64,000 bases of DNA, from the NCBI RefSeq assembly GCF_000531125.1, contig NZ_CBTK010000212.1, positions 1 through 64,000 of the forward strand, written 5' to 3'. Positions 1 through 64,000 of this stretch are shown here, piece by piece; position 1 is the first letter of the stretch, and every line of letters begins with the position of its first letter. Position numbers and translations under genes: made by a program. The notes below the pieces were generated by a model. The model was not told the origin of the DNA and did no database searches. It worked only from the letters and a program-made list of their open reading frames with translations. This stretch comes from Candidatus Contendobacter odensis Run_B_J11 (lineage in GTDB: Bacteria; Pseudomonadota; Gammaproteobacteria; Competibacterales; Competibacteraceae).

Positions 1-20
1 TTTAATTTTAGAAAAATAGA

Positions 21-269
21 ATGGTATCTAAAAATTCCACAACCTGCATAGGAGAGCTATATGAACTGGTGAAACAAAATAACTTTACTTCTTTTTCAGA
101 GTTACGCTTGATGTTCCCTAACGCAGATCAGGTAGGCAAGCTAACGGTATTTAATGTTGGTGGAAACAAAGTAAGATTAGTTGCTGCTGTTCACTACAAC
201 AGGAGAAAAGTTTACATCAGAGCTGTTTTAACTCACTCAGACTATGATCAAAATAGATGGAGGAAATAA
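21..269 (+). CDS. higB: HigB-like mRNA interferase toxin, probably 5'-damaged
   Basis: 82 residues resembling the HigB branch of RelE-fold ribosome-dependent mRNA interferases. The family core is present: FNVGGNKVRL (44-53), HYNRRKVYIR (58-67), LTHSDYDQNRW (70-80). HigB proteins are normally about 95-100 residues, and the N-terminal part here is atypical. Positions 1-48 read in another frame give RKIEWYLKIPQPA before a TAG at 49-51, which resembles the usual HigB start (F/W-L-K-x-P-Q-A). A frameshift near 45-55 therefore probably split the gene, although an ATG at 21 still opens the downstream frame. The antitoxin-like gene follows 3 bp later. The toxin assignment is good; whether it is active is doubtful. 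The true 5' end lies outside the window. Confidence 0.62.
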   Translation: MVSKNSTTCIGELYELVKQNNFTSFSELRLMFPNADQVGKLTVFNVGGNKVRLVAAVHYNRRKVYIRAVLTHSDYDQNRWRK

Positions 270-272
270 ATT

Positions 273-503
273 ATGCAAAACATCAAGATAAAGCAAGCAG
301 AAAAAGCCTGGATTCCTCTTGCGAATTTTATTTATGTCCCTCATACCGAAAAAGAATATGATCAACTTGTCCTTTTGCTAGATGATCTCGTTGATGAAGT
401 TGGTGAAGACGAGACTCATCCTCTAGCTTCTATGATGGAAATACTCGGCATATTAATTGAAAATTATGAAACAAATTATGTGGCTGAATTGACCAATAGT
501 TAA
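273..503 (+). CDS. higA: HigA-like antitoxin N-terminal domain, lacks HTH
   Basis: 76 residues matching the N-terminal half of HigA antitoxins of the COG5499 type: KAWIPLANFIYVPHT at 11-25 and DEVGEDETHPLASMM at 41-55. Typical HigA proteins continue after the E-L at 72-73 into a Cro/CI helix-turn-helix that binds the operator. Here translation stops after AELTNS, and no HTH is readable downstream in any frame, so the DNA-binding half is missing. A strong ribosome site (GGAGG, 259-263) sits inside the end of the toxin gene, 9 bp before the ATG, so the two are co-translated. It may still neutralise toxin but should not autoregulate. This can be a natural short form or a truncation. Confidence 0.65.
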   Translation: MQNIKIKQAEKAWIPLANFIYVPHTEKEYDQLVLLLDDLVDEVGEDETHPLASMMEILGILIENYETNYVAELTNS

Positions 504-516
504 CCTTGACTAGTGC

Positions 517-605
517 GTAGAGCGGGTTAGTGCAGCGTAACCCACCGAAATTGAACGACTCTGTGCAATTAGCGGGTTACGGACTTACACCCTAACCCGC
601 TCTAC
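517..605. repeat. Intergenic inverted repeat, 14-bp arms
   Basis: GTAGAGCGGGTTAG at 517-530 is perfectly repeated in inverse at 592-605. The right half contains a further palindrome (AGCGGGTTA 571-579 / TAACCCGCT 593-601) and the left half pairs GGGTTA with TAACCC around 523-543. This is REP-like nested structure in the gap between the HigA-like gene and the next gene. The rest of the gap (606-736) holds only the palindrome at 634-652. Confidence 0.6.
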
Positions 606-633
606 TTTACGGTTGCTGATGCGACCTAATGAC

Positions 634-652
634 GGGTACGCGATGCGTACCC
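634..652. repeat. Solo REP-like palindrome (GGGTACGC-N3-GCGTACCC)
   Basis: A perfect 8-bp inverted repeat with a 3-base loop, followed by TAC. The same core GGTACGC-N3-GCGTACC plus CTAC occurs twice, in opposite orientation, inside the element at 3999-4140. This is a single copy of that repeat family. Confidence 0.6.
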
Positions 653-736
653 TACTTGGCTACTGAATTCACTACAAGCGTCGTGGTCAATTAACGCTCT
701 GAAAATATCCATGATACAACCGAACCAAAGGACAGC

Positions 737-1159
737 ATGATGACAGCAAGAAAAATTCAAAAGTGGCTGGAAAGCATCATAAAAGTAAAAAGGATTCAAG
801 AAGCACTGGAAAATGCTCTAATTAACGATAGTAAAATGAGATATGAATTATACGAATATGAACTGGAAGAACATCTGGATTACTGGAAGTCATCCATGAT
901 TATGGATAAGGATGATTTTGTTTTTGCCGTAACCGTGCGTAGAAATGATGTAACAATGGCGCTCGATATAGCCATGCTGCTCATTGAAAAATCCGAAGAG
1001 GCTTATATCAATGAATCTGCCAGAGAACGATTAAAAGAGTTATGGAAAAATGCCTACTCAAATAATATAAAAATGCTGGCGCCGCAATTTGCAAAGCAAA
1101 TAAATAGCGGTGAAATAGCTTTCACTGGCGTTAAAACTTCCGATACCTTCAAAGCCTAG
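737..1159 (+). CDS. Hypothetical protein, AT-rich orphan
   Basis: 140 residues, no recognised family. The protein is predicted mostly helical, acidic in the middle (YELYEYELEEHLDYW, 36-50) and lysine-rich at the start, with no signal peptide or membrane segment. AAGGA (728-732) lies 4 bp before the ATG at 737 and 7 bp before a second ATG at 740; the latter spacing fits better. Its AT-rich, AAA/ATA-heavy codon use matches the toxin-antitoxin remnant upstream and contrasts with the GC-rich meaB downstream. It probably arrived with that block. Function unknown. Confidence 0.6.
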   Translation: MMTARKIQKWLESIIKVKRIQEALENALINDSKMRYELYEYELEEHLDYWKSSMIMDKDDFVFAVTVRRNDVTMALDIAMLLIEKSEEAYINESARERLKELWKNAYSNNIKMLAPQFAKQINSGEIAFTGVKTSDTFKA

Positions 1160-1238
1160 TCACTTTTGCCCATCACCCTTGGCCTTCTTCTTCGGCTATT
1201 CGCCGGGTCATTATTTCCAGCACACCAAAACTATCCCC

Positions 1239-2366
1239 ATGAACGAAATCACACGTAAACCGGACTGGGTTCCTGCTGATGCCGGAGCCGAATTCACTAC
1301 CAGCGTTATGATCGGCGTTGAAGGCGGTCATGATGGCATTCCCGGCCAAGCCAGCGTAGCCGTGCCGCGCCGACCGATCCCGCGTCGCCGTCGACTGAGC
1401 GTGGATGAATATGTGGCGGGAGTCTTGGCCGGCGACCGCAACATTGTCGCGCAGGCGATTACCTTGGTGGAAAGCAATGCTCCAGCCCATTTCGATATGG
1501 CGCAAGAGGTATTGCGGCAACTGATTCCCAATACCGGTAATTCCATCCGTGTGGGGATTACCGGCGTGCCGGGCGTCGGCAAAAGCACTTTCATCGAAGT
1601 TCTTGGTTTGCAACTGTGTGAACTGGGCCACAAGGTCGCCGTGTTGGCGGTAGACCCCAGCAGCACCGTGACTCATGGCAGCATTCTGGGCGACAAAACC
1701 CGAATGGAATTGCTTTCGCGTGATATTCGCGCTTTCATTCGCCCTTCACCCTCCAGCGGCACTTTAGGCGGCGTGACCCGCAAAAGTCGAGAAACCATTT
1801 TGATTTGCGAGGCTGCTGGCTTCGATGCGATTCTGGTGGAAACGGTGGGTGTCGGCCAGAGTGAAACTACGGTGCGCTCAATGGTAGATTTCTTCCTGCT
1901 GCTGATGTTAGCCGGGGCTGGTGACGAGTTGCAGGGCATTAAAAAAGGTATCATGGAGTTAGCCGACGCTCTGCTGGTTAATAAAGCCGACGGCGATAAC
2001 AAGGTTCGCGCCAATGCCGCTAAAGCCGATTACAACCGCGCCCTGCACTATCTCGCTCCCGCGACCAAGGGCTGGCACACCCGCGCCTACACCTGTTCGG
2101 CAGCGAACGGCGAAGGTATTGAGGCCATTTGGAAAGTGATCGGCGATTTTCGCCAGCAAACTACCGCCAGCGGCGTATTTGAAAAGCGCCGACAGCGCCA
2201 AACCCTGGATTGGGTATACTCTATGGTTGAGGAGCATTTGCGTGCCAGCTTCTTTAGTCATAGTGGGGTCGACAGCATTCGCGCCGAGATCGATCATGCA
2301 GTGATTGAAGGCCATATACCCCCGACCGTAGCGGCGCAGATGTTGATCAGGAAATATGAGGGTTAG
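1239..2366 (+). CDS. meaB: MeaB/ArgK-type GTPase, cobalamin mutase chaperone
   Basis: G3E-family P-loop GTPase that protects and reloads methylmalonyl-CoA mutase with adenosylcobalamin. It shows Walker A GVPGVGKST, the DPSS motif after VLAVD, ETVGVGQSE (switch region) and the NKADGDN base-recognition motif. The conserved domain begins at RRRRLSVDEYVAGV. A TTG at 1179 would add 20 unsupported residues, so the ATG at 1239 is preferred, although no clear Shine-Dalgarno is seen. Even so about 40 residues precede the conserved domain, an unusual extension of unknown role. No mutase gene is present in the window; upstream is foreign-looking AT-rich DNA. The downstream malyl-CoA-lyase-like gene suggests an acyl-CoA (propionyl/methylmalonyl) setting. 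Confidence 0.88.
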   Translation: MNEITRKPDWVPADAGAEFTTSVMIGVEGGHDGIPGQASVAVPRRPIPRRRRLSVDEYVAGVLAGDRNIVAQAITLVESNAPAHFDMAQEVLRQLIPNTGNSIRVGITGVPGVGKSTFIEVLGLQLCELGHKVAVLAVDPSSTVTHGSILGDKTRMELLSRDIRAFIRPSPSSGTLGGVTRKSRETILICEAAGFDAILVETVGVGQSETTVRSMVDFFLLLMLAGAGDELQGIKKGIMELADALLVNKADGDNKVRANAAKADYNRALHYLAPATKGWHTRAYTCSAANGEGIEAIWKVIGDFRQQTTASGVFEKRRQRQTLDWVYSMVEEHLRASFFSHSGVDSIRAEIDHAVIEGHIPPTVAAQMLIRKYEG

Positions 2367-2402
2367 GAAACCTACAGGTGGAACCAAACAATTGCATGGG
2401 GA

Positions 2403-2888
2403 ATGTCAATGATGGACTGGGCTGAAATCTGTGCGAATCCAATTCTTAGAGAACTCCCCTTCAAGATACAAACCGACAAATGGGGTCATATCATCATGAG
2501 TCCGGCGACCAACGAACACGGAATGTATCAAGCTAAAATTACAGCTTTATTGAGCCGGTTAATTGATAATGGTATCGTTATTACCGAATGCTCGGTCCAA
2601 ACCCGGGAAGGCGTGAAAGTGACTGATGTTGCTTGGGCTTCAAGTAGTTTCATCGCCAACCATCGAGGTGAAAATCCGTTTCAGCAGGCCCCACAACTTT
2701 GCGTGGAGATCTTGTCCCCTTCAAATACAATGATGGAAATGAATGAAAAAAAGGAGTTGTATTTTGCCGGGGGCGCCAGAGAAGTTTGGGTTTGTGATAA
2801 AAACGGGAACATTACGTTTCACCAAAACACCGGCGAGATCGAACATAGTGAACTTGCTGGTTATTTTCCTAATCCAGTGCTGATTTGA
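2403..2888 (+). CDS. Uma2/DUF820 family PD-(D/E)XK-fold protein
   Basis: 161 residues of the Uma2 (DUF820) family, which has a restriction-endonuclease-like fold and often unknown targets. Visible core motifs are VTDVAW (Asp75), CVEILSPSN (Glu102) followed by Lys116/117, and REVWVCD at 126-132. The ATG at 2403 touches the GGGGA at 2398-2402; the ATGs at 2409 or 2412 are better spaced, giving MMDWAEI or MDWAEI. It lies between meaB and the lyase gene in the same direction, and the GGAGGA right after its stop serves the lyase, so it sits inside a metabolic operon. Uma2 genes are frequently mobile and multicopy; a metabolic role is unlikely. Confidence 0.8.
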
Positions 2889-2901
2889 GGAGGAAAACAT
2901 T

Positions 2902-3954
2902 ATGCTTCGCAGTCCCCGTGATTTCTTCAAACCTAAAGTTGTTGGCGCTCCAGAACCACTGCGGGAAATTCCCGTATTGCCATCGCGGATGATTCATTTC
3001 TTCGATCCCAGCAATCCGAAAATGGCGGTTAAGGTACCGGATATCGCCAAGACGGTAGATATTATGCTGGGCAATCTGGAAGACGCCGTGCCGATTGACC
3101 GCAAGGAAGCCGCCCGCGAAGGATTAGTAAAAATCGGCAAGGCCGTGGATTTCGGTAATACCCAGTTCTGGACTCGGGTCAATAGTCTGGATAGTCCATG
3201 GTTTATTGATGATTTGACTCGGCTGGTCGGTGAAATCGGCGATAAGCTGGACGTGATCATGCTGCCCAAGATTCAGGGGCCATGGGACATTCATTTCGCT
3301 GATCAATTACTGGCGCAATTGGAAGCCAAATATGGTGTGAAAAAGCCGTTATTGATTCATGCCATTCTGGAAACCGCGCTCGGCGTCGCTAATGTGGATG
3401 ACATTGCTAATGCCAGCCCGCGAATGCAGGGGATGAGCCTCGGTCCTGCCGATTTGGCAGCATCGCGGCGAATGAAGACCACGCGAGTCGGCGGTGGTCA
3501 TCCCGATTATGTGGTGCGCACCGATCCTGATCCGAATAACCCCAATGCGCTACGACCTACTGCACAACAGGATTTATGGCATTACACCATTGGTCGGATG
3601 GTGGACGCCTGCGTCAGTGTGGGTGCGCTGGCTTTCTACGGCCCCTTCGGTGACATCGCCGATTTGGTGGCCTGTGAAGATCAGTTCCGCAATGCGTATC
3701 TGATGGGCTGCGTTGGCACCTGGACCCTGCATCCCAACCAAATCGCCATTGCCAAGCGGGTGTTCAGCCCGAAAGCGGAGGAAGTAACCTGGGCCAAGCG
3801 AGTGGTCGAGGCCATGCCCGACGGCAGCGGCGCGGTGATGATTGACGGCAAGATGCAGGACGACGCGACCTGGAAACAGTGCAAGGTCGTCTTGAATCTC
3901 GCCCAATTGATCGCCAGCCGTGATCCTGAATACAAGGCGTTGTACGGGTTCTAA
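2902..3954 (+). CDS. HpcH/HpaI-family malyl-CoA lyase-like enzyme
   Basis: 350 residues resembling L-malyl-CoA/beta-methylmalyl-CoA lyase (Mcl1) of the citrate-lyase-beta/HpcH superfamily, which makes or cleaves malyl-CoA from glyoxylate and acetyl-CoA (or methylmalyl-CoA from propionyl-CoA). Family features: [14 protein letters not shown] (28-41), LEDAVP (59-64), TRVN (91-94), LPK (121-123), ILETALG with the Mg-binding Glu157, and [10 protein letters not shown] with Asp184. The length is typical. GGAGGA at 2889-2894 is an excellent ribosome site. The MeaB gene upstream is consistent with a glyoxylate/propionyl-CoA pathway such as the ethylmalonyl-CoA route, but other members of this family have different substrates, so specificity is inferred. 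Confidence 0.78.
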
Positions 3955-3984
3955 AAACGCATCAAGCCCTCTCTCCCAGTGGGA

Positions 3985-4156
3985 GAGGGTTAAGGGGCAC
4001 TGCCATTAACTTAAGCAATTTCGTGAACGGTTCAGACCTGACCTCAAGGTACGCAGTGCGTACCCTACTTCAATCTTGCCGCTGTAGCCGCTGTAGCCGC
4101 TGTAGGGTACGCACTGCGTACCGCTTAAGTTAATGGCAGTTGAGGGTTAAGGGGCA
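3985..4156. mobile_element. REPIN/MITE-like element with TIRs and flanking repeats
   Basis: An 18-bp perfect inverted repeat (ACTGCCATTAACTTAAGC 3999-4016, complement at 4123-4140) bounds a 142-bp unit. Inside it a 21-bp inverted pair (4048-4068 and 4102-4122) consists of two palindromic REP units GGTACGC-N3-GCGTACC in opposite orientation. Their spacer contains repeated CGCTGTAGC units. The unit is flanked by a 15-bp direct repeat GAGGGTTAAGGGGCA (3985-3999 and 4142-4156). This is the architecture of a REP doublet/MITE with duplicated flank. It fills most of the gap before the alcohol dehydrogenase; the remainder (4157-4250) shows nothing else. Confidence 0.72.
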
Positions 4157-4250
4157 ACGGGACCCGCCAAACAACGCTCATTTCCTACCCCTTTCCCAAC
4201 AACTAGAGGAAGTTTTGGTTTACTCCCCACGCTAATCGGAGCAACCGTTC

Positions 4251-5438
4251 GTGATCCAGCCGTTCTCCATCGCTCGTTTACCGCGTATCGAATTCGGTGC
4301 CGGCTCCATCAGCAAACTACCCAGCCTAATCGCTCAATACGGCAACCGGGTGTTGCTGGTGACCGGCCAACGCTCATTCCTCAATTCGCTGCACTGGCCG
4401 ACATTACTGGCAGCGTTGGAACAGGCTGAAATCGGTTGGGAACACACGCGGATTGACGATGAACCCTCGCCGCAACGGGTAGATGAAGCCGTCCGGCAAT
4501 TCCAGGGCAAGGATATTACGGCAGTCGTCGGCATCGGCGGTGGCAGTGTGCTGGACGCCGCTAAAGCGATTGCCGGTTTACTGCACATCGGCGATTCCGT
4601 CATGGATTATCTGGAAGGAGTCGGGCCGGAGAAACCGTATCACGGTCCCGCCGCACCGTTCATCGCGGTGCCGACCACTGCAGGCACCGGCAGCGAAGCC
4701 ACCAAAAATGCCGTACTCAGTGTGCGCGGTCCCGCCGGTTTCAAAAAATCCTTCCGCCATGATCTGCTGGTTCCGGAATACGCCCTGCTGGATCCCGACT
4801 TGCTGGCGAATTGTTCTCAGCCGCAGATCGCCGCCAACGCGATGGACGCGCTGACGCAATTGCTGGAATCCTATGTTTCGATCAAAGCCAATCCATTGAC
4901 TGACGCCTTGGCGGAAAGCGGGCTAAATGCAGTGCGGGAAGGTCTATTCGCCTGGTACGAGGGTAGCGAAGAAGCGGCTGCTGGTCGGTCGCACATGGCC
5001 TATGCAGCGCTGCTATCCGGTGTCTGTCTGGCGCAAACCGGGCTAGGCTCGGTGCATGGGCTGGCTTCGCCACTGGGAGCATTTTTCCCCATTCCGCATG
5101 GCGTGGTCTGCGGCACACTGGTCGGCGTCGCCACCCGCGTCAATCTCGCCGCACTGCGCGAACGCGATCCCGAAAATCCTGCATGGCGCAAATACGCCCG
5201 CGCCGCTGAAATTCTGCACCGGCAGCACTATGCTGATTTTGGTGAAGCTCATGCCGCGTTGCTGGGGTTGCTGGACGACTGGACTGAACAACTGGCTTTA
5301 CCTCGATTAAGCGCCTACGGGATTCAGGAGAGTGATTTCGCCCAGGTGGTCGCCCATTCGCGGGGCAGCAGCATGAAGACTAATCCGCTGGTGCTGCGTG
5401 ATGCTGAAATCGCGGCTGTACTCAAACAGCGGCTGTAA
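4251..5438 (+). CDS. Iron-containing (group III) alcohol dehydrogenase
   Basis: 395 residues, NAD(P)-dependent metal alcohol dehydrogenase of the DhaT/FucO superfamily. GGGSVLD (96-102) and PTTAGTGSE (141-149) form the dinucleotide site. Metal ligands are Asp199, His269 (SVHGLAS) and His283 (FPIPHG). The position four residues after Asp199, His in FucO-type enzymes, is Gln203 (MDALTQLLESY). A Gln here is known in a subgroup, so this is not necessarily inactivating, but the metal (Fe or Zn) and substrate cannot be told. The start is GTG at 4251. The next gene begins 31 bp after its stop and is probably co-transcribed. Confidence 0.86.
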   Translation: MIQPFSIARLPRIEFGAGSISKLPSLIAQYGNRVLLVTGQRSFLNSLHWPTLLAALEQAEIGWEHTRIDDEPSPQRVDEAVRQFQGKDITAVVGIGGGSVLDAAKAIAGLLHIGDSVMDYLEGVGPEKPYHGPAAPFIAVPTTAGTGSEATKNAVLSVRGPAGFKKSFRHDLLVPEYALLDPDLLANCSQPQIAANAMDALTQLLESYVSIKANPLTDALAESGLNAVREGLFAWYEGSEEAAAGRSHMAYAALLSGVCLAQTGLGSVHGLASPLGAFFPIPHGVVCGTLVGVATRVNLAALRERDPENPAWRKYARAAEILHRQHYADFGEAHAALLGLLDDWTEQLALPRLSAYGIQESDFAQVVAHSRGSSMKTNPLVLRDAEIAAVLKQRL

Positions 5439-5469
5439 ACCCACTGAATCACGGCCAGGAGAACCTGTT

Positions 5470-6504
5470 ATGAAAAAACCTCCCGCTCCTGATGATCGCC
5501 CTTCTTCCAGACCAGCAGGCACGCGGCCCTCTACCGGCGTAGTCGTGGACCGGGAAACCGTTGAACTCAAGCGGCTGGAAAAGCGGATTGGCCGGGTTCA
5601 CTTGCAGCAACGATTAGGCATTGAAGCCGACCACGCGACCCAAATCTTCGGACGCGGACGAACGGTCTTTCACATCGAAAACTGGTATTCGATCCATGCC
5701 CTGATTCGCCTGACCCTGCGTTGCCTGGGGCTGTACGGTTGGGGGGTGCGCAACGCAACCTCCATTCAGATCCGCCACAACGAAGTTGTTATCCCCCACT
5801 TGCCCGCCGCCTTCGACGGCCTGACTCTGCTCCACCTCAGCGACCTGCATCTCGATATGGCCGACGGCTACCCTGCCGCGCTGATCGAGCGCCTACAGCA
5901 GGTGCAGTACGACTTTTGCGTGATGACTGGCGATTTCCGGGCCAAGACTTTCGGTGACTACCAAGCCGCCCTCGCCGCCCTGGCCCAAGTGCGCGATGCT
6001 CTCCACGGTCCGATCTACGCGGTCCTGGGCAACCATGATTCCATCCGCATGACGCCGGGGATCGAGGCGTTAGGCATCACCCTGCTGCTCAACGAGGCGG
6101 TGGCTCTGGAACTCGACGGTGAGGTTATTCATCTGGCGGGTATTGATGATCCGCACTATTTTCAGGTGGATAATTTCGACAAAGCCGCGCAGCACATCCC
6201 GCCGGACTCGACCGCCATCCTGCTCTCGCATTCGCCGGAACCCTATCAGCGGGCCGCACACGCCGGTTTCGACCTGATGCTGAGCGGCCACACCCACGGT
6301 GGACAGATTTGCCTGCCAGGCGGGGTTGCCCTGATGACCAATGCGGATTGCCCACGCCGCTTCTGCAAGGGTGCTTGGCGCTACCATGCCATGCAGGGTT
6401 ATACCTCAGTGGGATCGGGCGCTTCGGTGGTTGGAGTCCGGTTCAATTGTCCGCCGGAAATCACCCTGCATCACCTGCGAAGCGGATCGACCCCGGATCA
6501 ATAA
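5470..6504 (+). CDS. YaeI-like metallophosphoesterase
   Basis: 344-residue calcineurin-like phosphoesterase with all five metal-site motifs: SDLHLD (124-129), TGDF (153-156), GNHD (187-190), SHSPE (253-257) and SGHTHGGQ (272-279). The closest characterised relatives (YaeI, YkuE) are membrane-associated phosphodiesterases. Here the 110-residue N-terminal region has no strong signal peptide but contains a hydrophobic stretch at 77-92. AGGAG (5457-5461) 8 bp before the ATG at 5470 fixes the start; a longer frame into the preceding gene is not needed. It converges on the CarS-like gene, the two stop regions overlapping by 7 bp. Substrate unknown. Confidence 0.84.
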   Translation: MKKPPAPDDRPSSRPAGTRPSTGVVVDRETVELKRLEKRIGRVHLQQRLGIEADHATQIFGRGRTVFHIENWYSIHALIRLTLRCLGLYGWGVRNATSIQIRHNEVVIPHLPAAFDGLTLLHLSDLHLDMADGYPAALIERLQQVQYDFCVMTGDFRAKTFGDYQAALAALAQVRDALHGPIYAVLGNHDSIRMTPGIEALGITLLLNEAVALELDGEVIHLAGIDDPHYFQVDNFDKAAQHIPPDSTAILLSHSPEPYQRAAHAGFDLMLSGHTHGGQICLPGGVALMTNADCPRRFCKGAWRYHAMQGYTSVGSGASVVGVRFNCPPEITLHHLRSGSTPDQ

Positions 6505-6983
6505 GGCCGGTTACGAATGCCGATCCAGTAGAAGATCGGTGACAACGCAAGTTCCAGCGCGATAAAGCCGACCACCGTCCCGCCAATAACCGGCCAGTTC
6601 AATGCAAACTCGCCTGCTATCGCCAGCAGCGGCAACAAGGCTTCGGGAATTTGATCCAGTCCCAGAGCCATCCCGCTGGTGGGTATACCTAACCGCCGTT
6701 TGATAAAGCTCGACAGCAGATCCCCGATCATGGCGGCGATGCCGATGATGCCTCCGATCCATGCCGGCACCTCCAACAGCACCGCCCCCACACCCGCTGC
6801 CAATGCAGCCGTGATCACTCCCCGCCAGGTCTTTGAATCTCCCAGCCAGCGCCGTCCATCCGCCAGCACCCGGCCTCCGTCAATTGGTTGCTTAGCCCAA
6901 GTGCCGCAGACTGCCGCCGCAAGCACCGGGGCGCCATTTGCGATCACAATCAGCAGCAGCAATTTGATTTCGATAGGTAACAT
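6498..6983 (-). CDS. CarS-like CDP-archaeol/CDP-alcohol synthase family protein
   Basis: 161-residue integral membrane protein of the CDP-archaeol synthase (DUF46, PF01864) family, related to CdsA. Motifs: PIDGG (33-37), GDSKTWRG (48-55), GDLLSSFIKRRLG (87-99) and LDQIPE (109-114), with about four to five hydrophobic segments. In archaea the enzyme activates unsaturated archaeol with CTP. Bacteria do not make archaeol, so the substrate here must be some other polar lipid. The ATG at 6983 is chosen over an upstream TTG because AAGGA stands about 10 bp before it. Monocistronic and convergent with the phosphoesterase. Confidence 0.75.
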   Translation of the reverse strand: MLPIEIKLLLLIVIANGAPVLAAAVCGTWAKQPIDGGRVLADGRRWLGDSKTWRGVITAALAAGVGAVLLEVPAWIGGIIGIAAMIGDLLSSFIKRRLGIPTSGMALGLDQIPEALLPLLAIAGEFALNWPVIGGTVVGFIALELALSPIFYWIGIRNRPY

Positions 6984-7128
6984 GTTGCAATCCGATCCTT
7001 CGAGAATCTTTACTACCAAGGTGACCGGTACATACCAGGCAAAAGCGACAGCCTCAGCCTACACTGATCCAACCGTTGCCCGCCCGTTTCTCTCAGCGAT
7101 CACGCTTCAAAAACCAAGGAGTTCCTCA

Positions 7129-7572
7129 ATGAAGATGCCCCTTATTAGCACCAGTCTCAGTGTTTTGTGCGGATTATTGTTATTGACCACGGCCCAAGCT
7201 GCTGATCCTCACTCGCCGGTTGGTCAATGGAAAACAATTGATGACAAATCGGGCAAGCCCAAGAGTATTGTGCAGATTACCGAGGATAACGGAATACTGA
7301 CCGGCAAGATTGTGGAATTGCTGGAAGGCGCTGCCGAAAAAACTTGCAGTAAATGCGAAGGCAATCTACAGGATAAACCATTAGTCGGGATGCGCATCCT
7401 GTGGGATTTGAAGAAAGACGGCGATGAATGGATCGACGGCAAAATCTTTAATCCAGCCGACGGCGGTACCTACACCAGCAAAGCCAAGCTGAGCAGCAAC
7501 GGCAAGACTCTGGAGGTCACCGGCAAGTGGATGTTCTTCAGCAAGCAACAGCAATGGCAACGAGTGAATTAA
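7129..7572 (+). CDS. DUF2147 secreted protein
   Basis: 147 residues. A signal peptide (MKMPLISTS... ending TTAQA, about residues 1-24) is followed by a single DUF2147 domain: SPVGQWKTID at the start, GKIVELLEG, a CSKCEG cysteine pair, LVGMRILWDLKKDGDEW, GKIFNPADGGTYTSKAKL and a C-terminal strand region. The family is an exported lipocalin-like beta barrel seen in many Proteobacteria, with no firm biochemical role. AAGGAG ends 9 bp before the ATG at 7129; the open frame extends further upstream but that part is not coding-like. The CxxC pair might bind metal or form a disulfide in the periplasm. Confidence 0.78.
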   Translation: MKMPLISTSLSVLCGLLLLTTAQAADPHSPVGQWKTIDDKSGKPKSIVQITEDNGILTGKIVELLEGAAEKTCSKCEGNLQDKPLVGMRILWDLKKDGDEWIDGKIFNPADGGTYTSKAKLSSNGKTLEVTGKWMFFSKQQQWQRVN

Positions 7573-7584
7573 GCATGTTGACGC

Positions 7585-7608
7585 CCCGCTCCCGCTGGTG
7601 GGGGCGGG
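7585..7608. terminator. Possible bidirectional terminator hairpin
   Basis: CCCGCTCCC (7585-7593) pairs with GGGGGCGGG (7600-7608), one mismatch, with a 6-base loop. It lies between the convergent DUF2147 gene and folD. There is no clear T-tract, so this is a weak call. Confidence 0.35.
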
Positions 7609-7622
7609 ATTGGTAGTGAGGG

Positions 7623-8525
7623 CTATTCTGCCGCCGGTTTGATCTCTGGAACCGGGATGCCGTGCTGCCGGCAAGCGGCAGTCAAGGTGTTGAGCAGCAG
7701 ACACGCTATCGTCATTGGCCCGACTCCACCGGGAACCGGAGTGATCGCGCCCGCCACCTCAACCGCCGAGGCAAATTCCACGTCGCCCACCAGCCGGCCT
7801 TTACCGTCCGGGGTCGGGAGGCGGTTGATTCCGACATCAATGACCGTCGCTCCCGGTTGCAGCCAGTCGCCCTTGACCATTTCCGGCCGCCCTACCGCCG
7901 CCACCACAATCTCCGCCCGCCGACATTCCGCCGCCAGATCGCGGGTACGGGAATGAGCCATCGTGACCGTGCAATGCTCGCGCAGCAGCAGCGCCGCCAT
8001 TGGCTTGCCGACGATATTGGAACGCCCTAACACCACGGCCCGTTTGCCCGCCAGATCGCCTAATTGATCCTTGAGCAACATCAGGCAACCCAGCGGGGTA
8101 CACGGCACCATCGCAGCCCCTCCCACCGCCAGCAGGCCGGCATTGAGCGGGTGAAAACCATCCACATCCTTGCTCACCGCAATCGCTTCGATCACCGCCT
8201 CTGGATTAATCTGCTTGGGCAGCGGCAGTTGCACCAGAATCCCGTTGACCGCCGGGTCCTGATTCAACCCGGCAATGCACGCCAATAACTCGGTCTGGCT
8301 CGCGGTCACCGGCAATCGCTGCTCGAAAGAGTTCATGCCCGTTTCCCGCGCCTGCCGACCCTTGTTGCGGACGTAAATCTGGCTGGCGGGATCTTCGCCC
8401 ACCAGCACCACCGCCAGACCGGGGGTGATACCGTGATCAGCTTTGAGTTGGGTAATCTGCGCGGTGATGCCGGTGCGCAACCGGGCAGCGAAACTTTTAC
8501 CGTCAATGATGGTGGCCGTGGCCAT
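7623..8525 (-). CDS. folD: Bifunctional methylene-THF dehydrogenase/cyclohydrolase FolD
   Basis: 300 residues, the normal FolD length. It interconverts 5,10-methylene-, methenyl- and 10-formyl-tetrahydrofolate with NADP, in the cytosol. Motifs: [14 protein letters not shown] with catalytic Tyr51/Lys55, [10 protein letters not shown] (95-104), KDVDGFHP with Asp122, and the NADP site GRSNIVGKP (167-175); C-terminal [11 protein letters not shown] is intact. The ATG at 8525 has GAGG 8 bp upstream; the open frame continues 21 codons further but without support. Stands alone, divergent from the acyltransferase gene. Confidence 0.95.
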
Positions 8526-8700
8526 GAGATTCCTCGTGATAGACACTTTACTTCGAGTGGCAGGGTGAATTAATTGGGTAAATATCACAAAAAAACAGCG
8601 AGCGCGATTGCCCGGCGTTGCCTCTCACCTTGTCTTGTCTGTAACTTGCCCGTAATCTTTGCGTGCTTTCCCAACTACACCCAACAGGAGTGCGCAGGCC

Positions 8701-9684
8701 GTGTCAAGTCAGGACCAGCAGATCGTGTTCGTATTTCCGGGACAGGGTTCCCAGTACGTCGGAATGGGCAGTGACCTGCTCCGCGATTTTCCAGTCGCCC
8801 AGCGGCGCTACGAACAGGCCAATGACATCGTGGGTTACGACCTTGCCAAGCTCTGCCTGGAAGGGCCGGAAGAAGACCTCAAGCTCACCCGTCACACCCA
8901 GCCCGCCCTGCTCACCCACTCGCTGGTCTGCCTGGACATTTTCCGCGAACTGACCGAGGGTCAAGTGCAACCGGCGCTAACGGCGGGTCACAGTCTCGGC
9001 GAATACTGCGCCCTGGTCGCGGCGGGCGCGCTGGATTTCGAGACTGCCCTGCGGCTGGTGCAAAAGCGCGGTGAGTGCATGGGAACTTACGGTGACGGTG
9101 AAATGCTGGCTTTCCCGCTGCACCTTGACAACATTCAGTCCTTGGCCGAGAAGCACTATTGCGCCATTGCGGCCTCCAACCTGCCCGATCAGACCGTGGT
9201 CGGCGGACGCGGCGAAGATCTCGACCGGTTGACCGAGGACGCGCTGGCTCACTTTCCCCGCAAAAAGCCGACCCGACTCAAGACCGAAGGCGCCTTCCAC
9301 ACATTCTATATGATTACCGCTGCTCTGCACTTCCGTCCGGTACTGGACGCTGCGGAGATGCATGCACCCACCCTCCGCGTCCTCTCCAACTACAGCGGAA
9401 CCCACCACGATCCCGATCCGGCCACCATCAAAACCCGGTTGTTCTATCAACTGTTCCACCCCGTCAACTGGATCGGTAACCTGGAAACCGCCTTTCGCGA
9501 CGGTGTGACCACCATGGTCGAATTTGGCGGTGGGCTGGGCAGCGGCGCGAATCCCGAGGATAAGCGCCCCAATCTGGAAAGCATGGTCAAGAAAGCGCTG
9601 CGCGGCTCGGATTACAGCGTCCACTACCACGCCGCCATCAATAGCCAAACCTTGCGTCAAACCGCAGCAGCATTACAACCATGA
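8701..9684 (+). CDS. Stand-alone malonyl/acyl-CoA:ACP transferase (FabD-like)
   Basis: 327 residues with an acyltransferase fold. FPGQGSQ (12-18), nucleophile Ser98 in GHSLGE (96-101), Arg123 in LVQKRGECM and His200 in EGAFH form the expected active site. It transfers malonyl (or another acyl) groups from CoA to ACP. The start is GTG at 8701 with AGGAG about 10 bp upstream. It is not in a fab cluster: folD is divergent upstream, and downstream come a doubtful small frame and an IS remnant. The sequence after the active site (FHTFYM, Ala-rich end) differs from housekeeping FabD, so it may serve a polyketide- or specialised lipid-type system elsewhere. Such ATs can also have other acyl specificities. 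Confidence 0.82.
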   Translation: MSSQDQQIVFVFPGQGSQYVGMGSDLLRDFPVAQRRYEQANDIVGYDLAKLCLEGPEEDLKLTRHTQPALLTHSLVCLDIFRELTEGQVQPALTAGHSLGEYCALVAAGALDFETALRLVQKRGECMGTYGDGEMLAFPLHLDNIQSLAEKHYCAIAASNLPDQTVVGGRGEDLDRLTEDALAHFPRKKPTRLKTEGAFHTFYMITAALHFRPVLDAAEMHAPTLRVLSNYSGTHHDPDPATIKTRLFYQLFHPVNWIGNLETAFRDGVTTMVEFGGGLGSGANPEDKRPNLESMVKKALRGSDYSVHYHAAINSQTLRQTAAALQP

Positions 9685-9884
9685 CCCGCATATTTGCTCA
9701 GGCTCAACGCGCCCGCCGCCTGCTTAACCAAGTCGCGATGCAACATTTGCATCGCCGTTGCGAGGCGATCCGGGTGTTGCCGGCAGCGGAACCCGCGTCT
9801 CCTACCCTGCGATCCAGCGAGAACGTCGCGCCGCAGTCCGAAACAATGGCGGCGGAACGACCCGTCTATAGAAGTCCGGTCTGA
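9681..9884 (+). CDS. Possible small protein overlapping the acyltransferase stop
   Basis: 67 codons beginning in an ATGA overlap with the acyltransferase stop, which is typical of translational coupling. Codon use is reasonable but arginine-rich and the sequence has no recognised family; it ends close to the repeat at 9910 and the IS110 remnant. It could equally be the rump of a longer gene destroyed by that insertion or a chance frame. No independent ribosome site. Confidence 0.3.
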   Translation: MTRIFAQAQRARRLLNQVAMQHLHRRCEAIRVLPAAEPASPTLRSSENVAPQSETMAAERPVYRSPV

Positions 9885-9909
9885 GTGGTGAAATCGCCGC
9901 TTCAAACCA

Positions 9910-9945
9910 CCCCGGCGCTTCGCGCCACACCTCCTTATCCAAGGA
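9910..9945. repeat. Palindromic intergenic repeat, same family as in hyfG
   Basis: CCCCGGCGCTTCGCGCC at 9910-9926 is identical to 61147-61163, and is likewise followed by a CCTCC...CCAAGGAG inverted segment. It lies immediately before the IS110 remnant. Confidence 0.6.
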
Positions 9946-9984
9946 GCAACTGTGTTGAAAACATCAGGCCCTGCACTCCTCAGG

Positions 9985-10540
<556 letters not shown>

Positions 10541-10662
10541 CAAAAACCGGAACACGGCGCTGCAAGCTCTTTAACCGGATCATGGATCCCAGAGGGGAAT
10601 CGCGCTACCACGTTCTGGGAAAATCTACCAAACTTCAAACATACAAAGGGAATTTCACAATT

Positions 10663-11502
10663 TCAGCCGGATTGCTGCATCCATCCGTTAGCAGATGCCC
10701 GCCGCAGGCAAGCCAGACTGTAGGCCAGCGCCTTGCTCATATCCTGTTGTCGCCGCAGATAAAACCGGGCGTGCGAGGCTGGGCTATAACCGACCCGCAC
10801 GCCCAAAATGGCGGGATGCTCCAGGCGGAATACATCTTCATCGGTGTCATCGTCGCCAAAGAAGATCGCCCGGCCAAAGCTCTGTTCCGCCATTAGCCGC
10901 ACCAAGGCGCTGCCCTTGTTGGTCTCGGCATCGGGAAACAGGTTAACCACCCGTTTGCCGCCGCTGATCTGCGGGGCCGGCTGCAAATTGGGCAATGCCG
11001 CGTTAATGACCGCCAGCGCCTGATCGGGATCGGCTGCGTTGCGGTAGTGCAGAGTCAGGGTGTACTGCTTGTCCTCGACCCACACCCCCGGCAGATCAAC
11101 CCGCCCCCCGCTCCAGCGCCGGGACCAGCCGGACGGGGCGACCGTCGGCAACGGCGAGACCTGCAATTGCTCCAGCCAGCCGTTTACCAGGCCCTGCACC
11201 CGTTGCAATTCGGGATGGGTCGGATCACCCCAGTCCAGCCCGTGGTTGCCGATCATGAAATCGACTTCCACCCCAGCGAGCAGGGTCGCCAGTTCAGGGC
11301 GATGCCGCCCGGACAGGACGGCCACCGGGACATAGTGGCGCAGACGGCGCACCAGCGTCTGGATGTTCACCGCCAACAGCGTCTCGCGGGGATCGCTAGC
11401 CAGCGCGGTCAGGGTGCCGTCGTAGTCCAGGGCGAACAACGGGCGCTGGCGACACCATTCGCGTAAGGCCGCGATACCGGTTTTGGAGAAGAAGGGTTGC
11501 AC
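10663..11502 (-). CDS. otsB: Trehalose-6-phosphate phosphatase OtsB
   Basis: 279-residue HAD-superfamily phosphatase releasing trehalose from trehalose 6-phosphate. DYDGTL (26-31) holds the nucleophilic Asp; further motifs are SGRHRPEL (64-71), GNHGLDW (85-91), VEDKQYTLTLHYR (142-154), NKGSAL (195-200, conserved Lys) and FFGDDDTDEDVF (215-225). The length is normal. It follows otsA by 26 bp on the same strand, completing the two-step OtsA-OtsB pathway from UDP-glucose and glucose 6-phosphate. Trehalose is an osmo- and desiccation protectant. Confidence 0.94.
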   Translation of the reverse strand: MQPFFSKTGIAALREWCRQRPLFALDYDGTLTALASDPRETLLAVNIQTLVRRLRHYVPVAVLSGRHRPELATLLAGVEVDFMIGNHGLDWGDPTHPELQRVQGLVNGWLEQLQVSPLPTVAPSGWSRRWSGGRVDLPGVWVEDKQYTLTLHYRNAADPDQALAVINAALPNLQPAPQISGGKRVVNLFPDAETNKGSALVRLMAEQSFGRAIFFGDDDTDEDVFRLEHPAILGVRVGYSPASHARFYLRRQQDMSKALAYSLACLRRASANGWMQQSG

Positions 11503-11528
11503 GAATGATTTCCCGTAGATAGAGGGGT

Positions 11529-13844
11529 TCAGGAGAGTTCTTTCAGTTGCGGCGCATTAGCGCCCAAACTGGACAGCTTGAGGGCGAAGCGGTTTTTCCG
11601 GCGCACCGTCGCCGCATCGAGCAGCATCCGGCCCGCCCAGCGGAAGATGTTGAATTCACTGACGTAGCTCCGCATCGCATGCATCCGCTCCCGCTGCTCG
11701 CTGGCCGGCATGGACAAGGCGACATGCAACGCCTCGGCGCACTGCTCGATGTCGTAGGGATTCACAATCAGCGCCTCGGTCAGTTCCCGTGAGGCGCCGG
11801 CAAACATGCTGAGAATCAACACGCCTTGTTCATCATCGCGGGCGGACAGATATTCCTTGGCGACCAGATTCATCCCGTCATGCAGGCTGCTGACCAGACA
11901 CAGCACCGCAGCGCGGAAATACTGAAAGACATCGACCGGCTCATGGTGTTCGATCTTGAGAATGATCGGTTGATAACGGCCATCGCCATACTTGATATTG
12001 ATCTGCTCGGCCATCGCCCGCACCTCGGCGTCGAAATGCTGATAGGCCGGCAGCGAGGAGCGGGACGGCGCGGCGATCTGCACAAAGGAAAACTGGCCAA
12101 TCCATTCGGGATGCTTTTCCAGCAGGCGTTCGATAGCGCGAAATCGTTCGACAATGCCCTTGGTGTAATCCAGCCGGTCAACCCCAATCCCGATCAGAAT
12201 GCCCTCAGGGATGTTGTCGCGGGCATGAATCCGCTGGAGGCATTCCGGACCAGGCGGCACCTCCGCCAACCAGCGTGGCGGCCATTCAATCGAAATCGGG
12301 TAGGGCCGCACCAGGGTGATCTTGCCGTTGTAGGAGATCGACGAGGTCTCCCGTTCGATCCGCGACTCCAGAAACCGATCCACCGTATCAATGAAATTGT
12401 CGGCGTGATAGCGGGTATGGAAACCCATGATGGTGCTGCCGAGCAAGCCTTCCAGAATCGCTTCCCGCCACGGGCAGATGCCGAAGACTTCCTGATTGGG
12501 CCAGGGAATGTGCCAGAAGGTGATGATGGTGGCTTGCGGCAACTGGGCGCGAATCATCTGCGGCAGCAGGGCAAAGTGGTAATCCTGAATCAATACCACC
12601 GGGTCGGCGCTCCGCGCATCCCGCACCACGGCATCGGCGAATTTCTGGTTGACCTTGACGTACTCCTCCCAATCCGAACCCCGGAAAATCGGGCGGGTAT
12701 GGGCGATATGGCACAACGGCCACAGCCCTTCATTAGAGAAGCCGTAGTAGTAGCCGAGTTCCTCTTCCTTGCTGAGCCAGACCCGGTGGATTTCATACTG
12801 CGGATTGTCCGGCGGCACCTTGACCCGGTCCCGTTCGTCCACCACCTCACGGTCAGCAGAGCCATTGCCGTGCGCCACCCATACCCCGGAGCAGGCCCGG
12901 ACAATCGGCTCCATCGCCGTAACCAGCCCGCTGGCCGGAAAATGGACCTCAATCTGATCGCCGACCCGACTATGGATGTAGGGCTGGCGGTTGGACACCA
13001 CAATGACTTCATCGCCGGACAGTTCAGTGGACAGGATTTCACGCAGTTTTTGCGGGGTCCAGTGCAGTTGCAGGTCGTCGCTGATAGCACGGTTATCTTC
13101 CAGATCCCGCATCAGGTTCTTGATGTCGCGCAGGATCGGTTGAAATTCCTGGTGCTGGGGCGCAACCAGGTTATCAGCAAGGCTGGGCTTGCGTACCTCG
13201 TTGAGCAGGGTTCGCATCGAATTCATCCATTCCTTGCGGCTCCAGCGGGCTACAAGCACCGCAACCAGCGAGGTCACTACGCCAATGATCAGAATCAGCG
13301 CAATCAGATAATTACGGGTGTCGCCGCTGCGCCGCTCGGCCACGCTCAGGTCATGGACGATGATCAGCCGGCTCAACCCAACCGCGACGGATGACGCGCC
13401 TTCTGCCTCGACTGACAGCGCGACCAGGGGGGTGGCAGTGATACTGAAGCGGCCCCCCTTGAGCGTCTTGGTCATCAACGGCAACGGCGTATTGGCTGAG
13501 GTTTGAGGGTCGGTGGGGATATCCTGACAAGCCAAATCCGCCGGGAACAGGATGGTTTTGAACTCCAATACATTGTTGGCATCGCAATAGCCCATGGCCA
13601 GGATGCGTTCATCCTGGGCGACCTTGTCCAGGAGCGCCTGGATCTTGCTTTTCCGCTCGCGGCCCTTCGTTAACAGCAAGGGCTGCAAGCTTTCCTGAAG
13701 GGTATTGGTCACCAGTTGGCTACGCAATTCCAGATCCTTGATAAACCAGCGCTGGGTCACTAAATCCATCACCGGAACCATCATTGCGCCAATGATCCCT
13801 AACACGATGATCAGGGGAATGACAAACTTAAGAATCAGTTTCAT
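11529..13844 (-). CDS. otsA: Membrane-anchored trehalose-6-P synthase with sensor-like N-terminus
   Basis: 771 residues, about 300 more than ordinary OtsA. Residues 5-27 and 178-200 are membrane helices enclosing a periplasmic segment of about 150 residues, followed by a HAMP-like/coiled linker (201-278), the layout of a receptor. From about 279 comes a complete GT20 catalytic domain: VVSNRQPY, SGLVTAMEP (305-313), QDYHFALLPQ, FWHIPWPNQE, GVDRLDYTKG and SLHDGMNLVAKEY. It condenses a nucleotide-activated glucose with glucose 6-phosphate at the inner face of the membrane. The first 17 bp overlap the diguanylate cyclase gene upstream; otsB follows. The fusion suggests direct sensing of an envelope or osmotic signal, which is inference. 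Confidence 0.92.
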   Translation of the reverse strand: MKLILKFVIPLIIVLGIIGAMMVPVMDLVTQRWFIKDLELRSQLVTNTLQESLQPLLLTKGRERKSKIQALLDKVAQDERILAMGYCDANNVLEFKTILFPADLACQDIPTDPQTSANTPLPLMTKTLKGGRFSITATPLVALSVEAEGASSVAVGLSRLIIVHDLSVAERRSGDTRNYLIALILIIGVVTSLVAVLVARWSRKEWMNSMRTLLNEVRKPSLADNLVAPQHQEFQPILRDIKNLMRDLEDNRAISDDLQLHWTPQKLREILSTELSGDEVIVVSNRQPYIHSRVGDQIEVHFPASGLVTAMEPIVRACSGVWVAHGNGSADREVVDERDRVKVPPDNPQYEIHRVWLSKEEELGYYYGFSNEGLWPLCHIAHTRPIFRGSDWEEYVKVNQKFADAVVRDARSADPVVLIQDYHFALLPQMIRAQLPQATIITFWHIPWPNQEVFGICPWREAILEGLLGSTIMGFHTRYHADNFIDTVDRFLESRIERETSSISYNGKITLVRPYPISIEWPPRWLAEVPPGPECLQRIHARDNIPEGILIGIGVDRLDYTKGIVERFRAIERLLEKHPEWIGQFSFVQIAAPSRSSLPAYQHFDAEVRAMAEQINIKYGDGRYQPIILKIEHHEPVDVFQYFRAAVLCLVSSLHDGMNLVAKEYLSARDDEQGVLILSMFAGASRELTEALIVNPYDIEQCAEALHVALSMPASEQRERMHAMRSYVSEFNIFRWAGRMLLDAATVRRKNRFALKLSSLGANAPQLKELS

Positions 13845-14700
13845 TTTGGTTCCAGTAGGTCATAAATTTGGCCCCGTTTTTAGAGCCTTTCTTAACGGAA
13901 TACATTAAATGGTCGGCCATTGCAATTATCCTGTCAATAGCCGGAATATTTTCAATGCAGGTTAAAACCCCAAAACTGAAAGTTACCGGCCAGTCATTTT
14001 TATCCATGACACTCATCAGATGATTTTGAATTTTGGCGATCACAATCTGTGCTGAGGCCTGATCGGTAACCGGTAGCAGCAAAATAAACTCATCACCGCC
14101 AACTCTAGCGACAATATCGCTATCACGCAAATTTTCCCTAATCGCATCGACCACTGCACAGAGCAGCTTATTACCGGCATCATGGCCTCGCGTATCGTTG
14201 ATCGCTTTAAAATTATCGACATCAATATAGGCCAGACTCAAGGCGTATCCATAGCGGATGGCACGACTAACCTCGACTTCGGCAATCTCATGGAAGGCCC
14301 GAAAATTAAGGCTTTTTGTGACAGGATCTTCGCGAGAGAGATCATGTTTTTCCAGAAGAAGGGTTTTCAATGCCCTCAACAGGAGTGCGATAATGATCAG
14401 CAAGATAAAGCGCGACAGATAATTCCAGCTATAGACCAATAGATTAGGGTAAATACGGTTTAAAAAATAATCGACCGCGAGCCAAGTCACCGCACTGAAT
14501 AGCGAGATGGCAATTGCAGTATTTTTGTTGGAAAACCACGCAGCAATAACGACCGGAAACAGGTAAAACAGTGCGAAGGTAATTTGAGACCCTGTTATAC
14601 AATCGACAACACCAATACCCATAACGCTCAGAAACGCGATGATCACCAAGACCCAATATTGCCTGTTACACATTGTTTGTAGAAAAATTTGTGAATTCAC
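13828..14700 (-). CDS. Membrane diguanylate cyclase (GGDEF)
   Basis: 290 residues with about four membrane helices (17-37, 40-56, 60-80, 93-112) and a C-terminal GGDEF domain making c-di-GMP from two GTP. The active site GGDEF is at 201-205; an allosteric inhibitory RxxD (RDSD, 192-195) sits exactly five residues before it, so product inhibition is expected. DPVTKSLNFRAF (125-136) is the usual domain start. GTG at 14700 with GGAGAG upstream is taken as start; ATG at 14673 is an alternative. Its stop overlaps the start of the otsA fusion by 17 bp, indicating coupled expression with trehalose synthesis. Confidence 0.9.
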   Translation of the reverse strand: MNSQIFLQTMCNRQYWVLVIIAFLSVMGIGVVDCITGSQITFALFYLFPVVIAAWFSNKNTAIAISLFSAVTWLAVDYFLNRIYPNLLVYSWNYLSRFILLIIIALLLRALKTLLLEKHDLSREDPVTKSLNFRAFHEIAEVEVSRAIRYGYALSLAYIDVDNFKAINDTRGHDAGNKLLCAVVDAIRENLRDSDIVARVGGDEFILLLPVTDQASAQIVIAKIQNHLMSVMDKNDWPVTFSFGVLTCIENIPAIDRIIAMADHLMYSVKKGSKNGAKFMTYWNQNETDS

Positions 14701-14843
14701 CGACTAACTCTCCGTATGATTGATGTGATACTCACGAAGGGAGGAGACGCTTTTCGCAAGGCTCATCCCCCATTCAGAATCTCTAATATTAACGACATCC
14801 GGGTACTCTACAACCGGTAAATATCCCTGAAGGAAAAATCGTC

Positions 14844-14972
14844 ATGTATCCCTACGCCATCATCGGCAATTGCCAAGTCAGTGCCTTGGTCAGTGAGCGA
14901 GCCAGCATTGACTGGTACTGTGCGCCGCGCCCCGATTCTGAACCCCTATTCGGGAAATTGCTCCTCCTGTAA
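14844..14972 (+). pseudogene. Truncated GH15 (glucoamylase/trehalase-like) 5' fragment
   Basis: After AGGA and an ATG, 38-40 codons match the very conserved start of bacterial GH15 proteins: MYPYAIIGNC, SALVSERASIDWYC, PRPDSEPLFGKLL. Homologues continue with a DP-G motif and about 550 more residues; here the frame enters a 25-bp inverted repeat at 14961 and stops at 14970. GH15 genes commonly accompany otsA/otsB, so this is the stump of a lost trehalose/glycan gene divergent from the dgc-otsAB set. Confidence 0.75.
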
Positions 14973-15106
14973 ATTTTCCTGTGATTCGCACGACGGGTTG
15001 GGTGAGTACAACGCACACCTCTCAGCAAGATCAAAGAGTTAGATGAAGCCGATGTTCTAGCCCAGGCCGCAAATCATCGCCATCACAGGAAAATTTACAG
15101 GAGGAG
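14961..15106. mobile_element. 146-bp element with perfect 25-bp terminal inverted repeats
   Basis: CTCCTCCTGTAAATTTTCCTGTGAT at 14961-14985 is exactly complementary to 15082-15106. The 96-bp interior has no gene. The left arm begins where the GH15 homology ends, so the element lies at the deletion junction. After the right arm, 15101-15145 reads EEFFRWIDSIDNES then stop, and 15021-15081 reads LSKIKELDEADVLAQAANHRH in another frame: possible scraps of other genes. The arms are shorter in this report where quoted; both are 25 bp. Confidence 0.65.
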
Positions 15107-15148
15107 TTTTTCCGCTGGATTGATTCCATCGACAACGAGTCATAAAAA

Positions 15149-15262
15149 CAGGACTTTCGCTTTCCGTCATTCCCGCGTAGGCGGGAATCCAGTAAGCCGC
15201 TGAAAAGACTGGATACCCGCTTTCGCGGGTATGACGAATTTACGGGTTTAGCGAAAGTCCTG
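15149..15262. repeat. 114-bp nested inverted-repeat element (CATTCCCGCG type)
   Basis: Outer arms CAGGACTTTCGCT (15149-15161) and AGCGAAAGTCCTG (15250-15262) are complementary; inside are the hairpins CCCGCGTAGGCGGG and CCCGCTTTCGCGGG and the complementary pair AATCCAGT / ACTGGAT. This is the widespread proteobacterial intergenic GTCATTCCCGCG repeat. A worn piece of the same family lies near 49429-49458. The remaining gap to 15392 holds only the ribosome site of the next gene. Confidence 0.68.
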
Positions 15263-15392
15263 AAAAAATTACAGCAAGCAAATGGTGCGCCGCATAAAGC
15301 TGGTTCTTACCATTCAATACCGCTGCACTGATAAATTGGCGATGACCACATAAAGCGAACGATCCCGCAGCCCCTTTCTGGAGAAACATGAC

Positions 15393-17048
15393 GTGTCCCG
15401 ACGGTTGCAGCGTTCGACCTGGCGCCTGATCGCGCTGCTGGTCAGTATGCCAACAGCGGTACTGATCTTCGGCAGTATTTACCAACTGGGTTCGACCTAT
15501 CTGGAAGAAAAGCCCATTAACTTCTGGTCGAGTCTGGAATGGGCCTCTGAGACCCTGACCACCACCGGGTACGGTGCCTACGCGCCTTGGCATCATCCGG
15601 TGATGACGCTGTTCGTGATCCTGACCCAGTTTGTCGGCATGTTCTTCCTGGTGCTGGTCTTCCCCGTGTACGTGTTGCCCTACATTGAGGAACGGTTCGA
15701 GATGCGGCTGCCGCACATTCTGCCGGCGATGGCGGGGCGAGTGCTGTTCTATCGCTATGGCCCTACGATTGACTCGCTGCTGGAGGAATTCCAGCGTGTC
15801 GGCGCGGCGTTCGTCATTTTTGAAGAAGACATGACGCTGGCCCGCAGCCTGCGTGATCGGGACTACCCGGTTGTTTTCGGGACGCTCGACGAAAATCCGG
15901 GTGTGCTAGCAGGAGTGGAGCGGGCGCAGGCGGTGGTCGCTAACGCCGGCGACCATGCCAACGCGATCTGTATCCTGATCGCCCGCGAGCAGGGCTTTAG
16001 CGGTCCGATTTACGCGCTGGCGAACGATCCCCTGTACCGGCCTCCCATGTTAAAGGTGGGGGCATCCGCCGTGTTCACCCCAACCCATGTACTCGGCGCG
16101 GCGCTGGCGGCGCGGGCCAGTACCCGCATCAGTCCCCCCGCAGAGGGACTGCATCTCCTCAGTGCGCAGGTGGGCCTTGCCGAATTCCGGGTTCGGGCGG
16201 ACAGTCCGTTGGCCGGGCAGCGGCTGGGTGAACTGCGGTTGCGCGAACATCACGGCGTCACCGTGATCGGCCAGTGGTGTGGCGGTCACTTCACCATCGC
16301 CACGGGGCCGGACACCCGCATCGAGCCAGGCGCGATTCTGGTCGTGGTCGGTGCCCACATCCATCTGGCTCAAGTCGAGCTTCTAGCCGCGCCAATTCGC
16401 CGTACCGGTCCTATCGTGGTGGCCGGTTACGGCACCGTCGGTAGCAAGGTGGTGGAAATGCTGCGCGACGCCCATGAACTCACCATTGTGATTGACCAAC
16501 AACTGGTTCCCGGAGTTGACATCGTTGGCAACATCCTTGAACACGCCACATTGGCCCGAGCCAGTGTGCGTACCGCGAGCGCGGTGGTGTTGGCGTTGAG
16601 CAACGATAGCGAAGGGGTCTTTGCTACGGCGGTGGTTCGCGATTACGCGCCCGAAGTTCCGCTCATTGTCCGGGTCAATCGGGCACCGAATATTCCACGG
16701 TTGTATCAGGCGGGTGCGGACTTCGCTTTGTCAGTGGGTCAGGTCGCGGGGCAAATTCTCGCTTACCATCTCCTCGGCGAAAAGACGGTCGCGGTTGAAC
16801 AGCGCCTCAAATTCATCCGGGTGGCAGCAGGCGCTCTAGCAGGCGCGCATCCGTGGCGTACTCAGGTGCGCGAGCGAACCGGGGCCGCCGTGGTGGCGCT
16901 AGAGCGGGATCAGACCGTTTTCGTCAAGTTTGATGACGCCTTCCGGGTCCACCCGGACGATATCCTGTTCGTCTGTGGAACGCCGGACAGCCTGAAACAG
17001 TACCTGCACGAGTTTCAGGCAACGCCTGCCGAAAATCTGCACACTTGA
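15393..17048 (+). CDS. Potassium channel with RCK (TrkA-N/TrkA-C) domains
   Basis: 551 residues. Two membrane helices (about 11-33 and 69-97) flank a pore loop with selectivity filter T-T-G-Y-G (57-61) instead of the usual TVGYG. A cytosolic tandem RCK region follows: a first Rossmann-like unit at about 115-230, a TrkA-C-like unit (AEFRVRADSPLAGQRLGEL), a second Rossmann fold with GYGTVG, and a final TrkA-C unit ending near 545. It should form a tetrameric ligand-gated K+ channel of the inner membrane, as in MthK/Kch relatives. The start is GTG at 15393 with GGAG upstream. Gene stands alone, so its role (turgor, pH or membrane potential) is open. Confidence 0.85.
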   Translation: MSRRLQRSTWRLIALLVSMPTAVLIFGSIYQLGSTYLEEKPINFWSSLEWASETLTTTGYGAYAPWHHPVMTLFVILTQFVGMFFLVLVFPVYVLPYIEERFEMRLPHILPAMAGRVLFYRYGPTIDSLLEEFQRVGAAFVIFEEDMTLARSLRDRDYPVVFGTLDENPGVLAGVERAQAVVANAGDHANAICILIAREQGFSGPIYALANDPLYRPPMLKVGASAVFTPTHVLGAALAARASTRISPPAEGLHLLSAQVGLAEFRVRADSPLAGQRLGELRLREHHGVTVIGQWCGGHFTIATGPDTRIEPGAILVVVGAHIHLAQVELLAAPIRRTGPIVVAGYGTVGSKVVEMLRDAHELTIVIDQQLVPGVDIVGNILEHATLARASVRTASAVVLALSNDSEGVFATAVVRDYAPEVPLIVRVNRAPNIPRLYQAGADFALSVGQVAGQILAYHLLGEKTVAVEQRLKFIRVAAGALAGAHPWRTQVRERTGAAVVALERDQTVFVKFDDAFRVHPDDILFVCGTPDSLKQYLHEFQATPAENLHT

Positions 17049-17063
17049 GAGGGTCGCACCATT

Positions 17064-17306
17064 TCATGCGAGCGCATCGAACAGGCTGCCGAGCAGGTTG
17101 TTGTTCGTCTGGATCACCTTGACTCCGGCTTGAACCTGATACAGCGCCTGTTGCTGATCGATCAGGGGCTGGATCACATCTCCGGTGGCAGAAGCCGGCG
17201 ACGCGGGATCGGTCATCGATTGGCGGGCGATGGTTTCCGCACTTTGATCCAAGCGCTTTATGCCTGACTGGATCACCGCGATACCTGAAAAGACTGAGCC
17301 GATCAT
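17064..17306 (-). CDS. Small motility-type protein (flagellar rod/YjfB-like)
   Basis: 80 residues. N-terminal MIGSVFSGIAVIQSGIKRLDQSAETIARQS and C-terminal VQAGVKVIQTNNNLLGSLFDALA resemble the paired amphipathic D0-type helices of flagellar rod/hook proteins, without the intervening domains. GGAGG stands 6 bp before the ATG at 17306, favouring it over the ATG at 17318. Related short proteins are annotated as putative motility proteins. No other flagellar gene is in the window. It converges on the K+ channel gene and is divergent from the SprA-type gene. Family placement is tentative. Confidence 0.6.
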   Translation of the reverse strand: MIGSVFSGIAVIQSGIKRLDQSAETIARQSMTDPASPASATGDVIQPLIDQQQALYQVQAGVKVIQTNNNLLGSLFDALA

Positions 17307-17494
17307 TTTCACCTCCATAATACATTAGTCCTACTAAAGAACACTTTTGATTGTATAAAATTCTGGCTGTTTTCGCCAGTCAAAGAGCAAAATAGAATTG
17401 ACTTCATACGACGCTCCACCACTCTCCGTTTTTTGCAACATTACCCTGGACATCCTCCCCCCTCCATCAACAATTCCCTGTTCAGGAAGCCGCA

Positions 17495-18184
17495 ATGATC
17501 TCTCATCTGATCCCTCGCCCCGATCTCGCGTACCGGCCGTGGATTCGCAGTGGCAGCAATTCATCAATAGGTGATGATGTGCAGCCGGGTGGTCCGGGCG
17601 CGGTCACTCCGGTTCAATCGGAGACAAAAAATAACACCCGCACTGACAGCATATCCCCTCTGGAGAAGAAGTCTGCGACGGGCAAGGACAAAGCGGTCAC
17701 TGGAGCCGTGGTTAATAAAATCCAGTTGAATGAAGCAGAGTTAGCCATGGTGCGCGAGTTGAAGCAGCGTGACTTGAAGGTGCGTCAGCACGAGATGGCG
17801 CACTTGGCCGCCAGTGGCGGCTTGGCCCAAGGCGGTCCCAGTTATAGCTACCAGCGCGGCCCGGACGGGCAGAATTATGCGATCGGCGGTCACGTCAATA
17901 TCGATACTTCGCCGGGCAAAACCCCCGAGGAGAATCTGCAAAAAGCGCAGACGGTTCTCGCCGCCGCGCTCGCCCCCGCCGATCCATCCGGCCAGGATCT
18001 CGCCATTGCGGCTCAGGCGAGTCAGAGAGCCATGAAAGCAAGAATGGAACTCGCCCAGCAGCAAATGGCGGAAAGGGGCTACCTCTTCCATCGTGGTGAG
18101 GAGACACCGGCTGGCCGGTTGGCCCAGCGGTTCGTCTCCGCCATTACGCCCAAACCCCAACCCTTCATTCAGTTAGCGGCTTGA
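17495..18184 (+). CDS. SprA-related putative metalloprotease
   Basis: 229 residues of the SprA-related/CJM1_0395 (PF12118) family. Zinc-protease-like HEMAH at 99-103 (HExxH) is followed by the family hallmark GPSYSYQRGPDGQNYAIGGHV (114-134) and an NIDTSPGKTPEENLQKAQ segment, then a helical Ala/Gln-rich region. The first 80 residues are low complexity and probably unstructured. No signal peptide is visible. The function is unproven; related genes in other bacteria often sit near motility or surface genes, and here a small motility-type gene lies divergently next to it. Confidence 0.75.
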   Translation: MISHLIPRPDLAYRPWIRSGSNSSIGDDVQPGGPGAVTPVQSETKNNTRTDSISPLEKKSATGKDKAVTGAVVNKIQLNEAELAMVRELKQRDLKVRQHEMAHLAASGGLAQGGPSYSYQRGPDGQNYAIGGHVNIDTSPGKTPEENLQKAQTVLAAALAPADPSGQDLAIAAQASQRAMKARMELAQQQMAERGYLFHRGEETPAGRLAQRFVSAITPKPQPFIQLAA

Positions 18185-18211
18185 TCATTATTCAAATCTG
18201 AAGAAATCGTT

Positions 18212-18322
18212 ATGCCCACTTTCAACCGCGAGTTTCGTTCACTGTTTTTTAATATGTTGATTTTTATAGGCATAAAGCTTATCGCGATCCTTGGTATTTC
18301 TGTGCAGTCATTCGGAGATTAA
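18212..18322 (+). CDS. Possible 36-residue single-span membrane protein
   Basis: A short frame starting MPTFNREFRS, with one hydrophobic helix (FNMLIFIGIKLIAILGI, about 13-29) and an Asp end. Arginines before the helix suggest N-in topology. The ribosome site is weak (AAGAAA). It sits 90 bp before the CbiM-type permease gene in the same direction and is more AT-rich. It could be a small accessory subunit or a chance frame; no family recognised. Confidence 0.35.
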   Translation: MPTFNREFRSLFFNMLIFIGIKLIAILGISVQSFGD

Positions 18323-18412
18323 ATATTTTCTTGCGTTGCAGTGCAGCGCGATTGGGCTATGCTGAAATTTCCCCAGTTCATTCTTTCATTGCTAAATTCA
18401 AGGAGTAGCGCC

Positions 18413-19330
18413 ATGCACATCTCACAAGATTTAATCAGTGGCAGTCTCTGCCCGATAACCGCCGCTGTAAGCGGCCTTTTTCTGGCTGGCGCGGCATGGG
18501 CTGCTTACCGGTCGGTGGAAAAGCCGCACGCGCTGCGTTTTGCCGCGGTTAGCGCCTTGGTGTTCGCCGCCCAGATGATGAACTTCCCGATCAGTGGCGG
18601 CACTTCGGGACATCTGGTTGGCGGGGTCCTGGCCAGTGCGTTGCTCGGGGTGCCGTTCGGGGTACTGGCGTTGGCACTGGTGGTATCGATCCAGGCATTG
18701 GTATTCGCCGATGGCGGTTTGACGGTGCTTGGCGCCAATGTGTTGAACATGGCGGTGATTGGCGCTGGATTGGGCGGCTTATTGCGGTTGTGGTTGTTGA
18801 AGACACTGCCGGCCAGTGGAACCCGGTTCTGGATCGCCGCCGCGCTGGCCAGTTGGGCCTCGGTGATGCTGGCGGCGCTGGCCTGCTCGGTCGAACTGGC
18901 GCTGGATGGCGTACTGCCATTGCAACAGGTGGTTCCGGCGATGCTGGGCGTCCATGCGCTGATCGGAGTGGGTGAGGCGCTGATCACTTGTGCGGCGCTG
19001 GCGTTGTTTGATCGCCCAGCGGTGATCGGAGCGGTTCCCGCCTCCCGTCGGTTCGTTGCGCCAACGCTGGCCGCGCTGCTGATCGCGCTGTGCCTGAGTC
19101 CGTTTGCTTCAGCGTTGCCGGACGGTCTGGAAGCGGTGATGGCGCAATATCAGCTTCTGCACGAGGCTGCGCCGCTGTTCGTAACCCCGCTGGCGGACTA
19201 CCAGGTTGCGGGCGTTAGCTCCGAGATGCTGTCTACCGGACTGGCCGGACTGATTGGCGTAGTGCTGACCTTTCTGGCTGCCGGGGCGCTGGCGTTGCCG
19301 CTGACGCTGACCCGCGCCCGCACGGCGTAA
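18413..19330 (+). CDS. CbiM/NikM metal ECF permease with CbiN-like PDGLE tail
   Basis: 305 residues, polytopic. Begins Met-His (MHISQDL), the two residues whose N-terminal amine and His ring bind Co2+/Ni2+ in CbiM/NikM. The core motif region SGGTSGHLVGGVLASALLG and the ALVFADGGLTVLGANVLNMAVIG segment are typical of the substrate-specific subunit. The C-terminal part adds an exposed loop beginning PDGLEAV and ending in another helix, as in CbiN/NikN PDGLE domains, so S-component and small accessory subunit appear fused. AAGGAG precedes the ATG at 18413. No CbiQ/CbiO energising genes are beside it and no cobalamin or nickel switch was recognised upstream. Confidence 0.82.
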   Translation: MHISQDLISGSLCPITAAVSGLFLAGAAWAAYRSVEKPHALRFAAVSALVFAAQMMNFPISGGTSGHLVGGVLASALLGVPFGVLALALVVSIQALVFADGGLTVLGANVLNMAVIGAGLGGLLRLWLLKTLPASGTRFWIAAALASWASVMLAALACSVELALDGVLPLQQVVPAMLGVHALIGVGEALITCAALALFDRPAVIGAVPASRRFVAPTLAALLIALCLSPFASALPDGLEAVMAQYQLLHEAAPLFVTPLADYQVAGVSSEMLSTGLAGLIGVVLTFLAAGALALPLTLTRARTA

Positions 19331-19334
19331 AGCT

Positions 19335-20702
19335 CTACTTTCCGGCGCTGCCCGCAACCAGGGCGGCGCCGTGGCTGCGAATGACCTCGGTGTAAAACCG
19401 GGCGCTGGCTTTAAAAGTTCGCTGCTGCGTGGCGTAGTCCACATGGATCAGGCCGAAACGCTGCGAATAGCCATGCGCCCACTCGAAATTATCCAGCAGC
19501 GACCAGGCGAAATAGCCGCGCAGATTCACCCCGTTTTGTTGCGCCGCCAGCGCCGCGCACAGATGATCACGCAGATAGCGTCGCCGCAGCGGATCGTCCA
19601 CCTCACCGTTGTTCGCTTGCGGCGGATCGTAAAAAGCCGCGCCGTTTTCAGTGATGTACAGCGGTAGCGAGCCGTAACGGCTGGCGACCCATTGCAGAAT
19701 ATCGGTCAGCCCTTGCGGGTACACTTCCCAGTCCAAACCGGTATGCGTCTGCCGATCCTGCCGGACTTTAGCAGCCGCCAGCGGCCAAGCATTAGGATCG
19801 TGGCGCACTACCTGTCGGCTGTAATAGTTGATGCCCAGAAAATCCAGCGGCTGGCGGATGAAATCCAAATCTGATTCGGGAAATACCGGCCAGGCTGGGC
19901 CAAAAATCTCCGCCAGTTCTGGCGGATAACTGCCCAAAAACACCGGGTCGAGGTAGTGGCGGTTAAAGTCGGCATCGGCGCGCATGGTGGCGTTCAAATC
20001 CTCGACTGTTTCAGTGGCTGGATACTTCGGCTCCAGATTGACCACCAAACCGATTTGGTGCCGACCTTCGGCCCGATAGGCTTGCACCGCAGCAGCGTGC
20101 GCCCGCAGCAGGTGGTGGGCAGCGATGGGGGCGGCATAGGGATTGCGCTGGCCCGGCGCCAGCGCGCCATGCAGATAGCCGCCGTCTACGATTACCCACG
20201 GTTCGTTCAGCGTGACCCACAGCTTCACCCGATCATCCAGCGCCCGGAATAAGACCTGCGCGTAGTCGGCGAACCAGTGGGCACTCTCAGGATTCAGCCA
20301 GCCGCCCCGGCGATCCAGCGCCGCCGGCAAATCCCAGTGATACAGCGTCACCATCGGCTGAATGCCCTGCTCCAGCAACGCATCCACCAACCGCTGGTAG
20401 AAGTCCAGCCCGCACCGATTGACCAGCCCTCGCCCTTCCGGCAGCACCCGGCTCCACGACACGCTGAAGCGATAGGCGTTGAGTCCCAACTCCCGCATCA
20501 GCGCCACATCGTCCCGATAGCGGTGGTAATGGTCGCAGGCCACATCACCCGTTTCATTGTGGCGAACCCGGCCCGGCGTATGGGCGAACTCGTGCCAGAT
20601 GCTCGGCCCGGCGCCATCGGCCAAGGGCGATCCTTCAATTTGATACGCCGAGGTGGCAGTGCCCCAGAGGAAATCGGCGGGAAATAACGAATGGGCGGAC
20701 AT
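19335..20702 (-). CDS. GH1 beta-glucosidase
   Basis: 455 residues, full-length glycoside hydrolase family 1. FLWGTATSAYQIEG opens the barrel; acid/base Glu167 is in TLNEPW and nucleophile Glu352 in YITENG; NYYSR and the C-terminal WSLLDNFEWAHGY substrate motif are intact. It hydrolyses beta-glucosides such as cellobiose; it is cytosolic with no signal peptide. The ATG at 20702 is preferred over an upstream TTG. It lies 23 bp downstream of a sugar-type ABC ATPase gene in the same direction, consistent with uptake and cleavage of an oligosaccharide. Confidence 0.93.
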   Translation of the reverse strand: MSAHSLFPADFLWGTATSAYQIEGSPLADGAGPSIWHEFAHTPGRVRHNETGDVACDHYHRYRDDVALMRELGLNAYRFSVSWSRVLPEGRGLVNRCGLDFYQRLVDALLEQGIQPMVTLYHWDLPAALDRRGGWLNPESAHWFADYAQVLFRALDDRVKLWVTLNEPWVIVDGGYLHGALAPGQRNPYAAPIAAHHLLRAHAAAVQAYRAEGRHQIGLVVNLEPKYPATETVEDLNATMRADADFNRHYLDPVFLGSYPPELAEIFGPAWPVFPESDLDFIRQPLDFLGINYYSRQVVRHDPNAWPLAAAKVRQDRQTHTGLDWEVYPQGLTDILQWVASRYGSLPLYITENGAAFYDPPQANNGEVDDPLRRRYLRDHLCAALAAQQNGVNLRGYFAWSLLDNFEWAHGYSQRFGLIHVDYATQQRTFKASARFYTEVIRSHGAALVAGSAGK

Positions 20703-20725
20703 AACGGAAAGTTCCAAAGCGGAAG

Positions 20726-21862
20726 TTATCGGCAGGAACAGGTATCGGCGTTCCCATGATCCAGCGCTGCGCCATCCCCGCCAAAAAAGTGGAGTTGCAT
20801 CGGATCCAGGCTCAGGCGAACGGTATCGCCCGGATGGAAAATCTGGATGCCGGGCAGTCGCGTCACCAGCGTCGAACCCGGCGCGTCCATCCCGCTCATC
20901 CGCGCATACAGCAGCGTTTCATGGCCCAGATATTCAGTGGCGCTAACTTTGGCGTGCAGACCGTTGTGCGCCTCAGCGTTGGCAAGATGCAGATGTTCAG
21001 GCCGGAGTCCGGCGGTCAGCAGCCCATCCCACTGGCGATCCGCCATCGGCGCCGGCAGCGGCATGGTTTGTTCGCCCAAGCGAAGTTGACCGCCATCGCC
21101 AGCGGAAGTCACCCGAACCGGGAACAGATTCATCGGCGGATTACCGATGAACCCGGCCACGAAGGTATTGGCGGGGCGCTCGTACAACGCCTGCGGCGGC
21201 GCGATTTGTTGCAGGCGGCCCTGATCCATCACCGCCACCCGGTCGCCCAGCGTCATCGCCTCGGATTGATCGTGGGTGACATAGAGCGTGGTCGCGCCCA
21301 ATCGATCCAGTAACTCACTGAGCTCAGAACGAATTTGCACTCGCAAGCGGCTGTCCAGATTCGACAGCGGCTCGTCCATCAGGAATGCCGCCGGTTGTCG
21401 CACCAGCGCCCGCCCCATGGCGACCCGCTGCCGCTGACCGCCGGATAATTGCTTCGGGAAGCGGTCGAGTAAAGCGCCGAGACTAAGCAGTTCTGCCGCC
21501 CACGCCACTTGCCGGGCGATTTCAGTTCGAGGCAACTTGCGCATTTTCAGCGGAAATTCCAGATTGCCCCGCACTGTCATGTGCGGATAGAGGGCATAAT
21601 CCTGAAACACCATCGCGACATTGCGTTGTTGAGGCGGCAGGTGATTAATCAGCTCGCCGTTGATCCACAAGCCGCCACGGGTCGCCTGATCCAGTCCTGC
21701 CAACAGCCGCAGCAGGGTGGATTTACCACAACCGGACGGTCCGACCAGCGCCACCAGCTCACCGTCGGCAACGGAGAGACTAAGGGCGAAAAGAGCCTGG
21801 GTTCCCCCGGGATAAATCTTGTCAATCTGCTCAAAAGCAATGCTGGCCATATCCGCCATCAC
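20726..21862 (-). CDS. Sugar ABC transporter ATPase (MalK/UgpC/MsmX type)
   Basis: 378 residues. Walker A GPSGCGKST (41-49), Q-loop FQDYALYPHMTV, signature LSGGQ (139-143), Walker B FLMDEP (160-165), H-loop TLYVTHDQSEAM, then a C-terminal OB/TOBE regulatory region typical of carbohydrate importers of the MalK group. GNPPMNLFPV marks the start of that region. The first Met codons (21862, 21859, 21850) are all possible. No permease or binding protein is adjacent, so it must energise membrane parts encoded elsewhere, as MsmX-type shared ATPases do. Pairs with the GH1 gene downstream. Confidence 0.9.
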   Translation of the reverse strand: MMADMASIAFEQIDKIYPGGTQALFALSLSVADGELVALVGPSGCGKSTLLRLLAGLDQATRGGLWINGELINHLPPQQRNVAMVFQDYALYPHMTVRGNLEFPLKMRKLPRTEIARQVAWAAELLSLGALLDRFPKQLSGGQRQRVAMGRALVRQPAAFLMDEPLSNLDSRLRVQIRSELSELLDRLGATTLYVTHDQSEAMTLGDRVAVMDQGRLQQIAPPQALYERPANTFVAGFIGNPPMNLFPVRVTSAGDGGQLRLGEQTMPLPAPMADRQWDGLLTAGLRPEHLHLANAEAHNGLHAKVSATEYLGHETLLYARMSGMDAPGSTLVTRLPGIQIFHPGDTVRLSLDPMQLHFFGGDGAALDHGNADTCSCR

Positions 21863-21889
21863 TCCGGTAGAACGCTTCCACCATAGAAT

Positions 21890-22966
21890 TTAACGCGCCT
21901 GGAATTGGCCGCCGGTGTCGAAACGCCAAGGCCGGGAGATTTGCAGAATATCCCACTTTTGGCGTAATTCAGGCGGAAAAGGTGCGTAAGGATCACCCAG
22001 CCTGACAATGCGTTGCGCCGCCCGATCCAGTTCAGCGTTACCGGAGGAACGGGCGACCCGAACATCGCGCAGGGAACCATCCGCGCCAATGTGTACATCC
22101 AGCACCGGGCCGGTACTCAGACTCAATTTGCGGGCGACTTCAGGAAAATTGGTTTCGCCAATCCGTTCAACCTTGCGAATCCAGGCGGCGATATAGAAGC
22201 CTTCCAGGGATTGCGTATCGTTCGGATTGACCCGCCTGCTGCGAATACTTGCGTTTGCCCGCCGCTGAGTTTCCGTGTCCAGGGTCGTGATTTGCCCAAG
22301 TAGCGCCCCGCTATCCAGCCGACCGGAAGGATTGGAGGCGGTAGTTTCGGCGCGGCGTTCGATACGGCGGGCCGGGGTTTTTACGACCGGTTGGCGCGTT
22401 TCGACTGGCGTAGGCGATGATTTGGGTTGGGCGGGTTTAGCCGGTTTGACAGGTTCCGCCGGTTTCGGAGCGACAGTGGGTTTGACGGATCGTAGGAGCA
22501 GTGGCGCGATCCTGGCGACTACAAGCGGTTTAACCGGCTTTGCGGGTTCCGTTGATTTTGGTGGAACAGTGGGTTTGACCGGTCGCGGGGAAGGTGGCGC
22601 GATCTTGGCGACTACAGGCGGTTTGACCTGCTTTGCAGCGGGCGGTTGTGACGCTGGTTTGGCGACCACGACGGGAGCCGGCACGGGTGGCGCGGGCGAT
22701 GGAACCGCGATGGAGGGTGTGACCTCGGACGTTCCGGGCGCTTCGGATTCTGCCGGTTCCGGTACGGCGGTCGGTAGTTCTGGAGTGCTGGGTCGTTCCA
22801 CCGGCGGCAACAATACCACGTCGAACCGAGGTGGCGCGGGCGCATGGAACCACCGCCAGTTCGTCGGGACGCCGAACAACAATGCAGTATGCAGGCCGAG
22901 CGCCAGCAACAGAGCCAGCGTTAGCCGGCGAGCGCCGGCTGCGTCATGGCTGAGGATGCCGTTCAT
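21890..22966 (-). CDS. tonB: TonB-family energy transducer
   Basis: 358 residues: one inner-membrane helix (about 13-32), a long Pro/Lys/Ala-rich periplasmic spacer (40-200) and a C-terminal TonB domain (FYIAAWIRKVERIGETNFP, then VLDVHIGADGSLRDVRVARSSG). The spacer contains two copies of a roughly 33-residue unit beginning VVA(K/R)IAP and continuing KPTV(P/A)PK, visible also at DNA level. It transmits proton-motive force to outer-membrane receptors. No exbB/exbD adjacent; gshB precedes it by 16 bp in the same direction, the common gshB-tonB arrangement of Gammaproteobacteria. Confidence 0.88.
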   Translation of the reverse strand: MNGILSHDAAGARRLTLALLLALGLHTALLFGVPTNWRWFHAPAPPRFDVVLLPPVERPSTPELPTAVPEPAESEAPGTSEVTPSIAVPSPAPPVPAPVVVAKPASQPPAAKQVKPPVVAKIAPPSPRPVKPTVPPKSTEPAKPVKPLVVARIAPLLLRSVKPTVAPKPAEPVKPAKPAQPKSSPTPVETRQPVVKTPARRIERRAETTASNPSGRLDSGALLGQITTLDTETQRRANASIRSRRVNPNDTQSLEGFYIAAWIRKVERIGETNFPEVARKLSLSTGPVLDVHIGADGSLRDVRVARSSGNAELDRAAQRIVRLGDPYAPFPPELRQKWDILQISRPWRFDTGGQFQAR

Positions 22967-22982
22967 CGATCTCCGGCGGCGG

Positions 22983-23933
22983 TCAGCGCCGTAACCGTCG
23001 TTCGATGGCCGTCATCAACTCGCCGCCAATATCGAGTCCAAACTGGGCGTCCAGCTCCCGTGCGCAGGTCGGGCTGGTGACGTTAATCTCGGTCAGATAG
23101 TCGCCGATCACATCCAGCCCGACGAACAACAAGCCCATTTCCCGCAGTTTCGGCGCGACCTGGGCGCAGATCCAGCGGTCGCGCTCGCTGAGCGCGATGC
23201 CCTCGCCACGTCCGCCCGCCGCCAGATTAGCGCGAGTCTCGCCGGCCTGTGGAATCCGCGCCAGCGCATAGGGCACCGGGTCGCCATCAATCAGCAGAAT
23301 GCGTTTGTCGCCGGCGATCACTTCCGGCACATAACGCTGCGCCATGCTCAGTCGTCGCCCATGTGCAGTTAGCGTTTCCAGAATGACATTGATGTTGGGA
23401 TCGCCCAAGCCCAGCCGGAACACCGATGCTCCACCCATGCCATCCAGCGGCTTGACCACAATGTCCTCCTGTTCGCCGAGAAACGTCTTGAGTCGCGCTG
23501 GCTCCCGGCTGACCAGGGTGGGCGGACAGCAGTGCGGGAAATTCAGGGCGAACAATTTCTCGTTGGCGTCGCGCAGGCTGCGGGGCTTGTTCACCACCAG
23601 CGCTCCTGCAATCTCGGCCAGTTCCAGCAAGTAGGTCGTGTAGATGTATTCCATGTCGAACGGCGGATCTTTGCGCATCAGGATCACATCCAGTTCCGCC
23701 AGCGGCAATTCGCGCTCATCGTGGAAAGCAAACCAGCCGTGCCGGTCATCCTGGACTCGCAGCCGCCGGGATCGACCGAACGCTTCGTTACCGCGAGCGT
23801 ACAAGTCAGCCTGCTCAAAGTAATGCAGCTCCCAATTCCGGGATTGAGCGGCCAGCAGCATGGCGAAGGTCGTATCTTTCTTGATGGTGATGGTGGCGAT
23901 GGGATCCATCACCACGCCAAGCTTGAGGGTCAT
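22983..23933 (-). CDS. gshB: Glutathione synthetase GshB
   Basis: 316-residue ATP-grasp ligase joining gamma-glutamylcysteine and glycine. RKDPPFDMEYIY (87-98), KPLDGMGGASVFR (161-173, glycine-rich loop), GGRGEG and FVGLDVIGDYLTEINVTSP (C-terminal, Mg-ATP binding) are all present; the length is normal. It is divergent from pilI, the place where pilG and pilH lie in Pseudomonas, and followed by tonB. Confidence 0.95.
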   Translation of the reverse strand: MTLKLGVVMDPIATITIKKDTTFAMLLAAQSRNWELHYFEQADLYARGNEAFGRSRRLRVQDDRHGWFAFHDERELPLAELDVILMRKDPPFDMEYIYTTYLLELAEIAGALVVNKPRSLRDANEKLFALNFPHCCPPTLVSREPARLKTFLGEQEDIVVKPLDGMGGASVFRLGLGDPNINVILETLTAHGRRLSMAQRYVPEVIAGDKRILLIDGDPVPYALARIPQAGETRANLAAGGRGEGIALSERDRWICAQVAPKLREMGLLFVGLDVIGDYLTEINVTSPTCARELDAQFGLDIGGELMTAIERRLRR

Positions 23934-24118
23934 GGTCGGCAGTTCCCTAAAAAAGTTATGGGCGAATACAAGTTCTGTCGTGGCATTGCGATGGTTAGTA
24001 TGCTAAAAATCGCGCAAAAAAGACCAATCCCTTCTACTATGATTTCACATCAACAGGCTGGTGCATCGGAATCCTCGTTCGCAGCCGTCTGCCTGAATCC
24101 CCTTCGGAGGACAGTCCT

Positions 24119-24688
24119 GTGACAGATGCGGCAACAACCTCCCCGGCGGATCCACTTTCGTTGCATCCCTTCGATATTCTGTTGCAACTTGATCAGCGGG
24201 TTCGCGAGCGGGCGCCGGTGGTGGCGGTCAATGCGCAGTTATCGGAAATTCGTGGGCGGCTGGCGCTGCGCCTCGGTTCATGGAACCTGCTATTCTCGAT
24301 GGACGATGTCGCTGAAATCATCCCGGTTCCCCGTGTTACCCGGGTGCCTGGAGTCAAGCGCTGGCTGCTGGGGATTGCCAACTTGCGCGGCAAGGTGATT
24401 TCAGTATCGGACTTGCGGGATTTTTTGATCGGTCGGCCCACCGCGCAGTTGCCGGGCAGTCAGATCGTCGTGGTGCGGGTGGGCGAGTGGGATTACGGCC
24501 TGTTAGTAGATGAAGTCGTCGGCATGAGGCATTTCGGTCCGCAGCACCGGCTGCCCACGCTGGATACGGTGGACGAGAGCCTGCGTCCCTATACTGCCGA
24601 GGCATTTCTGCATGACAATCAATACTGGCTGGTCTTCAATACCAGCGCGCTGCTTGCGGATCCCCGATTCGCCAACGCGGCCAATTAG
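24119..24688 (+). CDS. pilI: CheW-like adaptor PilI
   Basis: 189 residues, CheW domain from about 50 to 180: LLFSMDDVAEIIPVPRVTRVPGVKRWLLGIANLRGKVISVSDL, then VVRVGEWDYGLLVDEVVGM. It links the PilJ receptor to the ChpA/PilL kinase in the twitching-motility chemosensory array at the cell pole. Starts at GTG 24119; GGAGG lies 12 bp before. It is the first gene of pilI-pilJ-chpA-chpC, divergent from gshB across 185 bp, where no specific operator could be seen. Confidence 0.88.
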   Translation: MTDAATTSPADPLSLHPFDILLQLDQRVRERAPVVAVNAQLSEIRGRLALRLGSWNLLFSMDDVAEIIPVPRVTRVPGVKRWLLGIANLRGKVISVSDLRDFLIGRPTAQLPGSQIVVVRVGEWDYGLLVDEVVGMRHFGPQHRLPTLDTVDESLRPYTAEAFLHDNQYWLVFNTSALLADPRFANAAN

Positions 24689-24756
24689 ATGTTCGAGAAC
24701 TTCCCCGTCGTGTGTCGGGCGGGGCCGGTCGGGATTAGATTCAACGAGAAATAACA

Positions 24757-26823
24757 ATGCGTGATTCGCGAGATTATTCGGCGTTGAGGGGTTTTTCAGT
24801 TACTTACTTGACGTTGTTGGGTACGTTGGTACTGTTTATCGTGCTGATGGGCGTTATTTTTGTGGTGCTGGCTCGGCAGAATCAGCAGAACGAGGTGTAC
24901 TTCAAAAATGCCAGTGAGCAGCGCTTATTGTCGCGCGCTATTGTCACTGAGGCGCTTGAAGCTGCCCGCGGCAAGGAGACGGCGTTCACCAAGATCAAGG
25001 ACAGCCGCGACCGCTTTGAACAGGCGTTGAACGACGAGAAGAACGGCAATGCCAGCCTGGGATTACCACCTTCACCCGAAGCGATACAACCGTATCTGGC
25101 TGCATTGGAAAGTCGCTGGAAGCCGATCCGAACTGAAATTGACACTATTCTGGCTGGGCGAGATCCGGTGGTATCGGTCAGCAATTTTGTACCCCTGTTG
25201 GAAAGCTCGTTAACCCGGATGATCGCCCTGTCCGACGACATCGCCAAAAGTCTGGCCAACAACCGGGTCGATCCACGCCAGGTTTACCTGGCGACCAACC
25301 AGCTACTGCTCGGCCAGCGGATCGAGAGCGACCTGAAGCTGATGTTGACGGAAGGCGGTCTGAGCGCTGCGGCGGCCGCCGACCGGTTCAGCCGCAATGT
25401 CAGCCTGTTCGGACGGGTACTCAAGGGGATGCGGGAAGGCGATGCGCGACTGGGCATCGATCGCGTCAACATCGCCGACAGCGCCGGCAAACTGAGCGAC
25501 CTCGCCGAACTGTTCAAATCACTTGAGGCCGAAACCGCACGTATCGTTGAGAAATCGCCGGAACTGGTCAAAGTCCAGAACGCCGCCCGGAGCATTGCTG
25601 ACAAAGGCGATACCCTGCTGGAGGCCACTACCAAGCTGCTTGAGCAATATACTGAAGGCAGTCGCGACTTGCGGGTGTTCGGTATCCCGCTCAACTATCA
25701 GATCGCGTACCTGCTAGGCTTTATTGCCCTGGTGTTGTTGCTGGTGCTGTTCTACGTTCAGAACCGCGAAAGCCGGCAGCGGCTGATTGATAGCGAGAAC
25801 CGCAAGCAGGAAACCGAAGAGCAGAATCGCCGCAATCAGGACGCCATTCTGCGACTGCTCGACGAACTGGGTAACCTGGCCGAGGGAGACCTGACCGTTC
25901 AGGCCAGCGTGACCGAAGATATCACCGGTGCTATTGCCGATTCGGTCAACTATGCCATCGAGGCGCTGCGTGATCTGGTGTCCACCATCAACAACACTTC
26001 GGGACTGGTCGCAGCCGCAGTGCAGGAAACCAGCGCTATCGCTGACCGGCTGGCCAAGTCCAGCGAAATCCAGGCTCGACAAATTGAGAATGTCAGTGCC
26101 ACCGTGATGCAGATGGCGCAGTCCATGGACGAAGTGTCAACCAAGACTGCCGCTTCCGCCGAAGTGGCTGAGAAATCGGTGGGCATCGCTCATGAGGGCG
26201 GGGATCGGGTGCGGCACACGATCCACGGAATGAATGTAATCCGTGAGCATATTCAGGACACCTCCAAGCGGATCAAGCGGCTGGGTGAATCCTCACAGGA
26301 AATCGGCGATATCGTAGCGCTGATTAATGATATTGCCGACCAGACCAACATCCTGGCGCTGAATGCGGCGATTCAGGCTTCAGCAGCGGGCGACGCCGGG
26401 CGTGGCTTTGCGGTCGTGGCCGACGAAGTGCAGCGACTGGCAGAGCGGTCCAGCAACGCCACCAAGCGCATCGAGACTCTGGTCAAAACGATTCAGGCCG
26501 ATACCAACGAAGCGGTCATCTCGATGGAGAAGAGTACCGCTGAAGTGGTGGGCGGCGCGGGATTGGCAGAAAAAGCAGGCGAGGCGTTGGATGAAATCGA
26601 GAAAGTATCAGCCAAGCTGGCTGAATTGATCGACGAAATTTCCAAGTCCGCCGGGCAAGTGTCGGAAATGGCCTCGCGGGTTTCGACCGCGATGATTTCC
26701 ATCAACGAAATCACTGGTCAGACCGCCGAGAGCAGCGTAGCGACCGCATCGGCCATCGGTACGCTGAATCAACTGGCGCAGGAATTGCGTCAATCGGTAG
26801 CCGGTTTCCGCCTGCCCGATTGA
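24757..26823 (+). CDS. pilJ: Methyl-accepting receptor PilJ
   Basis: 688 residues. Helix 1 at about 17-40, a helical periplasmic domain, helix 2 at about 311-332, HAMP-like linker, then the cytoplasmic coiled-coil signalling domain. The hairpin tip reads [39 protein letters not shown], in which the ASAAGDAG variant is characteristic of PilJ rather than ordinary MCPs. It senses type IV pilus/surface state in the Chp system. No CheR/CheB-type methylation genes (pilK, chpB) lie next to it, so adaptation by methylation is not evident locally. Confidence 0.92.
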
Positions 26824-26924
26824 ACTCATGGGGGTGGGATGCGAACGTGCGCTGTGTCCCGGTATAAGCTCGTTTCTGAACGGCAACCGCCCGATGGGCC
26901 GGTTTTCCGTGCGGAGGTGGTAGC

Positions 26925-31706
<4,782 letters not shown>

Positions 31707-31798
31707 ACAGGTGCGCGGTGGGCAGCGAGCGGGTAGGGCATACCGCTCACTGTCCACTGCCCGTCGCTCATCGTTCACACCGTTTTCATGGACATGTT

Positions 31799-32272
31799 AT
31801 GGAAGCCTCTTTGAGTTTGCGTTGCTTGCTGATCACGGTACAGGGCGGGCAGATCATCCTGCCCAACAGTCTGGTCGCCGAAGTGCTGCCCTTCGCTCCG
31901 CCCCTGCAAATCGAAATGGCACCGCATTGGGTGACGGGCGCCATGCTGTGGCGGAACCTGACCACGCCGTTAGTCAGCTTGGGGCGGCTGATCTTTCGGG
32001 TGAAGGCGGAAGCGGATCTCAATTCCCGCATCATCATTGTCAACACCTTGGGGGCGGATTCCAAGCTGCCGTACTTTGGCATTCTGGGCACTTCGGCCCC
32101 TCGCCCACTGAACCTGCGGCATCAGGATATCCAGATGGATCAGGATGTTGCGGCGTCCGAATCGCATCGCCCAGGGGTTCTCGGTTGGGCGCTCTACCAG
32201 GATCAGTCGGTCATCATTCCGGATATGGAAGCCATCGAGGCCGTGTTGCAACCTCTGTTGCGCCGATCCTAG
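31799..32272 (+). CDS. chpC: CheW-like protein ChpC
   Basis: 157 residues, single CheW-type domain: LLITVQGGQIILPNSLVAEVLPF, VTGAMLWRNLTTPLVSLGRLI, IIIVNTL, ALYQDQSVIIPDMEAIEAVL. It is the second adaptor of the Chp system, linking additional receptors to ChpA. The ATG at 31799 begins the conserved part; the frame continues upstream without coding character. Follows chpA by 92 bp and precedes smc by 28 bp, an association also seen in other Gammaproteobacteria. Confidence 0.85.
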   Translation: MEASLSLRCLLITVQGGQIILPNSLVAEVLPFAPPLQIEMAPHWVTGAMLWRNLTTPLVSLGRLIFRVKAEADLNSRIIIVNTLGADSKLPYFGILGTSAPRPLNLRHQDIQMDQDVAASESHRPGVLGWALYQDQSVIIPDMEAIEAVLQPLLRRS

Positions 32273-32300
32273 TCCCGCGCGATTTGCAGTCGGTCTCTTC

Positions 32301-35300
32301 ATGCGATTGAGTACAGTCAAGCTGGCGGGATTCAAGTCGTTTGTAGATCCCACCGTGCTGCATCTGCCCAGCAATCTGATCGGCATCGTTGGCCCTAACG
32401 GTTGCGGCAAATCCAACATCATTGACGCCGTGCGCTGGGTGATGGGGGAAAGCTCGGCCCGCAGCCTGCGCGGCGAGACGATGAGCGATGTGATCTTCAA
32501 TGGTTCAGCCAGCCGCAAGCCCGTCGGGCAGGCCGTCATTGAATTGGTGTTCGACAACAGTCAAGGTCGGCTGGGCGGACTCTGGGCCAGTTACGGCGAG
32601 ATTGCTATCAAACGGTCGGTCAGCCGCGACGGTCAATCCAGCTACTTCCTCAATGGTACTCGCTGTCGCCGCCGCGACATCGCCGACATCTTCCTGGGCA
32701 CCGGACTGGGGCCACGCAGCTACGCCATCATCGAGCAGGGCATGATCTCGCGGGTGATCGAATCCCGCCCGGAAGACCTGCGGGTTTTTCTGGAGGAGGC
32801 AGCGGGCATTTCCAAGTACAAGGAGCGACGCCGCGAGACTGAAACCCGCATCCGTCATACCCGCGAAAATCTCGACCGTTTGAACGACGTGCGCGAGGAA
32901 CTGGGTCGGCAACTCCAGCACCTCCAACGGCAAGCCCGCGCCGCCGAGCAGTATCGCGACTGGCGCGCCGAGGAGCGCCAGTTGCGGGTGGAGCTGCTCA
33001 GCCTGCGCTGGCGAAATCTGCAAGCCGATGTGGACCATCGTGACCGTGATCTGCGCCAACGGGAAACCGTGTTGGAAGCAGTAGTAGCTGAGCAACGGCG
33101 ACTGGAAGCAGAACTGGAAGCGGGACGAATGCGGCGGACGGATTTGAACGATGCGTTCAACGCGGCTCAGGGTCGCTATTACCAGGCCGGCGCGGAAATC
33201 AACCGACTCGAACAACATCTGCACCACCAACGCGAATTGCGTCAGCGACGGGAAGAAGATTGGGATCAAGTCGAAACCGCCTTAGCCCAGATCGAAGCGC
33301 AACAGACGCAGGATCGGATACAGGAAGAGGAATGGGCCACCCTGCTGATCGCCGCCGAGCCGGCATGGGCGCAGGCGCTGACGGTCGAGGCGGATGCCGG
33401 CGCCGCACTGACCGCTGCTGAGAATACCCTGCGTGAGGGGCAAGCGGCTTGGGAAGGGTTTAACCGGCAGCAGGGCGACGCTCAGCGGCAGGCCGAGGTG
33501 GAGCGCACCCGGATCGAACATCTGGATCGGCAAGTGTTGCAGGGCGGACGGCGCCTGGAGCGGTTGCAGCTCGAAGTACGGCAACTGGCGGATACCGAAT
33601 TGGACCACGAAGTCGTCGAGCTGGTTGCAACTGAACAGGCCACGGCTGAGCGCTTGCAGCAGGATCAGGATGCCTTGGCGCGGATTGAAGCTGAGCAGTT
33701 TGCGGCAGGAGAAACCCAGCGGCGAACCCGCTTGACCGCGCAAGCTCTGCGCGAGCGGTTGCAGGCCGGACGCGGGCGACTGGCAGCGCTGCACACTTTG
33801 CAAGAAGCGGCGCTAGGCCGAAGCGAGGGCGGTTTGGGTAGCTGGCTGCGGGATCAGGGTCTGACCGAAGCGCCGCGATTAGCGGAATGCCTGGAGGTGG
33901 ATTCAGGCTGGGAAGCCGCTGTAGAGACGGTGTTGGCGGGCTATCTGGATGCCGTTTGCGTACCGAATCTCGACAGCCCAGCGCAAGCCGCGACTGCCCT
34001 CGCGCAAGGTCATCTGACCCTGTTTGAGACTTCGGCTGTACCTTCGGCTGTACCGGCAGTAGCCGCATCGGTGACAACGGAACTGGCGGATCGCATCCAT
34101 GCGCCGTGGCCACTGACTGAATTGCTGGTGGGCGTGCAGACCGCCGACACCATTACCGAAGCGCTGGTACACCGTTCTAAGTTGCGAGCGGGCGAAACGG
34201 TGGTGACGCCACAGGGGGTGTGGTTTGGACGCCACTGGCTGCGGCTGGCGCACGGCGGCGGTGATGACGGGATGCTGGGGCGTGAACGGGAAATCCGCCA
34301 GTTGGAAGCAACATTGCACGAGGATACGGCCACCCTGGAACAGCAGGATGCGCAACTGGAAGATATTCGCGCCCGCTTGCACGACCTTGAGCAGCAACGT
34401 CGCGAGATTCAGCAGGCGGTCAATCAGGGGCATCGCGATCATGCCGCCGCGCAAGGACGCTTGAATGCAGCGCAGACTCGCCGGGAACAAGCCCACGCTC
34501 GCCATGCGGCTCTGACCGAGGAACTGACCGAGTTAGCCTATCAAGGCGAACAGGATCAGGAACAGGTGGAACAGGCGCGCTCGCGGCTGGAAGAGGCGCT
34601 GCTGCGGTTGGAGAGCCTGCAAGCGGAACGGACGGAACTGAACGCGGCGCGGGAACAGGCGCAAGTTAACCTCCGGGCCTGCCGCGTTCGGGCCGATGCG
34701 GCGCGACAGGATCGGGCGCAACAGGCAGCGGCGCTTGAATCACTGCGGGTGCGGGTGGCGGCGACCGAACAGGCGTTGGCGCGATTGCACACGCAATGGC
34801 AACAATTGCAGACGCGGCAGGAGCGGTTGGCTATGGAACGCACGACGGATTCCGAAGCTGCGCTGACCACGGTCGAAGACGAACTGGCAGACGGACTGGA
34901 GCGGCGGCTGGCGCTCGAAGCGGAGTTGCAGGTGGCCCGCCAGGCGCTTGAAACTCAGGATGCTGAGTTGAAGGCGGGTGAGCAGGCCCGCAGTCGCTGC
35001 GAACGGCAGGCGGAAACCCAGCGCCGCGATATTGAAGAACAACGGTTGGTTTTAGGCGAGGCGCGGATTCGTCAGCAGAATTTGCGCGAACAGTTGAGCG
35101 AACTCGCCAGCGATCCGGAAACGGTATTGCCGACCTTGCCGGCGGTGGCGGTTGAAAATGACTGGCTGGCGCGGTTGGAACAGGTAGAGCGACGGATTCA
35201 GCGGTTGGGCGCGATCAATCTGGCGGCAATTGAGGAATTTGCCCAGTTGTCGGAGCGCAAACAGTATCTCGATGCGCAAAATGCTGATCTGCTGGAGGCG

Positions 35301-35822
35301 CTGACCACCCTGGAAAATGCCATTCGGAAAATTGACCGCGAGACCCGTGCTCGTTTCCGTGAGACCTTCGAGCAGGTGAATGTCGGTTTGCAAGCACTGT
35401 TTCCACGCCTGTTCGGGGGCGGTGAGGCGCATCTGGAACTGACCGGCGAGGATGTACTCGATGCCGGAGTGGCGATCATGGCCAAACCTCCCGGCAAGCG
35501 GATCGGTTCGATCAGCCTGATGTCCGGCGGCGAGAAGGCGTTAACGGCAGTTGCGCTGGTGTTCGCCATTTTCCAACTTAATCCGGCGCCGTTCTGTCTG
35601 CTGGACGAGGTAGACGCGCCGCTGGATGAAGCCAATGTGGGTCGCTTTGGGGCGCTGGTTCAGGATATGTCAGCGCGAGTGCAGTTCATCTTTATCACCC
35701 ACAATAAGTCCACCATGGCTATCGCCCAGCATCTGGCCGGCGTGACCATGCAGGAACCGGGGGTATCACGGCTGGTGGCGGTGGATGTCGAGGAGGCTGT
35801 GCGGCTGGCCATGGTCAGCTAG
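32301..35822 (+). CDS. smc: Chromosome condensin subunit SMC
   Basis: 1173 residues, full length. Head N-half with Walker A GPNGCGKSN (31-39) and ESSARSLRGETMSDVIFNGS; two long coiled coils (170-500 and 660-1000); a hinge at about 515-640 (LGSWLRDQGLTEAPRLAECLEV...); head C-half with signature LMSGGEKALTAVALVFAIF and Walker B PFCLLDEVDAPLDE. It organises and segregates the chromosome with ScpA and ScpB, whose genes lie 9.5 kb downstream in this window. The ATG at 32301 starts the conserved MRLSTVKLAGFKSFVDPT. Followed by a good terminator. Confidence 0.97.
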   Translation: MRLSTVKLAGFKSFVDPTVLHLPSNLIGIVGPNGCGKSNIIDAVRWVMGESSARSLRGETMSDVIFNGSASRKPVGQAVIELVFDNSQGRLGGLWASYGEIAIKRSVSRDGQSSYFLNGTRCRRRDIADIFLGTGLGPRSYAIIEQGMISRVIESRPEDLRVFLEEAAGISKYKERRRETETRIRHTRENLDRLNDVREELGRQLQHLQRQARAAEQYRDWRAEERQLRVELLSLRWRNLQADVDHRDRDLRQRETVLEAVVAEQRRLEAELEAGRMRRTDLNDAFNAAQGRYYQAGAEINRLEQHLHHQRELRQRREEDWDQVETALAQIEAQQTQDRIQEEEWATLLIAAEPAWAQALTVEADAGAALTAAENTLREGQAAWEGFNRQQGDAQRQAEVERTRIEHLDRQVLQGGRRLERLQLEVRQLADTELDHEVVELVATEQATAERLQQDQDALARIEAEQFAAGETQRRTRLTAQALRERLQAGRGRLAALHTLQEAALGRSEGGLGSWLRDQGLTEAPRLAECLEVDSGWEAAVETVLAGYLDAVCVPNLDSPAQAATALAQGHLTLFETSAVPSAVPAVAASVTTELADRIHAPWPLTELLVGVQTADTITEALVHRSKLRAGETVVTPQGVWFGRHWLRLAHGGGDDGMLGREREIRQLEATLHEDTATLEQQDAQLEDIRARLHDLEQQRREIQQAVNQGHRDHAAAQGRLNAAQTRREQAHARHAALTEELTELAYQGEQDQEQVEQARSRLEEALLRLESLQAERTELNAAREQAQVNLRACRVRADAARQDRAQQAAALESLRVRVAATEQALARLHTQWQQLQTRQERLAMERTTDSEAALTTVEDELADGLERRLALEAELQVARQALETQDAELKAGEQARSRCERQAETQRRDIEEQRLVLGEARIRQQNLREQLSELASDPETVLPTLPAVAVENDWLARLEQVERRIQRLGAINLAAIEEFAQLSERKQYLDAQNADLLEALTTLENAIRKIDRETRARFRETFEQVNVGLQALFPRLFGGGEAHLELTGEDVLDAGVAIMAKPPGKRIGSISLMSGGEKALTAVALVFAIFQLNPAPFCLLDEVDAPLDEANVGRFGALVQDMSARVQFIFITHNKSTMAIAQHLAGVTMQEPGVSRLVAVDVEEAVRLAMVS

Positions 35823-35866
35823 ATTTGTGCAAGCGCTGCGATTTCAGTATAAACGACGGTGTGTAT

Positions 35867-35902
35867 AGCCCCCAGTCCTGACCGATATGGGGGCTTGGTT
35901 TT
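35867..35902 (+). terminator. Rho-independent terminator after smc
   Basis: AGCCCCCA (35867-35874) pairs perfectly with TGGGGGCT (35888-35895), 13-base loop, followed by TGGTTTT. It separates chpC-smc from zipA-ligA. Confidence 0.75.
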
Positions 35903-35957
35903 ATAACGGTATTGCGATGCAACATTTTTTGAGCGTGTGGCCTGGGGCTTTCGATTT

Positions 35958-36785
35958 ATGGAAATGGACAGAACACAGTTGCAGTGGCTGCTGATCGGCA
36001 TCGGTGCCGTGGTCGTAGTCTTAATTTTTCTTTGGGGTATCCGATCCAGCATCAAGGAAGGACTCCGTAACCGTCGCCGGCGGCCAGAGCGGGAGCCGGT
36101 ATTGGGCGAGACCCAAGCGCCGTTTGCAGGTGATAATGATGGGCCGGTACAGCATGATTTTGGCGATTTAGGCTACCTCACGCCCGATCATCATCTCGCT
36201 GACAAGGCGTTGGTGGATGTGGAAATTCGGACCATCCATCGTGAGGTCGAGACCCAATCGGTATTTACCGCCGCAGACCCTGAGGTTGAATCGGATTCGT
36301 GGTTATCGCCGGATCTGGATCCGGAAACAGCGCCACAAATGACGGTGGTTCTCACGGTGATGGCGGCCCCACATCGCCCTTTTCGAGGGCCGCGCATCCA
36401 GGCGGTTGCCGAGGAACTACAGTTCCGGTTAGGCGCAGGTGGCCTGTTCGAGCGCTTCCCCGATGGTAAGGCCGACGCCGATACGCCAGTATTCAGTCTG
36501 GCGCATCTGCGTGAACCGGGTTCGTTCGACTTGCAAACGCTGCCCGAACTCAGAACGCCGGGCTTGTTGCTGTTCATGCACCTGCCTGGCCCGCTGGAAG
36601 GAACCCAGGCGCTGAATCTGTTGGTATTCGCCGCCGACCAGTGGGCGCAAAAATTGGGTGGCGTGATTTGCGATGGACGCCGCAACCGGATGAACAATCA
36701 GGCGTTAATGCATCTGCGCGCCGAGGTCAGCGATCTGGAACGGCGGCTGCGGGCTTGGGCGCAATCACATGGATGGCAGGAGTAG
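35958..36785 (+). CDS. zipA: Cell division protein ZipA
   Basis: 275 residues: N-terminal membrane anchor (about 11-28, WLLIGIGAVVVVLIFLWGI) with almost no periplasmic residues, a basic then acidic linker, and the C-terminal FtsZ-binding domain from about 130 (MTVVLTVMAAPHRPFRGPRIQAVAEELQFRLGAGGLFERF...). It tethers FtsZ to the membrane at mid-cell. Two starts, ATG 35958 and 35964, are equally possible. It lies between smc and ligA, the standard gammaproteobacterial order, and its stop is 3 bp from ligA. Confidence 0.9.
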   Translation: MEMDRTQLQWLLIGIGAVVVVLIFLWGIRSSIKEGLRNRRRRPEREPVLGETQAPFAGDNDGPVQHDFGDLGYLTPDHHLADKALVDVEIRTIHREVETQSVFTAADPEVESDSWLSPDLDPETAPQMTVVLTVMAAPHRPFRGPRIQAVAEELQFRLGAGGLFERFPDGKADADTPVFSLAHLREPGSFDLQTLPELRTPGLLLFMHLPGPLEGTQALNLLVFAADQWAQKLGGVICDGRRNRMNNQALMHLRAEVSDLERRLRAWAQSHGWQE

Positions 36786-38825
<2,040 letters not shown>

Positions 38826-38830
38826 ACGAT

Positions 38831-38861
38831 CCGTTCTCCGCACCTTGCGCACGGAAAACGG
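38831..38861. terminator. Hairpin between convergent ligA and parvulin genes
   Basis: CCGTTCTCCG (38831-38840) pairs with CGGAAAACGG (38852-38861), one mismatch, 11-base loop, in the 48-bp gap between converging genes. A bidirectional terminator is likely, though no long T-run follows. Confidence 0.45.
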
Positions 38862-38873
38862 ACCGGCTATCAA

Positions 38874-39830
38874 TTATTTCTTTTCTTCCTTCTTGCTGTC
38901 CTTAGCGGCTTCTGGAGCCGGCTTGACTACGCTGACCTGGATTTCCTTGACCTCGATCTTGGCGCCTGATTTCAGCTTTTCCAGATAGTCGTTCACCATC
39001 TTGCTTTGCAACATCTGCGCGATCTGCGGCTTCAGCTCATCCAGGGATGGTGGCGTAGCCTCGCGGGTATCTTCCAGCAGGATGACGTGCCAGCCGAACG
39101 GGGTTTGCACCGGCTGTTCGCTGTACTTGCCCTTTTCCAGTTTGGCGACTGCTTGCGCGAACGGCGGCACCATCATGCTCGGCGCAAACCAGCCCAAATC
39201 GCCACCGTTGGCCGCAGAACTATCGCTGGACTTGGTTTTAGCCAATTCAGCGAATGCGCCGCCCTTCTTCAGTTCGGCGATCACTTCCTTCGCTTTATCC
39301 TCGGAGTCCACCAAAATATGGCTGGCCTTGTACTCCTTGCCCTTCATCGCCGCGACAGCGGTATCGTATTCTTTCTTAATCGCCTCTTCGCTGGGCGCAT
39401 TGGCGCTCAGCATCTTGCGCACCACGGTGCTGGCCAGAAGATTGCGCTGAACCATCTCCATTTGCTGTTTGATCTGCGGATCGTCGGACAGCTTCTGCTT
39501 GTTGGCCTCCTGCACCAGCAGCTCTTCCAGAACCAACTGGTCAACCAGAGACTTGCTGGCTTCCGCTGAATCCACCTTGGTTTTGCCACGCAGTTGCTGG
39601 GCGTATTGGTCGAACGCCGCCTTTGAAATCGGGGTGCCATTGACCGTTGCAACCGGGTCAGGGATGGTGAATGCCGCCGGCGGCGCGACGGGGGCTGGAG
39701 CGGTAGCAGTGGGCGCGGCGGCTGGCGTCACTTCGGTTTTTTTGTCTTCAGCGGCCATTGCCATGCTCGACAAAATGAGGGTCGAGGACAGCGCCAGCAA
39801 CGGGAAGGTCAATTTATTCAACTTTTTCAT
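38874..39830 (-). CDS. Periplasmic parvulin-type peptidyl-prolyl isomerase
   Basis: 318 residues: signal peptide (about 1-26, ending SSMAMA), an Ala/Pro linker, an N-terminal chaperone-like helical part (PVATVNGTPISKAAFDQYAQQL..., about 58-150), then one parvulin domain (about 167-262: ASHILVDSEDKAKEVIAELKKGGAFAELAKTKSSD..NGGDLGWF, FGWHVILLED), and a Lys-rich tail. Similar to PrsA/SurA/PpiD-type foldases acting on exported proteins in the periplasm. First of a possible minus-strand series ending the yciB-yciI-bolA group. Specific clients unknown. Confidence 0.88.
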   Translation of the reverse strand: MKKLNKLTFPLLALSSTLILSSMAMAAEDKKTEVTPAAAPTATAPAPVAPPAAFTIPDPVATVNGTPISKAAFDQYAQQLRGKTKVDSAEASKSLVDQLVLEELLVQEANKQKLSDDPQIKQQMEMVQRNLLASTVVRKMLSANAPSEEAIKKEYDTAVAAMKGKEYKASHILVDSEDKAKEVIAELKKGGAFAELAKTKSSDSSAANGGDLGWFAPSMMVPPFAQAVAKLEKGKYSEQPVQTPFGWHVILLEDTREATPPSLDELKPQIAQMLQSKMVNDYLEKLKSGAKIEVKEIQVSVVKPAPEAAKDSKKEEKK

Positions 39831-39851
39831 GCAGGATTTCCAGAGGTTAGG

Positions 39852-40139
39852 CTAGGTTTCGAGGGTTAAGGCACTTGCTGCTTCCGGGGTTCGCGCCTGA
39901 ATGCTGAGGGCGTGAATTTCCCGGTGCATGAGGTCCGCCACCGCTGCATTCACCAACCGGTGGCGCTGAATCAAGGTTTTTCCGATGAACGCGGTGGACA
40001 CAATATGGACGGTGAAATGACCACCCTCACGCGCCCCGGCGTGGCCGGCATGGCTGGCGCTGTCGTCTACGACCTCTAACTGTTCGGGCGCCAGCGCGGC
40101 GCGCAGCCGTTGCTCGATTAAGACGACTCGGTCAGTCAT
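39852..40139 (-). CDS. bolA: BolA family protein
   Basis: 95 residues. Conserved BolA core: [51 protein letters not shown] with the His pair that can ligate a shared Fe-S cluster with monothiol glutaredoxin. It acts in iron-sulfur handling and stress morphology. The ATG at 40139 overlaps the yciI stop (ATGA), so the two are translationally coupled; the longer open frame upstream is not used. Confidence 0.93.
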
Positions 40140-40438
40140 GCCGGCAACACCTTGCGGAAAGGATAGACTTCGACCGCCGTAAACACGCCAGCGGCGACAT
40201 AAGGATCCGCATTCGCCCATGTCGTGGCCTCTTCCAGCGAGGGGAATTCAACCACCATCAAACTGCCCTGAAAACCCGCCGGACCGGGATCGGCGCTGTC
40301 AATCGCGGGTAACGGCCCCGCCAGAATCAGCCGGCCTTCAGCCAGCAACGCATTCAAGCGTTCCAGATGGGCGGGGCGGACCGCCAAGCGCTGGTTCAGA
40401 CTGTTCGGCGCATCGCGGCCGAGAATGGCGTACAGCAT
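40136..40438 (-). CDS. yciI: YciI family protein
   Basis: 100 residues, full YciI fold (dimeric alpha-beta barrel like muconolactone isomerase): [13 protein letters not shown], conserved [11 protein letters not shown] with the catalytic-type His, [40 protein letters not shown]. The enzymatic activity of the family is not established. It lies between yciB (3 bp apart) and bolA, the standard order. Confidence 0.92.
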
Positions 40439-40441
40439 TAA

Positions 40442-40993
40442 TCAGGACTCCTTCGATGGAGAATCATCGCTTTTGATATGGCGGCTCATGTAGGCCGCCT
40501 GCGCCAGCACGAACACCAGGGTCAGGCCGAGCATTCCGAACAGCTTGAAATTGACCCAAGTGTTTTCGTCAAAGTTGAACGCGACATAAAGATTAGCCAG
40601 ACCCATGGTGAGAAAGAAGGCGGCCCAAGCAAGTGTCAGCTTGACCCAGATCGGGGCGGGAAGTTCCAGTTGTCCACCCATCATCCGCTCCAGCAAGGTT
40701 TTCTGGCCGATGAAGAGGCTACCCAGAAATACCACCGCAAACAACCCGTTCACCACTGTCGGTTTCCATTTGACGAAGATGGGATCGTGCAAAATCAGGG
40801 TCGCGCCGCCTAATACAAGCACCAACCCAGCGGTAAACAGCGGTATCTTCTCGACCCGATGCTGACGCAGCCAGATCCAACCGACTTGAGCCAAGGTTAC
40901 CCCGATCAATACACCGGTGGCGACATAAATGTCTGCCAGTTTATAGGCGATGAAAAACAGTAGAATGGGCAGGAAATCGAACAGCAGTTTCAT
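40442..40993 (-). CDS. yciB: Inner-membrane septation protein YciB (IspZ)
   Basis: 183 residues with about five membrane helices: MKLLFDFLPILLFFIAYKLADIYVATGVLI at the start, FVKWKPTVVNGLFAVVFLGS, MGLANLYVAFNFDENTWVNFKLFGMLGLTLVFVLAQAAYM near the end. Homologues influence envelope/septum synthesis and intracellular septation. The ATG at 40993 starts the conserved region; the frame extends 55 codons upstream but into the divergent promoter region. Confidence 0.94.
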   Translation of the reverse strand: MKLLFDFLPILLFFIAYKLADIYVATGVLIGVTLAQVGWIWLRQHRVEKIPLFTAGLVLVLGGATLILHDPIFVKWKPTVVNGLFAVVFLGSLFIGQKTLLERMMGGQLELPAPIWVKLTLAWAAFFLTMGLANLYVAFNFDENTWVNFKLFGMLGLTLVFVLAQAAYMSRHIKSDDSPSKES

Positions 40994-41115
40994 ATTGGAA
41001 GGGCGTGGCAGACGGGCAAAAGAAAGGCGGCCCCACGGTCGCCGTCTTGACCGGACAGCGTTGGGCTGGCAACGTGCTGACCCGACATTATCCGTAGCGT
41101 CGAGAATATAAGGCC

Positions 41116-41736
41116 ATGAGCTGCTTTTTACAAATTCATCCCACCAATCCACAACCACGGCTGATCGGGCAAGTCGTGGAACAGTTACGCGGGGGCGCGG
41201 TTCTGGTTTATCCCACCGATTCCAGCTATGCCCTGGGGTGTCAACTGGGTGACAAGGCGGCGGCGGAACGCATCCGCCATATCCGCCAGACCGACCGCCA
41301 CCACAATTTCACTCTGGTCTGCCGCGATCTATCGGAAATTGCTACCTACGCCAAGGTAGACAATCAGCGCTATCGCCTGCTCAAGGCGGCTACGCCGGGG
41401 CCATTTACCTTTATTCTGCAAGCGACTCATGAGGTGCCGCGCCGGTTGCAGCATCCGCGTCGCAAAACCATTGGCATCCGGGTGCCTGACAATGCCATCG
41501 TGCGCGCTCTGCTGGCGGAACTGGGCGAACCGATCATGAGCTGTACCCTGACGCTGCCCGGCGATGAGTGGCCGCTGCACGATCCGGAAGAAATCGAAGA
41601 TCGCTTGCGTAATCAGGTGGATTTAATCATTGACGGTGGTCCCGGCCAGCGCGAACCCACCACGGTGATTGACCTGACCGACGCTGCGCCACACCTCATC
41701 CGCCAGGGATTGGGCGATGCCAGCCCGTTTCTCTAG
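41116..41736 (+). CDS. yciO: YciO/Sua5-YrdC family threonylcarbamoyl-AMP synthase homologue
   Basis: 206 residues of the YrdC-fold: GGAVLVYPTDSSYALGCQLGDKAAAERIRHIRQ, NFTLVCRDLSEIATYA, LKAATPGPFTFILQAT, KTIGIRVPDNAIVRALL, EPIMSCTLTLPGDE. YrdC/Sua5 make threonylcarbamoyl-AMP for t6A modification of tRNA; the YciO branch is closely related and its activity is less certain. It is divergent from yciB across 122 bp, matching the usual neighbourhood, and followed by a site-2 protease and trpS. Confidence 0.9.
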   Translation: MSCFLQIHPTNPQPRLIGQVVEQLRGGAVLVYPTDSSYALGCQLGDKAAAERIRHIRQTDRHHNFTLVCRDLSEIATYAKVDNQRYRLLKAATPGPFTFILQATHEVPRRLQHPRRKTIGIRVPDNAIVRALLAELGEPIMSCTLTLPGDEWPLHDPEEIEDRLRNQVDLIIDGGPGQREPTTVIDLTDAAPHLIRQGLGDASPFL

Positions 41737-41769
41737 TCCGTGCTACCTTAGGCTGCGTATAATCCTCCA

Positions 41770-42414
41770 ATGATTGAACTCAACACGATTCAACTGCTGG
41801 TTATCCTGGCGCCGCCACTGCTGTTGGCGATCACTTTGCACGAAGTGGCGCATGGCTGGGTGGCGTTGCGCTGTGGCGACACCACTGCCCAATCGCAAGG
41901 TCGGCTCAGCTTGAACCCGCTGCGCCATATTGATCCCATTGGCACCGTGCTGGTACCCGCAGTGATGGCGGTTATTGGCGGCTTCATCTTTGGCTGGGCC
42001 AAGCCGGTACCGGTCAGCTATAACCGGCTGCGTCAGCCTAAGCGCGACATGGCGCTGGTGGCGCTGGCCGGGCCAGCGTCGAACCTGCTGATGGCGCTGG
42101 GCTGGGCGCTGGCAGCCGTGATCGGCCATGGTTTGCAGACGGCATTGCCGTGGCTGGGCCAACCGCTGATGGCGATGGGTGTGGCGGGGGTGAATGTCAA
42201 CGCCATGCTCGGCGTACTGAATCTGGTGCCGATTCCGCCGTTGGACGGTTCGCGGGTGCTGGCGGGAATGCTGCCGGATCGCGTGGGTCAAACCATGGCG
42301 CAAATCGAGCCTTACGGCCTGATCATCCTGGTACTGCTGCTCTCTAGCGGGGTGTTAAACCTGATGCCGGTAGTCAGTAGCGTCAGTCACTTGATTTTGA
42401 GCCTGTTCTTCTAA
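41770..42414 (+). CDS. Site-2 protease family membrane peptidase (M50)
   Basis: 214 residues, about five membrane helices. Zinc motif HEVAH at 24-28 (LHEVAHGW), family signature LSLNPLRHIDPIGT, and the second zinc motif region NLVPIPPLDGSRVL supplying the Asp ligand. It is a minimal intramembrane metalloprotease without PDZ domain, like the YdbE/Rip-like small members. Located between the YciO gene and trpS, 27 bp from the latter, an arrangement common in Gammaproteobacteria. Substrate unknown. Confidence 0.9.
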   Translation: MIELNTIQLLVILAPPLLLAITLHEVAHGWVALRCGDTTAQSQGRLSLNPLRHIDPIGTVLVPAVMAVIGGFIFGWAKPVPVSYNRLRQPKRDMALVALAGPASNLLMALGWALAAVIGHGLQTALPWLGQPLMAMGVAGVNVNAMLGVLNLVPIPPLDGSRVLAGMLPDRVGQTMAQIEPYGLIILVLLLSSGVLNLMPVVSSVSHLILSLFF

Positions 42415-42441
42415 TCCCAATCCTGACCTATCGCCACTATT

Positions 42442-43449
42442 ATGGAAATCACTCTCACCGGCATTACTACCACTGGCGCTCCACATTTAGGGAATTACGT
42501 CGGCGCAATTCTGCCCGCTATCGAAGCCAGTCGCCGGCAGGACGTGCAATCCTTCTATTTTCTGGCCGATTACCACGCCTTGGTCAAATGCCAGGATCCC
42601 GCCCTGGTTCACCGCTCACGGCTGGAAGTCGCCGCGACCTGGCTGGCGCTGGGGCTGGAGGTGGATAACGTCATTTTCTACGCCCAAACCGACATTCCCG
42701 AAATTCTGGAATTGACCTGGATATTGACCTGCGTCACCGCCAAGGGCTTGATGAATCGTGCCCATGCTTACAAAGCAGCGGTCGCCGAAAATCTGGCCGA
42801 TCCCGACAAGGATCCCGACAAGGCGGTCACAATGGGGTTATTCAGCTATCCGATTTTGATGGCGGCGGACATTCTGATGTTCAAGGCCAGCAAAGTGCCG
42901 GTGGGGAAGGATCAGACTCAGCATCTGGAAATGGCTCGCGACATCGCCGCCCGGTTTAATTACCTGTACGGCGAGCATTTTGTGCTGCCCGAAGCGGTGG
43001 TGGATGAAAAAGCGTCGGTGCTGGTCGGACTCGACGGGCGCAAGATGAGCAAGAGCTACGGCAACACCATCCCGCTGTTCGAGCCGGAAAAGGCGCTGCG
43101 CAAGCTGATTATGCGGATTAAGACCAACTCGCTGCCGCCGGAAGCGCCCAAGGATCCCGATACCTGCACCCTGTTCCAGATTTACCAGGCGTTTGCCACG
43201 GCTGATGAAAGCGCGGCGATCCGCCAACGCTATGCCCAAGGCATCGGTTGGGGCGAGATGAAACAAGTGTTGTTTGAATATCTGAATGCCCGCTTGACTG
43301 AACCGCGTCAACGCTATCAGGAATTGCTGGAAAAGCCTGATCACATTGAGCAGATTCTCAAACACGGCGCGGCGCGGGCGCGGGAGTACAGCGTACCGTT
43401 CCTGCACCAGTTGCGGCGAGCGGTGGGGATTCGACCGTTGGGCGGGTAA
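42442..43449 (+). CDS. trpS: Tryptophanyl-tRNA synthetase
   Basis: 335 residues, class I synthetase charging tRNA-Trp. The HIGH-type motif is PHLGNYVG (14-21) and the KMSKS motif is intact (GRKMSKSYGN); VGKDQTQHLEMARDIAARFN and the C-terminal helical region are typical. The length is normal. No second trpS is seen in the window. The normal neighbour downstream would be scpA, but the AIPR gene intervenes. Confidence 0.95.
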   Translation: MEITLTGITTTGAPHLGNYVGAILPAIEASRRQDVQSFYFLADYHALVKCQDPALVHRSRLEVAATWLALGLEVDNVIFYAQTDIPEILELTWILTCVTAKGLMNRAHAYKAAVAENLADPDKDPDKAVTMGLFSYPILMAADILMFKASKVPVGKDQTQHLEMARDIAARFNYLYGEHFVLPEAVVDEKASVLVGLDGRKMSKSYGNTIPLFEPEKALRKLIMRIKTNSLPPEAPKDPDTCTLFQIYQAFATADESAAIRQRYAQGIGWGEMKQVLFEYLNARLTEPRQRYQELLEKPDHIEQILKHGAARAREYSVPFLHQLRRAVGIRPLGG

Positions 43450-43559
43450 GGTGGATTGATTAAATCATCCAGCCGATACATAACGGTTGCACCAGATTCG
43501 CGTTCCGGCGGTAGGTACGTTGGTTATCCACCATATGAATTTTCTCAAAGGAAGTGCCA

Positions 43560-45320
43560 ATGTACGAATTAATAAAGAAGCAAATTTCGGCTGATTATTT
43601 CCAGCAAAAATTTTCAAACGACGGGCAGCGATTTGTCGCTTGGTATCTTCGCAATGTTCTGTTTCGCGACATGAATGAAACGCGGGATGACATTACTGAT
43701 GGTGCTGACGATAAGCAAATTGATGCCATAATTATTGACGGTGACAAATCTCTGGTTCACATCATACAAGGCAAATTCATTCAATGCGGTGCTATCGATG
43801 CTGAGCCCCTACGCGAAGTTCTATCATCTTGGATGCAAATTAAAAACCTTGCTCGGCTACAGAATGTTGCAAACGCAAAGCTGCAAAGAAAACTCTCAGA
43901 ACTGGCAACGGCGCTCGAAGAGGATTACGAAGTATCATTTGAACTGATAACTACTGGAGTATTGACCGATTCTGCCAAAAATGATCTTGAAACATTTCAG
44001 AAAGAGTTAGCTCGAATTAGTGAAAACGAAGACTTTGATGCAACGATACACGTAATTGAAAACGACGAAATCAAACGTCGCTACGAATACGCAATTGAAT
44101 CGGATAACCCTAGTATTAACTACAAACTTAATCTTGGTGGTAGTAAGTTTATGTACCATGAAATTGCAGGAACGCCTGTTATTATTGCTGCCCTTCCTCT
44201 GAAAGAATGTGTCAAACTACCCGGCATTAAGGATGGCACTCTTTTCCAGAAAAACGTCCGAAAAAGTCTAGGTTCGAGTAACGCAGTAAATAAAGGGATT
44301 CGAAATACCATTATTGGGGATAAACGGTCAGATTTTTTCTTCTTTCATAATGGGTTAACGATCTTGTGCAACAAGATGGAAATGGACGGTGAAATACTTT
44401 CACTGTATGGCCTGAGCGTAGTTAATGGTTGTCAATCTCTTAATACAATTCTTTCGTGTAGCGAAACAGTTAAGAAGGCTGATGATGCCTTTATTCTTTT
44501 CCGATTTTATGAAATACCACAGCGGGATCGTGCAGACAAAATCTCAATTTGCACCAACTCTCAAAGCGCCGTAAAAGCCCGTGACCTGAGAAGTAATGAT
44601 AAGCGTGTACTAGCAATAAAAAGATCTTACGAGCTTAAATATCCAAGCGGATACTTTATTACTAAGCGAGGAGAAATAGCGCCAGCAGACAAAAATAAAG
44701 ATCATGTCGTTGAACTATCTGGTTTAGCTAAGAATCTTGTCGCATGGCACTCACAGAGACCAAATCTTTCTTACGGTGAAACTAAGATTTTTGATAAGTA
44801 TTTTGAAACGCTTTTTAAAAACAAAGATTATCCGCCTGAAAACATTTTTGCTCTTAATGCATGGATGAATCAGGTTCTAAAAACGTGGATTCCTGAAAAT
44901 CCGCTAAACCTGAATGAAACACTTCTAGCTATGAGGGCTTATGCGCCCTATCACCATTTGTATGCTATAGGCATGTGTTTCTCCATCACAAACAATCATT
45001 CTGAACGTGTTCCTAATCCTTCCAAGGCTTATGAGGCTGCATCTAAGCTTGGAATGGTTGATGAAATAGTAAAAGTAGCTGGTATCAGCCTCAACATGGC
45101 ACTAGAGGCCGCAGCAAATGAGCTACAACCCGCCAATAGGGTTTTCAGTCCGCAGAACTGGGTAAAGACAAAAAGTTGTCTTGCTGGCATAAACGGAGCT
45201 ATACGTAACTACTTTAATATGCTTCCAATGATGCCAGGAGGCGCGGAAATAAGAAAAAAGCTGAACGAAGCAACTACTTTAAAAAGCGAAGATTTTGAAT
45301 ACCGCTGGTCCGCTGACTAA
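43560..45320 (+). CDS. AIPR-family abortive phage-resistance protein
   Basis: 586 residues of the AIPR (abortive infection phage resistance, PF10592) family. The N-terminal 150 residues show a probable nuclease fold: QIDAIIIDGD with Asp55, then VHIIQGKF with Gln70 and Lys72, a D-(x14)-QxK variant of PD-(D/E)XK. The central part contains the family hallmark region FFFFHNGLTILCNKM, LYGLSVVNGCQSLNTI, NSQSAVKARDLRSNDKRVLAIKRSYE. The ATG at 43560 has AAGGA about 10 bp upstream, better placed than the GTG at 43554. It is markedly AT-richer than its neighbours and separates trpS from scpA: an acquired single-gene defence module. No methylase or partner gene adjacent. Mechanism in this organism is unproven. 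Confidence 0.85.
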   Translation: MYELIKKQISADYFQQKFSNDGQRFVAWYLRNVLFRDMNETRDDITDGADDKQIDAIIIDGDKSLVHIIQGKFIQCGAIDAEPLREVLSSWMQIKNLARLQNVANAKLQRKLSELATALEEDYEVSFELITTGVLTDSAKNDLETFQKELARISENEDFDATIHVIENDEIKRRYEYAIESDNPSINYKLNLGGSKFMYHEIAGTPVIIAALPLKECVKLPGIKDGTLFQKNVRKSLGSSNAVNKGIRNTIIGDKRSDFFFFHNGLTILCNKMEMDGEILSLYGLSVVNGCQSLNTILSCSETVKKADDAFILFRFYEIPQRDRADKISICTNSQSAVKARDLRSNDKRVLAIKRSYELKYPSGYFITKRGEIAPADKNKDHVVELSGLAKNLVAWHSQRPNLSYGETKIFDKYFETLFKNKDYPPENIFALNAWMNQVLKTWIPENPLNLNETLLAMRAYAPYHHLYAIGMCFSITNNHSERVPNPSKAYEAASKLGMVDEIVKVAGISLNMALEAAANELQPANRVFSPQNWVKTKSCLAGINGAIRNYFNMLPMMPGGAEIRKKLNEATTLKSEDFEYRWSAD

Positions 45321-45366
45321 AAGGTTAGCATTGGTTGAGCGATCCGTTATAGCGGTGTACTAATTT

Positions 45367-46158
45367 ATGATGGACGCCGCCACCGACATTCCACCGTTCG
45401 CCAAGGTCGGCGGCGAACCTTATACCCAGTTCCCGCAAGACCTTTACATCCCGCCGGATGCGCTGGAAGTGTTTCTGGAAGCCTTCGAGGGCCCGCTGGA
45501 TTTACTGCTATATCTAATCAAGCGTCAAAATCTGAACATCCTCGACATTCCTATTGCTGCTATCACCCGGCAATACATGGAGTATCTGGCGTTGATGCAG
45601 GAAATGCGGCTGGAACTGGCGGCGGAATATCTGGTGATGGCGGCCTGGCTGGCGGAAATCAAATCGCGGCTACTGCTGCCGCGACCGGTCTCCGCCGAAA
45701 CTGAGGAAGACGACCCACGCGCTGATCTGATTCGTCGGCTTCAGGAATACGAGCGGTTCCAGCAAGCGGCGCAGGCACTGGATGCACTGCCGCGACTGGA
45801 GCGTGACCTGTTCGTTGCCCACGCGGAACCGGCTCATCGGGAAACGCTCCGAACCCCGCCGCCGGTCAGTCTGGCCGATCTGCTCAGCGCCTTGCGGGAG
45901 GTGATGAACCGTGCCGAGATGTTTGGACACCACCACATTCACCGCGAAGCGCTGTCGGTGCGGGAACGGATGAGCCAGGTACTGGAACAGTTGGACGCAC
46001 TGCGCTTTACCGCTTTCACCGCGCTATTTCGCCCGGAGGAAGGACGGGCAGGTTTAGTAGTGACGTTTCTGGCGGTGCTGGAGTTGTTACGCGAAGCGTT
46101 GCTGGAACTGGTGCAGACTGAGCCGTTCGCGCCCATTCATGTCCGCCGCCGGATTTGA
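45367..46158 (+). CDS. scpA: Condensin subunit ScpA (kleisin)
   Basis: 263 residues. N-terminal SMC-neck-binding part FEGPLDLLLYLIKRQNLNILDIPIAAITRQYMEYL, EYLVMAAWLAEIKSRLLLP, then an acidic linker and C-terminal winged helix (FTALFRPEEGRAGLVVTFLAVLELLREALLELVQTEPFAPI). It bridges the SMC heads. ATGs at 45367 and 45370; no clear ribosome site, perhaps because the AIPR insertion replaced the native leader. scpB follows after 9 bp. Confidence 0.93.
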   Translation: MMDAATDIPPFAKVGGEPYTQFPQDLYIPPDALEVFLEAFEGPLDLLLYLIKRQNLNILDIPIAAITRQYMEYLALMQEMRLELAAEYLVMAAWLAEIKSRLLLPRPVSAETEEDDPRADLIRRLQEYERFQQAAQALDALPRLERDLFVAHAEPAHRETLRTPPPVSLADLLSALREVMNRAEMFGHHHIHREALSVRERMSQVLEQLDALRFTAFTALFRPEEGRAGLVVTFLAVLELLREALLELVQTEPFAPIHVRRRI

Positions 46159-46167
46159 GCCACCGTC

Positions 46168-46767
46168 ATGCCGCAACTGAAGGCGATTGTAGAAGCGCTA
46201 TTGCTGGCCACCGATGCACCGCTGAACATAGAGCGGTTATTGGAGGTATTCCCGGAAGCAGAGCGGCCGGATCGGGACACGCTACAAGCGGCACTGGCCG
46301 CATTGGCTACTGATTACCACGGGCGCGGAGTGGAACTGGTCGAAGTCGCTAACGGCTTTCGCCTGCAAGTACCCAAAGCCTTCTCGCCGTGGATATCGCG
46401 GCTGTGGGAAGAACGCGCCGCCAGCTATTCTCGTGCGCTGTTGGAAACGTTGGCGCTGATCGCCTACCGCCAGCCCATCACTCGTGGTGAGATCGAAGAT
46501 GTGCGCGGGGTCAGCGTCAGCAGCAGCATTATGAAAACCTTGCAGGAACGCGGCTGGATCAAGGTGATCGGCCATCGTGAAGTGCCGGGGCGTCCGGCGC
46601 TGTTTGCTACCACCCGCGTCTTCCTGGATTATTTCAACCTCAAGAGTCTGAGCGAACTGCCGTCGCTGGCCGGGCCGCGCGATCTGGACGCCATCGGCGC
46701 CGCGCTGGACAGTCGCAACACTCAGCGCGCTGGTTCGCCACTTCAAACGGAATTTCCCGATGTCTGA
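46168..46767 (+). CDS. scpB: Condensin subunit ScpB
   Basis: 199 residues with two winged-helix domains: LKAIVEALLLATDAPLNIERLLEVFP at the start, then YSRALLETLALIAYRQPITRGEIEDVRGVSVSSSIMKTLQERGWI and VPGRPALFATTRVFLDYFNLKSLSELP. It dimerises and binds ScpA. Its end overlaps rluB by 8 bp. Confidence 0.94.
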   Translation: MPQLKAIVEALLLATDAPLNIERLLEVFPEAERPDRDTLQAALAALATDYHGRGVELVEVANGFRLQVPKAFSPWISRLWEERAASYSRALLETLALIAYRQPITRGEIEDVRGVSVSSSIMKTLQERGWIKVIGHREVPGRPALFATTRVFLDYFNLKSLSELPSLAGPRDLDAIGAALDSRNTQRAGSPLQTEFPDV

Positions 46768-47743
46768 ACGCTTGCAAAAACTCCTCGCCCGGGTCGGCCT
46801 TGGCTCCCGCCGCCAGATTGAAGACTGGATTCGCCAAGGCCGGATCACCGTCAACGGGGTGCCGGCGCAACTGGGCGTCTTGGTCAACGGCGCCGAAAAA
46901 ATTCATATCGACGGCAAACTGGCGCAGGTACGCCCCTTCGGGCAACAGCGCCGAGTATTGGCCTATTACAAACCGGTCGGTGAAATGACCAGCCGCCATG
47001 ATCCCGGCGGTCGGCCTACGGTGTTCGAGCATTTGCCGCCCTTGGATAATAGCCGCTGGATCGCAGTGGGGCGGCTCGACCTGAATACCCAGGGCTTGTT
47101 GCTGTTGACCAACGATGGCGAACTCGCCAACCGGCTGATGCACCCCTCGTCTCAAATTGAACGGGAATACGCGGTGCGGGTGTTGGGCGCGGTCACGCCG
47201 GAGATGTTGCAGCGGTTGCGAGAGGGCGTGGCGCTGGAGGATGGACTGGCTCACTTCGACGAGCTGCGCGATATCGGCGGCGAAGGCGCGAATCACTGGT
47301 ATCACGTCATCCTGCGGGAAGGTCGCACCCGCGAAGTGCGCCGGTTGTGGGAATCGCAGGGCGTCACCGTCAGTCGGCTGACCCGGGTACGCTATGGGCC
47401 GGTGACCTTACGGCGCGGTTTGCATCCCGGACACTGGGACGAACTGGACGATGTGCAAATCCGTGCGGTGCTGGATGCGACGGCCAGTGCGCCTCACGCC
47501 AATGCGCCGGCGCCGGTGAAACCCCCGCTGCAAACCAAACCGCGCCGTCCGTCATCGCCCAGAAGTCGGGGCGCGCGCCCCAATCGGTCTCCTGATGGCG
47601 ATGAGCGCAAGACCAGCGCTGAATCGCGCCAAGCGCAGAAACCGTGGGAAGCCAAGCCCGGCCAGCCCCACAAAGGTCAACATGCGGCACCCCTCCGCCC
47701 GCGCCGTCCCGTTAATCCTGGGCGCGGAAAGTCTGACCAGTGA
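46760..47743 (+). CDS. rluB: 23S rRNA pseudouridine synthase RluB
   Basis: 327 residues. S4-like RNA-binding domain (SERLQKLLARVGLGSRRQIEDWIRQGRITVNG) then the RsuA/RluB-type catalytic domain with Asp107 in GRLDLNTQGLLLLTNDGE, and GRTREVRRLWESQGVTVSRLTRVRYGPVTL. It forms pseudouridine at the position equivalent to U2605. Residues from about 240 are a basic Pro/Arg/Lys-rich tail, as in E. coli RluB. The last 32 bp overlap the 3' end of the convergent yciK gene. Confidence 0.92.
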   Translation: MSERLQKLLARVGLGSRRQIEDWIRQGRITVNGVPAQLGVLVNGAEKIHIDGKLAQVRPFGQQRRVLAYYKPVGEMTSRHDPGGRPTVFEHLPPLDNSRWIAVGRLDLNTQGLLLLTNDGELANRLMHPSSQIEREYAVRVLGAVTPEMLQRLREGVALEDGLAHFDELRDIGGEGANHWYHVILREGRTREVRRLWESQGVTVSRLTRVRYGPVTLRRGLHPGHWDELDDVQIRAVLDATASAPHANAPAPVKPPLQTKPRRPSSPRSRGARPNRSPDGDERKTSAESRQAQKPWEAKPGQPHKGQHAAPLRPRRPVNPGRGKSDQ

Positions 47744-48455
47744 CGCCCTTGCTGTCCGGCCCCAGCAGGTACAGATAGGTCGCCATAATATCCTCCGGGT
47801 CGGCCCACTCCGCCGGGTCACGTCCTGGGTAAGCGCGCAAGGTCAATTCACTGCGAACCTGCCCTGGATCGATGCTGTTAACTCGAATGTTGGTATTGGT
47901 CTCCAGTTCGCTGGCCAATAGCTTCATTAAGGTCTGAGCGCCGCCCTTGGCGACTGCGTAAGCGCCCCAATACGCCCGCCCTTCCTCGCCTACCTGGTCG
48001 GTGGTGAAGACGACCGAGGCATCGCTGGAACGGCTCAACAATTCCAAGACCGCCTGCGTCAATAGGAACGGCGCGTTCAAATTGACTTGTAGTATCCGAT
48101 ACCACAGCTCAATGTCGTAATTGGCTATTGGCGTCAGTCCAGCGAACAGAGCGGCATTGTGCAGCACTCCATCCAACCGGCCAAATTCGGTGTCCAGCAC
48201 CCGAGCCAGATCAGCGTAATCCTTGGGCGTTGCTCCCTCCAGATTCATCGGGTAGATGGCGGGTTTGGGACCACCCGCCTGCTCAATATCGTCGTAGACC
48301 TGTTCCAGCTTGCGGATAGTGCGGCCTAGCAAAATCACCGTGGCACCGTAGCCGGCCAGGCGACGGGCGGCGGCACGACCGATGCCTTCCCCGATACCGG
48401 TGATCAGAATGACCCGGTTTTTCAGCAGATCAGCGGCGGGTTGGTAATCCTTCAT
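47712..48455 (-). CDS. yciK: YciK-type short-chain dehydrogenase
   Basis: 247 residues, SDR fold. Nucleotide site TGIGEGIGRAAARRLAG, HNAAL (NAG-type motif), catalytic Ser-Tyr-Lys region with YAVAK, and INSIDPG with the C-terminal GRDPAEWADPEDIMATYLYLLGPDSKGVTGQTFRAQD typical of YciK. NAD(P)-dependent oxidoreductase of unknown physiological substrate. Immediately upstream of the squalene/phytoene-synthase-like gene is in the same direction with a 68-bp gap. Confidence 0.9.
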   Translation of the reverse strand: MKDYQPAADLLKNRVILITGIGEGIGRAAARRLAGYGATVILLGRTIRKLEQVYDDIEQAGGPKPAIYPMNLEGATPKDYADLARVLDTEFGRLDGVLHNAALFAGLTPIANYDIELWYRILQVNLNAPFLLTQAVLELLSRSSDASVVFTTDQVGEEGRAYWGAYAVAKGGAQTLMKLLASELETNTNIRVNSIDPGQVRSELTLRAYPGRDPAEWADPEDIMATYLYLLGPDSKGVTGQTFRAQD

Positions 48456-48523
48456 GGTGCCACCTTATCCGACAGTGTTGTTTTCAATTCGCGCCCATCA
48501 CAAGTAGCGGGCGAATCCAAAGT

Positions 48524-49378
48524 TCAGGGAGCTACAGCACGGCGATGACGCCGCCGCACCCGCCACGCCAGCCACAACTTGCGTAATGGCGTCAGGCGGG
48601 TACGCTGCTCCAGCAACCGATAACCGTCCTCGGCGATTTCCGCCAGCAGCGCCATCGCCAGTTCCAGGCGAATCAGCAAACTGTACTGGGCGTAACGATC
48701 CGCATCCGGCAAAGCTTCCAGTGCCCGGCGGTGATAGTCGTGAATGCGCTCCGCCTGGAAGGCGAACAGTTGTCGAACCCGATCTGTAGTCTGGGCCGCC
48801 ATCAAATCGCCAGGCTGTACACCAAACTGCCGCATTTCATCTTCCGGCAGATAAAACCGCCCCTGTTGAAGGTGTTGGCGCACCTCATAGATGCGCTCGA
48901 ACAGCAGTAGCAACGCCCCGGCTTCGTGAGCAAAGCGGGGCGTAGCGCGCCGATCCTGGTAGCCCAGGATTTCAGCGACCAGCAGCGCGGGTATGCTGCC
49001 GCGTCGGTGAACATACAGTGTCAGTTCAGTGAAACTGGGGTAGGCATCGTAGTCCAGATCCATGATGACCCCATCCAGCATCTCCCGAAAATATTCTTCG
49101 GGCAGATTGAACCGGGTCAACCGCAGTTGCAGGGCGCGGGTCACTGGATGCTGCGGATTACCTGCAAACAGCCGATCAATTTCGTTTCGCCACCAGTCCA
49201 GTTTGGTCCGGGCAACGCCGATATCCCGGCAATCGTCCACGATCCGGGTTGTTTCAACCTGGAACGCATGAACTGCAACCAAAATCTGGCGCTGCGCCAG
49301 CGGCAGTCCCAGCAAACTGTAACGGAAATCCGAACCTTGCTGAACCGCCAAATGGTGGCAGTAGTCGTCTGGAGTCAT
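48524..49378 (-). CDS. Squalene/phytoene synthase-like protein, degenerate active site
   Basis: 284 residues with the all-helical trans-isoprenyl diphosphate synthase fold: TPDDYCHHLAVQQGSDFRYSLLGLP, TKLDWWRNEIDRLF, MDLDYDAYPSFTELTLYVHRRGS, GRFYLPEDEMRQFGV. The first Asp-rich region reads TRIVDDCRD (Asp48, Asp49, Asp52), off the canonical D-D-x-x-D form. The second, canonically NxxRDxxED, is ERIYEVRQHL (161-170): the catalytic Asp residues are replaced by Glu165 and His169. Head-to-head synthesis of squalene or phytoene is therefore doubtful. No carotenoid or hopanoid gene is near. It could act on another prenyl diphosphate or be a structural relative (NDUFAF6-type proteins are known non-catalytic members). 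Confidence 0.8.
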   Translation of the reverse strand: MTPDDYCHHLAVQQGSDFRYSLLGLPLAQRQILVAVHAFQVETTRIVDDCRDIGVARTKLDWWRNEIDRLFAGNPQHPVTRALQLRLTRFNLPEEYFREMLDGVIMDLDYDAYPSFTELTLYVHRRGSIPALLVAEILGYQDRRATPRFAHEAGALLLLFERIYEVRQHLQQGRFYLPEDEMRQFGVQPGDLMAAQTTDRVRQLFAFQAERIHDYHRRALEALPDADRYAQYSLLIRLELAMALLAEIAEDGYRLLEQRTRLTPLRKLWLAWRVRRRHRRAVAP

Positions 49379-49596
49379 GGGGTAGTCATCCAGGGTTCAC
49401 CTAACAACCTTGCTTCGCCCTACCGGCGGAAGCGGGTATGACGAAAAGCGAACTTCCTGTAATCGAGAGCAGTCATTGGGAGTACCTATCCAACCGCCAA
49501 AAGGGTTGCACGAGTTTCTCGATAAATAGGCATATTTATTGCTTACGACTGTATCAGGTTTCATGAGTTTCACATTATCAGGGCGGGAGGCTTGCC

Positions 49597-49767
49597 ATGA
49601 TGACTATCGGTGACATCGAAAAGTTACCCGAATGCGAGCGAGCGGTTGCGCGTGCATCTTACCAATACTATCGCGCCCTGTTACATGGAGCGCCGAACCC
49701 AGCGCGCCTGCGTCTGCGGCAGATCTGGCTGGCCGAGATTGCACGACGCTGGCCGGGTGTCTGGTGA
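49597..49767 (+). CDS. Small hypothetical protein (56 residues)
   Basis: Begins MMTIGDIEKLPECERAVARA and ends ARRWPGVW. GGAGG (49586-49590) stands 6 bp before the ATG, an excellent ribosome site. Amphipathic helix followed by an Arg/Leu-rich helix (RLRLRQIWLAEIARRW); no signal or membrane segment. No family recognised. Lies alone between the squalene-synthase-like gene and uspA, whose 3' end it approaches head-on. The gap 49379-49596 upstream contains only a worn copy of the CATTCCCGCG-type repeat near 49429-49458. Confidence 0.55.
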   Translation: MMTIGDIEKLPECERAVARASYQYYRALLHGAPNPARLRLRQIWLAEIARRWPGVW

Positions 49768-49825
49768 TACGGACGAAGGCATCTTCGCCGGCCCCGGTAT
49801 CCGGTGCCAGCGGGTTACGCACGGT

Positions 49826-50347
49826 TCAGATCAAGGCTTGAGGCCATTGAGTGTCGGGCGCATCGGCGACGGGAACAATCAGCACCGGACGCTTGGACGA
49901 CAGGGTCAGCCGGCGAGTGGTCGATCCCAAAAGATCGGTTCGCGATCGAGAGCCGCTGTGTGCGCCCACCACGATCAGATCGGCGTTGCAGCGGTCGGCT
50001 TCGTGCAGGATCACTTCGCAAGGCAGGCCGCTGATCACTCGGATTTCCGAGAGCAGCGTGGTTTGTTCGAGCGTAGCGCCCAGTTCCTCCTCACAGAACG
50101 TTTCCAGCCGCTGGTGGAATTTTTCCAGGATGCCTCGGGTGTTTTGCTTATGTAGGTTATCCACGACATCCGATGGTAGATAGGAGTCCAGCAAGAACCG
50201 AGTCGAGTGATTGAGTGGCTCGACCACATGCAGCAACACAATTCCAGCGTCGATCTGCTTGGCCAGGCTGACCGCGAAGCGAAAAACCGGTCGCGTGTGG
50301 GGACCCAGCGCCGTCGTGTATAGAATGGTTTTGATCTGGGGGAACAT
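49826..50347 (-). CDS. Universal stress protein UspA family
   Basis: 173 residues. N-terminal QIKTILYTTALGPHTRPVFRFAVSLAKQ, C-terminal ATP-loop motif region DLIVVGAHSGSRSRTDLLGSTTRRLTLSSKRPVLIVPV, in which the G-2x-G-9x-G-S/T pattern is present (GAHSGSRSRTDLLGST). Probably ATP-binding, cytosolic. A 35-residue insertion-like segment (SYLPSDVVDNLHKQNTRGIL) lies after the first strand-helix unit as in longer Usp proteins. The ATG at 50347 with GGAG upstream is the start; the open frame upstream is not used. Confidence 0.88.
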   Translation of the reverse strand: MFPQIKTILYTTALGPHTRPVFRFAVSLAKQIDAGIVLLHVVEPLNHSTRFLLDSYLPSDVVDNLHKQNTRGILEKFHQRLETFCEEELGATLEQTTLLSEIRVISGLPCEVILHEADRCNADLIVVGAHSGSRSRTDLLGSTTRRLTLSSKRPVLIVPVADAPDTQWPQALI

Positions 50348-50576
50348 GGCACGCTCCGAACAGGTTGAAAGGATAGCGAAGAATAACCGAATTGCGGGTC
50401 CCCAAGCTCTCGCTTGGACACTCAAATCATAGTCTAACAGGGATTCCTTCAAAGCTTTTCCGAACGCAACGGCGGTAAAGTTCTGTCTATCTCCGCCGAT
50501 AGCCTAACGAGATAGCCCTTCTATTCGATTAGCGGCGCATCACGACAAGCGACAGGATTCAACCGGAGGTTCCGCC

Positions 50577-51665
50577 ATGAAGATTGCCAGTTCGAACATT
50601 GAATTAATCAGCCAGCATAGCTCTGTCACCAAGCACGAAAGCAAGGAGTCGCTGCGAATGTGGGTGGGGGATCAGCGCCCGGATTTTGAAGGCCGGAATC
50701 CGCCCCCCGGTCGCCTGCAAGCCGACGCTGTACACCTCTCACAGGCCGCCCGCACTCTCCAGCCCAGCAAGCAGGTCGCACCCACCGATACGGACATAGC
50801 GCCAGAAGACGAACCCAAGCTGGCCTTGATCATTCGCATGGTCGAAATGTTGACCGGCAAGAAAATCAAACTGGTTTCGCCCAAGGAGCTGCACGAAAAA
50901 CTCGGCGCGGCGCAGGAACAGGCTCAATCAGTGACCGAGGCGCTCTCCAAGATTCAACAGCAGCAGGGTAACCCCGCAGCGGCACCACAGCCGGCGGGCT
51001 TTGGGATTGAGTACGATGCGTATGAACGTCATTACGAAGCTGAGAAAACTACGTTTTCGGCGGCAGGCGTGATCCAGACGCAGGATGGACGGGAAATTAA
51101 ATTTTCGGTGGATTTGAGTATGAGCCGGGAATTTATGAGCGAGCAAAGCGTCAGTCTGCGGGCAGGCGATGCCAAGCTAAAAGACCCGCTGGTGCTGAAT
51201 TTCAACGGCAATGCCGCCGAGTTGACTACGACCCGCTTCAGTTTTGACATAGATTCCGATGGGCAGCAGGATCAGATTGCTTTCACTGGCCCTAACAGCG
51301 GTTTTCTGGCGCTGGATCGTAATAACGACGGCGTTATCAATAATGGCAGCGAACTGTTTGGACCGACCACCGGGCAGGGATTCGCTGAGCTGGCTGCCTA
51401 TGACCAGGACGGTAATCAGTGGATTGATGAAAACGATTCTATCTACAACAAGCTGCGCATTTGGTCCAAGGATGCCCAAGGCCAGGATCAACTGATCGCA
51501 CTCGGGCAACGGGGCGTAGGCGCTATTTATCTAGGGCAGGTTACCAGTCCGTTCGCCCTCAAGGACAGCGATAATAATTTACTGGGTCAGATCCGTTCGT
51601 CGGGAGTTTTTCTTCAGGAGAACGGCGTAGCAGGCACGGTGCAGCAGATTGACTTGAAGGCTTGA
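50577..51665 (+). CDS. Putative calcium-binding FG-GAP/EF-loop type protein
   Basis: 362 residues, no signal peptide. A disordered N-terminal third (with Gln-rich segment) precedes a beta-rich part with Asp-loops of calcium-binding type: FDIDSDGQQDQIAF, ALDRNNDGVINNGSELFG, AAYDQDGNQWIDENDSIYNKLRIW. The pattern Dx(D/N)xDG repeated three times is typical of EF-hand-like/VCBS and haemolysin-associated proteins; similar proteins are widespread in aquatic Proteobacteria without a defined role. GGAGG lies 9 bp before the ATG. Isolated gene; export, if any, would need a non-classical route. Confidence 0.65.
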   Translation: MKIASSNIELISQHSSVTKHESKESLRMWVGDQRPDFEGRNPPPGRLQADAVHLSQAARTLQPSKQVAPTDTDIAPEDEPKLALIIRMVEMLTGKKIKLVSPKELHEKLGAAQEQAQSVTEALSKIQQQQGNPAAAPQPAGFGIEYDAYERHYEAEKTTFSAAGVIQTQDGREIKFSVDLSMSREFMSEQSVSLRAGDAKLKDPLVLNFNGNAAELTTTRFSFDIDSDGQQDQIAFTGPNSGFLALDRNNDGVINNGSELFGPTTGQGFAELAAYDQDGNQWIDENDSIYNKLRIWSKDAQGQDQLIALGQRGVGAIYLGQVTSPFALKDSDNNLLGQIRSSGVFLQENGVAGTVQQIDLKA

Positions 51666-51793
51666 TGCCGGGTCAAAGTATTTCTCGCCAGTGATTCGTT
51701 ACATAAAAAACTCTGGAATAGTTCGTACAGAGTCCAGCGTTGTACCTGGGTGATCCTCAAGATATCCAGCGGGTTAATGAAGGTAACTAATCA

Positions 51794-52792
<999 letters not shown>

Positions 52793-52795
52793 AGA

Positions 52796-53254
52796 ATGTA
52801 CGAATTTCTGAAATACGAGGTCCGCCATGCCATGACGGCTGATCCCATCGCCATCGGTCCCAACGCCAAGCTGCGTGAAGTCCAGGAACTGTTCGAGACT
52901 CGCGATTTCAATGGGGTGCCGGTGGTAGATGCACAGCGGCGCTTGCTCGGCATCCTGACCAAGTTTGATTTACTCAAGGCGTTCAGTTTCGATTCGCAGA
53001 TGATGGCTCCCCATTATGACGAGATCATGGAACGGACCGCTGAGTCGGTGATGACCCGCAATCCGGTCAGCGTTGATCCACGCTTGCCCCTCAGTCGCTT
53101 GCTGCAAAAACTGGTGGAGATGCGAACCAAGAGCTTGCCCGTGGTCGAGGAGGGCCTGCTGGTGGGAATTATTGCCCGCGAGGATGTACTGAAAGCGCTA
53201 CGCCACGCCACGGTCACGCATGAAATCCCCGCTCACCAGGATTCGCAATCATGA
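52796..53254 (+). CDS. Two-CBS-domain protein
   Basis: 152 residues consisting of a CBS pair (Bateman module): AMTADPIAIGPNAKLREVQELFETRDFNGVPVVDAQRRLLGILTKFDLL (about 13-62) and VMTRNPVSVDPRLPLSRLLQKLVEMRTKSLPVVEEGLLVGIIAREDVL (about 83-130). Such modules bind adenine nucleotides and report energy state; without an attached effector the partner is unknown. Stop overlaps the start of the next gene (ATGA), suggesting a functional link with the deacetylase-like protein. Confidence 0.88.
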   Translation: MYEFLKYEVRHAMTADPIAIGPNAKLREVQELFETRDFNGVPVVDAQRRLLGILTKFDLLKAFSFDSQMMAPHYDEIMERTAESVMTRNPVSVDPRLPLSRLLQKLVEMRTKSLPVVEEGLLVGIIAREDVLKALRHATVTHEIPAHQDSQS

Positions 53255-54192
53255 CCACCCTGCTCTACACCCATCCGGTTTGTTTGGAGCATGACACCGG
53301 CTTCGGCCACCCCGAGTGCCCGGCTCGGTTGACCGCCATTCTCAATGCGCTCCGCTCCGCGCCGTTCGCCGCCCTGAAATGGCATGACGCCCCACCTGCC
53401 ACGGTCGAGCAACTCACCCGCATTCATACTCCGGCCTACATTGATCGCGTATTTGCCCGAGTTCCCAAACAGGGGCATCACGCACTCGATGGTGACACTA
53501 TCCTTTCGTCGCAATCGGGGGAGGCAGCACTACGCGCAGCAGGCGCAGTTTGCGCGGCGGTAGATGCCGTGCTGGGGCAGGAAGCCAGCAACGCTTTTTG
53601 CGCCATCCGCCCGCCGGGTCATCACGCCGAGCCGAATCAGGCCATGGGCTTTTGCCTGTTCAACAATGTCGCCCTCGGCGCCGCTCATGCCCGCGCCGTT
53701 CACGGTCTGGAACGGGTGGCGGTGATTGATTTTGATGTCCATCACGGCAATGGCACTCAAGCTGCGTTCGAACATGATCCCGGTTATCTCTACATTTCCA
53801 CCCACCAGGCTTATATCTATCCCGGCACCGGTCGCCGTGACGAAGTTGGGGTCGGTAACATCGTTAATATACCGCTACTAGCCGGTAGCGGTTCAGCGGA
53901 TCTGCGTCACGTTTGGCGACAGGACATTGAACCGGCGCTACGTGAATTTCGGCCACAACTGATCCTGATCTCCGCCGGTTTTGATGCACATTACCTGGAT
54001 CCACTGGCCGAACTCGATTTTAACGAGGGTGATTATGCGTGGCTGACCCAACAGATTCTGGCGGTAGCAGCGGAATCCTGCGAGGGGCGGGTGGTATCGG
54101 TGCTGGAAGGCGGCTACAACCTGCCAGCGCTGGCGGCCAGTGCGGTGGTGCACGTCGAGGCGCTGATGTCCCATGCGGAGATCGGCGCATAG
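53251..54192 (+). CDS. Histone deacetylase family amidohydrolase
   Basis: 313 residues, class II HDAC/acetoin-utilisation/acetylpolyamine amidohydrolase family. Active site: HH pair in RPPGHHAEPNQAMGFC (124-125), zinc ligands Asp162 and His164 in DFDVHHGNGTQ and Asp245 in SAGFDAH; SVLEGGYNLPALA closes the pocket. All catalytic residues are present. Bacterial members deacetylate small acetylated amines or proteins; the substrate is unknown. Translationally coupled to the CBS protein upstream. Confidence 0.93.
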   Translation: MTTLLYTHPVCLEHDTGFGHPECPARLTAILNALRSAPFAALKWHDAPPATVEQLTRIHTPAYIDRVFARVPKQGHHALDGDTILSSQSGEAALRAAGAVCAAVDAVLGQEASNAFCAIRPPGHHAEPNQAMGFCLFNNVALGAAHARAVHGLERVAVIDFDVHHGNGTQAAFEHDPGYLYISTHQAYIYPGTGRRDEVGVGNIVNIPLLAGSGSADLRHVWRQDIEPALREFRPQLILISAGFDAHYLDPLAELDFNEGDYAWLTQQILAVAAESCEGRVVSVLEGGYNLPALAASAVVHVEALMSHAEIGA

Positions 54193-54308
54193 GCCGCTCC
54201 TTAAAATGGGTAATGCGGAGTTCAGGCTGAACGGCTCTCCATCAGTTACAGACACCCGCCCAGCCGCCGCGCCACTTCCTCCTTGCGTAGTCCCTGAAAC
54301 TCTCCTGA

Positions 54309-55286
54309 TCAAGGCAGCAAAACAGTCGATCCGGTGGTTTTACGTGCTTCCAGATCACGATGTGCCTGGGCGGCATCGGCCAGCGGATAGGTCTGACGCA
54401 CCTCGATGTTGACTGCGCCGTTTTGTACTGCCTCAAACAGCTCGGCAGCACTGGCGAGCAAGTCCGCCCGTTTGGCGGTATAGGTCATTAGCGTGGGCCG
54501 GGTCAGGAACAGCGAACCTTTGGCCGCCAAAAGGCCCGGATCGAAGGGTTGCACCGGCCCGGATGCATTGCCGAAGCTGACCATCATTCCCAGCGGTCGC
54601 AAACAATTCAGCGATCCCATAAAGGTGGCCTGGCCGACTGAGTCGTAAACTGCTGCTACACCCTGACCGTTCGTGATTTCGCGGACCCGTTCAGCGAAAT
54701 TCTCGCGGCTGTAGACGATGACGTGATGGCAGCCGTGGGCACGAGCCAGTTCGGCCTTGGCGTCATCACCGACCGTGCCGATCACCGTCGCCCCCAGATG
54801 CCGCGCCCATTGGCTCGCGATCAGACCCACTCCGCCAGCGGCAGCGTGCAGCAGAATGGCGTCGCCCGGCTGCACCCGGTAGGTGCGCCGCAAAAGGTAT
54901 TGAGCGGTCATGCCTTGCAGCATCATGGCGGCGGCAGTGCGGTCGTCAATCCCATCCGGCAACGCCACCACCCGATCCGCTGGAATCAGCCGAACTTCGG
55001 CGTAGGCTCCCACCGGCGGGCTGGCATACGCCACCCGGTCGCCGATTTTGAATTCGCTTACGCCCTCGCCAACCGCTTCGACGCGCCCTGCCCCTTCCAT
55101 CCCCAGGGTCCAGGGCAGCGCTGGCAACGGATACAGGCCGGTACGGTGATAAACATCAATGTAGTTGAGACCAACAGCGGCATGACGAATCCGCAGTTGG
55201 CCGGGACCTGGATTGCCGATTTCGACTTCTTCCCAGCGCAGAACTTCGGGACCGCCGTATTGATGAATGCGAATCGCGTTAGGCAT
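54309..55286 (-). CDS. qor: Zinc-independent NADPH:quinone oxidoreductase (Qor)
   Basis: 325 residues, medium-chain dehydrogenase fold without zinc ligands. IRHAAVGLNYIDVYHRTGLYPLPALPWTLGMEGAGRVEAVG in the N-terminal domain, AAMMLQGMTAQYLLRRTYRVQPGDAILLHAAAGGVGLIASQWARHLGATVIGTV at the NADPH fold. Cytosolic one-electron or two-electron quinone reductase, as E. coli QorA. Single gene, convergent with the deacetylase gene across a 116-bp gap where nothing else was seen. Confidence 0.93.
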   Translation of the reverse strand: MPNAIRIHQYGGPEVLRWEEVEIGNPGPGQLRIRHAAVGLNYIDVYHRTGLYPLPALPWTLGMEGAGRVEAVGEGVSEFKIGDRVAYASPPVGAYAEVRLIPADRVVALPDGIDDRTAAAMMLQGMTAQYLLRRTYRVQPGDAILLHAAAGGVGLIASQWARHLGATVIGTVGDDAKAELARAHGCHHVIVYSRENFAERVREITNGQGVAAVYDSVGQATFMGSLNCLRPLGMMVSFGNASGPVQPFDPGLLAAKGSLFLTRPTLMTYTAKRADLLASAAELFEAVQNGAVNIEVRQTYPLADAAQAHRDLEARKTTGSTVLLP

Positions 55287-55507
55287 GACCTTATCCTCGG
55301 CCGTAGATTGAATGGAGACGCCAATAGTCTAGGCGATGGGCGGAGCCGGCGTGGATTCCTGTGTGGCGTCCCATGACCCGCTGTTCCCGAATCCAGCCTC
55401 CTCATCCCAACCGATCAGCAGCTTTGCGTGATCCGCTCGACAGCCCACTAAAACCACTTAAATTTAATGTATTAAACATAAAAATATCAATATAAAAATT
55501 GATTTAT

Positions 55508-55520
55508 CACTTCTAAAGTG
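55508..55520. promoter_or_regulatory. Possible operator palindrome before the HTH gene
   Basis: CACTT-CTA-AAGTG (55508-55520) lies in a strongly AT-rich leader (55440-55553) 34 bp before the start of the small HTH gene. Position and symmetry would suit autoregulation, but this is a single short palindrome. Confidence 0.3.
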
Positions 55521-55553
55521 CTAAATAATCATTTTGAAAATGTAAATTGAACT

Positions 55554-55799
55554 ATGGTTACAGCAGCACAATTGAAAGCAGCACGGGCGTTGTTAAGCAT
55601 GGATCAGCGGATGCTCGCGGAGGTATCTGGACTGTCCTTGCCCACTATCCAGCGGATGGAGACTAGCGACGGCATCATCCGTGGCAATGTTGATTCCCTG
55701 GTCAAACTGATCGCCGCGCTTGATGCCGTTGGTGTGGAATTGCTTAATGAAGGGACTGTCAGCGAAGGTGGCGGGCGTGGGGTACGGTTGAAACGCTGA
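55554..55799 (+). CDS. Small XRE/Cro-type HTH regulator
   Basis: 81 residues. Helix-turn-helix at about 5-45: AAQLKAARALLSMDQRMLAEVSGLSLPTIQRMETSDG, then VDSLVKLIAALDAVGVELL as the usual third/fourth helices and a basic tail. No ligand domain. Start ATG 55554 without a clear Shine-Dalgarno. It precedes the hyf-like operon by 58 bp in the same direction, so it is a candidate regulator of that operon, although its own AT-rich leader is quite distinct from the operon. Confidence 0.85.
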   Translation: MVTAAQLKAARALLSMDQRMLAEVSGLSLPTIQRMETSDGIIRGNVDSLVKLIAALDAVGVELLNEGTVSEGGGRGVRLKR

Positions 55800-55857
55800 A
55801 TCGCCAATCATTGCAGGGCCTAACGTGCGTTAATTATAGGGAGCGAATTTCGCCACC

Positions 55858-57873
55858 ATGTTGTTGCCACTGCTGTTAAGTTTATTGCTGATCCTGGTTG
55901 CCGCCAGCATCTACGCGGTCGCTGCGACCCACCAGCCAGATTGCAGCCGTCGCATTTATGGCATCACCTTGGCTGTCACTACCGTTGCGTTGGGAACGGC
56001 GCTCACTCACCTGCTAACCGCTCCCGCGCCGGAGATGCTCACGCTGCCGCTGGGCCTACCGTGGTTGGGCGCACATTTCCGGCTGGATGCGCTGTCCGCT
56101 TTTTTCCTGATCGTGGTCAATCTGGGCGGCGCGGTCGCCAGCCTGTTCGCTTTGGGTTATGGGCAGCATGAAAAAGCGCCTGAACGGGTGTTGCCGTTCT
56201 TCCCGGCGTTTCTGGCGGGTATGAATCTGGTGCTGCTGGCCGATGACGCCTATGCCTTTCTGTTCTGCTGGGAACTGATGTCGCTGACCTCGTGGGCGCT
56301 GGTCATGGCCCATCATCAGGAACCGGCCAATGTTCGCGCCGGTTATCTCTATCTGGTCATGGCCTGCTTCGGTACCCTGGCGCTGCTGCTGGCTTTCGGC
56401 CTGCTGGCCGGCACCAGCGGCGGTTACGACTTCGCCACCATCCGCGCCGGTACTGTAACCCCCGGATTCGCCGGGCTGGTGCTGGCGCTGGCACTGTTAG
56501 GCGCCGGTTCCAAGGCCGGTTTGGTTCCGCTGCACGTCTGGCTGCCGCTGGCGCATCCTGCCGCGCCTAGCCATGTCTCGGCGCTGATGAGCGGGGTGAT
56601 GACCAAGGTGGCGGTCTATGGCTTCATCCGCATTGTATTCGATCTATTGGGTGAACCGGTGCTGTGGTGGTGGGGCGGGGTGGTGTTGGCCCTGGGCGGG
56701 ATCACCGCCGTGCTGGGAGTGCTGTACGCGCTGATGCAGCATGATTTGAAGCGGTTGCTCGCCTATCACACGGTGGAGAACATCGGCATTATCTTCATCG
56801 GCTTGGGTTTGGCGCTGGCGTTTCAGGCCAATCAAATGTACGCCAGCGCCGCGCTGGCGCTGACCGCCGCGCTGTTTCATGTCCTCAACCACTCACTGTT
56901 CAAAAGCCTGCTGTTCCTCGGCACCGGTGCAGTGCTAACCGCCACCGGCGAGCGCGATATGGAACGGCTGGGCGGTCTGATTCACCCGATGCCGTGGACT
57001 GCGCTGGCGTTTCTGATCGGCGCGGCGGCGATTTCGGCGCTGCCGCCGCTGAACGGCTTTGTGTCGGAATGGTTGACGTTTCAAGCCATTCTGATTAGCC
57101 CGGAACTGCCGCAATGGCTACTCAAATTCCTGGTGCCGGCCATCGGCGCGGCACTGGCTTTGTCCGCCGCGCTGGCCGCCGCCTGTTTCGTCAAAGCCTT
57201 CGGGATTACCTTCTTGGGTCGTCCGCGCTCCCCAGCCGCCGCCCAGGCGCAGGAGACCGACCGCTACTCGCTGGCCGCATTGTTCACCCTGGCGGCGCTG
57301 TGCCTGCTGGCGGGAATCCTGCCGGGACTGGTGGTGGACGGGCTGGCTCCGGTAGTGGGGTTGCTGAACGGCGGCGCCCGGCTCACGGCCCAGCACAGCC
57401 AGCCTTGGTTGACCCTGGTGCCGATAGTGGATGTGAAAAGTAGCTACAACGGTTTGCTAGTGCTGCTGTTCATGGCACTGTCGGGAACTGGCGCCGCCTT
57501 CCTGATCCATCGGCTGGCTTCCAATAAGTCGCGGCGCGGTCCCCCTTGGGATTGCGGTTTTCCCGATGCCAACCCGGCTTTCCAGTACACCGCCAGCAGC
57601 TTTGCGCAACCGATCCGCCGGGTATTCGGTAGCGTGGTGTTCCAGGCCCGTGAACGGATCTTTATGCCGCCGCCCGGTGATTTGCGCCCGGCGCGGCTGG
57701 AAGTGAAGTTACGCGACCCGGTTTGGGAGCATGGCTATGCCCCCATCGCCGCCGCTGTGGTGGCCCTTTCGGGCCGCTTTAACCATTTTCAATACCTCAC
57801 CATCCGCCGTTACCTGAGTCTGGTGTTCGGCGTGCTGGTGCTGCTGTTGCTGGGGATGGCCTTATGGCGCTGA
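55858..57873 (+). CDS. hyfB: HyfB-like antiporter-type subunit (NuoL/Mrp family)
   Basis: 671 residues, about 16 membrane helices. Proton-translocating signatures LFCWELMSLTSWALV (Glu), GAGSKAGLVPLHVWLPLAHPAAPSHVSALMSGVMTKVAVYGF (Lys/His channel), LLAYHTVENIGIIF, and NHSLFKSLLFLGTGAV. The C-terminal 120 residues carry a cytosolic/terminal extension with PPWDCGFPDANPAFQYTASSFAQPIRRVFG, typical of HyfB/HycC. Membrane-arm ion pump of a group-4 hydrogenase-like complex. First gene of the operon; its end overlaps hyfC by 10 bp. Confidence 0.92.
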   Translation: MLLPLLLSLLLILVAASIYAVAATHQPDCSRRIYGITLAVTTVALGTALTHLLTAPAPEMLTLPLGLPWLGAHFRLDALSAFFLIVVNLGGAVASLFALGYGQHEKAPERVLPFFPAFLAGMNLVLLADDAYAFLFCWELMSLTSWALVMAHHQEPANVRAGYLYLVMACFGTLALLLAFGLLAGTSGGYDFATIRAGTVTPGFAGLVLALALLGAGSKAGLVPLHVWLPLAHPAAPSHVSALMSGVMTKVAVYGFIRIVFDLLGEPVLWWWGGVVLALGGITAVLGVLYALMQHDLKRLLAYHTVENIGIIFIGLGLALAFQANQMYASAALALTAALFHVLNHSLFKSLLFLGTGAVLTATGERDMERLGGLIHPMPWTALAFLIGAAAISALPPLNGFVSEWLTFQAILISPELPQWLLKFLVPAIGAALALSAALAAACFVKAFGITFLGRPRSPAAAQAQETDRYSLAALFTLAALCLLAGILPGLVVDGLAPVVGLLNGGARLTAQHSQPWLTLVPIVDVKSSYNGLLVLLFMALSGTGAAFLIHRLASNKSRRGPPWDCGFPDANPAFQYTASSFAQPIRRVFGSVVFQARERIFMPPPGDLRPARLEVKLRDPVWEHGYAPIAAAVVALSGRFNHFQYLTIRRYLSLVFGVLVLLLLGMALWR

Positions 57874-58820
57874 TTACCGACTATCTGGTGCAGGGCAGCC
57901 AGATGTTGCTGCTGCTGCTGCTGGCGCCGCTGCTCACTGGCTTGATCCGCGCGTTCAAGGCGCAGTTGCTGCGGCGGCGCGGTCCGTCACCGCTGCAACC
58001 CTATCGCGACCTGTCCAAGCTGTTGCGCAAGGAGGTGATCCTGGCCGACTCCGCGTCCTGGCTGTTTCGGGTGGCGCCCTATCTGATTTTCGCCGCGATC
58101 TGGGTAGCGGCGTCGCTGGTGCCGACTTTCGCCAGTGGCCTGTTGTTCAACTGGACCGCTGACCTAATCGCCATTGTGGCGCTGCTCGGCACCGCCCGCT
58201 TTTTCCTGGCGCTGGCCGGTCTCGATGTCGGGACCAGCTTCGGCGGCATCGGCTCCAGCCGTGAAATGATGATCGCCTCGCTGGCGGAACCGGCGATGCT
58301 AATGATGGTGTTTACCTTGTCGCTGCTGGCCGGCACCACCGAACTATCTGCGGTCGCCCGGTTCATGCTGACCGCCGATGTCGGCTTGCGGGTGTCGCTG
58401 GGGCTGGCTTTGATCGCGCTGATGATGGTGGCGATTGCCGAAAACGCCCGGGTTCCGGTGGACAATCCAGCGACTCATCTGGAATTGACCATGGTGCATG
58501 AGGCGATGGTGCTGGAATACTCCGGTCGCCATCTGGCGCTGATCGAACTGGCCGCTTCGCTCAAGCTGTTGCTGTACCTGTCGCTGCTGGGGTGCATCTT
58601 CGCACCCTGGGGGATGGCGACCGCTGGCGACGGTTTTTGGGCTTATCTGCTGGGCGTGGCGATCTATCTGGGCAAGCTGGCGTTGGGCGGTTTGCTGCTG
58701 GCGGTATTTGAAACCAGCATCGCCAAGATGCGGGTGTTCCGCGTCGATCAATTTATGGGGGCGGCGCTGATGCTGGGGTTGCTGGGAACTCTGTTGCTGT
58801 TCGTGTCGCGGAGTCTGTGA
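57864..58820 (+). CDS. hyfC: HyfC-like membrane subunit (NuoH family)
   Basis: 318 residues, about eight helices. GPSPLQPYRDLSKLLRKE (cytosolic loop joining the peripheral arm), SFGGIGSSREMMIASLAEPAM and the HyfC/NuoH hallmark AENARVPVDNPATHLELTMVHEAMVLEYSG, whose acidic residues form the coupling channel. It anchors the Fe-S/large-subunit arm to the membrane. Start ATG 57864 overlaps hyfB; stop overlaps hyfE by 4 bp. Confidence 0.93.
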   Translation: MALITDYLVQGSQMLLLLLLAPLLTGLIRAFKAQLLRRRGPSPLQPYRDLSKLLRKEVILADSASWLFRVAPYLIFAAIWVAASLVPTFASGLLFNWTADLIAIVALLGTARFFLALAGLDVGTSFGGIGSSREMMIASLAEPAMLMMVFTLSLLAGTTELSAVARFMLTADVGLRVSLGLALIALMMVAIAENARVPVDNPATHLELTMVHEAMVLEYSGRHLALIELAASLKLLLYLSLLGCIFAPWGMATAGDGFWAYLLGVAIYLGKLALGGLLLAVFETSIAKMRVFRVDQFMGAALMLGLLGTLLLFVSRSL

Positions 58821-59485
58821 TGCACGATCTGGCGTTCGATATCGCCCATCTGCTGGCGGGCGGCATGGTGGTGGTGAGCTTCCTGATGCTGTACCAGGAT
58901 CGCTTGTCCGCCTTGATCAATGTCTTTGCCTTGCACTCGCTGGTGCTGGTGTTGGCGGTCGGCTGGCAAGCGCATATCCAGGACGCCCACCATCTCTACG
59001 TCACCGCAGGGATTGCTCTGGTATTCAAAGCAATCATCATCCCAACCGCACTGCACCGCATCGTCCGGCGACTCGGCATTCATCGGACCCTGGAGGTGGT
59101 GGGGGGTGTGGGTCTCGACATGCTGGCGGGGGCGGCGCTGGTCGCATTGGCGATTCTGGTGATGCTGCCGGTGACAGTGACTACCGATGCGCTGGCGCGC
59201 GAGGACTTGGCATTCGCCTTGGCGGTGCTGTTGCTGGGATTATTGCTGATGGTGACCCGCCAAAACGCGGTCAGCCTGGTGGTGGGTTTTATGTCGTTGG
59301 AGAACGGGTTGGTACTCGCCGCCGCCGGAGCACGCGGGATGCCGCTGGCGGTAGAGATCAGTATCGCCTTCTCAGTGCTCATTGCTTTGATTGTCATCGG
59401 TATTTTTCTATTCCGCATCCGTGAGCGGTTCGACAGCGTGGACATGCGAGCCATGGATACCTTCCGTGGGGAACGACGGCGATGA
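58817..59485 (+). CDS. hyfE: HyfE-like membrane subunit (NuoK-related)
   Basis: 222 residues, about seven helices. HDLAFDIAHLLAGGMVVVSFLMLYQ, FALHSLVLVLAVGWQAH, LVVGFMSLENGLVLAAAGARGMPLAVEISIAFSVLIALIVIGIFLFRIRERFDSVD. The last part is the NuoK-like unit with the buried Glu in SLENG. Starts in an ATGA overlap with hyfC and ends in one with hyfF, so stoichiometric translation is expected. Confidence 0.92.
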   Translation: MMHDLAFDIAHLLAGGMVVVSFLMLYQDRLSALINVFALHSLVLVLAVGWQAHIQDAHHLYVTAGIALVFKAIIIPTALHRIVRRLGIHRTLEVVGGVGLDMLAGAALVALAILVMLPVTVTTDALAREDLAFALAVLLLGLLLMVTRQNAVSLVVGFMSLENGLVLAAAGARGMPLAVEISIAFSVLIALIVIGIFLFRIRERFDSVDMRAMDTFRGERRR

Positions 59486-60933
59486 ACATGATGGGTTTGA
59501 TGGCAGTGACGGCGCTGCTGGTGGTTCCGGCCAGCGCGGCGCTGGCGCTGGTCTTTCTGCCCAGTTACCGGATCGGCGCCCGGCTGAATGTCAGCGCGGC
59601 ATTGCTCAGTCTGCTGGCCGCTGTCACCCTGTTGTGGGTACAGCCGGAACCGAATCTTTACCTGCGGGTGGATGATTTCAACATCTATCTGGTGGTGCTG
59701 AACAATCTGGTCAGTTTCACCACCAGCGTGTTCAGCGCCAGTTACATCGCTCACGAACTGGAAACCGGGCGGCTGACCCCGGTATATCTGCGCTTTTATC
59801 ACGCCATGTATCAGGCACTGATCTTCGCCATGAATCTGGCGTTTCTGGCCAATAACATTGGGCTGATGTGGGTGGCGATTGAGCTGGCGACGCTGGTTAC
59901 GGTACTCATGGTCGGCATCTACCGGACTCGCGCCGCTCTGGAGGCAGCCTGGAAGTATTTCATCCTCGGCAGTCTCGGCATCGCCCTGGCACTGTTTGGC
60001 ACCATTCTGGTTTACCTGGCGGCGCAGCCGGTGATAGGGGAAGGCTTGCCGGCCATGGCTTGGGATCACCTGCTGACTCGCGCCAGCGCCTTCGATCCGG
60101 CACTGCTCAATCTGGCGTTTGTATTCCTGCTGATCGGTTACGGAACCAAGGCCGGTCTGGTGCCGCTGCACGCTTGGCTGCCCGACGCCCATGCCGAGGG
60201 TCCCACCCCGATTTCAGCGGTACTGTCCGGTTTATTGTTGAACGTGGCGCTGTATGCGGTGCTGCGCTTCAAGATGCTGATGAGCGCCAATCCGTCCGCG
60301 CTGGCGCCGGGGCCGCTGATGGTGGGATTAGGATTGCTGTCGCTGTTGTTCGCCGGGCTGATGCTCTACCGCCGGGGCGACATCAAACGGCTGTTCGCCT
60401 ACTCCTCCATCGAACATATGGGCATCATTACCTTTGCCTTTGGCATGGGCGGGCCGCTGGCCAACTTTGCCGGATTGCTGCACATGATGATGCACAGCCT
60501 GACCAAGTCGGCGATTTTTTTTGCCGTCGGTCATATTTCCCAGGCCAAGGGTACGCAACGCATTTCCACCATTCGCGGCTTGACCACCACCCATCCGACC
60601 CTGGGCTGGGGACTGGTGGCGGGGGTAATCGCCATTGCCGGGATGCCCCCGTTCGGGGTCTTTATGAGCGAGTTTCTAGTGGTGAGTTCCACTTTCGCCC
60701 GCCAACCGCTGCTGGCGTTGCCGCTGGTACTGGGGTTGCTGCTGGCGTTTGGTACGCTGCTGTGGCGGTTGCATGGGCTGGCCTTCGGTAAACCGGACAG
60801 TGGCCCCACGGTTCCGGTGCAGGCGAGCATCCTGCCGATGCTGGTGCATCTGGCGCTGGTCCTGATCGCCGGAATCTGGTTGCCGGGGCCGCTGGTGGCC
60901 TGGTTCCACAATGTCGCAGTGCTGTTGGGTTGA
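59482..60933 (+). CDS. hyfF: HyfF-like antiporter-type subunit (NuoN/NuoL family)
   Basis: 483 residues, about 14 helices. LMWVAIELATLVTVLMVGIYRTRAALEAAWKYFILGSLGIALALFG (conserved Glu), LIGYGTKAGLVPLHAWLPDAHAEGPTPISAVLSGLLLNVALY (Lys and His pathway), LFAYSSIEHMGIITFAFG, LLHMMMHSLTKSAIFFAVGH. Second ion-pumping subunit of the complex. Overlaps hyfE by 4 bp; the next gene starts at GTG 60944, 10 bp after its stop. Confidence 0.93.
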   Translation: MNMMGLMAVTALLVVPASAALALVFLPSYRIGARLNVSAALLSLLAAVTLLWVQPEPNLYLRVDDFNIYLVVLNNLVSFTTSVFSASYIAHELETGRLTPVYLRFYHAMYQALIFAMNLAFLANNIGLMWVAIELATLVTVLMVGIYRTRAALEAAWKYFILGSLGIALALFGTILVYLAAQPVIGEGLPAMAWDHLLTRASAFDPALLNLAFVFLLIGYGTKAGLVPLHAWLPDAHAEGPTPISAVLSGLLLNVALYAVLRFKMLMSANPSALAPGPLMVGLGLLSLLFAGLMLYRRGDIKRLFAYSSIEHMGIITFAFGMGGPLANFAGLLHMMMHSLTKSAIFFAVGHISQAKGTQRISTIRGLTTTHPTLGWGLVAGVIAIAGMPPFGVFMSEFLVVSSTFARQPLLALPLVLGLLLAFGTLLWRLHGLAFGKPDSGPTVPVQASILPMLVHLALVLIAGIWLPGPLVAWFHNVAVLLG

Positions 60934-60943
60934 GGGCGATCCG

Positions 60944-62515
60944 GTGAACGCGACTTCTGTTTTACTCAGCATTCTGAATGCCGGTCAGCCGGTGGCTGAA
61001 CATCGCCCCTGGCTACGCGCCGTGGTCACGTCCGAAATCTGGAATGCACTGATTCAAGGTTTGGCGGAGGGAACCTGGACTCTGCTTGGACTATGGGGCG
61101 AAGCCGGGATCGTGCATCTGGCGGCGTATGAGGCTCCAATCAATCCCCCCGGCGCTTCGCGCCTCCCCCCTTTGCCAAAGGAGGGTTGGGGGGATTTTAT
61201 CGTCGCCAGCCTGCCCTGTCCCGATGGGCAGTTTCCCTCGGTAGCTCGGCTGCACCCGCCAGCACAACGGCTGGAGCGCACCATTGCTGATTTGGTCGGT
61301 TTACGGCCGGTTGGCGCTGCCGATCCCCGGCCTTGGCTGGATCATGGCCGCTGGCCGGTTGTGCATCCGCTCGGCACGGTAACGCCACGCACCGATCCGC
61401 AGCCTCCCTATCTGTTTCTGACGGCGGAAGGTGAGGGCTTGCATCAGATTCCGGTCGGGCCGGTTCATGCCGGCATTATCGAACCCGGTCATTTCCGCTT
61501 TACCGCCAATGGTGAAGCGGTGGTTCGGCTGGAACAACGGCTGGGCTATGTCCACAAGGGCATTGAGTCGCTGCTGATTGGCGCAACCCTGGAACGGGCA
61601 GCGCGGCTGATCGGGCGGGTGTCGGGCGACAGCACCGTGGCCTATGCGCTGGCTTTCGCCCGCGCGGTTGAAGCAGCGACGGAAACCGTGGTGCCAACCC
61701 GCGCTCACTGGCTGCGGGCGCTGATGGCGGAATTGGAACGATTGGCGAATCACTGCGGCGATATTGGCGCGATCTGCAACGATGCCGCCTTTGCGCTGAT
61801 GCTGGCCCATTGCGCGGTGTTACGCGAGCAGGTATTGCGCGCCAGCGCCGCCTGTTTCGGCCATCGTCTGCTGATGGACTGCATCATTCCCGGTGGGGTC
61901 GTCGCCGATTTGCCAACGGATGGCGTCAAGATTCTGCGGGCGCTGGTGGCTGATATCCGCCGCCAGTTTCCGCCGCTGATCGATCTGTACGACAACACCG
62001 CCTCGCTGCAAGACCGCACCGTCAACACCGGCTTCGTCAAACCGTCCCTGATTAAGCAATTCGGCTGTGGCGGGACCATTGGCCGCGCCGGGGGCCGCGC
62101 CTTCGATGCGCGCCGCGATCCGGGCTATCCGCCCTACGATCAACTGGAATTCGAGACGCCGGTGCTGACCGAGAGCGATGTCAATGCCCGGATTTGGTTG
62201 CGGATTCACGAAGTGGAACAGAGCTTGGCGCTGATTGATCAGATTCTGGAGCGCTTGCCGTCGGGCGCAGTGCGTGGCGAATTGAACCGCCTCGATCAGC
62301 CGGGCGAAGGTATGGCGCTGGTGGAAGGGTTTCGCGGCGACATTCTGGTCTGGCTGCGACTGGCGGCTGACGGCACGGTGGCGCGCTGCCATCCCCGCGA
62401 TCCGTCCTGGTTCCAGTGGCCGCTGCTGGAAGCCGCTATCGAAAACAACATCGTGGCAGATTTTCCGCTGTGCAATAAATCCTTCAACGGCTCGTATTCG
62501 GGCCACGATCTGTAG
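60944..62515 (+). CDS. HyfG-like fused NuoC/NuoD large subunit lacking Ni ligands (Ehr type)
   Basis: 523 residues from GTG 60944 (an ATG at 60911 would overlap hyfF). Residues 1-150 form a NuoC-like domain, the rest a NuoD/[NiFe] large-subunit domain: HFRFTANGEAVVRLEQRLGYVHKGIE, AHWLRALMAELERLANHCGDIGAI, ELNRLDQPGEGMALVEGFRGDI. In hydrogenases the first ligand motif is RVCGxC; here it is RVSGDS with Ser227 and Ser230. The C-terminal CxxC is replaced by CNKS (Cys510, Ser513) in ADFPLCNKSFNGSYSGHDL. No NiFe site can form. There is no C-terminal peptide for a maturation protease beyond His521-Asp-Leu. About 20 residues at 67-86 come from an inserted repeat. Confidence 0.9.
   Translation: MNATSVLLSILNAGQPVAEHRPWLRAVVTSEIWNALIQGLAEGTWTLLGLWGEAGIVHLAAYEAPINPPGASRLPPLPKEGWGDFIVASLPCPDGQFPSVARLHPPAQRLERTIADLVGLRPVGAADPRPWLDHGRWPVVHPLGTVTPRTDPQPPYLFLTAEGEGLHQIPVGPVHAGIIEPGHFRFTANGEAVVRLEQRLGYVHKGIESLLIGATLERAARLIGRVSGDSTVAYALAFARAVEAATETVVPTRAHWLRALMAELERLANHCGDIGAICNDAAFALMLAHCAVLREQVLRASAACFGHRLLMDCIIPGGVVADLPTDGVKILRALVADIRRQFPPLIDLYDNTASLQDRTVNTGFVKPSLIKQFGCGGTIGRAGGRAFDARRDPGYPPYDQLEFETPVLTESDVNARIWLRIHEVEQSLALIDQILERLPSGAVRGELNRLDQPGEGMALVEGFRGDILVWLRLAADGTVARCHPRDPSWFQWPLLEAAIENNIVADFPLCNKSFNGSYSGHDL
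61142..61196. repeat. Palindromic repeat embedded in frame in hyfG-like gene
   Basis: Outer arms AATCCCCCC (61142-61150) and GGGGGGATT (61188-61196); inner hairpins GGCGC-TTC-GCGCC (61151-61163) and CCTTTG-C-CAAAGG (61169-61181). CCCCGGCGCTTCGCGCC is shared exactly with the intergenic repeat at 9910. It is translated as NPPGASRLPPLPKEGWGDF. Confidence 0.85.
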
Positions 62516-62526
62516 GCCAAGCCGCC

Positions 62527-63039
62527 ATGCGCAAGCTGTTGTTACATTATCTGTGGCGGTCGCCACTGACCGAGGCGGCTCCGGCTCCTTCCGAACCGGC
62601 TTTGGCCGAACTGGGGGCGAAGGTGGATCAGGCGGCGCGGCGACGCTTAGGCCGCAGTCTGTCGATCCGCGAAGTGGACGCCGGTTCCTGCAACGGTTGT
62701 GAATTGGAAATTCACGCGCTTAATAACGCCTTTTATGACTTGGAGCGGTTCGGTTTTCACATCGTCGCTTCGCCGCGCCATGCCGATGTGCTGCTGGTCA
62801 CGGGTCCGGTGACGGTCAATATGCGGGAGGCGCTGGAACGCACTTATGCCGCCACGCCCGATCCGAAATGGGTGGTGGCGGTGGGCGATTGCGGGCGGGA
62901 CGGCGGGGTGTTTGCTGGTAGCTACGCCTGCGTCGGCGGGGTGGCTGCGGTGATTCCGGTCGATCTGCATATTCCCGGCTGTCCACCAAATCCGATACAA
63001 CTGCTGGAAGGTTTGCTGGCGTTATTGCAGGTTCAATAA
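62527..63039 (+). CDS. hyfI: HyfI/NuoB-like Fe-S small subunit
   Basis: 170 residues. The four Cys of the N2-type [4Fe-4S] cluster are intact: CNGC (Cys55, Cys58), Cys122 in AVGDCGRDGG and Cys152 in IPGCPPNP. VDAGSCNGCELEIHALNNAFYDLERFGFHIVASPRHADVLLVTGPVT is the family core. It is the terminal electron site next to the large subunit and near the membrane interface. Begins 11 bp after the large-subunit stop. Its intact cluster, beside an NiFe-less large subunit, resembles complex I more than hydrogenase. Confidence 0.94.
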   Translation: MRKLLLHYLWRSPLTEAAPAPSEPALAELGAKVDQAARRRLGRSLSIREVDAGSCNGCELEIHALNNAFYDLERFGFHIVASPRHADVLLVTGPVTVNMREALERTYAATPDPKWVVAVGDCGRDGGVFAGSYACVGGVAAVIPVDLHIPGCPPNPIQLLEGLLALLQVQ

Positions 63040-63074
63040 CTTTTCTAATTCTCACTTATGAAGGAGGTTCTCCC

Positions 63075-63269
63075 ATGGCTATTACTGTTGCCGAATTGGA
63101 AAGCTTCAAAAAATCCATCGAGCTTTTAACCCAGTTAAAGTCAATTCCGCTTGAAGTCATTGAGCTTTATTTGGAAATAGAACATGGCTATATCATAAAA
63201 AAACCCAAGCTCAATGAAGAAAAAATCAAGGTAGACCATGATGAGAAAAACAAGGAGGTCTCGCAGTAG
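63075..63269 (+). CDS. Small hypothetical protein after hyfI
   Basis: 64 residues starting MAITVAELESFKKSIELLTQL, helical, with a highly charged Lys/Glu tail (KKPKLNEEKIKVDHDEKNKE). AAGGAGG (63061-63067) 7 bp before the ATG is a near-consensus ribosome site. No membrane segment or cysteine; no family recognised. AT-rich relative to both neighbours. It lies between the Fe-S subunit gene and the SulP gene in the same direction with short gaps (35 and 5 bp), so it is probably made with them. Confidence 0.7.
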   Translation: MAITVAELESFKKSIELLTQLKSIPLEVIELYLEIEHGYIIKKPKLNEEKIKVDHDEKNKEVSQ

Positions 63270-63274
63270 CCCTG

Positions 63275-64000
63275 GTGAAGACTGACCGAGAACACTCGCT
63301 TTATCTGCCATTTGCCACTGCCCTGCGCGACAAATTGCGTGGCGGTTATAATCTCTCCAAGCTGCGTGCCGATCTGCTGGCCGGGATCACGGTCGGTATC
63401 GTCGGAGTACCGTTGGCGATGGCAATGGCGATTGGTAGCGGGGTGCCGCCGCAATATGGTCTGTACACCGCCATTGTCGCCGGCCTGCTGATCGCGCTGA
63501 CCGGCGGTTCCCGATTCAGCGTGTCCGGCCCGACTGCCGCCTTTATCGTTATCCTGCATCCTATTGCCGAGCAATATGGACTCGGCGGGCTGGTGACTGC
63601 CAGTTTCATGGCCGGGATCATGTTGATCGGCATGGGTCTGGGGCGAATGGGCAAGCTGGTCCAGTTCATTCCCTATCCAGTCACCACGGGGTTTGCCACT
63701 GGGAGCGCGGTGGTGATAGCCAGCCTGCAATTCAAAGATTTTTTCGGTCTGCAACTGGCCGTGCAACCGGGGCACTTTCTCGAACGGATTTGGCTGGTTG
63801 GGCAGGCGCTGCCAACTTTTCATACACCTGACTTGCTGATTGGCGCCTCGACTCTGGCCTTGCTGTTGCTGTGGCAGCGCTTGAAAACCGGCCTGCCTGC
63901 ACCGCTGATCGGCATCATTGTCGCGACTGCGCTGACTTGGCTGCTCAGCCGGTTCGTCGAGGGTTTCGAGGTTGCCACCATCGCTTCCCGTTTCAGCTAT
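63275..64000 (+). CDS. SulP family anion transporter (N-terminal part, runs off window)
   Basis: 242 codons open to the window end. From GTG 63275: LRADLLAGITVGIVGVPLAMAMAIGSGVPPQYGLYTAIVAGLLIALTGGSRFSVSGPTAAFIVIL is the SLC26/SulP signature, followed by GRMGKLVQFIPYPVTTGFATGSAVVIA. Members import sulfate, bicarbonate or C4-dicarboxylates (BicA, DauA) across the inner membrane. The AAGGAGG at 63252-63258 is rather far (17 bp) from this GTG. A C-terminal STAS domain, if any, is beyond the window. Position directly behind the Ehr-type operon suggests co-expression. Confidence 0.88.
   Translation, partial: MKTDREHSLYLPFATALRDKLRGGYNLSKLRADLLAGITVGIVGVPLAMAMAIGSGVPPQYGLYTAIVAGLLIALTGGSRFSVSGPTAAFIVILHPIAEQYGLGGLVTASFMAGIMLIGMGLGRMGKLVQFIPYPVTTGFATGSAVVIASLQFKDFFGLQLAVQPGHFLERIWLVGQALPTFHTPDLLIGASTLALLLLWQRLKTGLPAPLIGIIVATALTWLLSRFVEGFEVATIASRFSY

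Follow-up and report, generated by a model that had tools for sequence, protein, structure and literature searches.

A membrane-anchored trehalose-6-phosphate synthase with the architecture of a transmembrane receptor

In 64,000 nucleotides of Candidatus Contendobacter odensis Run_B_J11 (contig NZ_CBTK010000212.1; "the window" below means this whole stretch), we analyzed a trehalose-6-phosphate (T6P) synthase that appears to be built as a transmembrane receptor with a biosynthetic enzyme as its output. Judging from sequence and structure prediction, we estimate a probability of roughly 60% that a periplasmic signal directly controls T6P synthesis in this protein. Trehalose is a stress-protecting sugar, and the T6P synthase OtsA is normally dissolved in the cytoplasm. 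Here, a biosynthetic enzyme occupies the output position of a receptor across several phyla, and annotation conceals it as a plain trehalose-6-phosphate synthase. If the control is direct, no route from envelope stimulus to protective solute could be shorter. Even if the N-terminus were a mere anchor, a whole clade of a supposedly cytosolic enzyme would be membrane-bound, which has consequences for the way trehalose synthesis ought to be measured in Betaproteobacteria, Nitrospira, relatives of Geobacter, and others.

Anatomy of the protein

The protein is encoded by a single frame that runs for 771 codons without interruption. Its parts, together with the gene directly downstream, are as follows:

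11529..13844, minus strand: membrane-anchored trehalose-6-phosphate synthase gene (771 aa; coordinates include the stop codon); single ORF, full length in 80 loci of other genomes
13764..13832, minus strand: first transmembrane helix (TM1), residues 5-27, beginning the continuous helix 2-57 (hydropathy; AlphaFold2)
13311..13763, minus strand: periplasmic single-Cache/PAS-like sensor domain, residues 28-178 (AlphaFold2, Foldseek, purifying selection)
13584..13586, minus strand: codon of the invariant periplasmic Cys87, at the end of the first strand (Cys in 89/89)
13527..13529, minus strand: codon of the invariant periplasmic Cys106 (Cys in 89/89; Cys-Cys segment length 20 in 88/89)
13248..13310, minus strand: second transmembrane helix (TM2), residues 179-199, within the continuous helix 167-215 (hydropathy; AlphaFold2; R172-A199 length fixed in 89/89)
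13068..13247, minus strand: HAMP-like two-helix linker, residues 200-259 (helix to 215, connector, helix 232-259; AlphaFold2; indels confined to the connector)
13011..13067, minus strand: junction segment, residues 260-278 (helix 264-274), entering the first GT20 strand (W262-N285 is 24 residues in 89/89; motif retained in the sensor-less subclade)
11622..13010, minus strand: GT20 catalytic domain, residues 279-741 (PF00982, E = 2e-119; 5jio fold match, TMt 0.90; invariant catalytic residues)
10663..11502, minus strand: otsB, trehalose-6-phosphate phosphatase, directly downstream (PF02358, E = 1.1e-22)

We regard the predicted anatomy, in which TM1, a periplasmic domain, TM2 and a two-helix linker precede a complete GT20 domain, as firmly shown. 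The initial annotation had placed helices at residues 5-27 and 178-200 around a periplasmic domain of about 150 residues. Hydropathy and AlphaFold2 both give helices and agree with this placement, with exactly two N-terminal transmembrane segments by hydropathy (about 7-25 and 180-198). The AlphaFold2 model, built with 49 homologues, had a mean pLDDT of 86.9. It starts with helices 2-57 and 62-75 and strands 83-87, 93-96, 124-128, 131-140 and 158-165; the sensor is followed by helix 167-215 and, after a stretch predicted with low confidence, by helices 232-259 and 264-274, which precede the GT20 fold. With Pfam, GT20 was the sole match in the protein. Neither HisKA/HATPase nor a receiver domain was found, in accordance with the earlier proposal that no phosphorelay is involved.

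The periplasmic domain is, in the predicted structure, a single-Cache/PAS-like fold. The initial annotation had asked whether residues 28-177 are Cache/PAS-like or helical, and AlphaFold2 combined with Foldseek answers in favor of the former. Predicted alone (residues 28-180), the domain reached a pLDDT of 87.7 and a pTM of 0.82; a long N-terminal helix and a PAS-like five-strand sheet fill the region between the transmembrane helices (AlphaFold2, Foldseek, hydropathy). The best Foldseek matches in the PDB were all extracellular sensor domains, with WalK/YycG (4ywz_B) at the top (E = 1.8e-5, TM 0.64) and KinD, DctB, CusS, LuxQ and McpU among the others. The fold match to WalK, KinD, DctB and CusS supports the receptor-type N-terminus that had been proposed from the letters. 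None of the Pfam Cache models matched the window protein, and in a divergent group of relatives (group B, see below) the matches to dCache_1 (25.8 bits, cut-off 45; 9e-6) and CHASE8 (5e-4) were sub-threshold. We therefore call the domain Cache-like by fold, and not a member by the Pfam criterion.

Seven residues, namely W33, D37, R80, C87, C106, D165 and R172, are invariant in 89/89 sensor-bearing members. Among them, the cysteine pair C87-C106 could form a disulfide, a redox site or a metal site. Between close orthologues, omega was 0.10-0.21 for the sensor versus 0.045-0.07 for GT20, so the sensor is, by this estimate, under purifying selection; a decaying remnant was ruled out by omega values of 0.1-0.2 together with the invariant residues. 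When the sensor profile was searched against 59 relatives and 399 phylum genomes, it returned membrane GT20 proteins and, besides these, a single match in a 161-aa frame that was both marginal and partial (G216, E = 0.007). In these genomes the sensor looks dedicated to the enzyme, and on this basis we rejected the idea of a promiscuous module shared with other receptors. As a separate observation, the sensor-coding part of the window gene diverged about twice as much at fourfold sites as the rest of the gene in comparison with L004 (G011) and L005 (G003); for L004, the differences amounted to 31/58 in codons 1-180 and 63/243 in codons 241-771. This is a hint, from sequence divergence, of recombination near the boundary between sensor and enzyme.

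From the periplasm to the enzyme, the spacing is mostly fixed. The segments D165-R172 (8 residues), R172-A199 (28), P236-W262 (27) and W262-N285 (24) each have the same length in 89/89 proteins, and the connector between A199 and P236 ranges from 32 to 46 residues among the 89. A rod that is rigid from the periplasm through TM2, a connector that is loose, and a second helix that again leads rigidly into the enzyme resemble helix-based receptors; the fixed spacing could also come from plain structural packing. The linker had been described as HAMP-like, and the shape part of this description stands: in the AlphaFold2 model, TM2 passes directly into two helices (to 215 and 232-259) joined by a connector. 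Homology to HAMP by sequence was not shown for the window protein, which we count against the receptor reading, and was marginal in group B only. PF00672 had no match in the window protein or its close clade, and the match in group B was sub-threshold (20.3 bits, cut-off 25; 7e-4). We also compared the linker profile with 18 HAMP domains from the same genome; the two were in register without reaching significance (E = 0.011 with 49 rows and 0.09 with 89 rows), and the group B linker gave E = 1.1e-4, comparable to a genuine divergent HAMP. Because these sequence tests were non-significant, we name the linker HAMP-like, not HAMP, and a HAMP domain as an established fact was downgraded, since neither Pfam nor the profile comparison gives a significant match in the window protein's own group.

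The catalytic domain is intact, as the initial annotation had stated: the Pfam GT20 score was 399.9 bits against a cut-off of 32.5, the catalytic site is complete, and GT20 was above the cut-off in 49/49 A1 members. With TIGR02400, the NCBIfam OtsA equivalog, the protein scored 412.7 bits, below the cut-off of 564.85, which makes it a GT20 family member outside the OtsA equivalog as drawn by NCBI. This shortfall is what speaks for a different role in vivo, in which GT20 would make a related product (e.g. glucosylglycerol phosphate) or would act as a substrate-binding sensor and not as an enzyme. We consider such a role improbable. The glucosylglycerol-phosphate synthase model scored 276.6 bits, far below the OtsA model, and otsB adjoins the gene in 52 loci. 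Moreover, the donor and acceptor residues given for Mycobacterium thermoresistibile OtsA (PMC6879718), which we carried over by hand through the alignment, are kept, with Gln146 being His. The acceptor residues correspond to R286, Y366, D421, H423 (the position of Gln146) and R595, and the donor residues to R557, K562, D656 and E664. H423 is invariant in the 49-row alignment and all the others in 89/89 proteins. On this sequence evidence, T6P synthase function is very likely. When OtsA closes, its helix 1 and the R35-G39 loop shift by up to about 12 Å (PMC6879718), and the linker of the window protein enters just before the region matching this mobile helix and loop.

Distribution of the membrane-bound clade

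We scanned one genome per species and obtained at least 580 relatives, the best 80 loci of which were inspected. In all of these 80, the alignment starts within the first 26 residues and covers the protein through the end of GT20. The phyletic search suggested by the initial annotation recovered the same fusion in the best 80 loci. At least seven phyla are represented, namely Pseudomonadota, Nitrospirota, Thermodesulfobacteriota, Myxococcota, Bdellovibrionota, Acidobacteriota and Gemmatimonadota; one further locus belongs to a Cloacimonadota MAG. Exactly two N-terminal transmembrane segments were present in 95 of the 102 proteins screened by hydropathy, and the five proteins with none were all classical OtsA. 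The same layout, with a frame that is never interrupted, occurs in 89 sensor-bearing homologues from separate assemblies, one of which is a complete chromosome. Because of these 89 homologues, sequencing error or chance joining is excluded, and the concern of the initial annotation that a separate gene had been joined by sequencing error falls away; we give next to no probability to an assembly or annotation artefact in which a fragment of a receptor gene was fused to otsA, and we found nothing in its favor. The receptor-type architecture is not a one-off: as far as sequences tell, it is ancient and occurs in at least seven phyla.

In a tree of the GT20 domain (94 rows, from a quick search and with long branches), all membrane forms grouped together, separately from soluble OtsA, in one clade with an SH-aLRT of 100 and a stem length of 1.55. 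Group A, inside this clade, has the architecture of the window protein. Group B comprises divergent proteins from the window's own family (L007-L018); the group A sensor profile still detected their sensor, with E down to 1.4e-7. Group C is one subclade (support 99), in which the sensor is lost and one transmembrane helix is kept. One long-branch protein, L119, appears soluble. The nearest soluble forms seen were haloarchaeal GT20 proteins of 505-568 aa that adjoin otsB and are about 40% identical; two of these, on haloarchaeal plasmids (L153 and L154), are nearer to the clade's catalytic domain than the bacterial soluble OtsA seen. A haloarchaeal soluble GT20 is thus a possible origin of that domain. 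Within the window's own genus, L005 (G003) carries a group A and L011 (G007) a group B protein, which suggests replacement or horizontal transfer. In another locus (L054, 11756-14203, minus strand), a second GT20 protein, soluble and extended by about 276 residues at its N-terminus, is encoded about 3.5 kb away from a membrane T6P synthase on the same contig.

The pattern in group C bears on what the N-terminus is for. In 16/16 proteins examined, a transmembrane segment (hydropathy 1.9-3.2) lies 52-64 residues ahead of GT20 with differing helix sequences, and classical OtsA from the same search had no transmembrane helix. Since the sensor-less proteins retain the helix in all 16 cases, membrane anchoring matters in itself; no other trait is as persistent, and sensing could be dispensed with once. 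The predicted helices show that part of the purpose of the N-terminus is membrane location itself. We count this against the receptor reading, as the sensor was lost once, the helix stayed, and anchoring alone suffices there. The same evidence, together with the lack of a helix in classical OtsA of the same family, favors a reading in which the main role of the N-terminus is to keep the enzyme at the inner membrane, close to OtsB, transporters or the envelope; the periplasmic domain would then be a structural or dimerizing cap without signal-dependent control. Nevertheless, a mere cap would not need seven N-terminal residues that never vary, nor a sensor kept under purifying selection across phyla; the fold is that of ligand sensors, and the spacing is rigid from the periplasm to the catalytic domain. 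We therefore judge the cap-and-anchor arrangement, the main rival, rather unlikely as the whole explanation, and prefer a receptor that is also anchored.

Genomic neighborhood

Near the membrane T6P synthase, 52 loci have otsB and 44 have a GH15 hydrolase. The accessible part of a paper on a Ramlibacter otsB-GH15-otsA cluster interprets the cluster as trehalose synthesis with a candidate trehalase, and membrane helices are not mentioned in that part (PMC3164672). MarR regulators, TreS/GlgB-like enzymes, NhaA, and CLC and MscS channels recurred in a few loci. As raw counts, these neighbors only hint at ionic or osmotic stress. The window's own genome also encodes TreY and TreS, which rules out the membrane T6P synthase as the sole route to trehalose; no further GT20 genes were found in the assembly (99.5% complete).

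Upstream, the gene of a GGDEF protein with a DUF4118-like N-terminal membrane region (13828-14700, minus strand) overlaps the first 17 bases of the T6P synthase gene, which suggests translational coupling. We rejected this gene as a part of the mechanism, because it stands only beside the window gene and that of one relative (L002) and is absent there in others. Further upstream of both genes, and divergent from them, lies a potassium-channel-like protein with TrkA-N/TrkA-C (15393-17048, plus strand). Downstream of otsB, overlapping frames at 9657-10510 (minus strand) resemble, by eye, a broken transposase.

Proposed mechanism and comparison with known systems

The mechanism we propose would operate in a dimer. 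A periplasmic stimulus, either a small ligand or the redox state acting through the C87-C106 pair, would shift TM2. TM2 is predicted to continue unbroken into a cytoplasmic helix, from which the flexible connector and then the second helix, whose spacing is fixed, lead into the N-terminal Rossmann domain. The linker would relay the shift to the start of this domain, beside the beta1-alpha1 region that must move for the active site to close. T6P synthesis, and then trehalose production through OtsB, would go up or down as a direct consequence, with neither a kinase nor a transcription step in between; membrane anchoring would be a second, separable function. The broader claim is that these proteins form a widespread, undescribed receptor class, in which a Cache-like domain bearing two invariant cysteines reads a periplasmic cue and sets T6P synthesis allosterically, without a kinase, second messenger or gene regulation; for this we see the chances as about even.

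A membrane-, HAMP- or sensor-linked OtsA was not described in the open-access literature we searched, an absence that is weak evidence as subscription papers lie mostly outside it. In the accessible text of a 2024 review of alpha-glucans, a term search found OtsA and neither "transmembrane" nor "membrane-bound". The known bacterial transmembrane receptors signal, to our knowledge, to kinases, chemotaxis proteins, nucleotide cyclases or phosphatases.

Soluble OtsA of E. coli and M. thermoresistibile shares with the window protein the GT-B fold (5jio, TMt 0.90), complete donor and acceptor sites and the otsB neighbor. By contrast, it has no transmembrane helix, and the clade of the window protein stands separate with about 278 extra residues and scores under the TIGR02400 cut-off. 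The sensor kinases WalK/YycG, KinD, DctB and CusS resemble the window protein in their periplasmic fold and in the layout of a PAS-like domain between two transmembrane helices, with a weak profile match between WalK and residues 1-88 (E = 0.00097). Unlike them, the window protein lacks HisKA/HATPase, has a glycosyltransferase as output and belongs to a group marked by the invariant cysteine pair. Cache one-component receptors with GGDEF/EAL, adenylate cyclase, PP2C or Ser/Thr kinase outputs are alike in that a membrane receptor is directly fused to an enzyme. In a survey of Cache domains, the tabulated outputs are signaling domains, with no glycosyltransferase; its sequences were gathered by known signaling outputs, so that it could not find a class of receptor-T6P synthases (PMC4822843). 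Finally, the sensor-less GT20 proteins with a single transmembrane helix (e.g. Aminobacter aminovorans WP_083948901.1, 605 aa) share a membrane helix with the window protein and fall in the same GT20 subclade (about 690-740 bits); they differ from it in having lost the sensor domain and the second linker helix.

Follow-up and report, generated by a model that had tools for sequence, protein, structure and literature searches.

Annotation tools count AIPR/AbiU as a defence family, and the sole printed domain assignment that we found is that of Makarova 2012, where the accessible part describes HEPN at the N-terminus of AIPR and relates the family to DndB and to restriction-modification (R-M) systems. 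According to the available portion of PMC3985639, AbiU of L. lactis is a two-gene system comprising abiU1 and abiU2. SspE, BrxU and GmrSD join a DUF262 ParB/sulfiredoxin (Srx) NTPase to a C-terminal DUF1524 HNH nuclease in a single polypeptide. For SspE, the accessible text of PMC9646914 and of the review PMC10952713 describes an NTPase activity that is stimulated by marked DNA, followed by a conformational change that renders the nicking domain active. In the part of Machnicka 2015 available to us (PMC4619093), DGQQR, the GmrS motif, is aligned with GGCHR, the signature of Srx.

The window, the whole 64,000-nucleotide stretch of Candidatus Contendobacter odensis Run_B_J11 DNA analysed here, carries between trpS and scpA one intact AIPR-family ORF of 586 codons plus stop (43560..45320, + strand, ATG at 43560; an alternative GTG start at 43554 lies two codons upstream). 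Pfam/NCBIfam matches place trpS at 42442..43449 and scpA at 45367..46158, both on the + strand, leaving spacers of 110 bp from the trpS stop to the AIPR ATG (43450..43559, +) and of 46 bp from the AIPR stop to the scpA start (45321..45366, +). The protein matches Pfam AIPR (PF10592) at 118.6 bits, against a cut-off of 25 (5.7e-34; residues 231-494, counted from the GTG), and the PADLOC AbiU profile at 7.2e-34 over residues 103-475. This is the sole AIPR gene found in its own 4.6-Mb genome (319 contigs). No promoter-like site was found in the 110-bp upstream spacer; a promoter scan of the region gave 3 predictions against 4.1 expected by chance, none of them upstream of the AIPR gene, and the 64-kb window has no Rfam match.

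The core domain is shared with AIPR, far above the Pfam cut-off, and with PADLOC AbiU, whereas the window protein, of about 586 aa, falls in a separate tight clade with a predicted Mrr-type N-terminus of its own. Unlike the L. lactis system, the locus has one gene: abiU2 is absent, and the neighbours are trpS and scpA. MzaE of the MZA anti-phage system is also of the AIPR family and gives a weak match (2e-8 over residues 230-353), but at 33.2 bits against an NCBIfam cut-off of 1050, and no Mza genes adjoin. DndB, which the accessible part of Makarova 2012 places in one family with AIPR, would share the ParB superfamily; the window protein differs in carrying a predicted nuclease domain and having no DndB Pfam match, and neither dnd genes nor another target operon lie beside its gene in the window.

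With TrpS and ScpA located by their matches across the family genomes, and with fetched stretches, 27 intervals between trpS and scpA were measured. The two genes lie -4 to 54 bp apart in 18 of these, as expected from the sequence-only reading that they are usually adjacent, while nine intervals exceed 300 bp and hold inserts of 0.35-7.7 kb. Three more genomes with both genes on one contig (G016, G048, G051) also have short intervals, as read from coordinates, which brings the count to 9/30; in the remaining 9 of the 39 family genomes, trpS and scpA are on different contigs or one is missing. As a control, the same genomes were measured at four neighbouring intervals, where a single one of 68 was longer than 300 bp (323 bp, in G010). 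Within the genus, seven of eight genomes carry a cassette at this position (six measured and G007, whose contig holds, from scpA upstream to its end, a methyltransferase gene and one further gene), and G002 is empty. On this genome comparison, which the sequence-only reading had proposed as a check, trpS-scpA is a locus-specific swap site and a defence hotspot. The swap site is newly seen here, with control intervals, whereas AIPR is a family already known; it offers a small, well-bordered interval in which the mutual replacement of defence genes can be traced across the genus.

The cassettes differ between genomes. G006 carries a REase_II (6.4e-35) with an MTase_II (2.5e-96), while the MTase_II of G003 and G004 is paired with another kind of REase_II (1.6e-115 and 1.2e-117). 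The same pair is found in G005 and G007 by sequence alone, their methyltransferases being 74-85% identical to the others, and G022 has the same methyltransferase with a short second ORF. G001 holds a YoeB toxin (2.4e-40) with a small gene upstream, G024 a 93-aa fragment with weak similarity to a PD-(D/E)XK transposase, and G013 an unclassified 7.7-kb insert with four long ORFs (L068:370-8060). The main ORFs of all cassettes except that of G013 are co-oriented with trpS and scpA. Among eight other cassettes, GC content ranges over 0.42-0.55. Inspected by eye, the cassette borders showed neither repeats nor a recombinase nor a common scar. It is conceivable that the group had the second kind of R-M pair ancestrally and that the lineage of the window had it replaced. 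A search of the AIPR gene and its spacers for remnants of the sister R-M cassettes gave only an 11-base match (E 0.25).

In G005 and G022 (L050/L054) the second ORF of the R-M pair, that of the REase, looks shortened, at 157 and 122 aa against 267-283 aa, and the methyltransferase is full length. Cassettes therefore decay, and in decaying R-M cassettes restriction seems to have been lost first. In G021 (L078:1-1364), trpS runs directly into scpB sequence, and a ScpA match is absent from the genome.

The AIPR gene has a GC content of 0.40, against 0.53-0.64 in 12 neighbouring genes, which agrees with its earlier description as AT-rich and unlike its flanks. In 500-base windows, GC is 0.38-0.42 inside the gene and 0.52-0.66 across the surrounding 13 kb, border windows excluded. 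GC3 is 0.353 against 0.634-0.757 in the 12 neighbours, and codon adaptiveness to these neighbours is 0.475 against 0.599-0.744 for the neighbours themselves. Far from being present at this locus in all relatives with matching codon use, the gene has no close copy in any of the 58 other genomes searched; 11 of them give any AIPR match, the best at 31% identity, and a profile search of the 39 family genomes returned one close member, that of the window.

Close relatives are found elsewhere. They form a tight clade of at least 80 genome loci in the database, spread from Thermoplasmata to Bacteroidota and Bacillus. Among the matches listed, those from Aromatoleum, a Rhodospirillales MAG and Candidatus Nitrotoga are near full length and 82-83% identical over the best segment (82% for the Aromatoleum protein), followed by Mesorhizobium (78%), Sphingomonas (76%) and Bacillus (67%), and by a DPANN MAG (68%) and Thermoplasmata MAGs (40%). 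For any of the MAGs, the taxon given may be mistaken for an individual contig. For comparison, LigA from genomes holding relatives is 58-62% identical to the window LigA in two Aromatoleum, 49% in Mesorhizobium, 51% in Sphingomonas and 46% in Bacillus. Because of its composition, the lack of a close copy in 58 genomes and an AIPR identity above that of LigA, we regard the gene as horizontally acquired and foreign to the host lineage, an acquired single gene as the sequence-only reading had it.

All 59 clade members scanned with Pfam match AIPR, and at 60 of 72 clade loci the gene is AT-richer than its own flanks. When the ORFs called around 72 loci were clustered (minimum length 70 aa), no constant partner gene emerged, and no cluster occurred at more than 5 loci. 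The immediate neighbour ORFs were scanned as a batch (110 of 111, one of L164 being left out): type I MTase models matched 3-4 and ResIII 7, the rest were scattered, and no constant methyltransferase was present among the 110 ORFs, with the 25 commonest families viewed. Plasmid and phage records contain distant relatives (119 and 17, respectively), all below 60% identity, and none covers 80% of the query.

In two rumen Bacteroidales loci (L139 and L160, ~4463-9147), the AIPR gene lies between HsdM-like and HsdS-like genes with gaps of 16-18 bp, so a gene that is solitary elsewhere can become part of a type I R-M operon. The earlier remark that the gene has no methylase neighbour is correct for the window, yet sister genomes hold R-M pairs at the same site and some clade members sit inside type I R-M operons. 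For the window gene itself, membership in a type I or II R-M system was rejected since no partner methyltransferase lies beside it. On one IMG/VR contig (L047:5001-6734), a 57% relative stands alone between opposite-strand phage head-tail genes, by eye, and resembles a phage cargo gene. On another (L046:3316-6413), an ORF that reads by eye as serine-recombinase-like precedes a 78% relative, and a second, broken copy of that ORF seems to come after it, an arrangement that is possibly a mobile unit.

Conservation was counted over 73 full-length clade members, 10 of 82 loci having been dropped as partial or broken, and reaches at least 97% at 108 positions. D55, Q70 and K72 are identical in all 73, as are G22, D47, D51, K52, G71 and E86. 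The first three form the motif D55-x14-Q70-G71-K72 (43722..43775, + strand, numbered from the ATG at 43560), followed by E86 (43815-43817, +). A full-length AlphaFold2 model was built from an alignment of 59 of the 73 clade sequences (mean pLDDT 83.8, pTM 0.49; residues 232-238 and 334-338 below pLDDT 50). In the model, strand 56-60 begins just after D55, strand 65-72 contains both Q70 and K72, and helix 81-95 contains E86.

Residues 1-183 of the model (43560..44108, +) were compared with known structures using VIA-align. The best matches were FokI (Z 10.0, rmsd 3.2, 140 residues aligned), AF1548 (Z 9.4, rmsd 3.2, 113 aligned), MspJI (Z 9.3, rmsd 3.4, 126 aligned), N.BspD6I (Z 8.5, rmsd 4.2, 147 aligned) and AspBHI (Z 8.2, rmsd 4.0, 128 aligned), with EndoMS, Cdn1, HamA and Card1 lower at Z 5.9-7.2 and RNA polymerase subunit Rpb5 chains further down at 4.6-5.9. 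The motif of MspJI and AspBHI is of the D..QxK type, as in the window protein. The likeness to MspJI, AspBHI and FokI extends to the nuclease fold (Z 8.2-10.0, predicted model), but the window protein has no recognised DNA-reader domain and its predicted nuclease is coupled to a ParB/Srx-like domain instead.

At the sequence level, 27 of the 59 members scanned have a Pfam Mrr_cat match (best 6.6e-5); the match falls within residues 43-93 in six of ten members scanned singly, and exceeds the Pfam cut-off in one (L155; 23.4 against 21 bits, residues 43-91), while the window protein gives no Mrr_cat match at E up to 1. Searches of PDB sequences with the window protein and with the profile returned nothing at E 0.1 or better, and Foldseek against PDB with the full and central-domain models gave no match at E <= 0.001; against BFVD it gave three, the best being an annotated AIPR protein. 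A G[VI]D..QxK signature is present in 6 of 13 distant AIPRs of the family genomes and absent from the other 7. By most of the tests run, the N-terminus is predicted to be a nuclease, with residues 1-183 adopting a restriction-endonuclease fold that carries a PD-(D/E)XK-type site (Mrr-type). The sequence-only reading, which had taken D55, Q70 and K72 for such a variant and suggested a comparison with Mrr-like nucleases, gains from both the invariance of the motif and the predicted fold. A HEPN N-terminus was rejected for the clade, the model being alpha/beta rather than all-helical; no R-x4-6-H motif was seen by eye in residues 1-183, and there was no Pfam HEPN match. The printed HEPN assignment does not fit this clade as modelled.

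The VVNGCQS hallmark (44418..44438, +) is complete, as the sequence-only reading had it, and V288, N289, G290, C291, Q292 and S293 are at least 97% conserved over 73 sequences and invariant in the alignment of 59. It lies in a predicted ParB/Srx-like domain (residues ~200-336, 44157..44567, +), which extends into the beginning of the AIPR core as defined by Pfam. Against ParB-N structures, residues 198-336 of the full model gave Z 6.1 for PadC, 5.8 for pNOB8 ParB and 5.6 for M. xanthus ParB-CDP. The central part was also modelled alone (residues 184-478, mean pLDDT 86.7, pTM 0.57) and matched 11 entries at Z >= 2, of which the first nine, at Z 6.0 down to 3.1, are all ParB/Srx proteins: PadC, two pNOB8 ParB entries, human Srx-ADP, Noc, Caulobacter ParB, KorB, SspE and BrxU. 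The comparison tool calls Z 3-6, where these matches lie, a common range, and the SspE and BrxU alignments have an rmsd of 15-17, so only part of them can be meaningful. The Z values are weak by themselves, and it is because the list consists of a single superfamily that we read the AIPR core as resembling a ParB/Srx domain in the model. The remaining residues 337-586 (44568..45317, +) are mostly helical and end in a conserved FEYR(W)xAD.

The joining of a ParB/Srx-like domain and a nuclease in one polypeptide is what the window protein would share with SspE, BrxU and GmrSD. It differs in that its predicted nuclease is N-terminal and of the PD-(D/E)XK type; Pfam matches to DUF262 or DUF1524 are absent from the window protein and from the 25 families shown for 59 members. 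Where GmrSD-type proteins have a DGQQR-like motif, the window protein reads NGCQS: compared by eye with DGQQR and GGCHR, the G and Q are kept and the terminal R is replaced by S, so nucleotide hydrolysis may be lost.

Taking together the gene, its foreign composition, the swap site, the clade and the invariant motif, all seen in the sequence, and two predicted folds, we favour a solitary mobile defence gene in a swap site that encodes a ParB/Srx-gated Mrr-type nuclease, with a probability of roughly 0.55. Within one polypeptide, D55, Q70, K72 and probably E86 would form the metal site of an N-terminal Mrr-type PD-(D/E)XK nuclease, and the central ParB/Srx-like domain would bind, and perhaps hydrolyse, a nucleotide. 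Most likely, this domain would sense a mark of invading nucleic acid and activate the nuclease through nucleotide turnover, much as in SspE, BrxU and GmrSD. Since a ParB/Srx domain and a nuclease in one chain are the plan of those proteins, a nucleotide-gated nuclease directed against invading DNA is favoured; we infer the nucleotide gating, DNA as the main target and the anti-phage function. A lone nuclease gene that persists across many phyla, accompanied by neither a methylase nor an antitoxin, must presumably be silent until triggered. The ParB/Srx-like core, which the sequence-only reading had missed while being right about an acquired, single gene with a nuclease-type N-terminus in a hotspot, shifts the likely mechanism from a lone toxin to a gated nuclease. 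More tentatively, and at somewhat less than even odds, AIPRs at large may form a class of their own, restriction factors made of one protein whose Mrr-type nuclease is driven by a ParB/Srx nucleotide switch; the 586-aa clade would be their clearest example, and they would be a PD-(D/E)XK counterpart of GmrSD, BrxU and SspE, with HEPN wrong for this branch. If so, a single gene in need of neither methylase nor antitoxin could move intact between Bacteria and Archaea and enter small swap sites like trpS-scpA. No prior description of AIPR as a nuclease plus ParB/Srx protein was found in the accessible portions of open-access full texts. The two-domain model names its residues and is specific enough to be tested cheaply with one gene in E. 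coli.

A modification-dependent (type IV) restriction enzyme acting on modified phage DNA overlaps with this gated nuclease and is counted apart only for its modified-base trigger, which we consider unlikely, if well worth weighing. The AIPR gene is solitary and without a methylase, MspJI, which is modification-dependent, and AspBHI, whose structure entry is titled modification-dependent, are among the best folds, and SspE and BrxU are among the matches of the ParB-like half; yet Pfam found no reader domain (SRA, EVE or other) in the window protein, and sequence cannot reveal specificity. Abortive action on host nucleic acid is a serious rival, although we judge it slightly less likely again. 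The nuclease would cut host RNA or DNA on infection, and the cell would be killed or stalled, as with other Abi proteins. The fold matches include Card1 (Z 5.9) and Can2 (Z 5.0), effectors of the PD-(D/E)XK type whose targets extend to host nucleic acid, and the sequence matches include the AbiU profile. AIPR figures as a suicide component in the accessible part of Makarova 2012, and a figure legend in the 2023 review PMC9952470 says that AbiU interferes with RNA transcription. The printed basis for this is HEPN, however, whereas the N-terminus models as an alpha/beta restriction endonuclease, and the best fold matches are mostly DNA restriction enzymes.

That the gene is a passive passenger, mobile in a permissive intergenic site and of no benefit to the host, appears improbable: the ORF is intact, 108 positions are highly conserved across the clade and the cassette types are mostly R-M and toxin-antitoxin, against which stand the lack of a recurring partner, the many unrelated cassettes at one site and the cassette decay in G005 and G022. 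Less probable still is a DndB-like regulator or housekeeping accessory with no effector. Besides the grouping of DndB with AIPR, this draws on the accessible part of PMC10853773, which reports DndB as an ATP-modulated negative regulator, but the window gene has no dnd or target operon alongside, its nuclease motif is invariant and its clade has no common neighbour gene. An assembly or binning artefact would fit the composition breaks at both borders of the AIPR gene; it is very improbable, given that, on a contig of 65,226 bases, the insert is bordered precisely by trpS and scpA and that other cassettes occupy the same place in sister genomes.

Elsewhere in the window, a perfect TGCCGT repeat of 7.7 copies (28795-28840) lies in an ORF of 1593 aa in which Hpt-like and CheA/receiver-like parts recur, as judged by eye; the repeat encodes a Leu-Pro run, whose length could vary.
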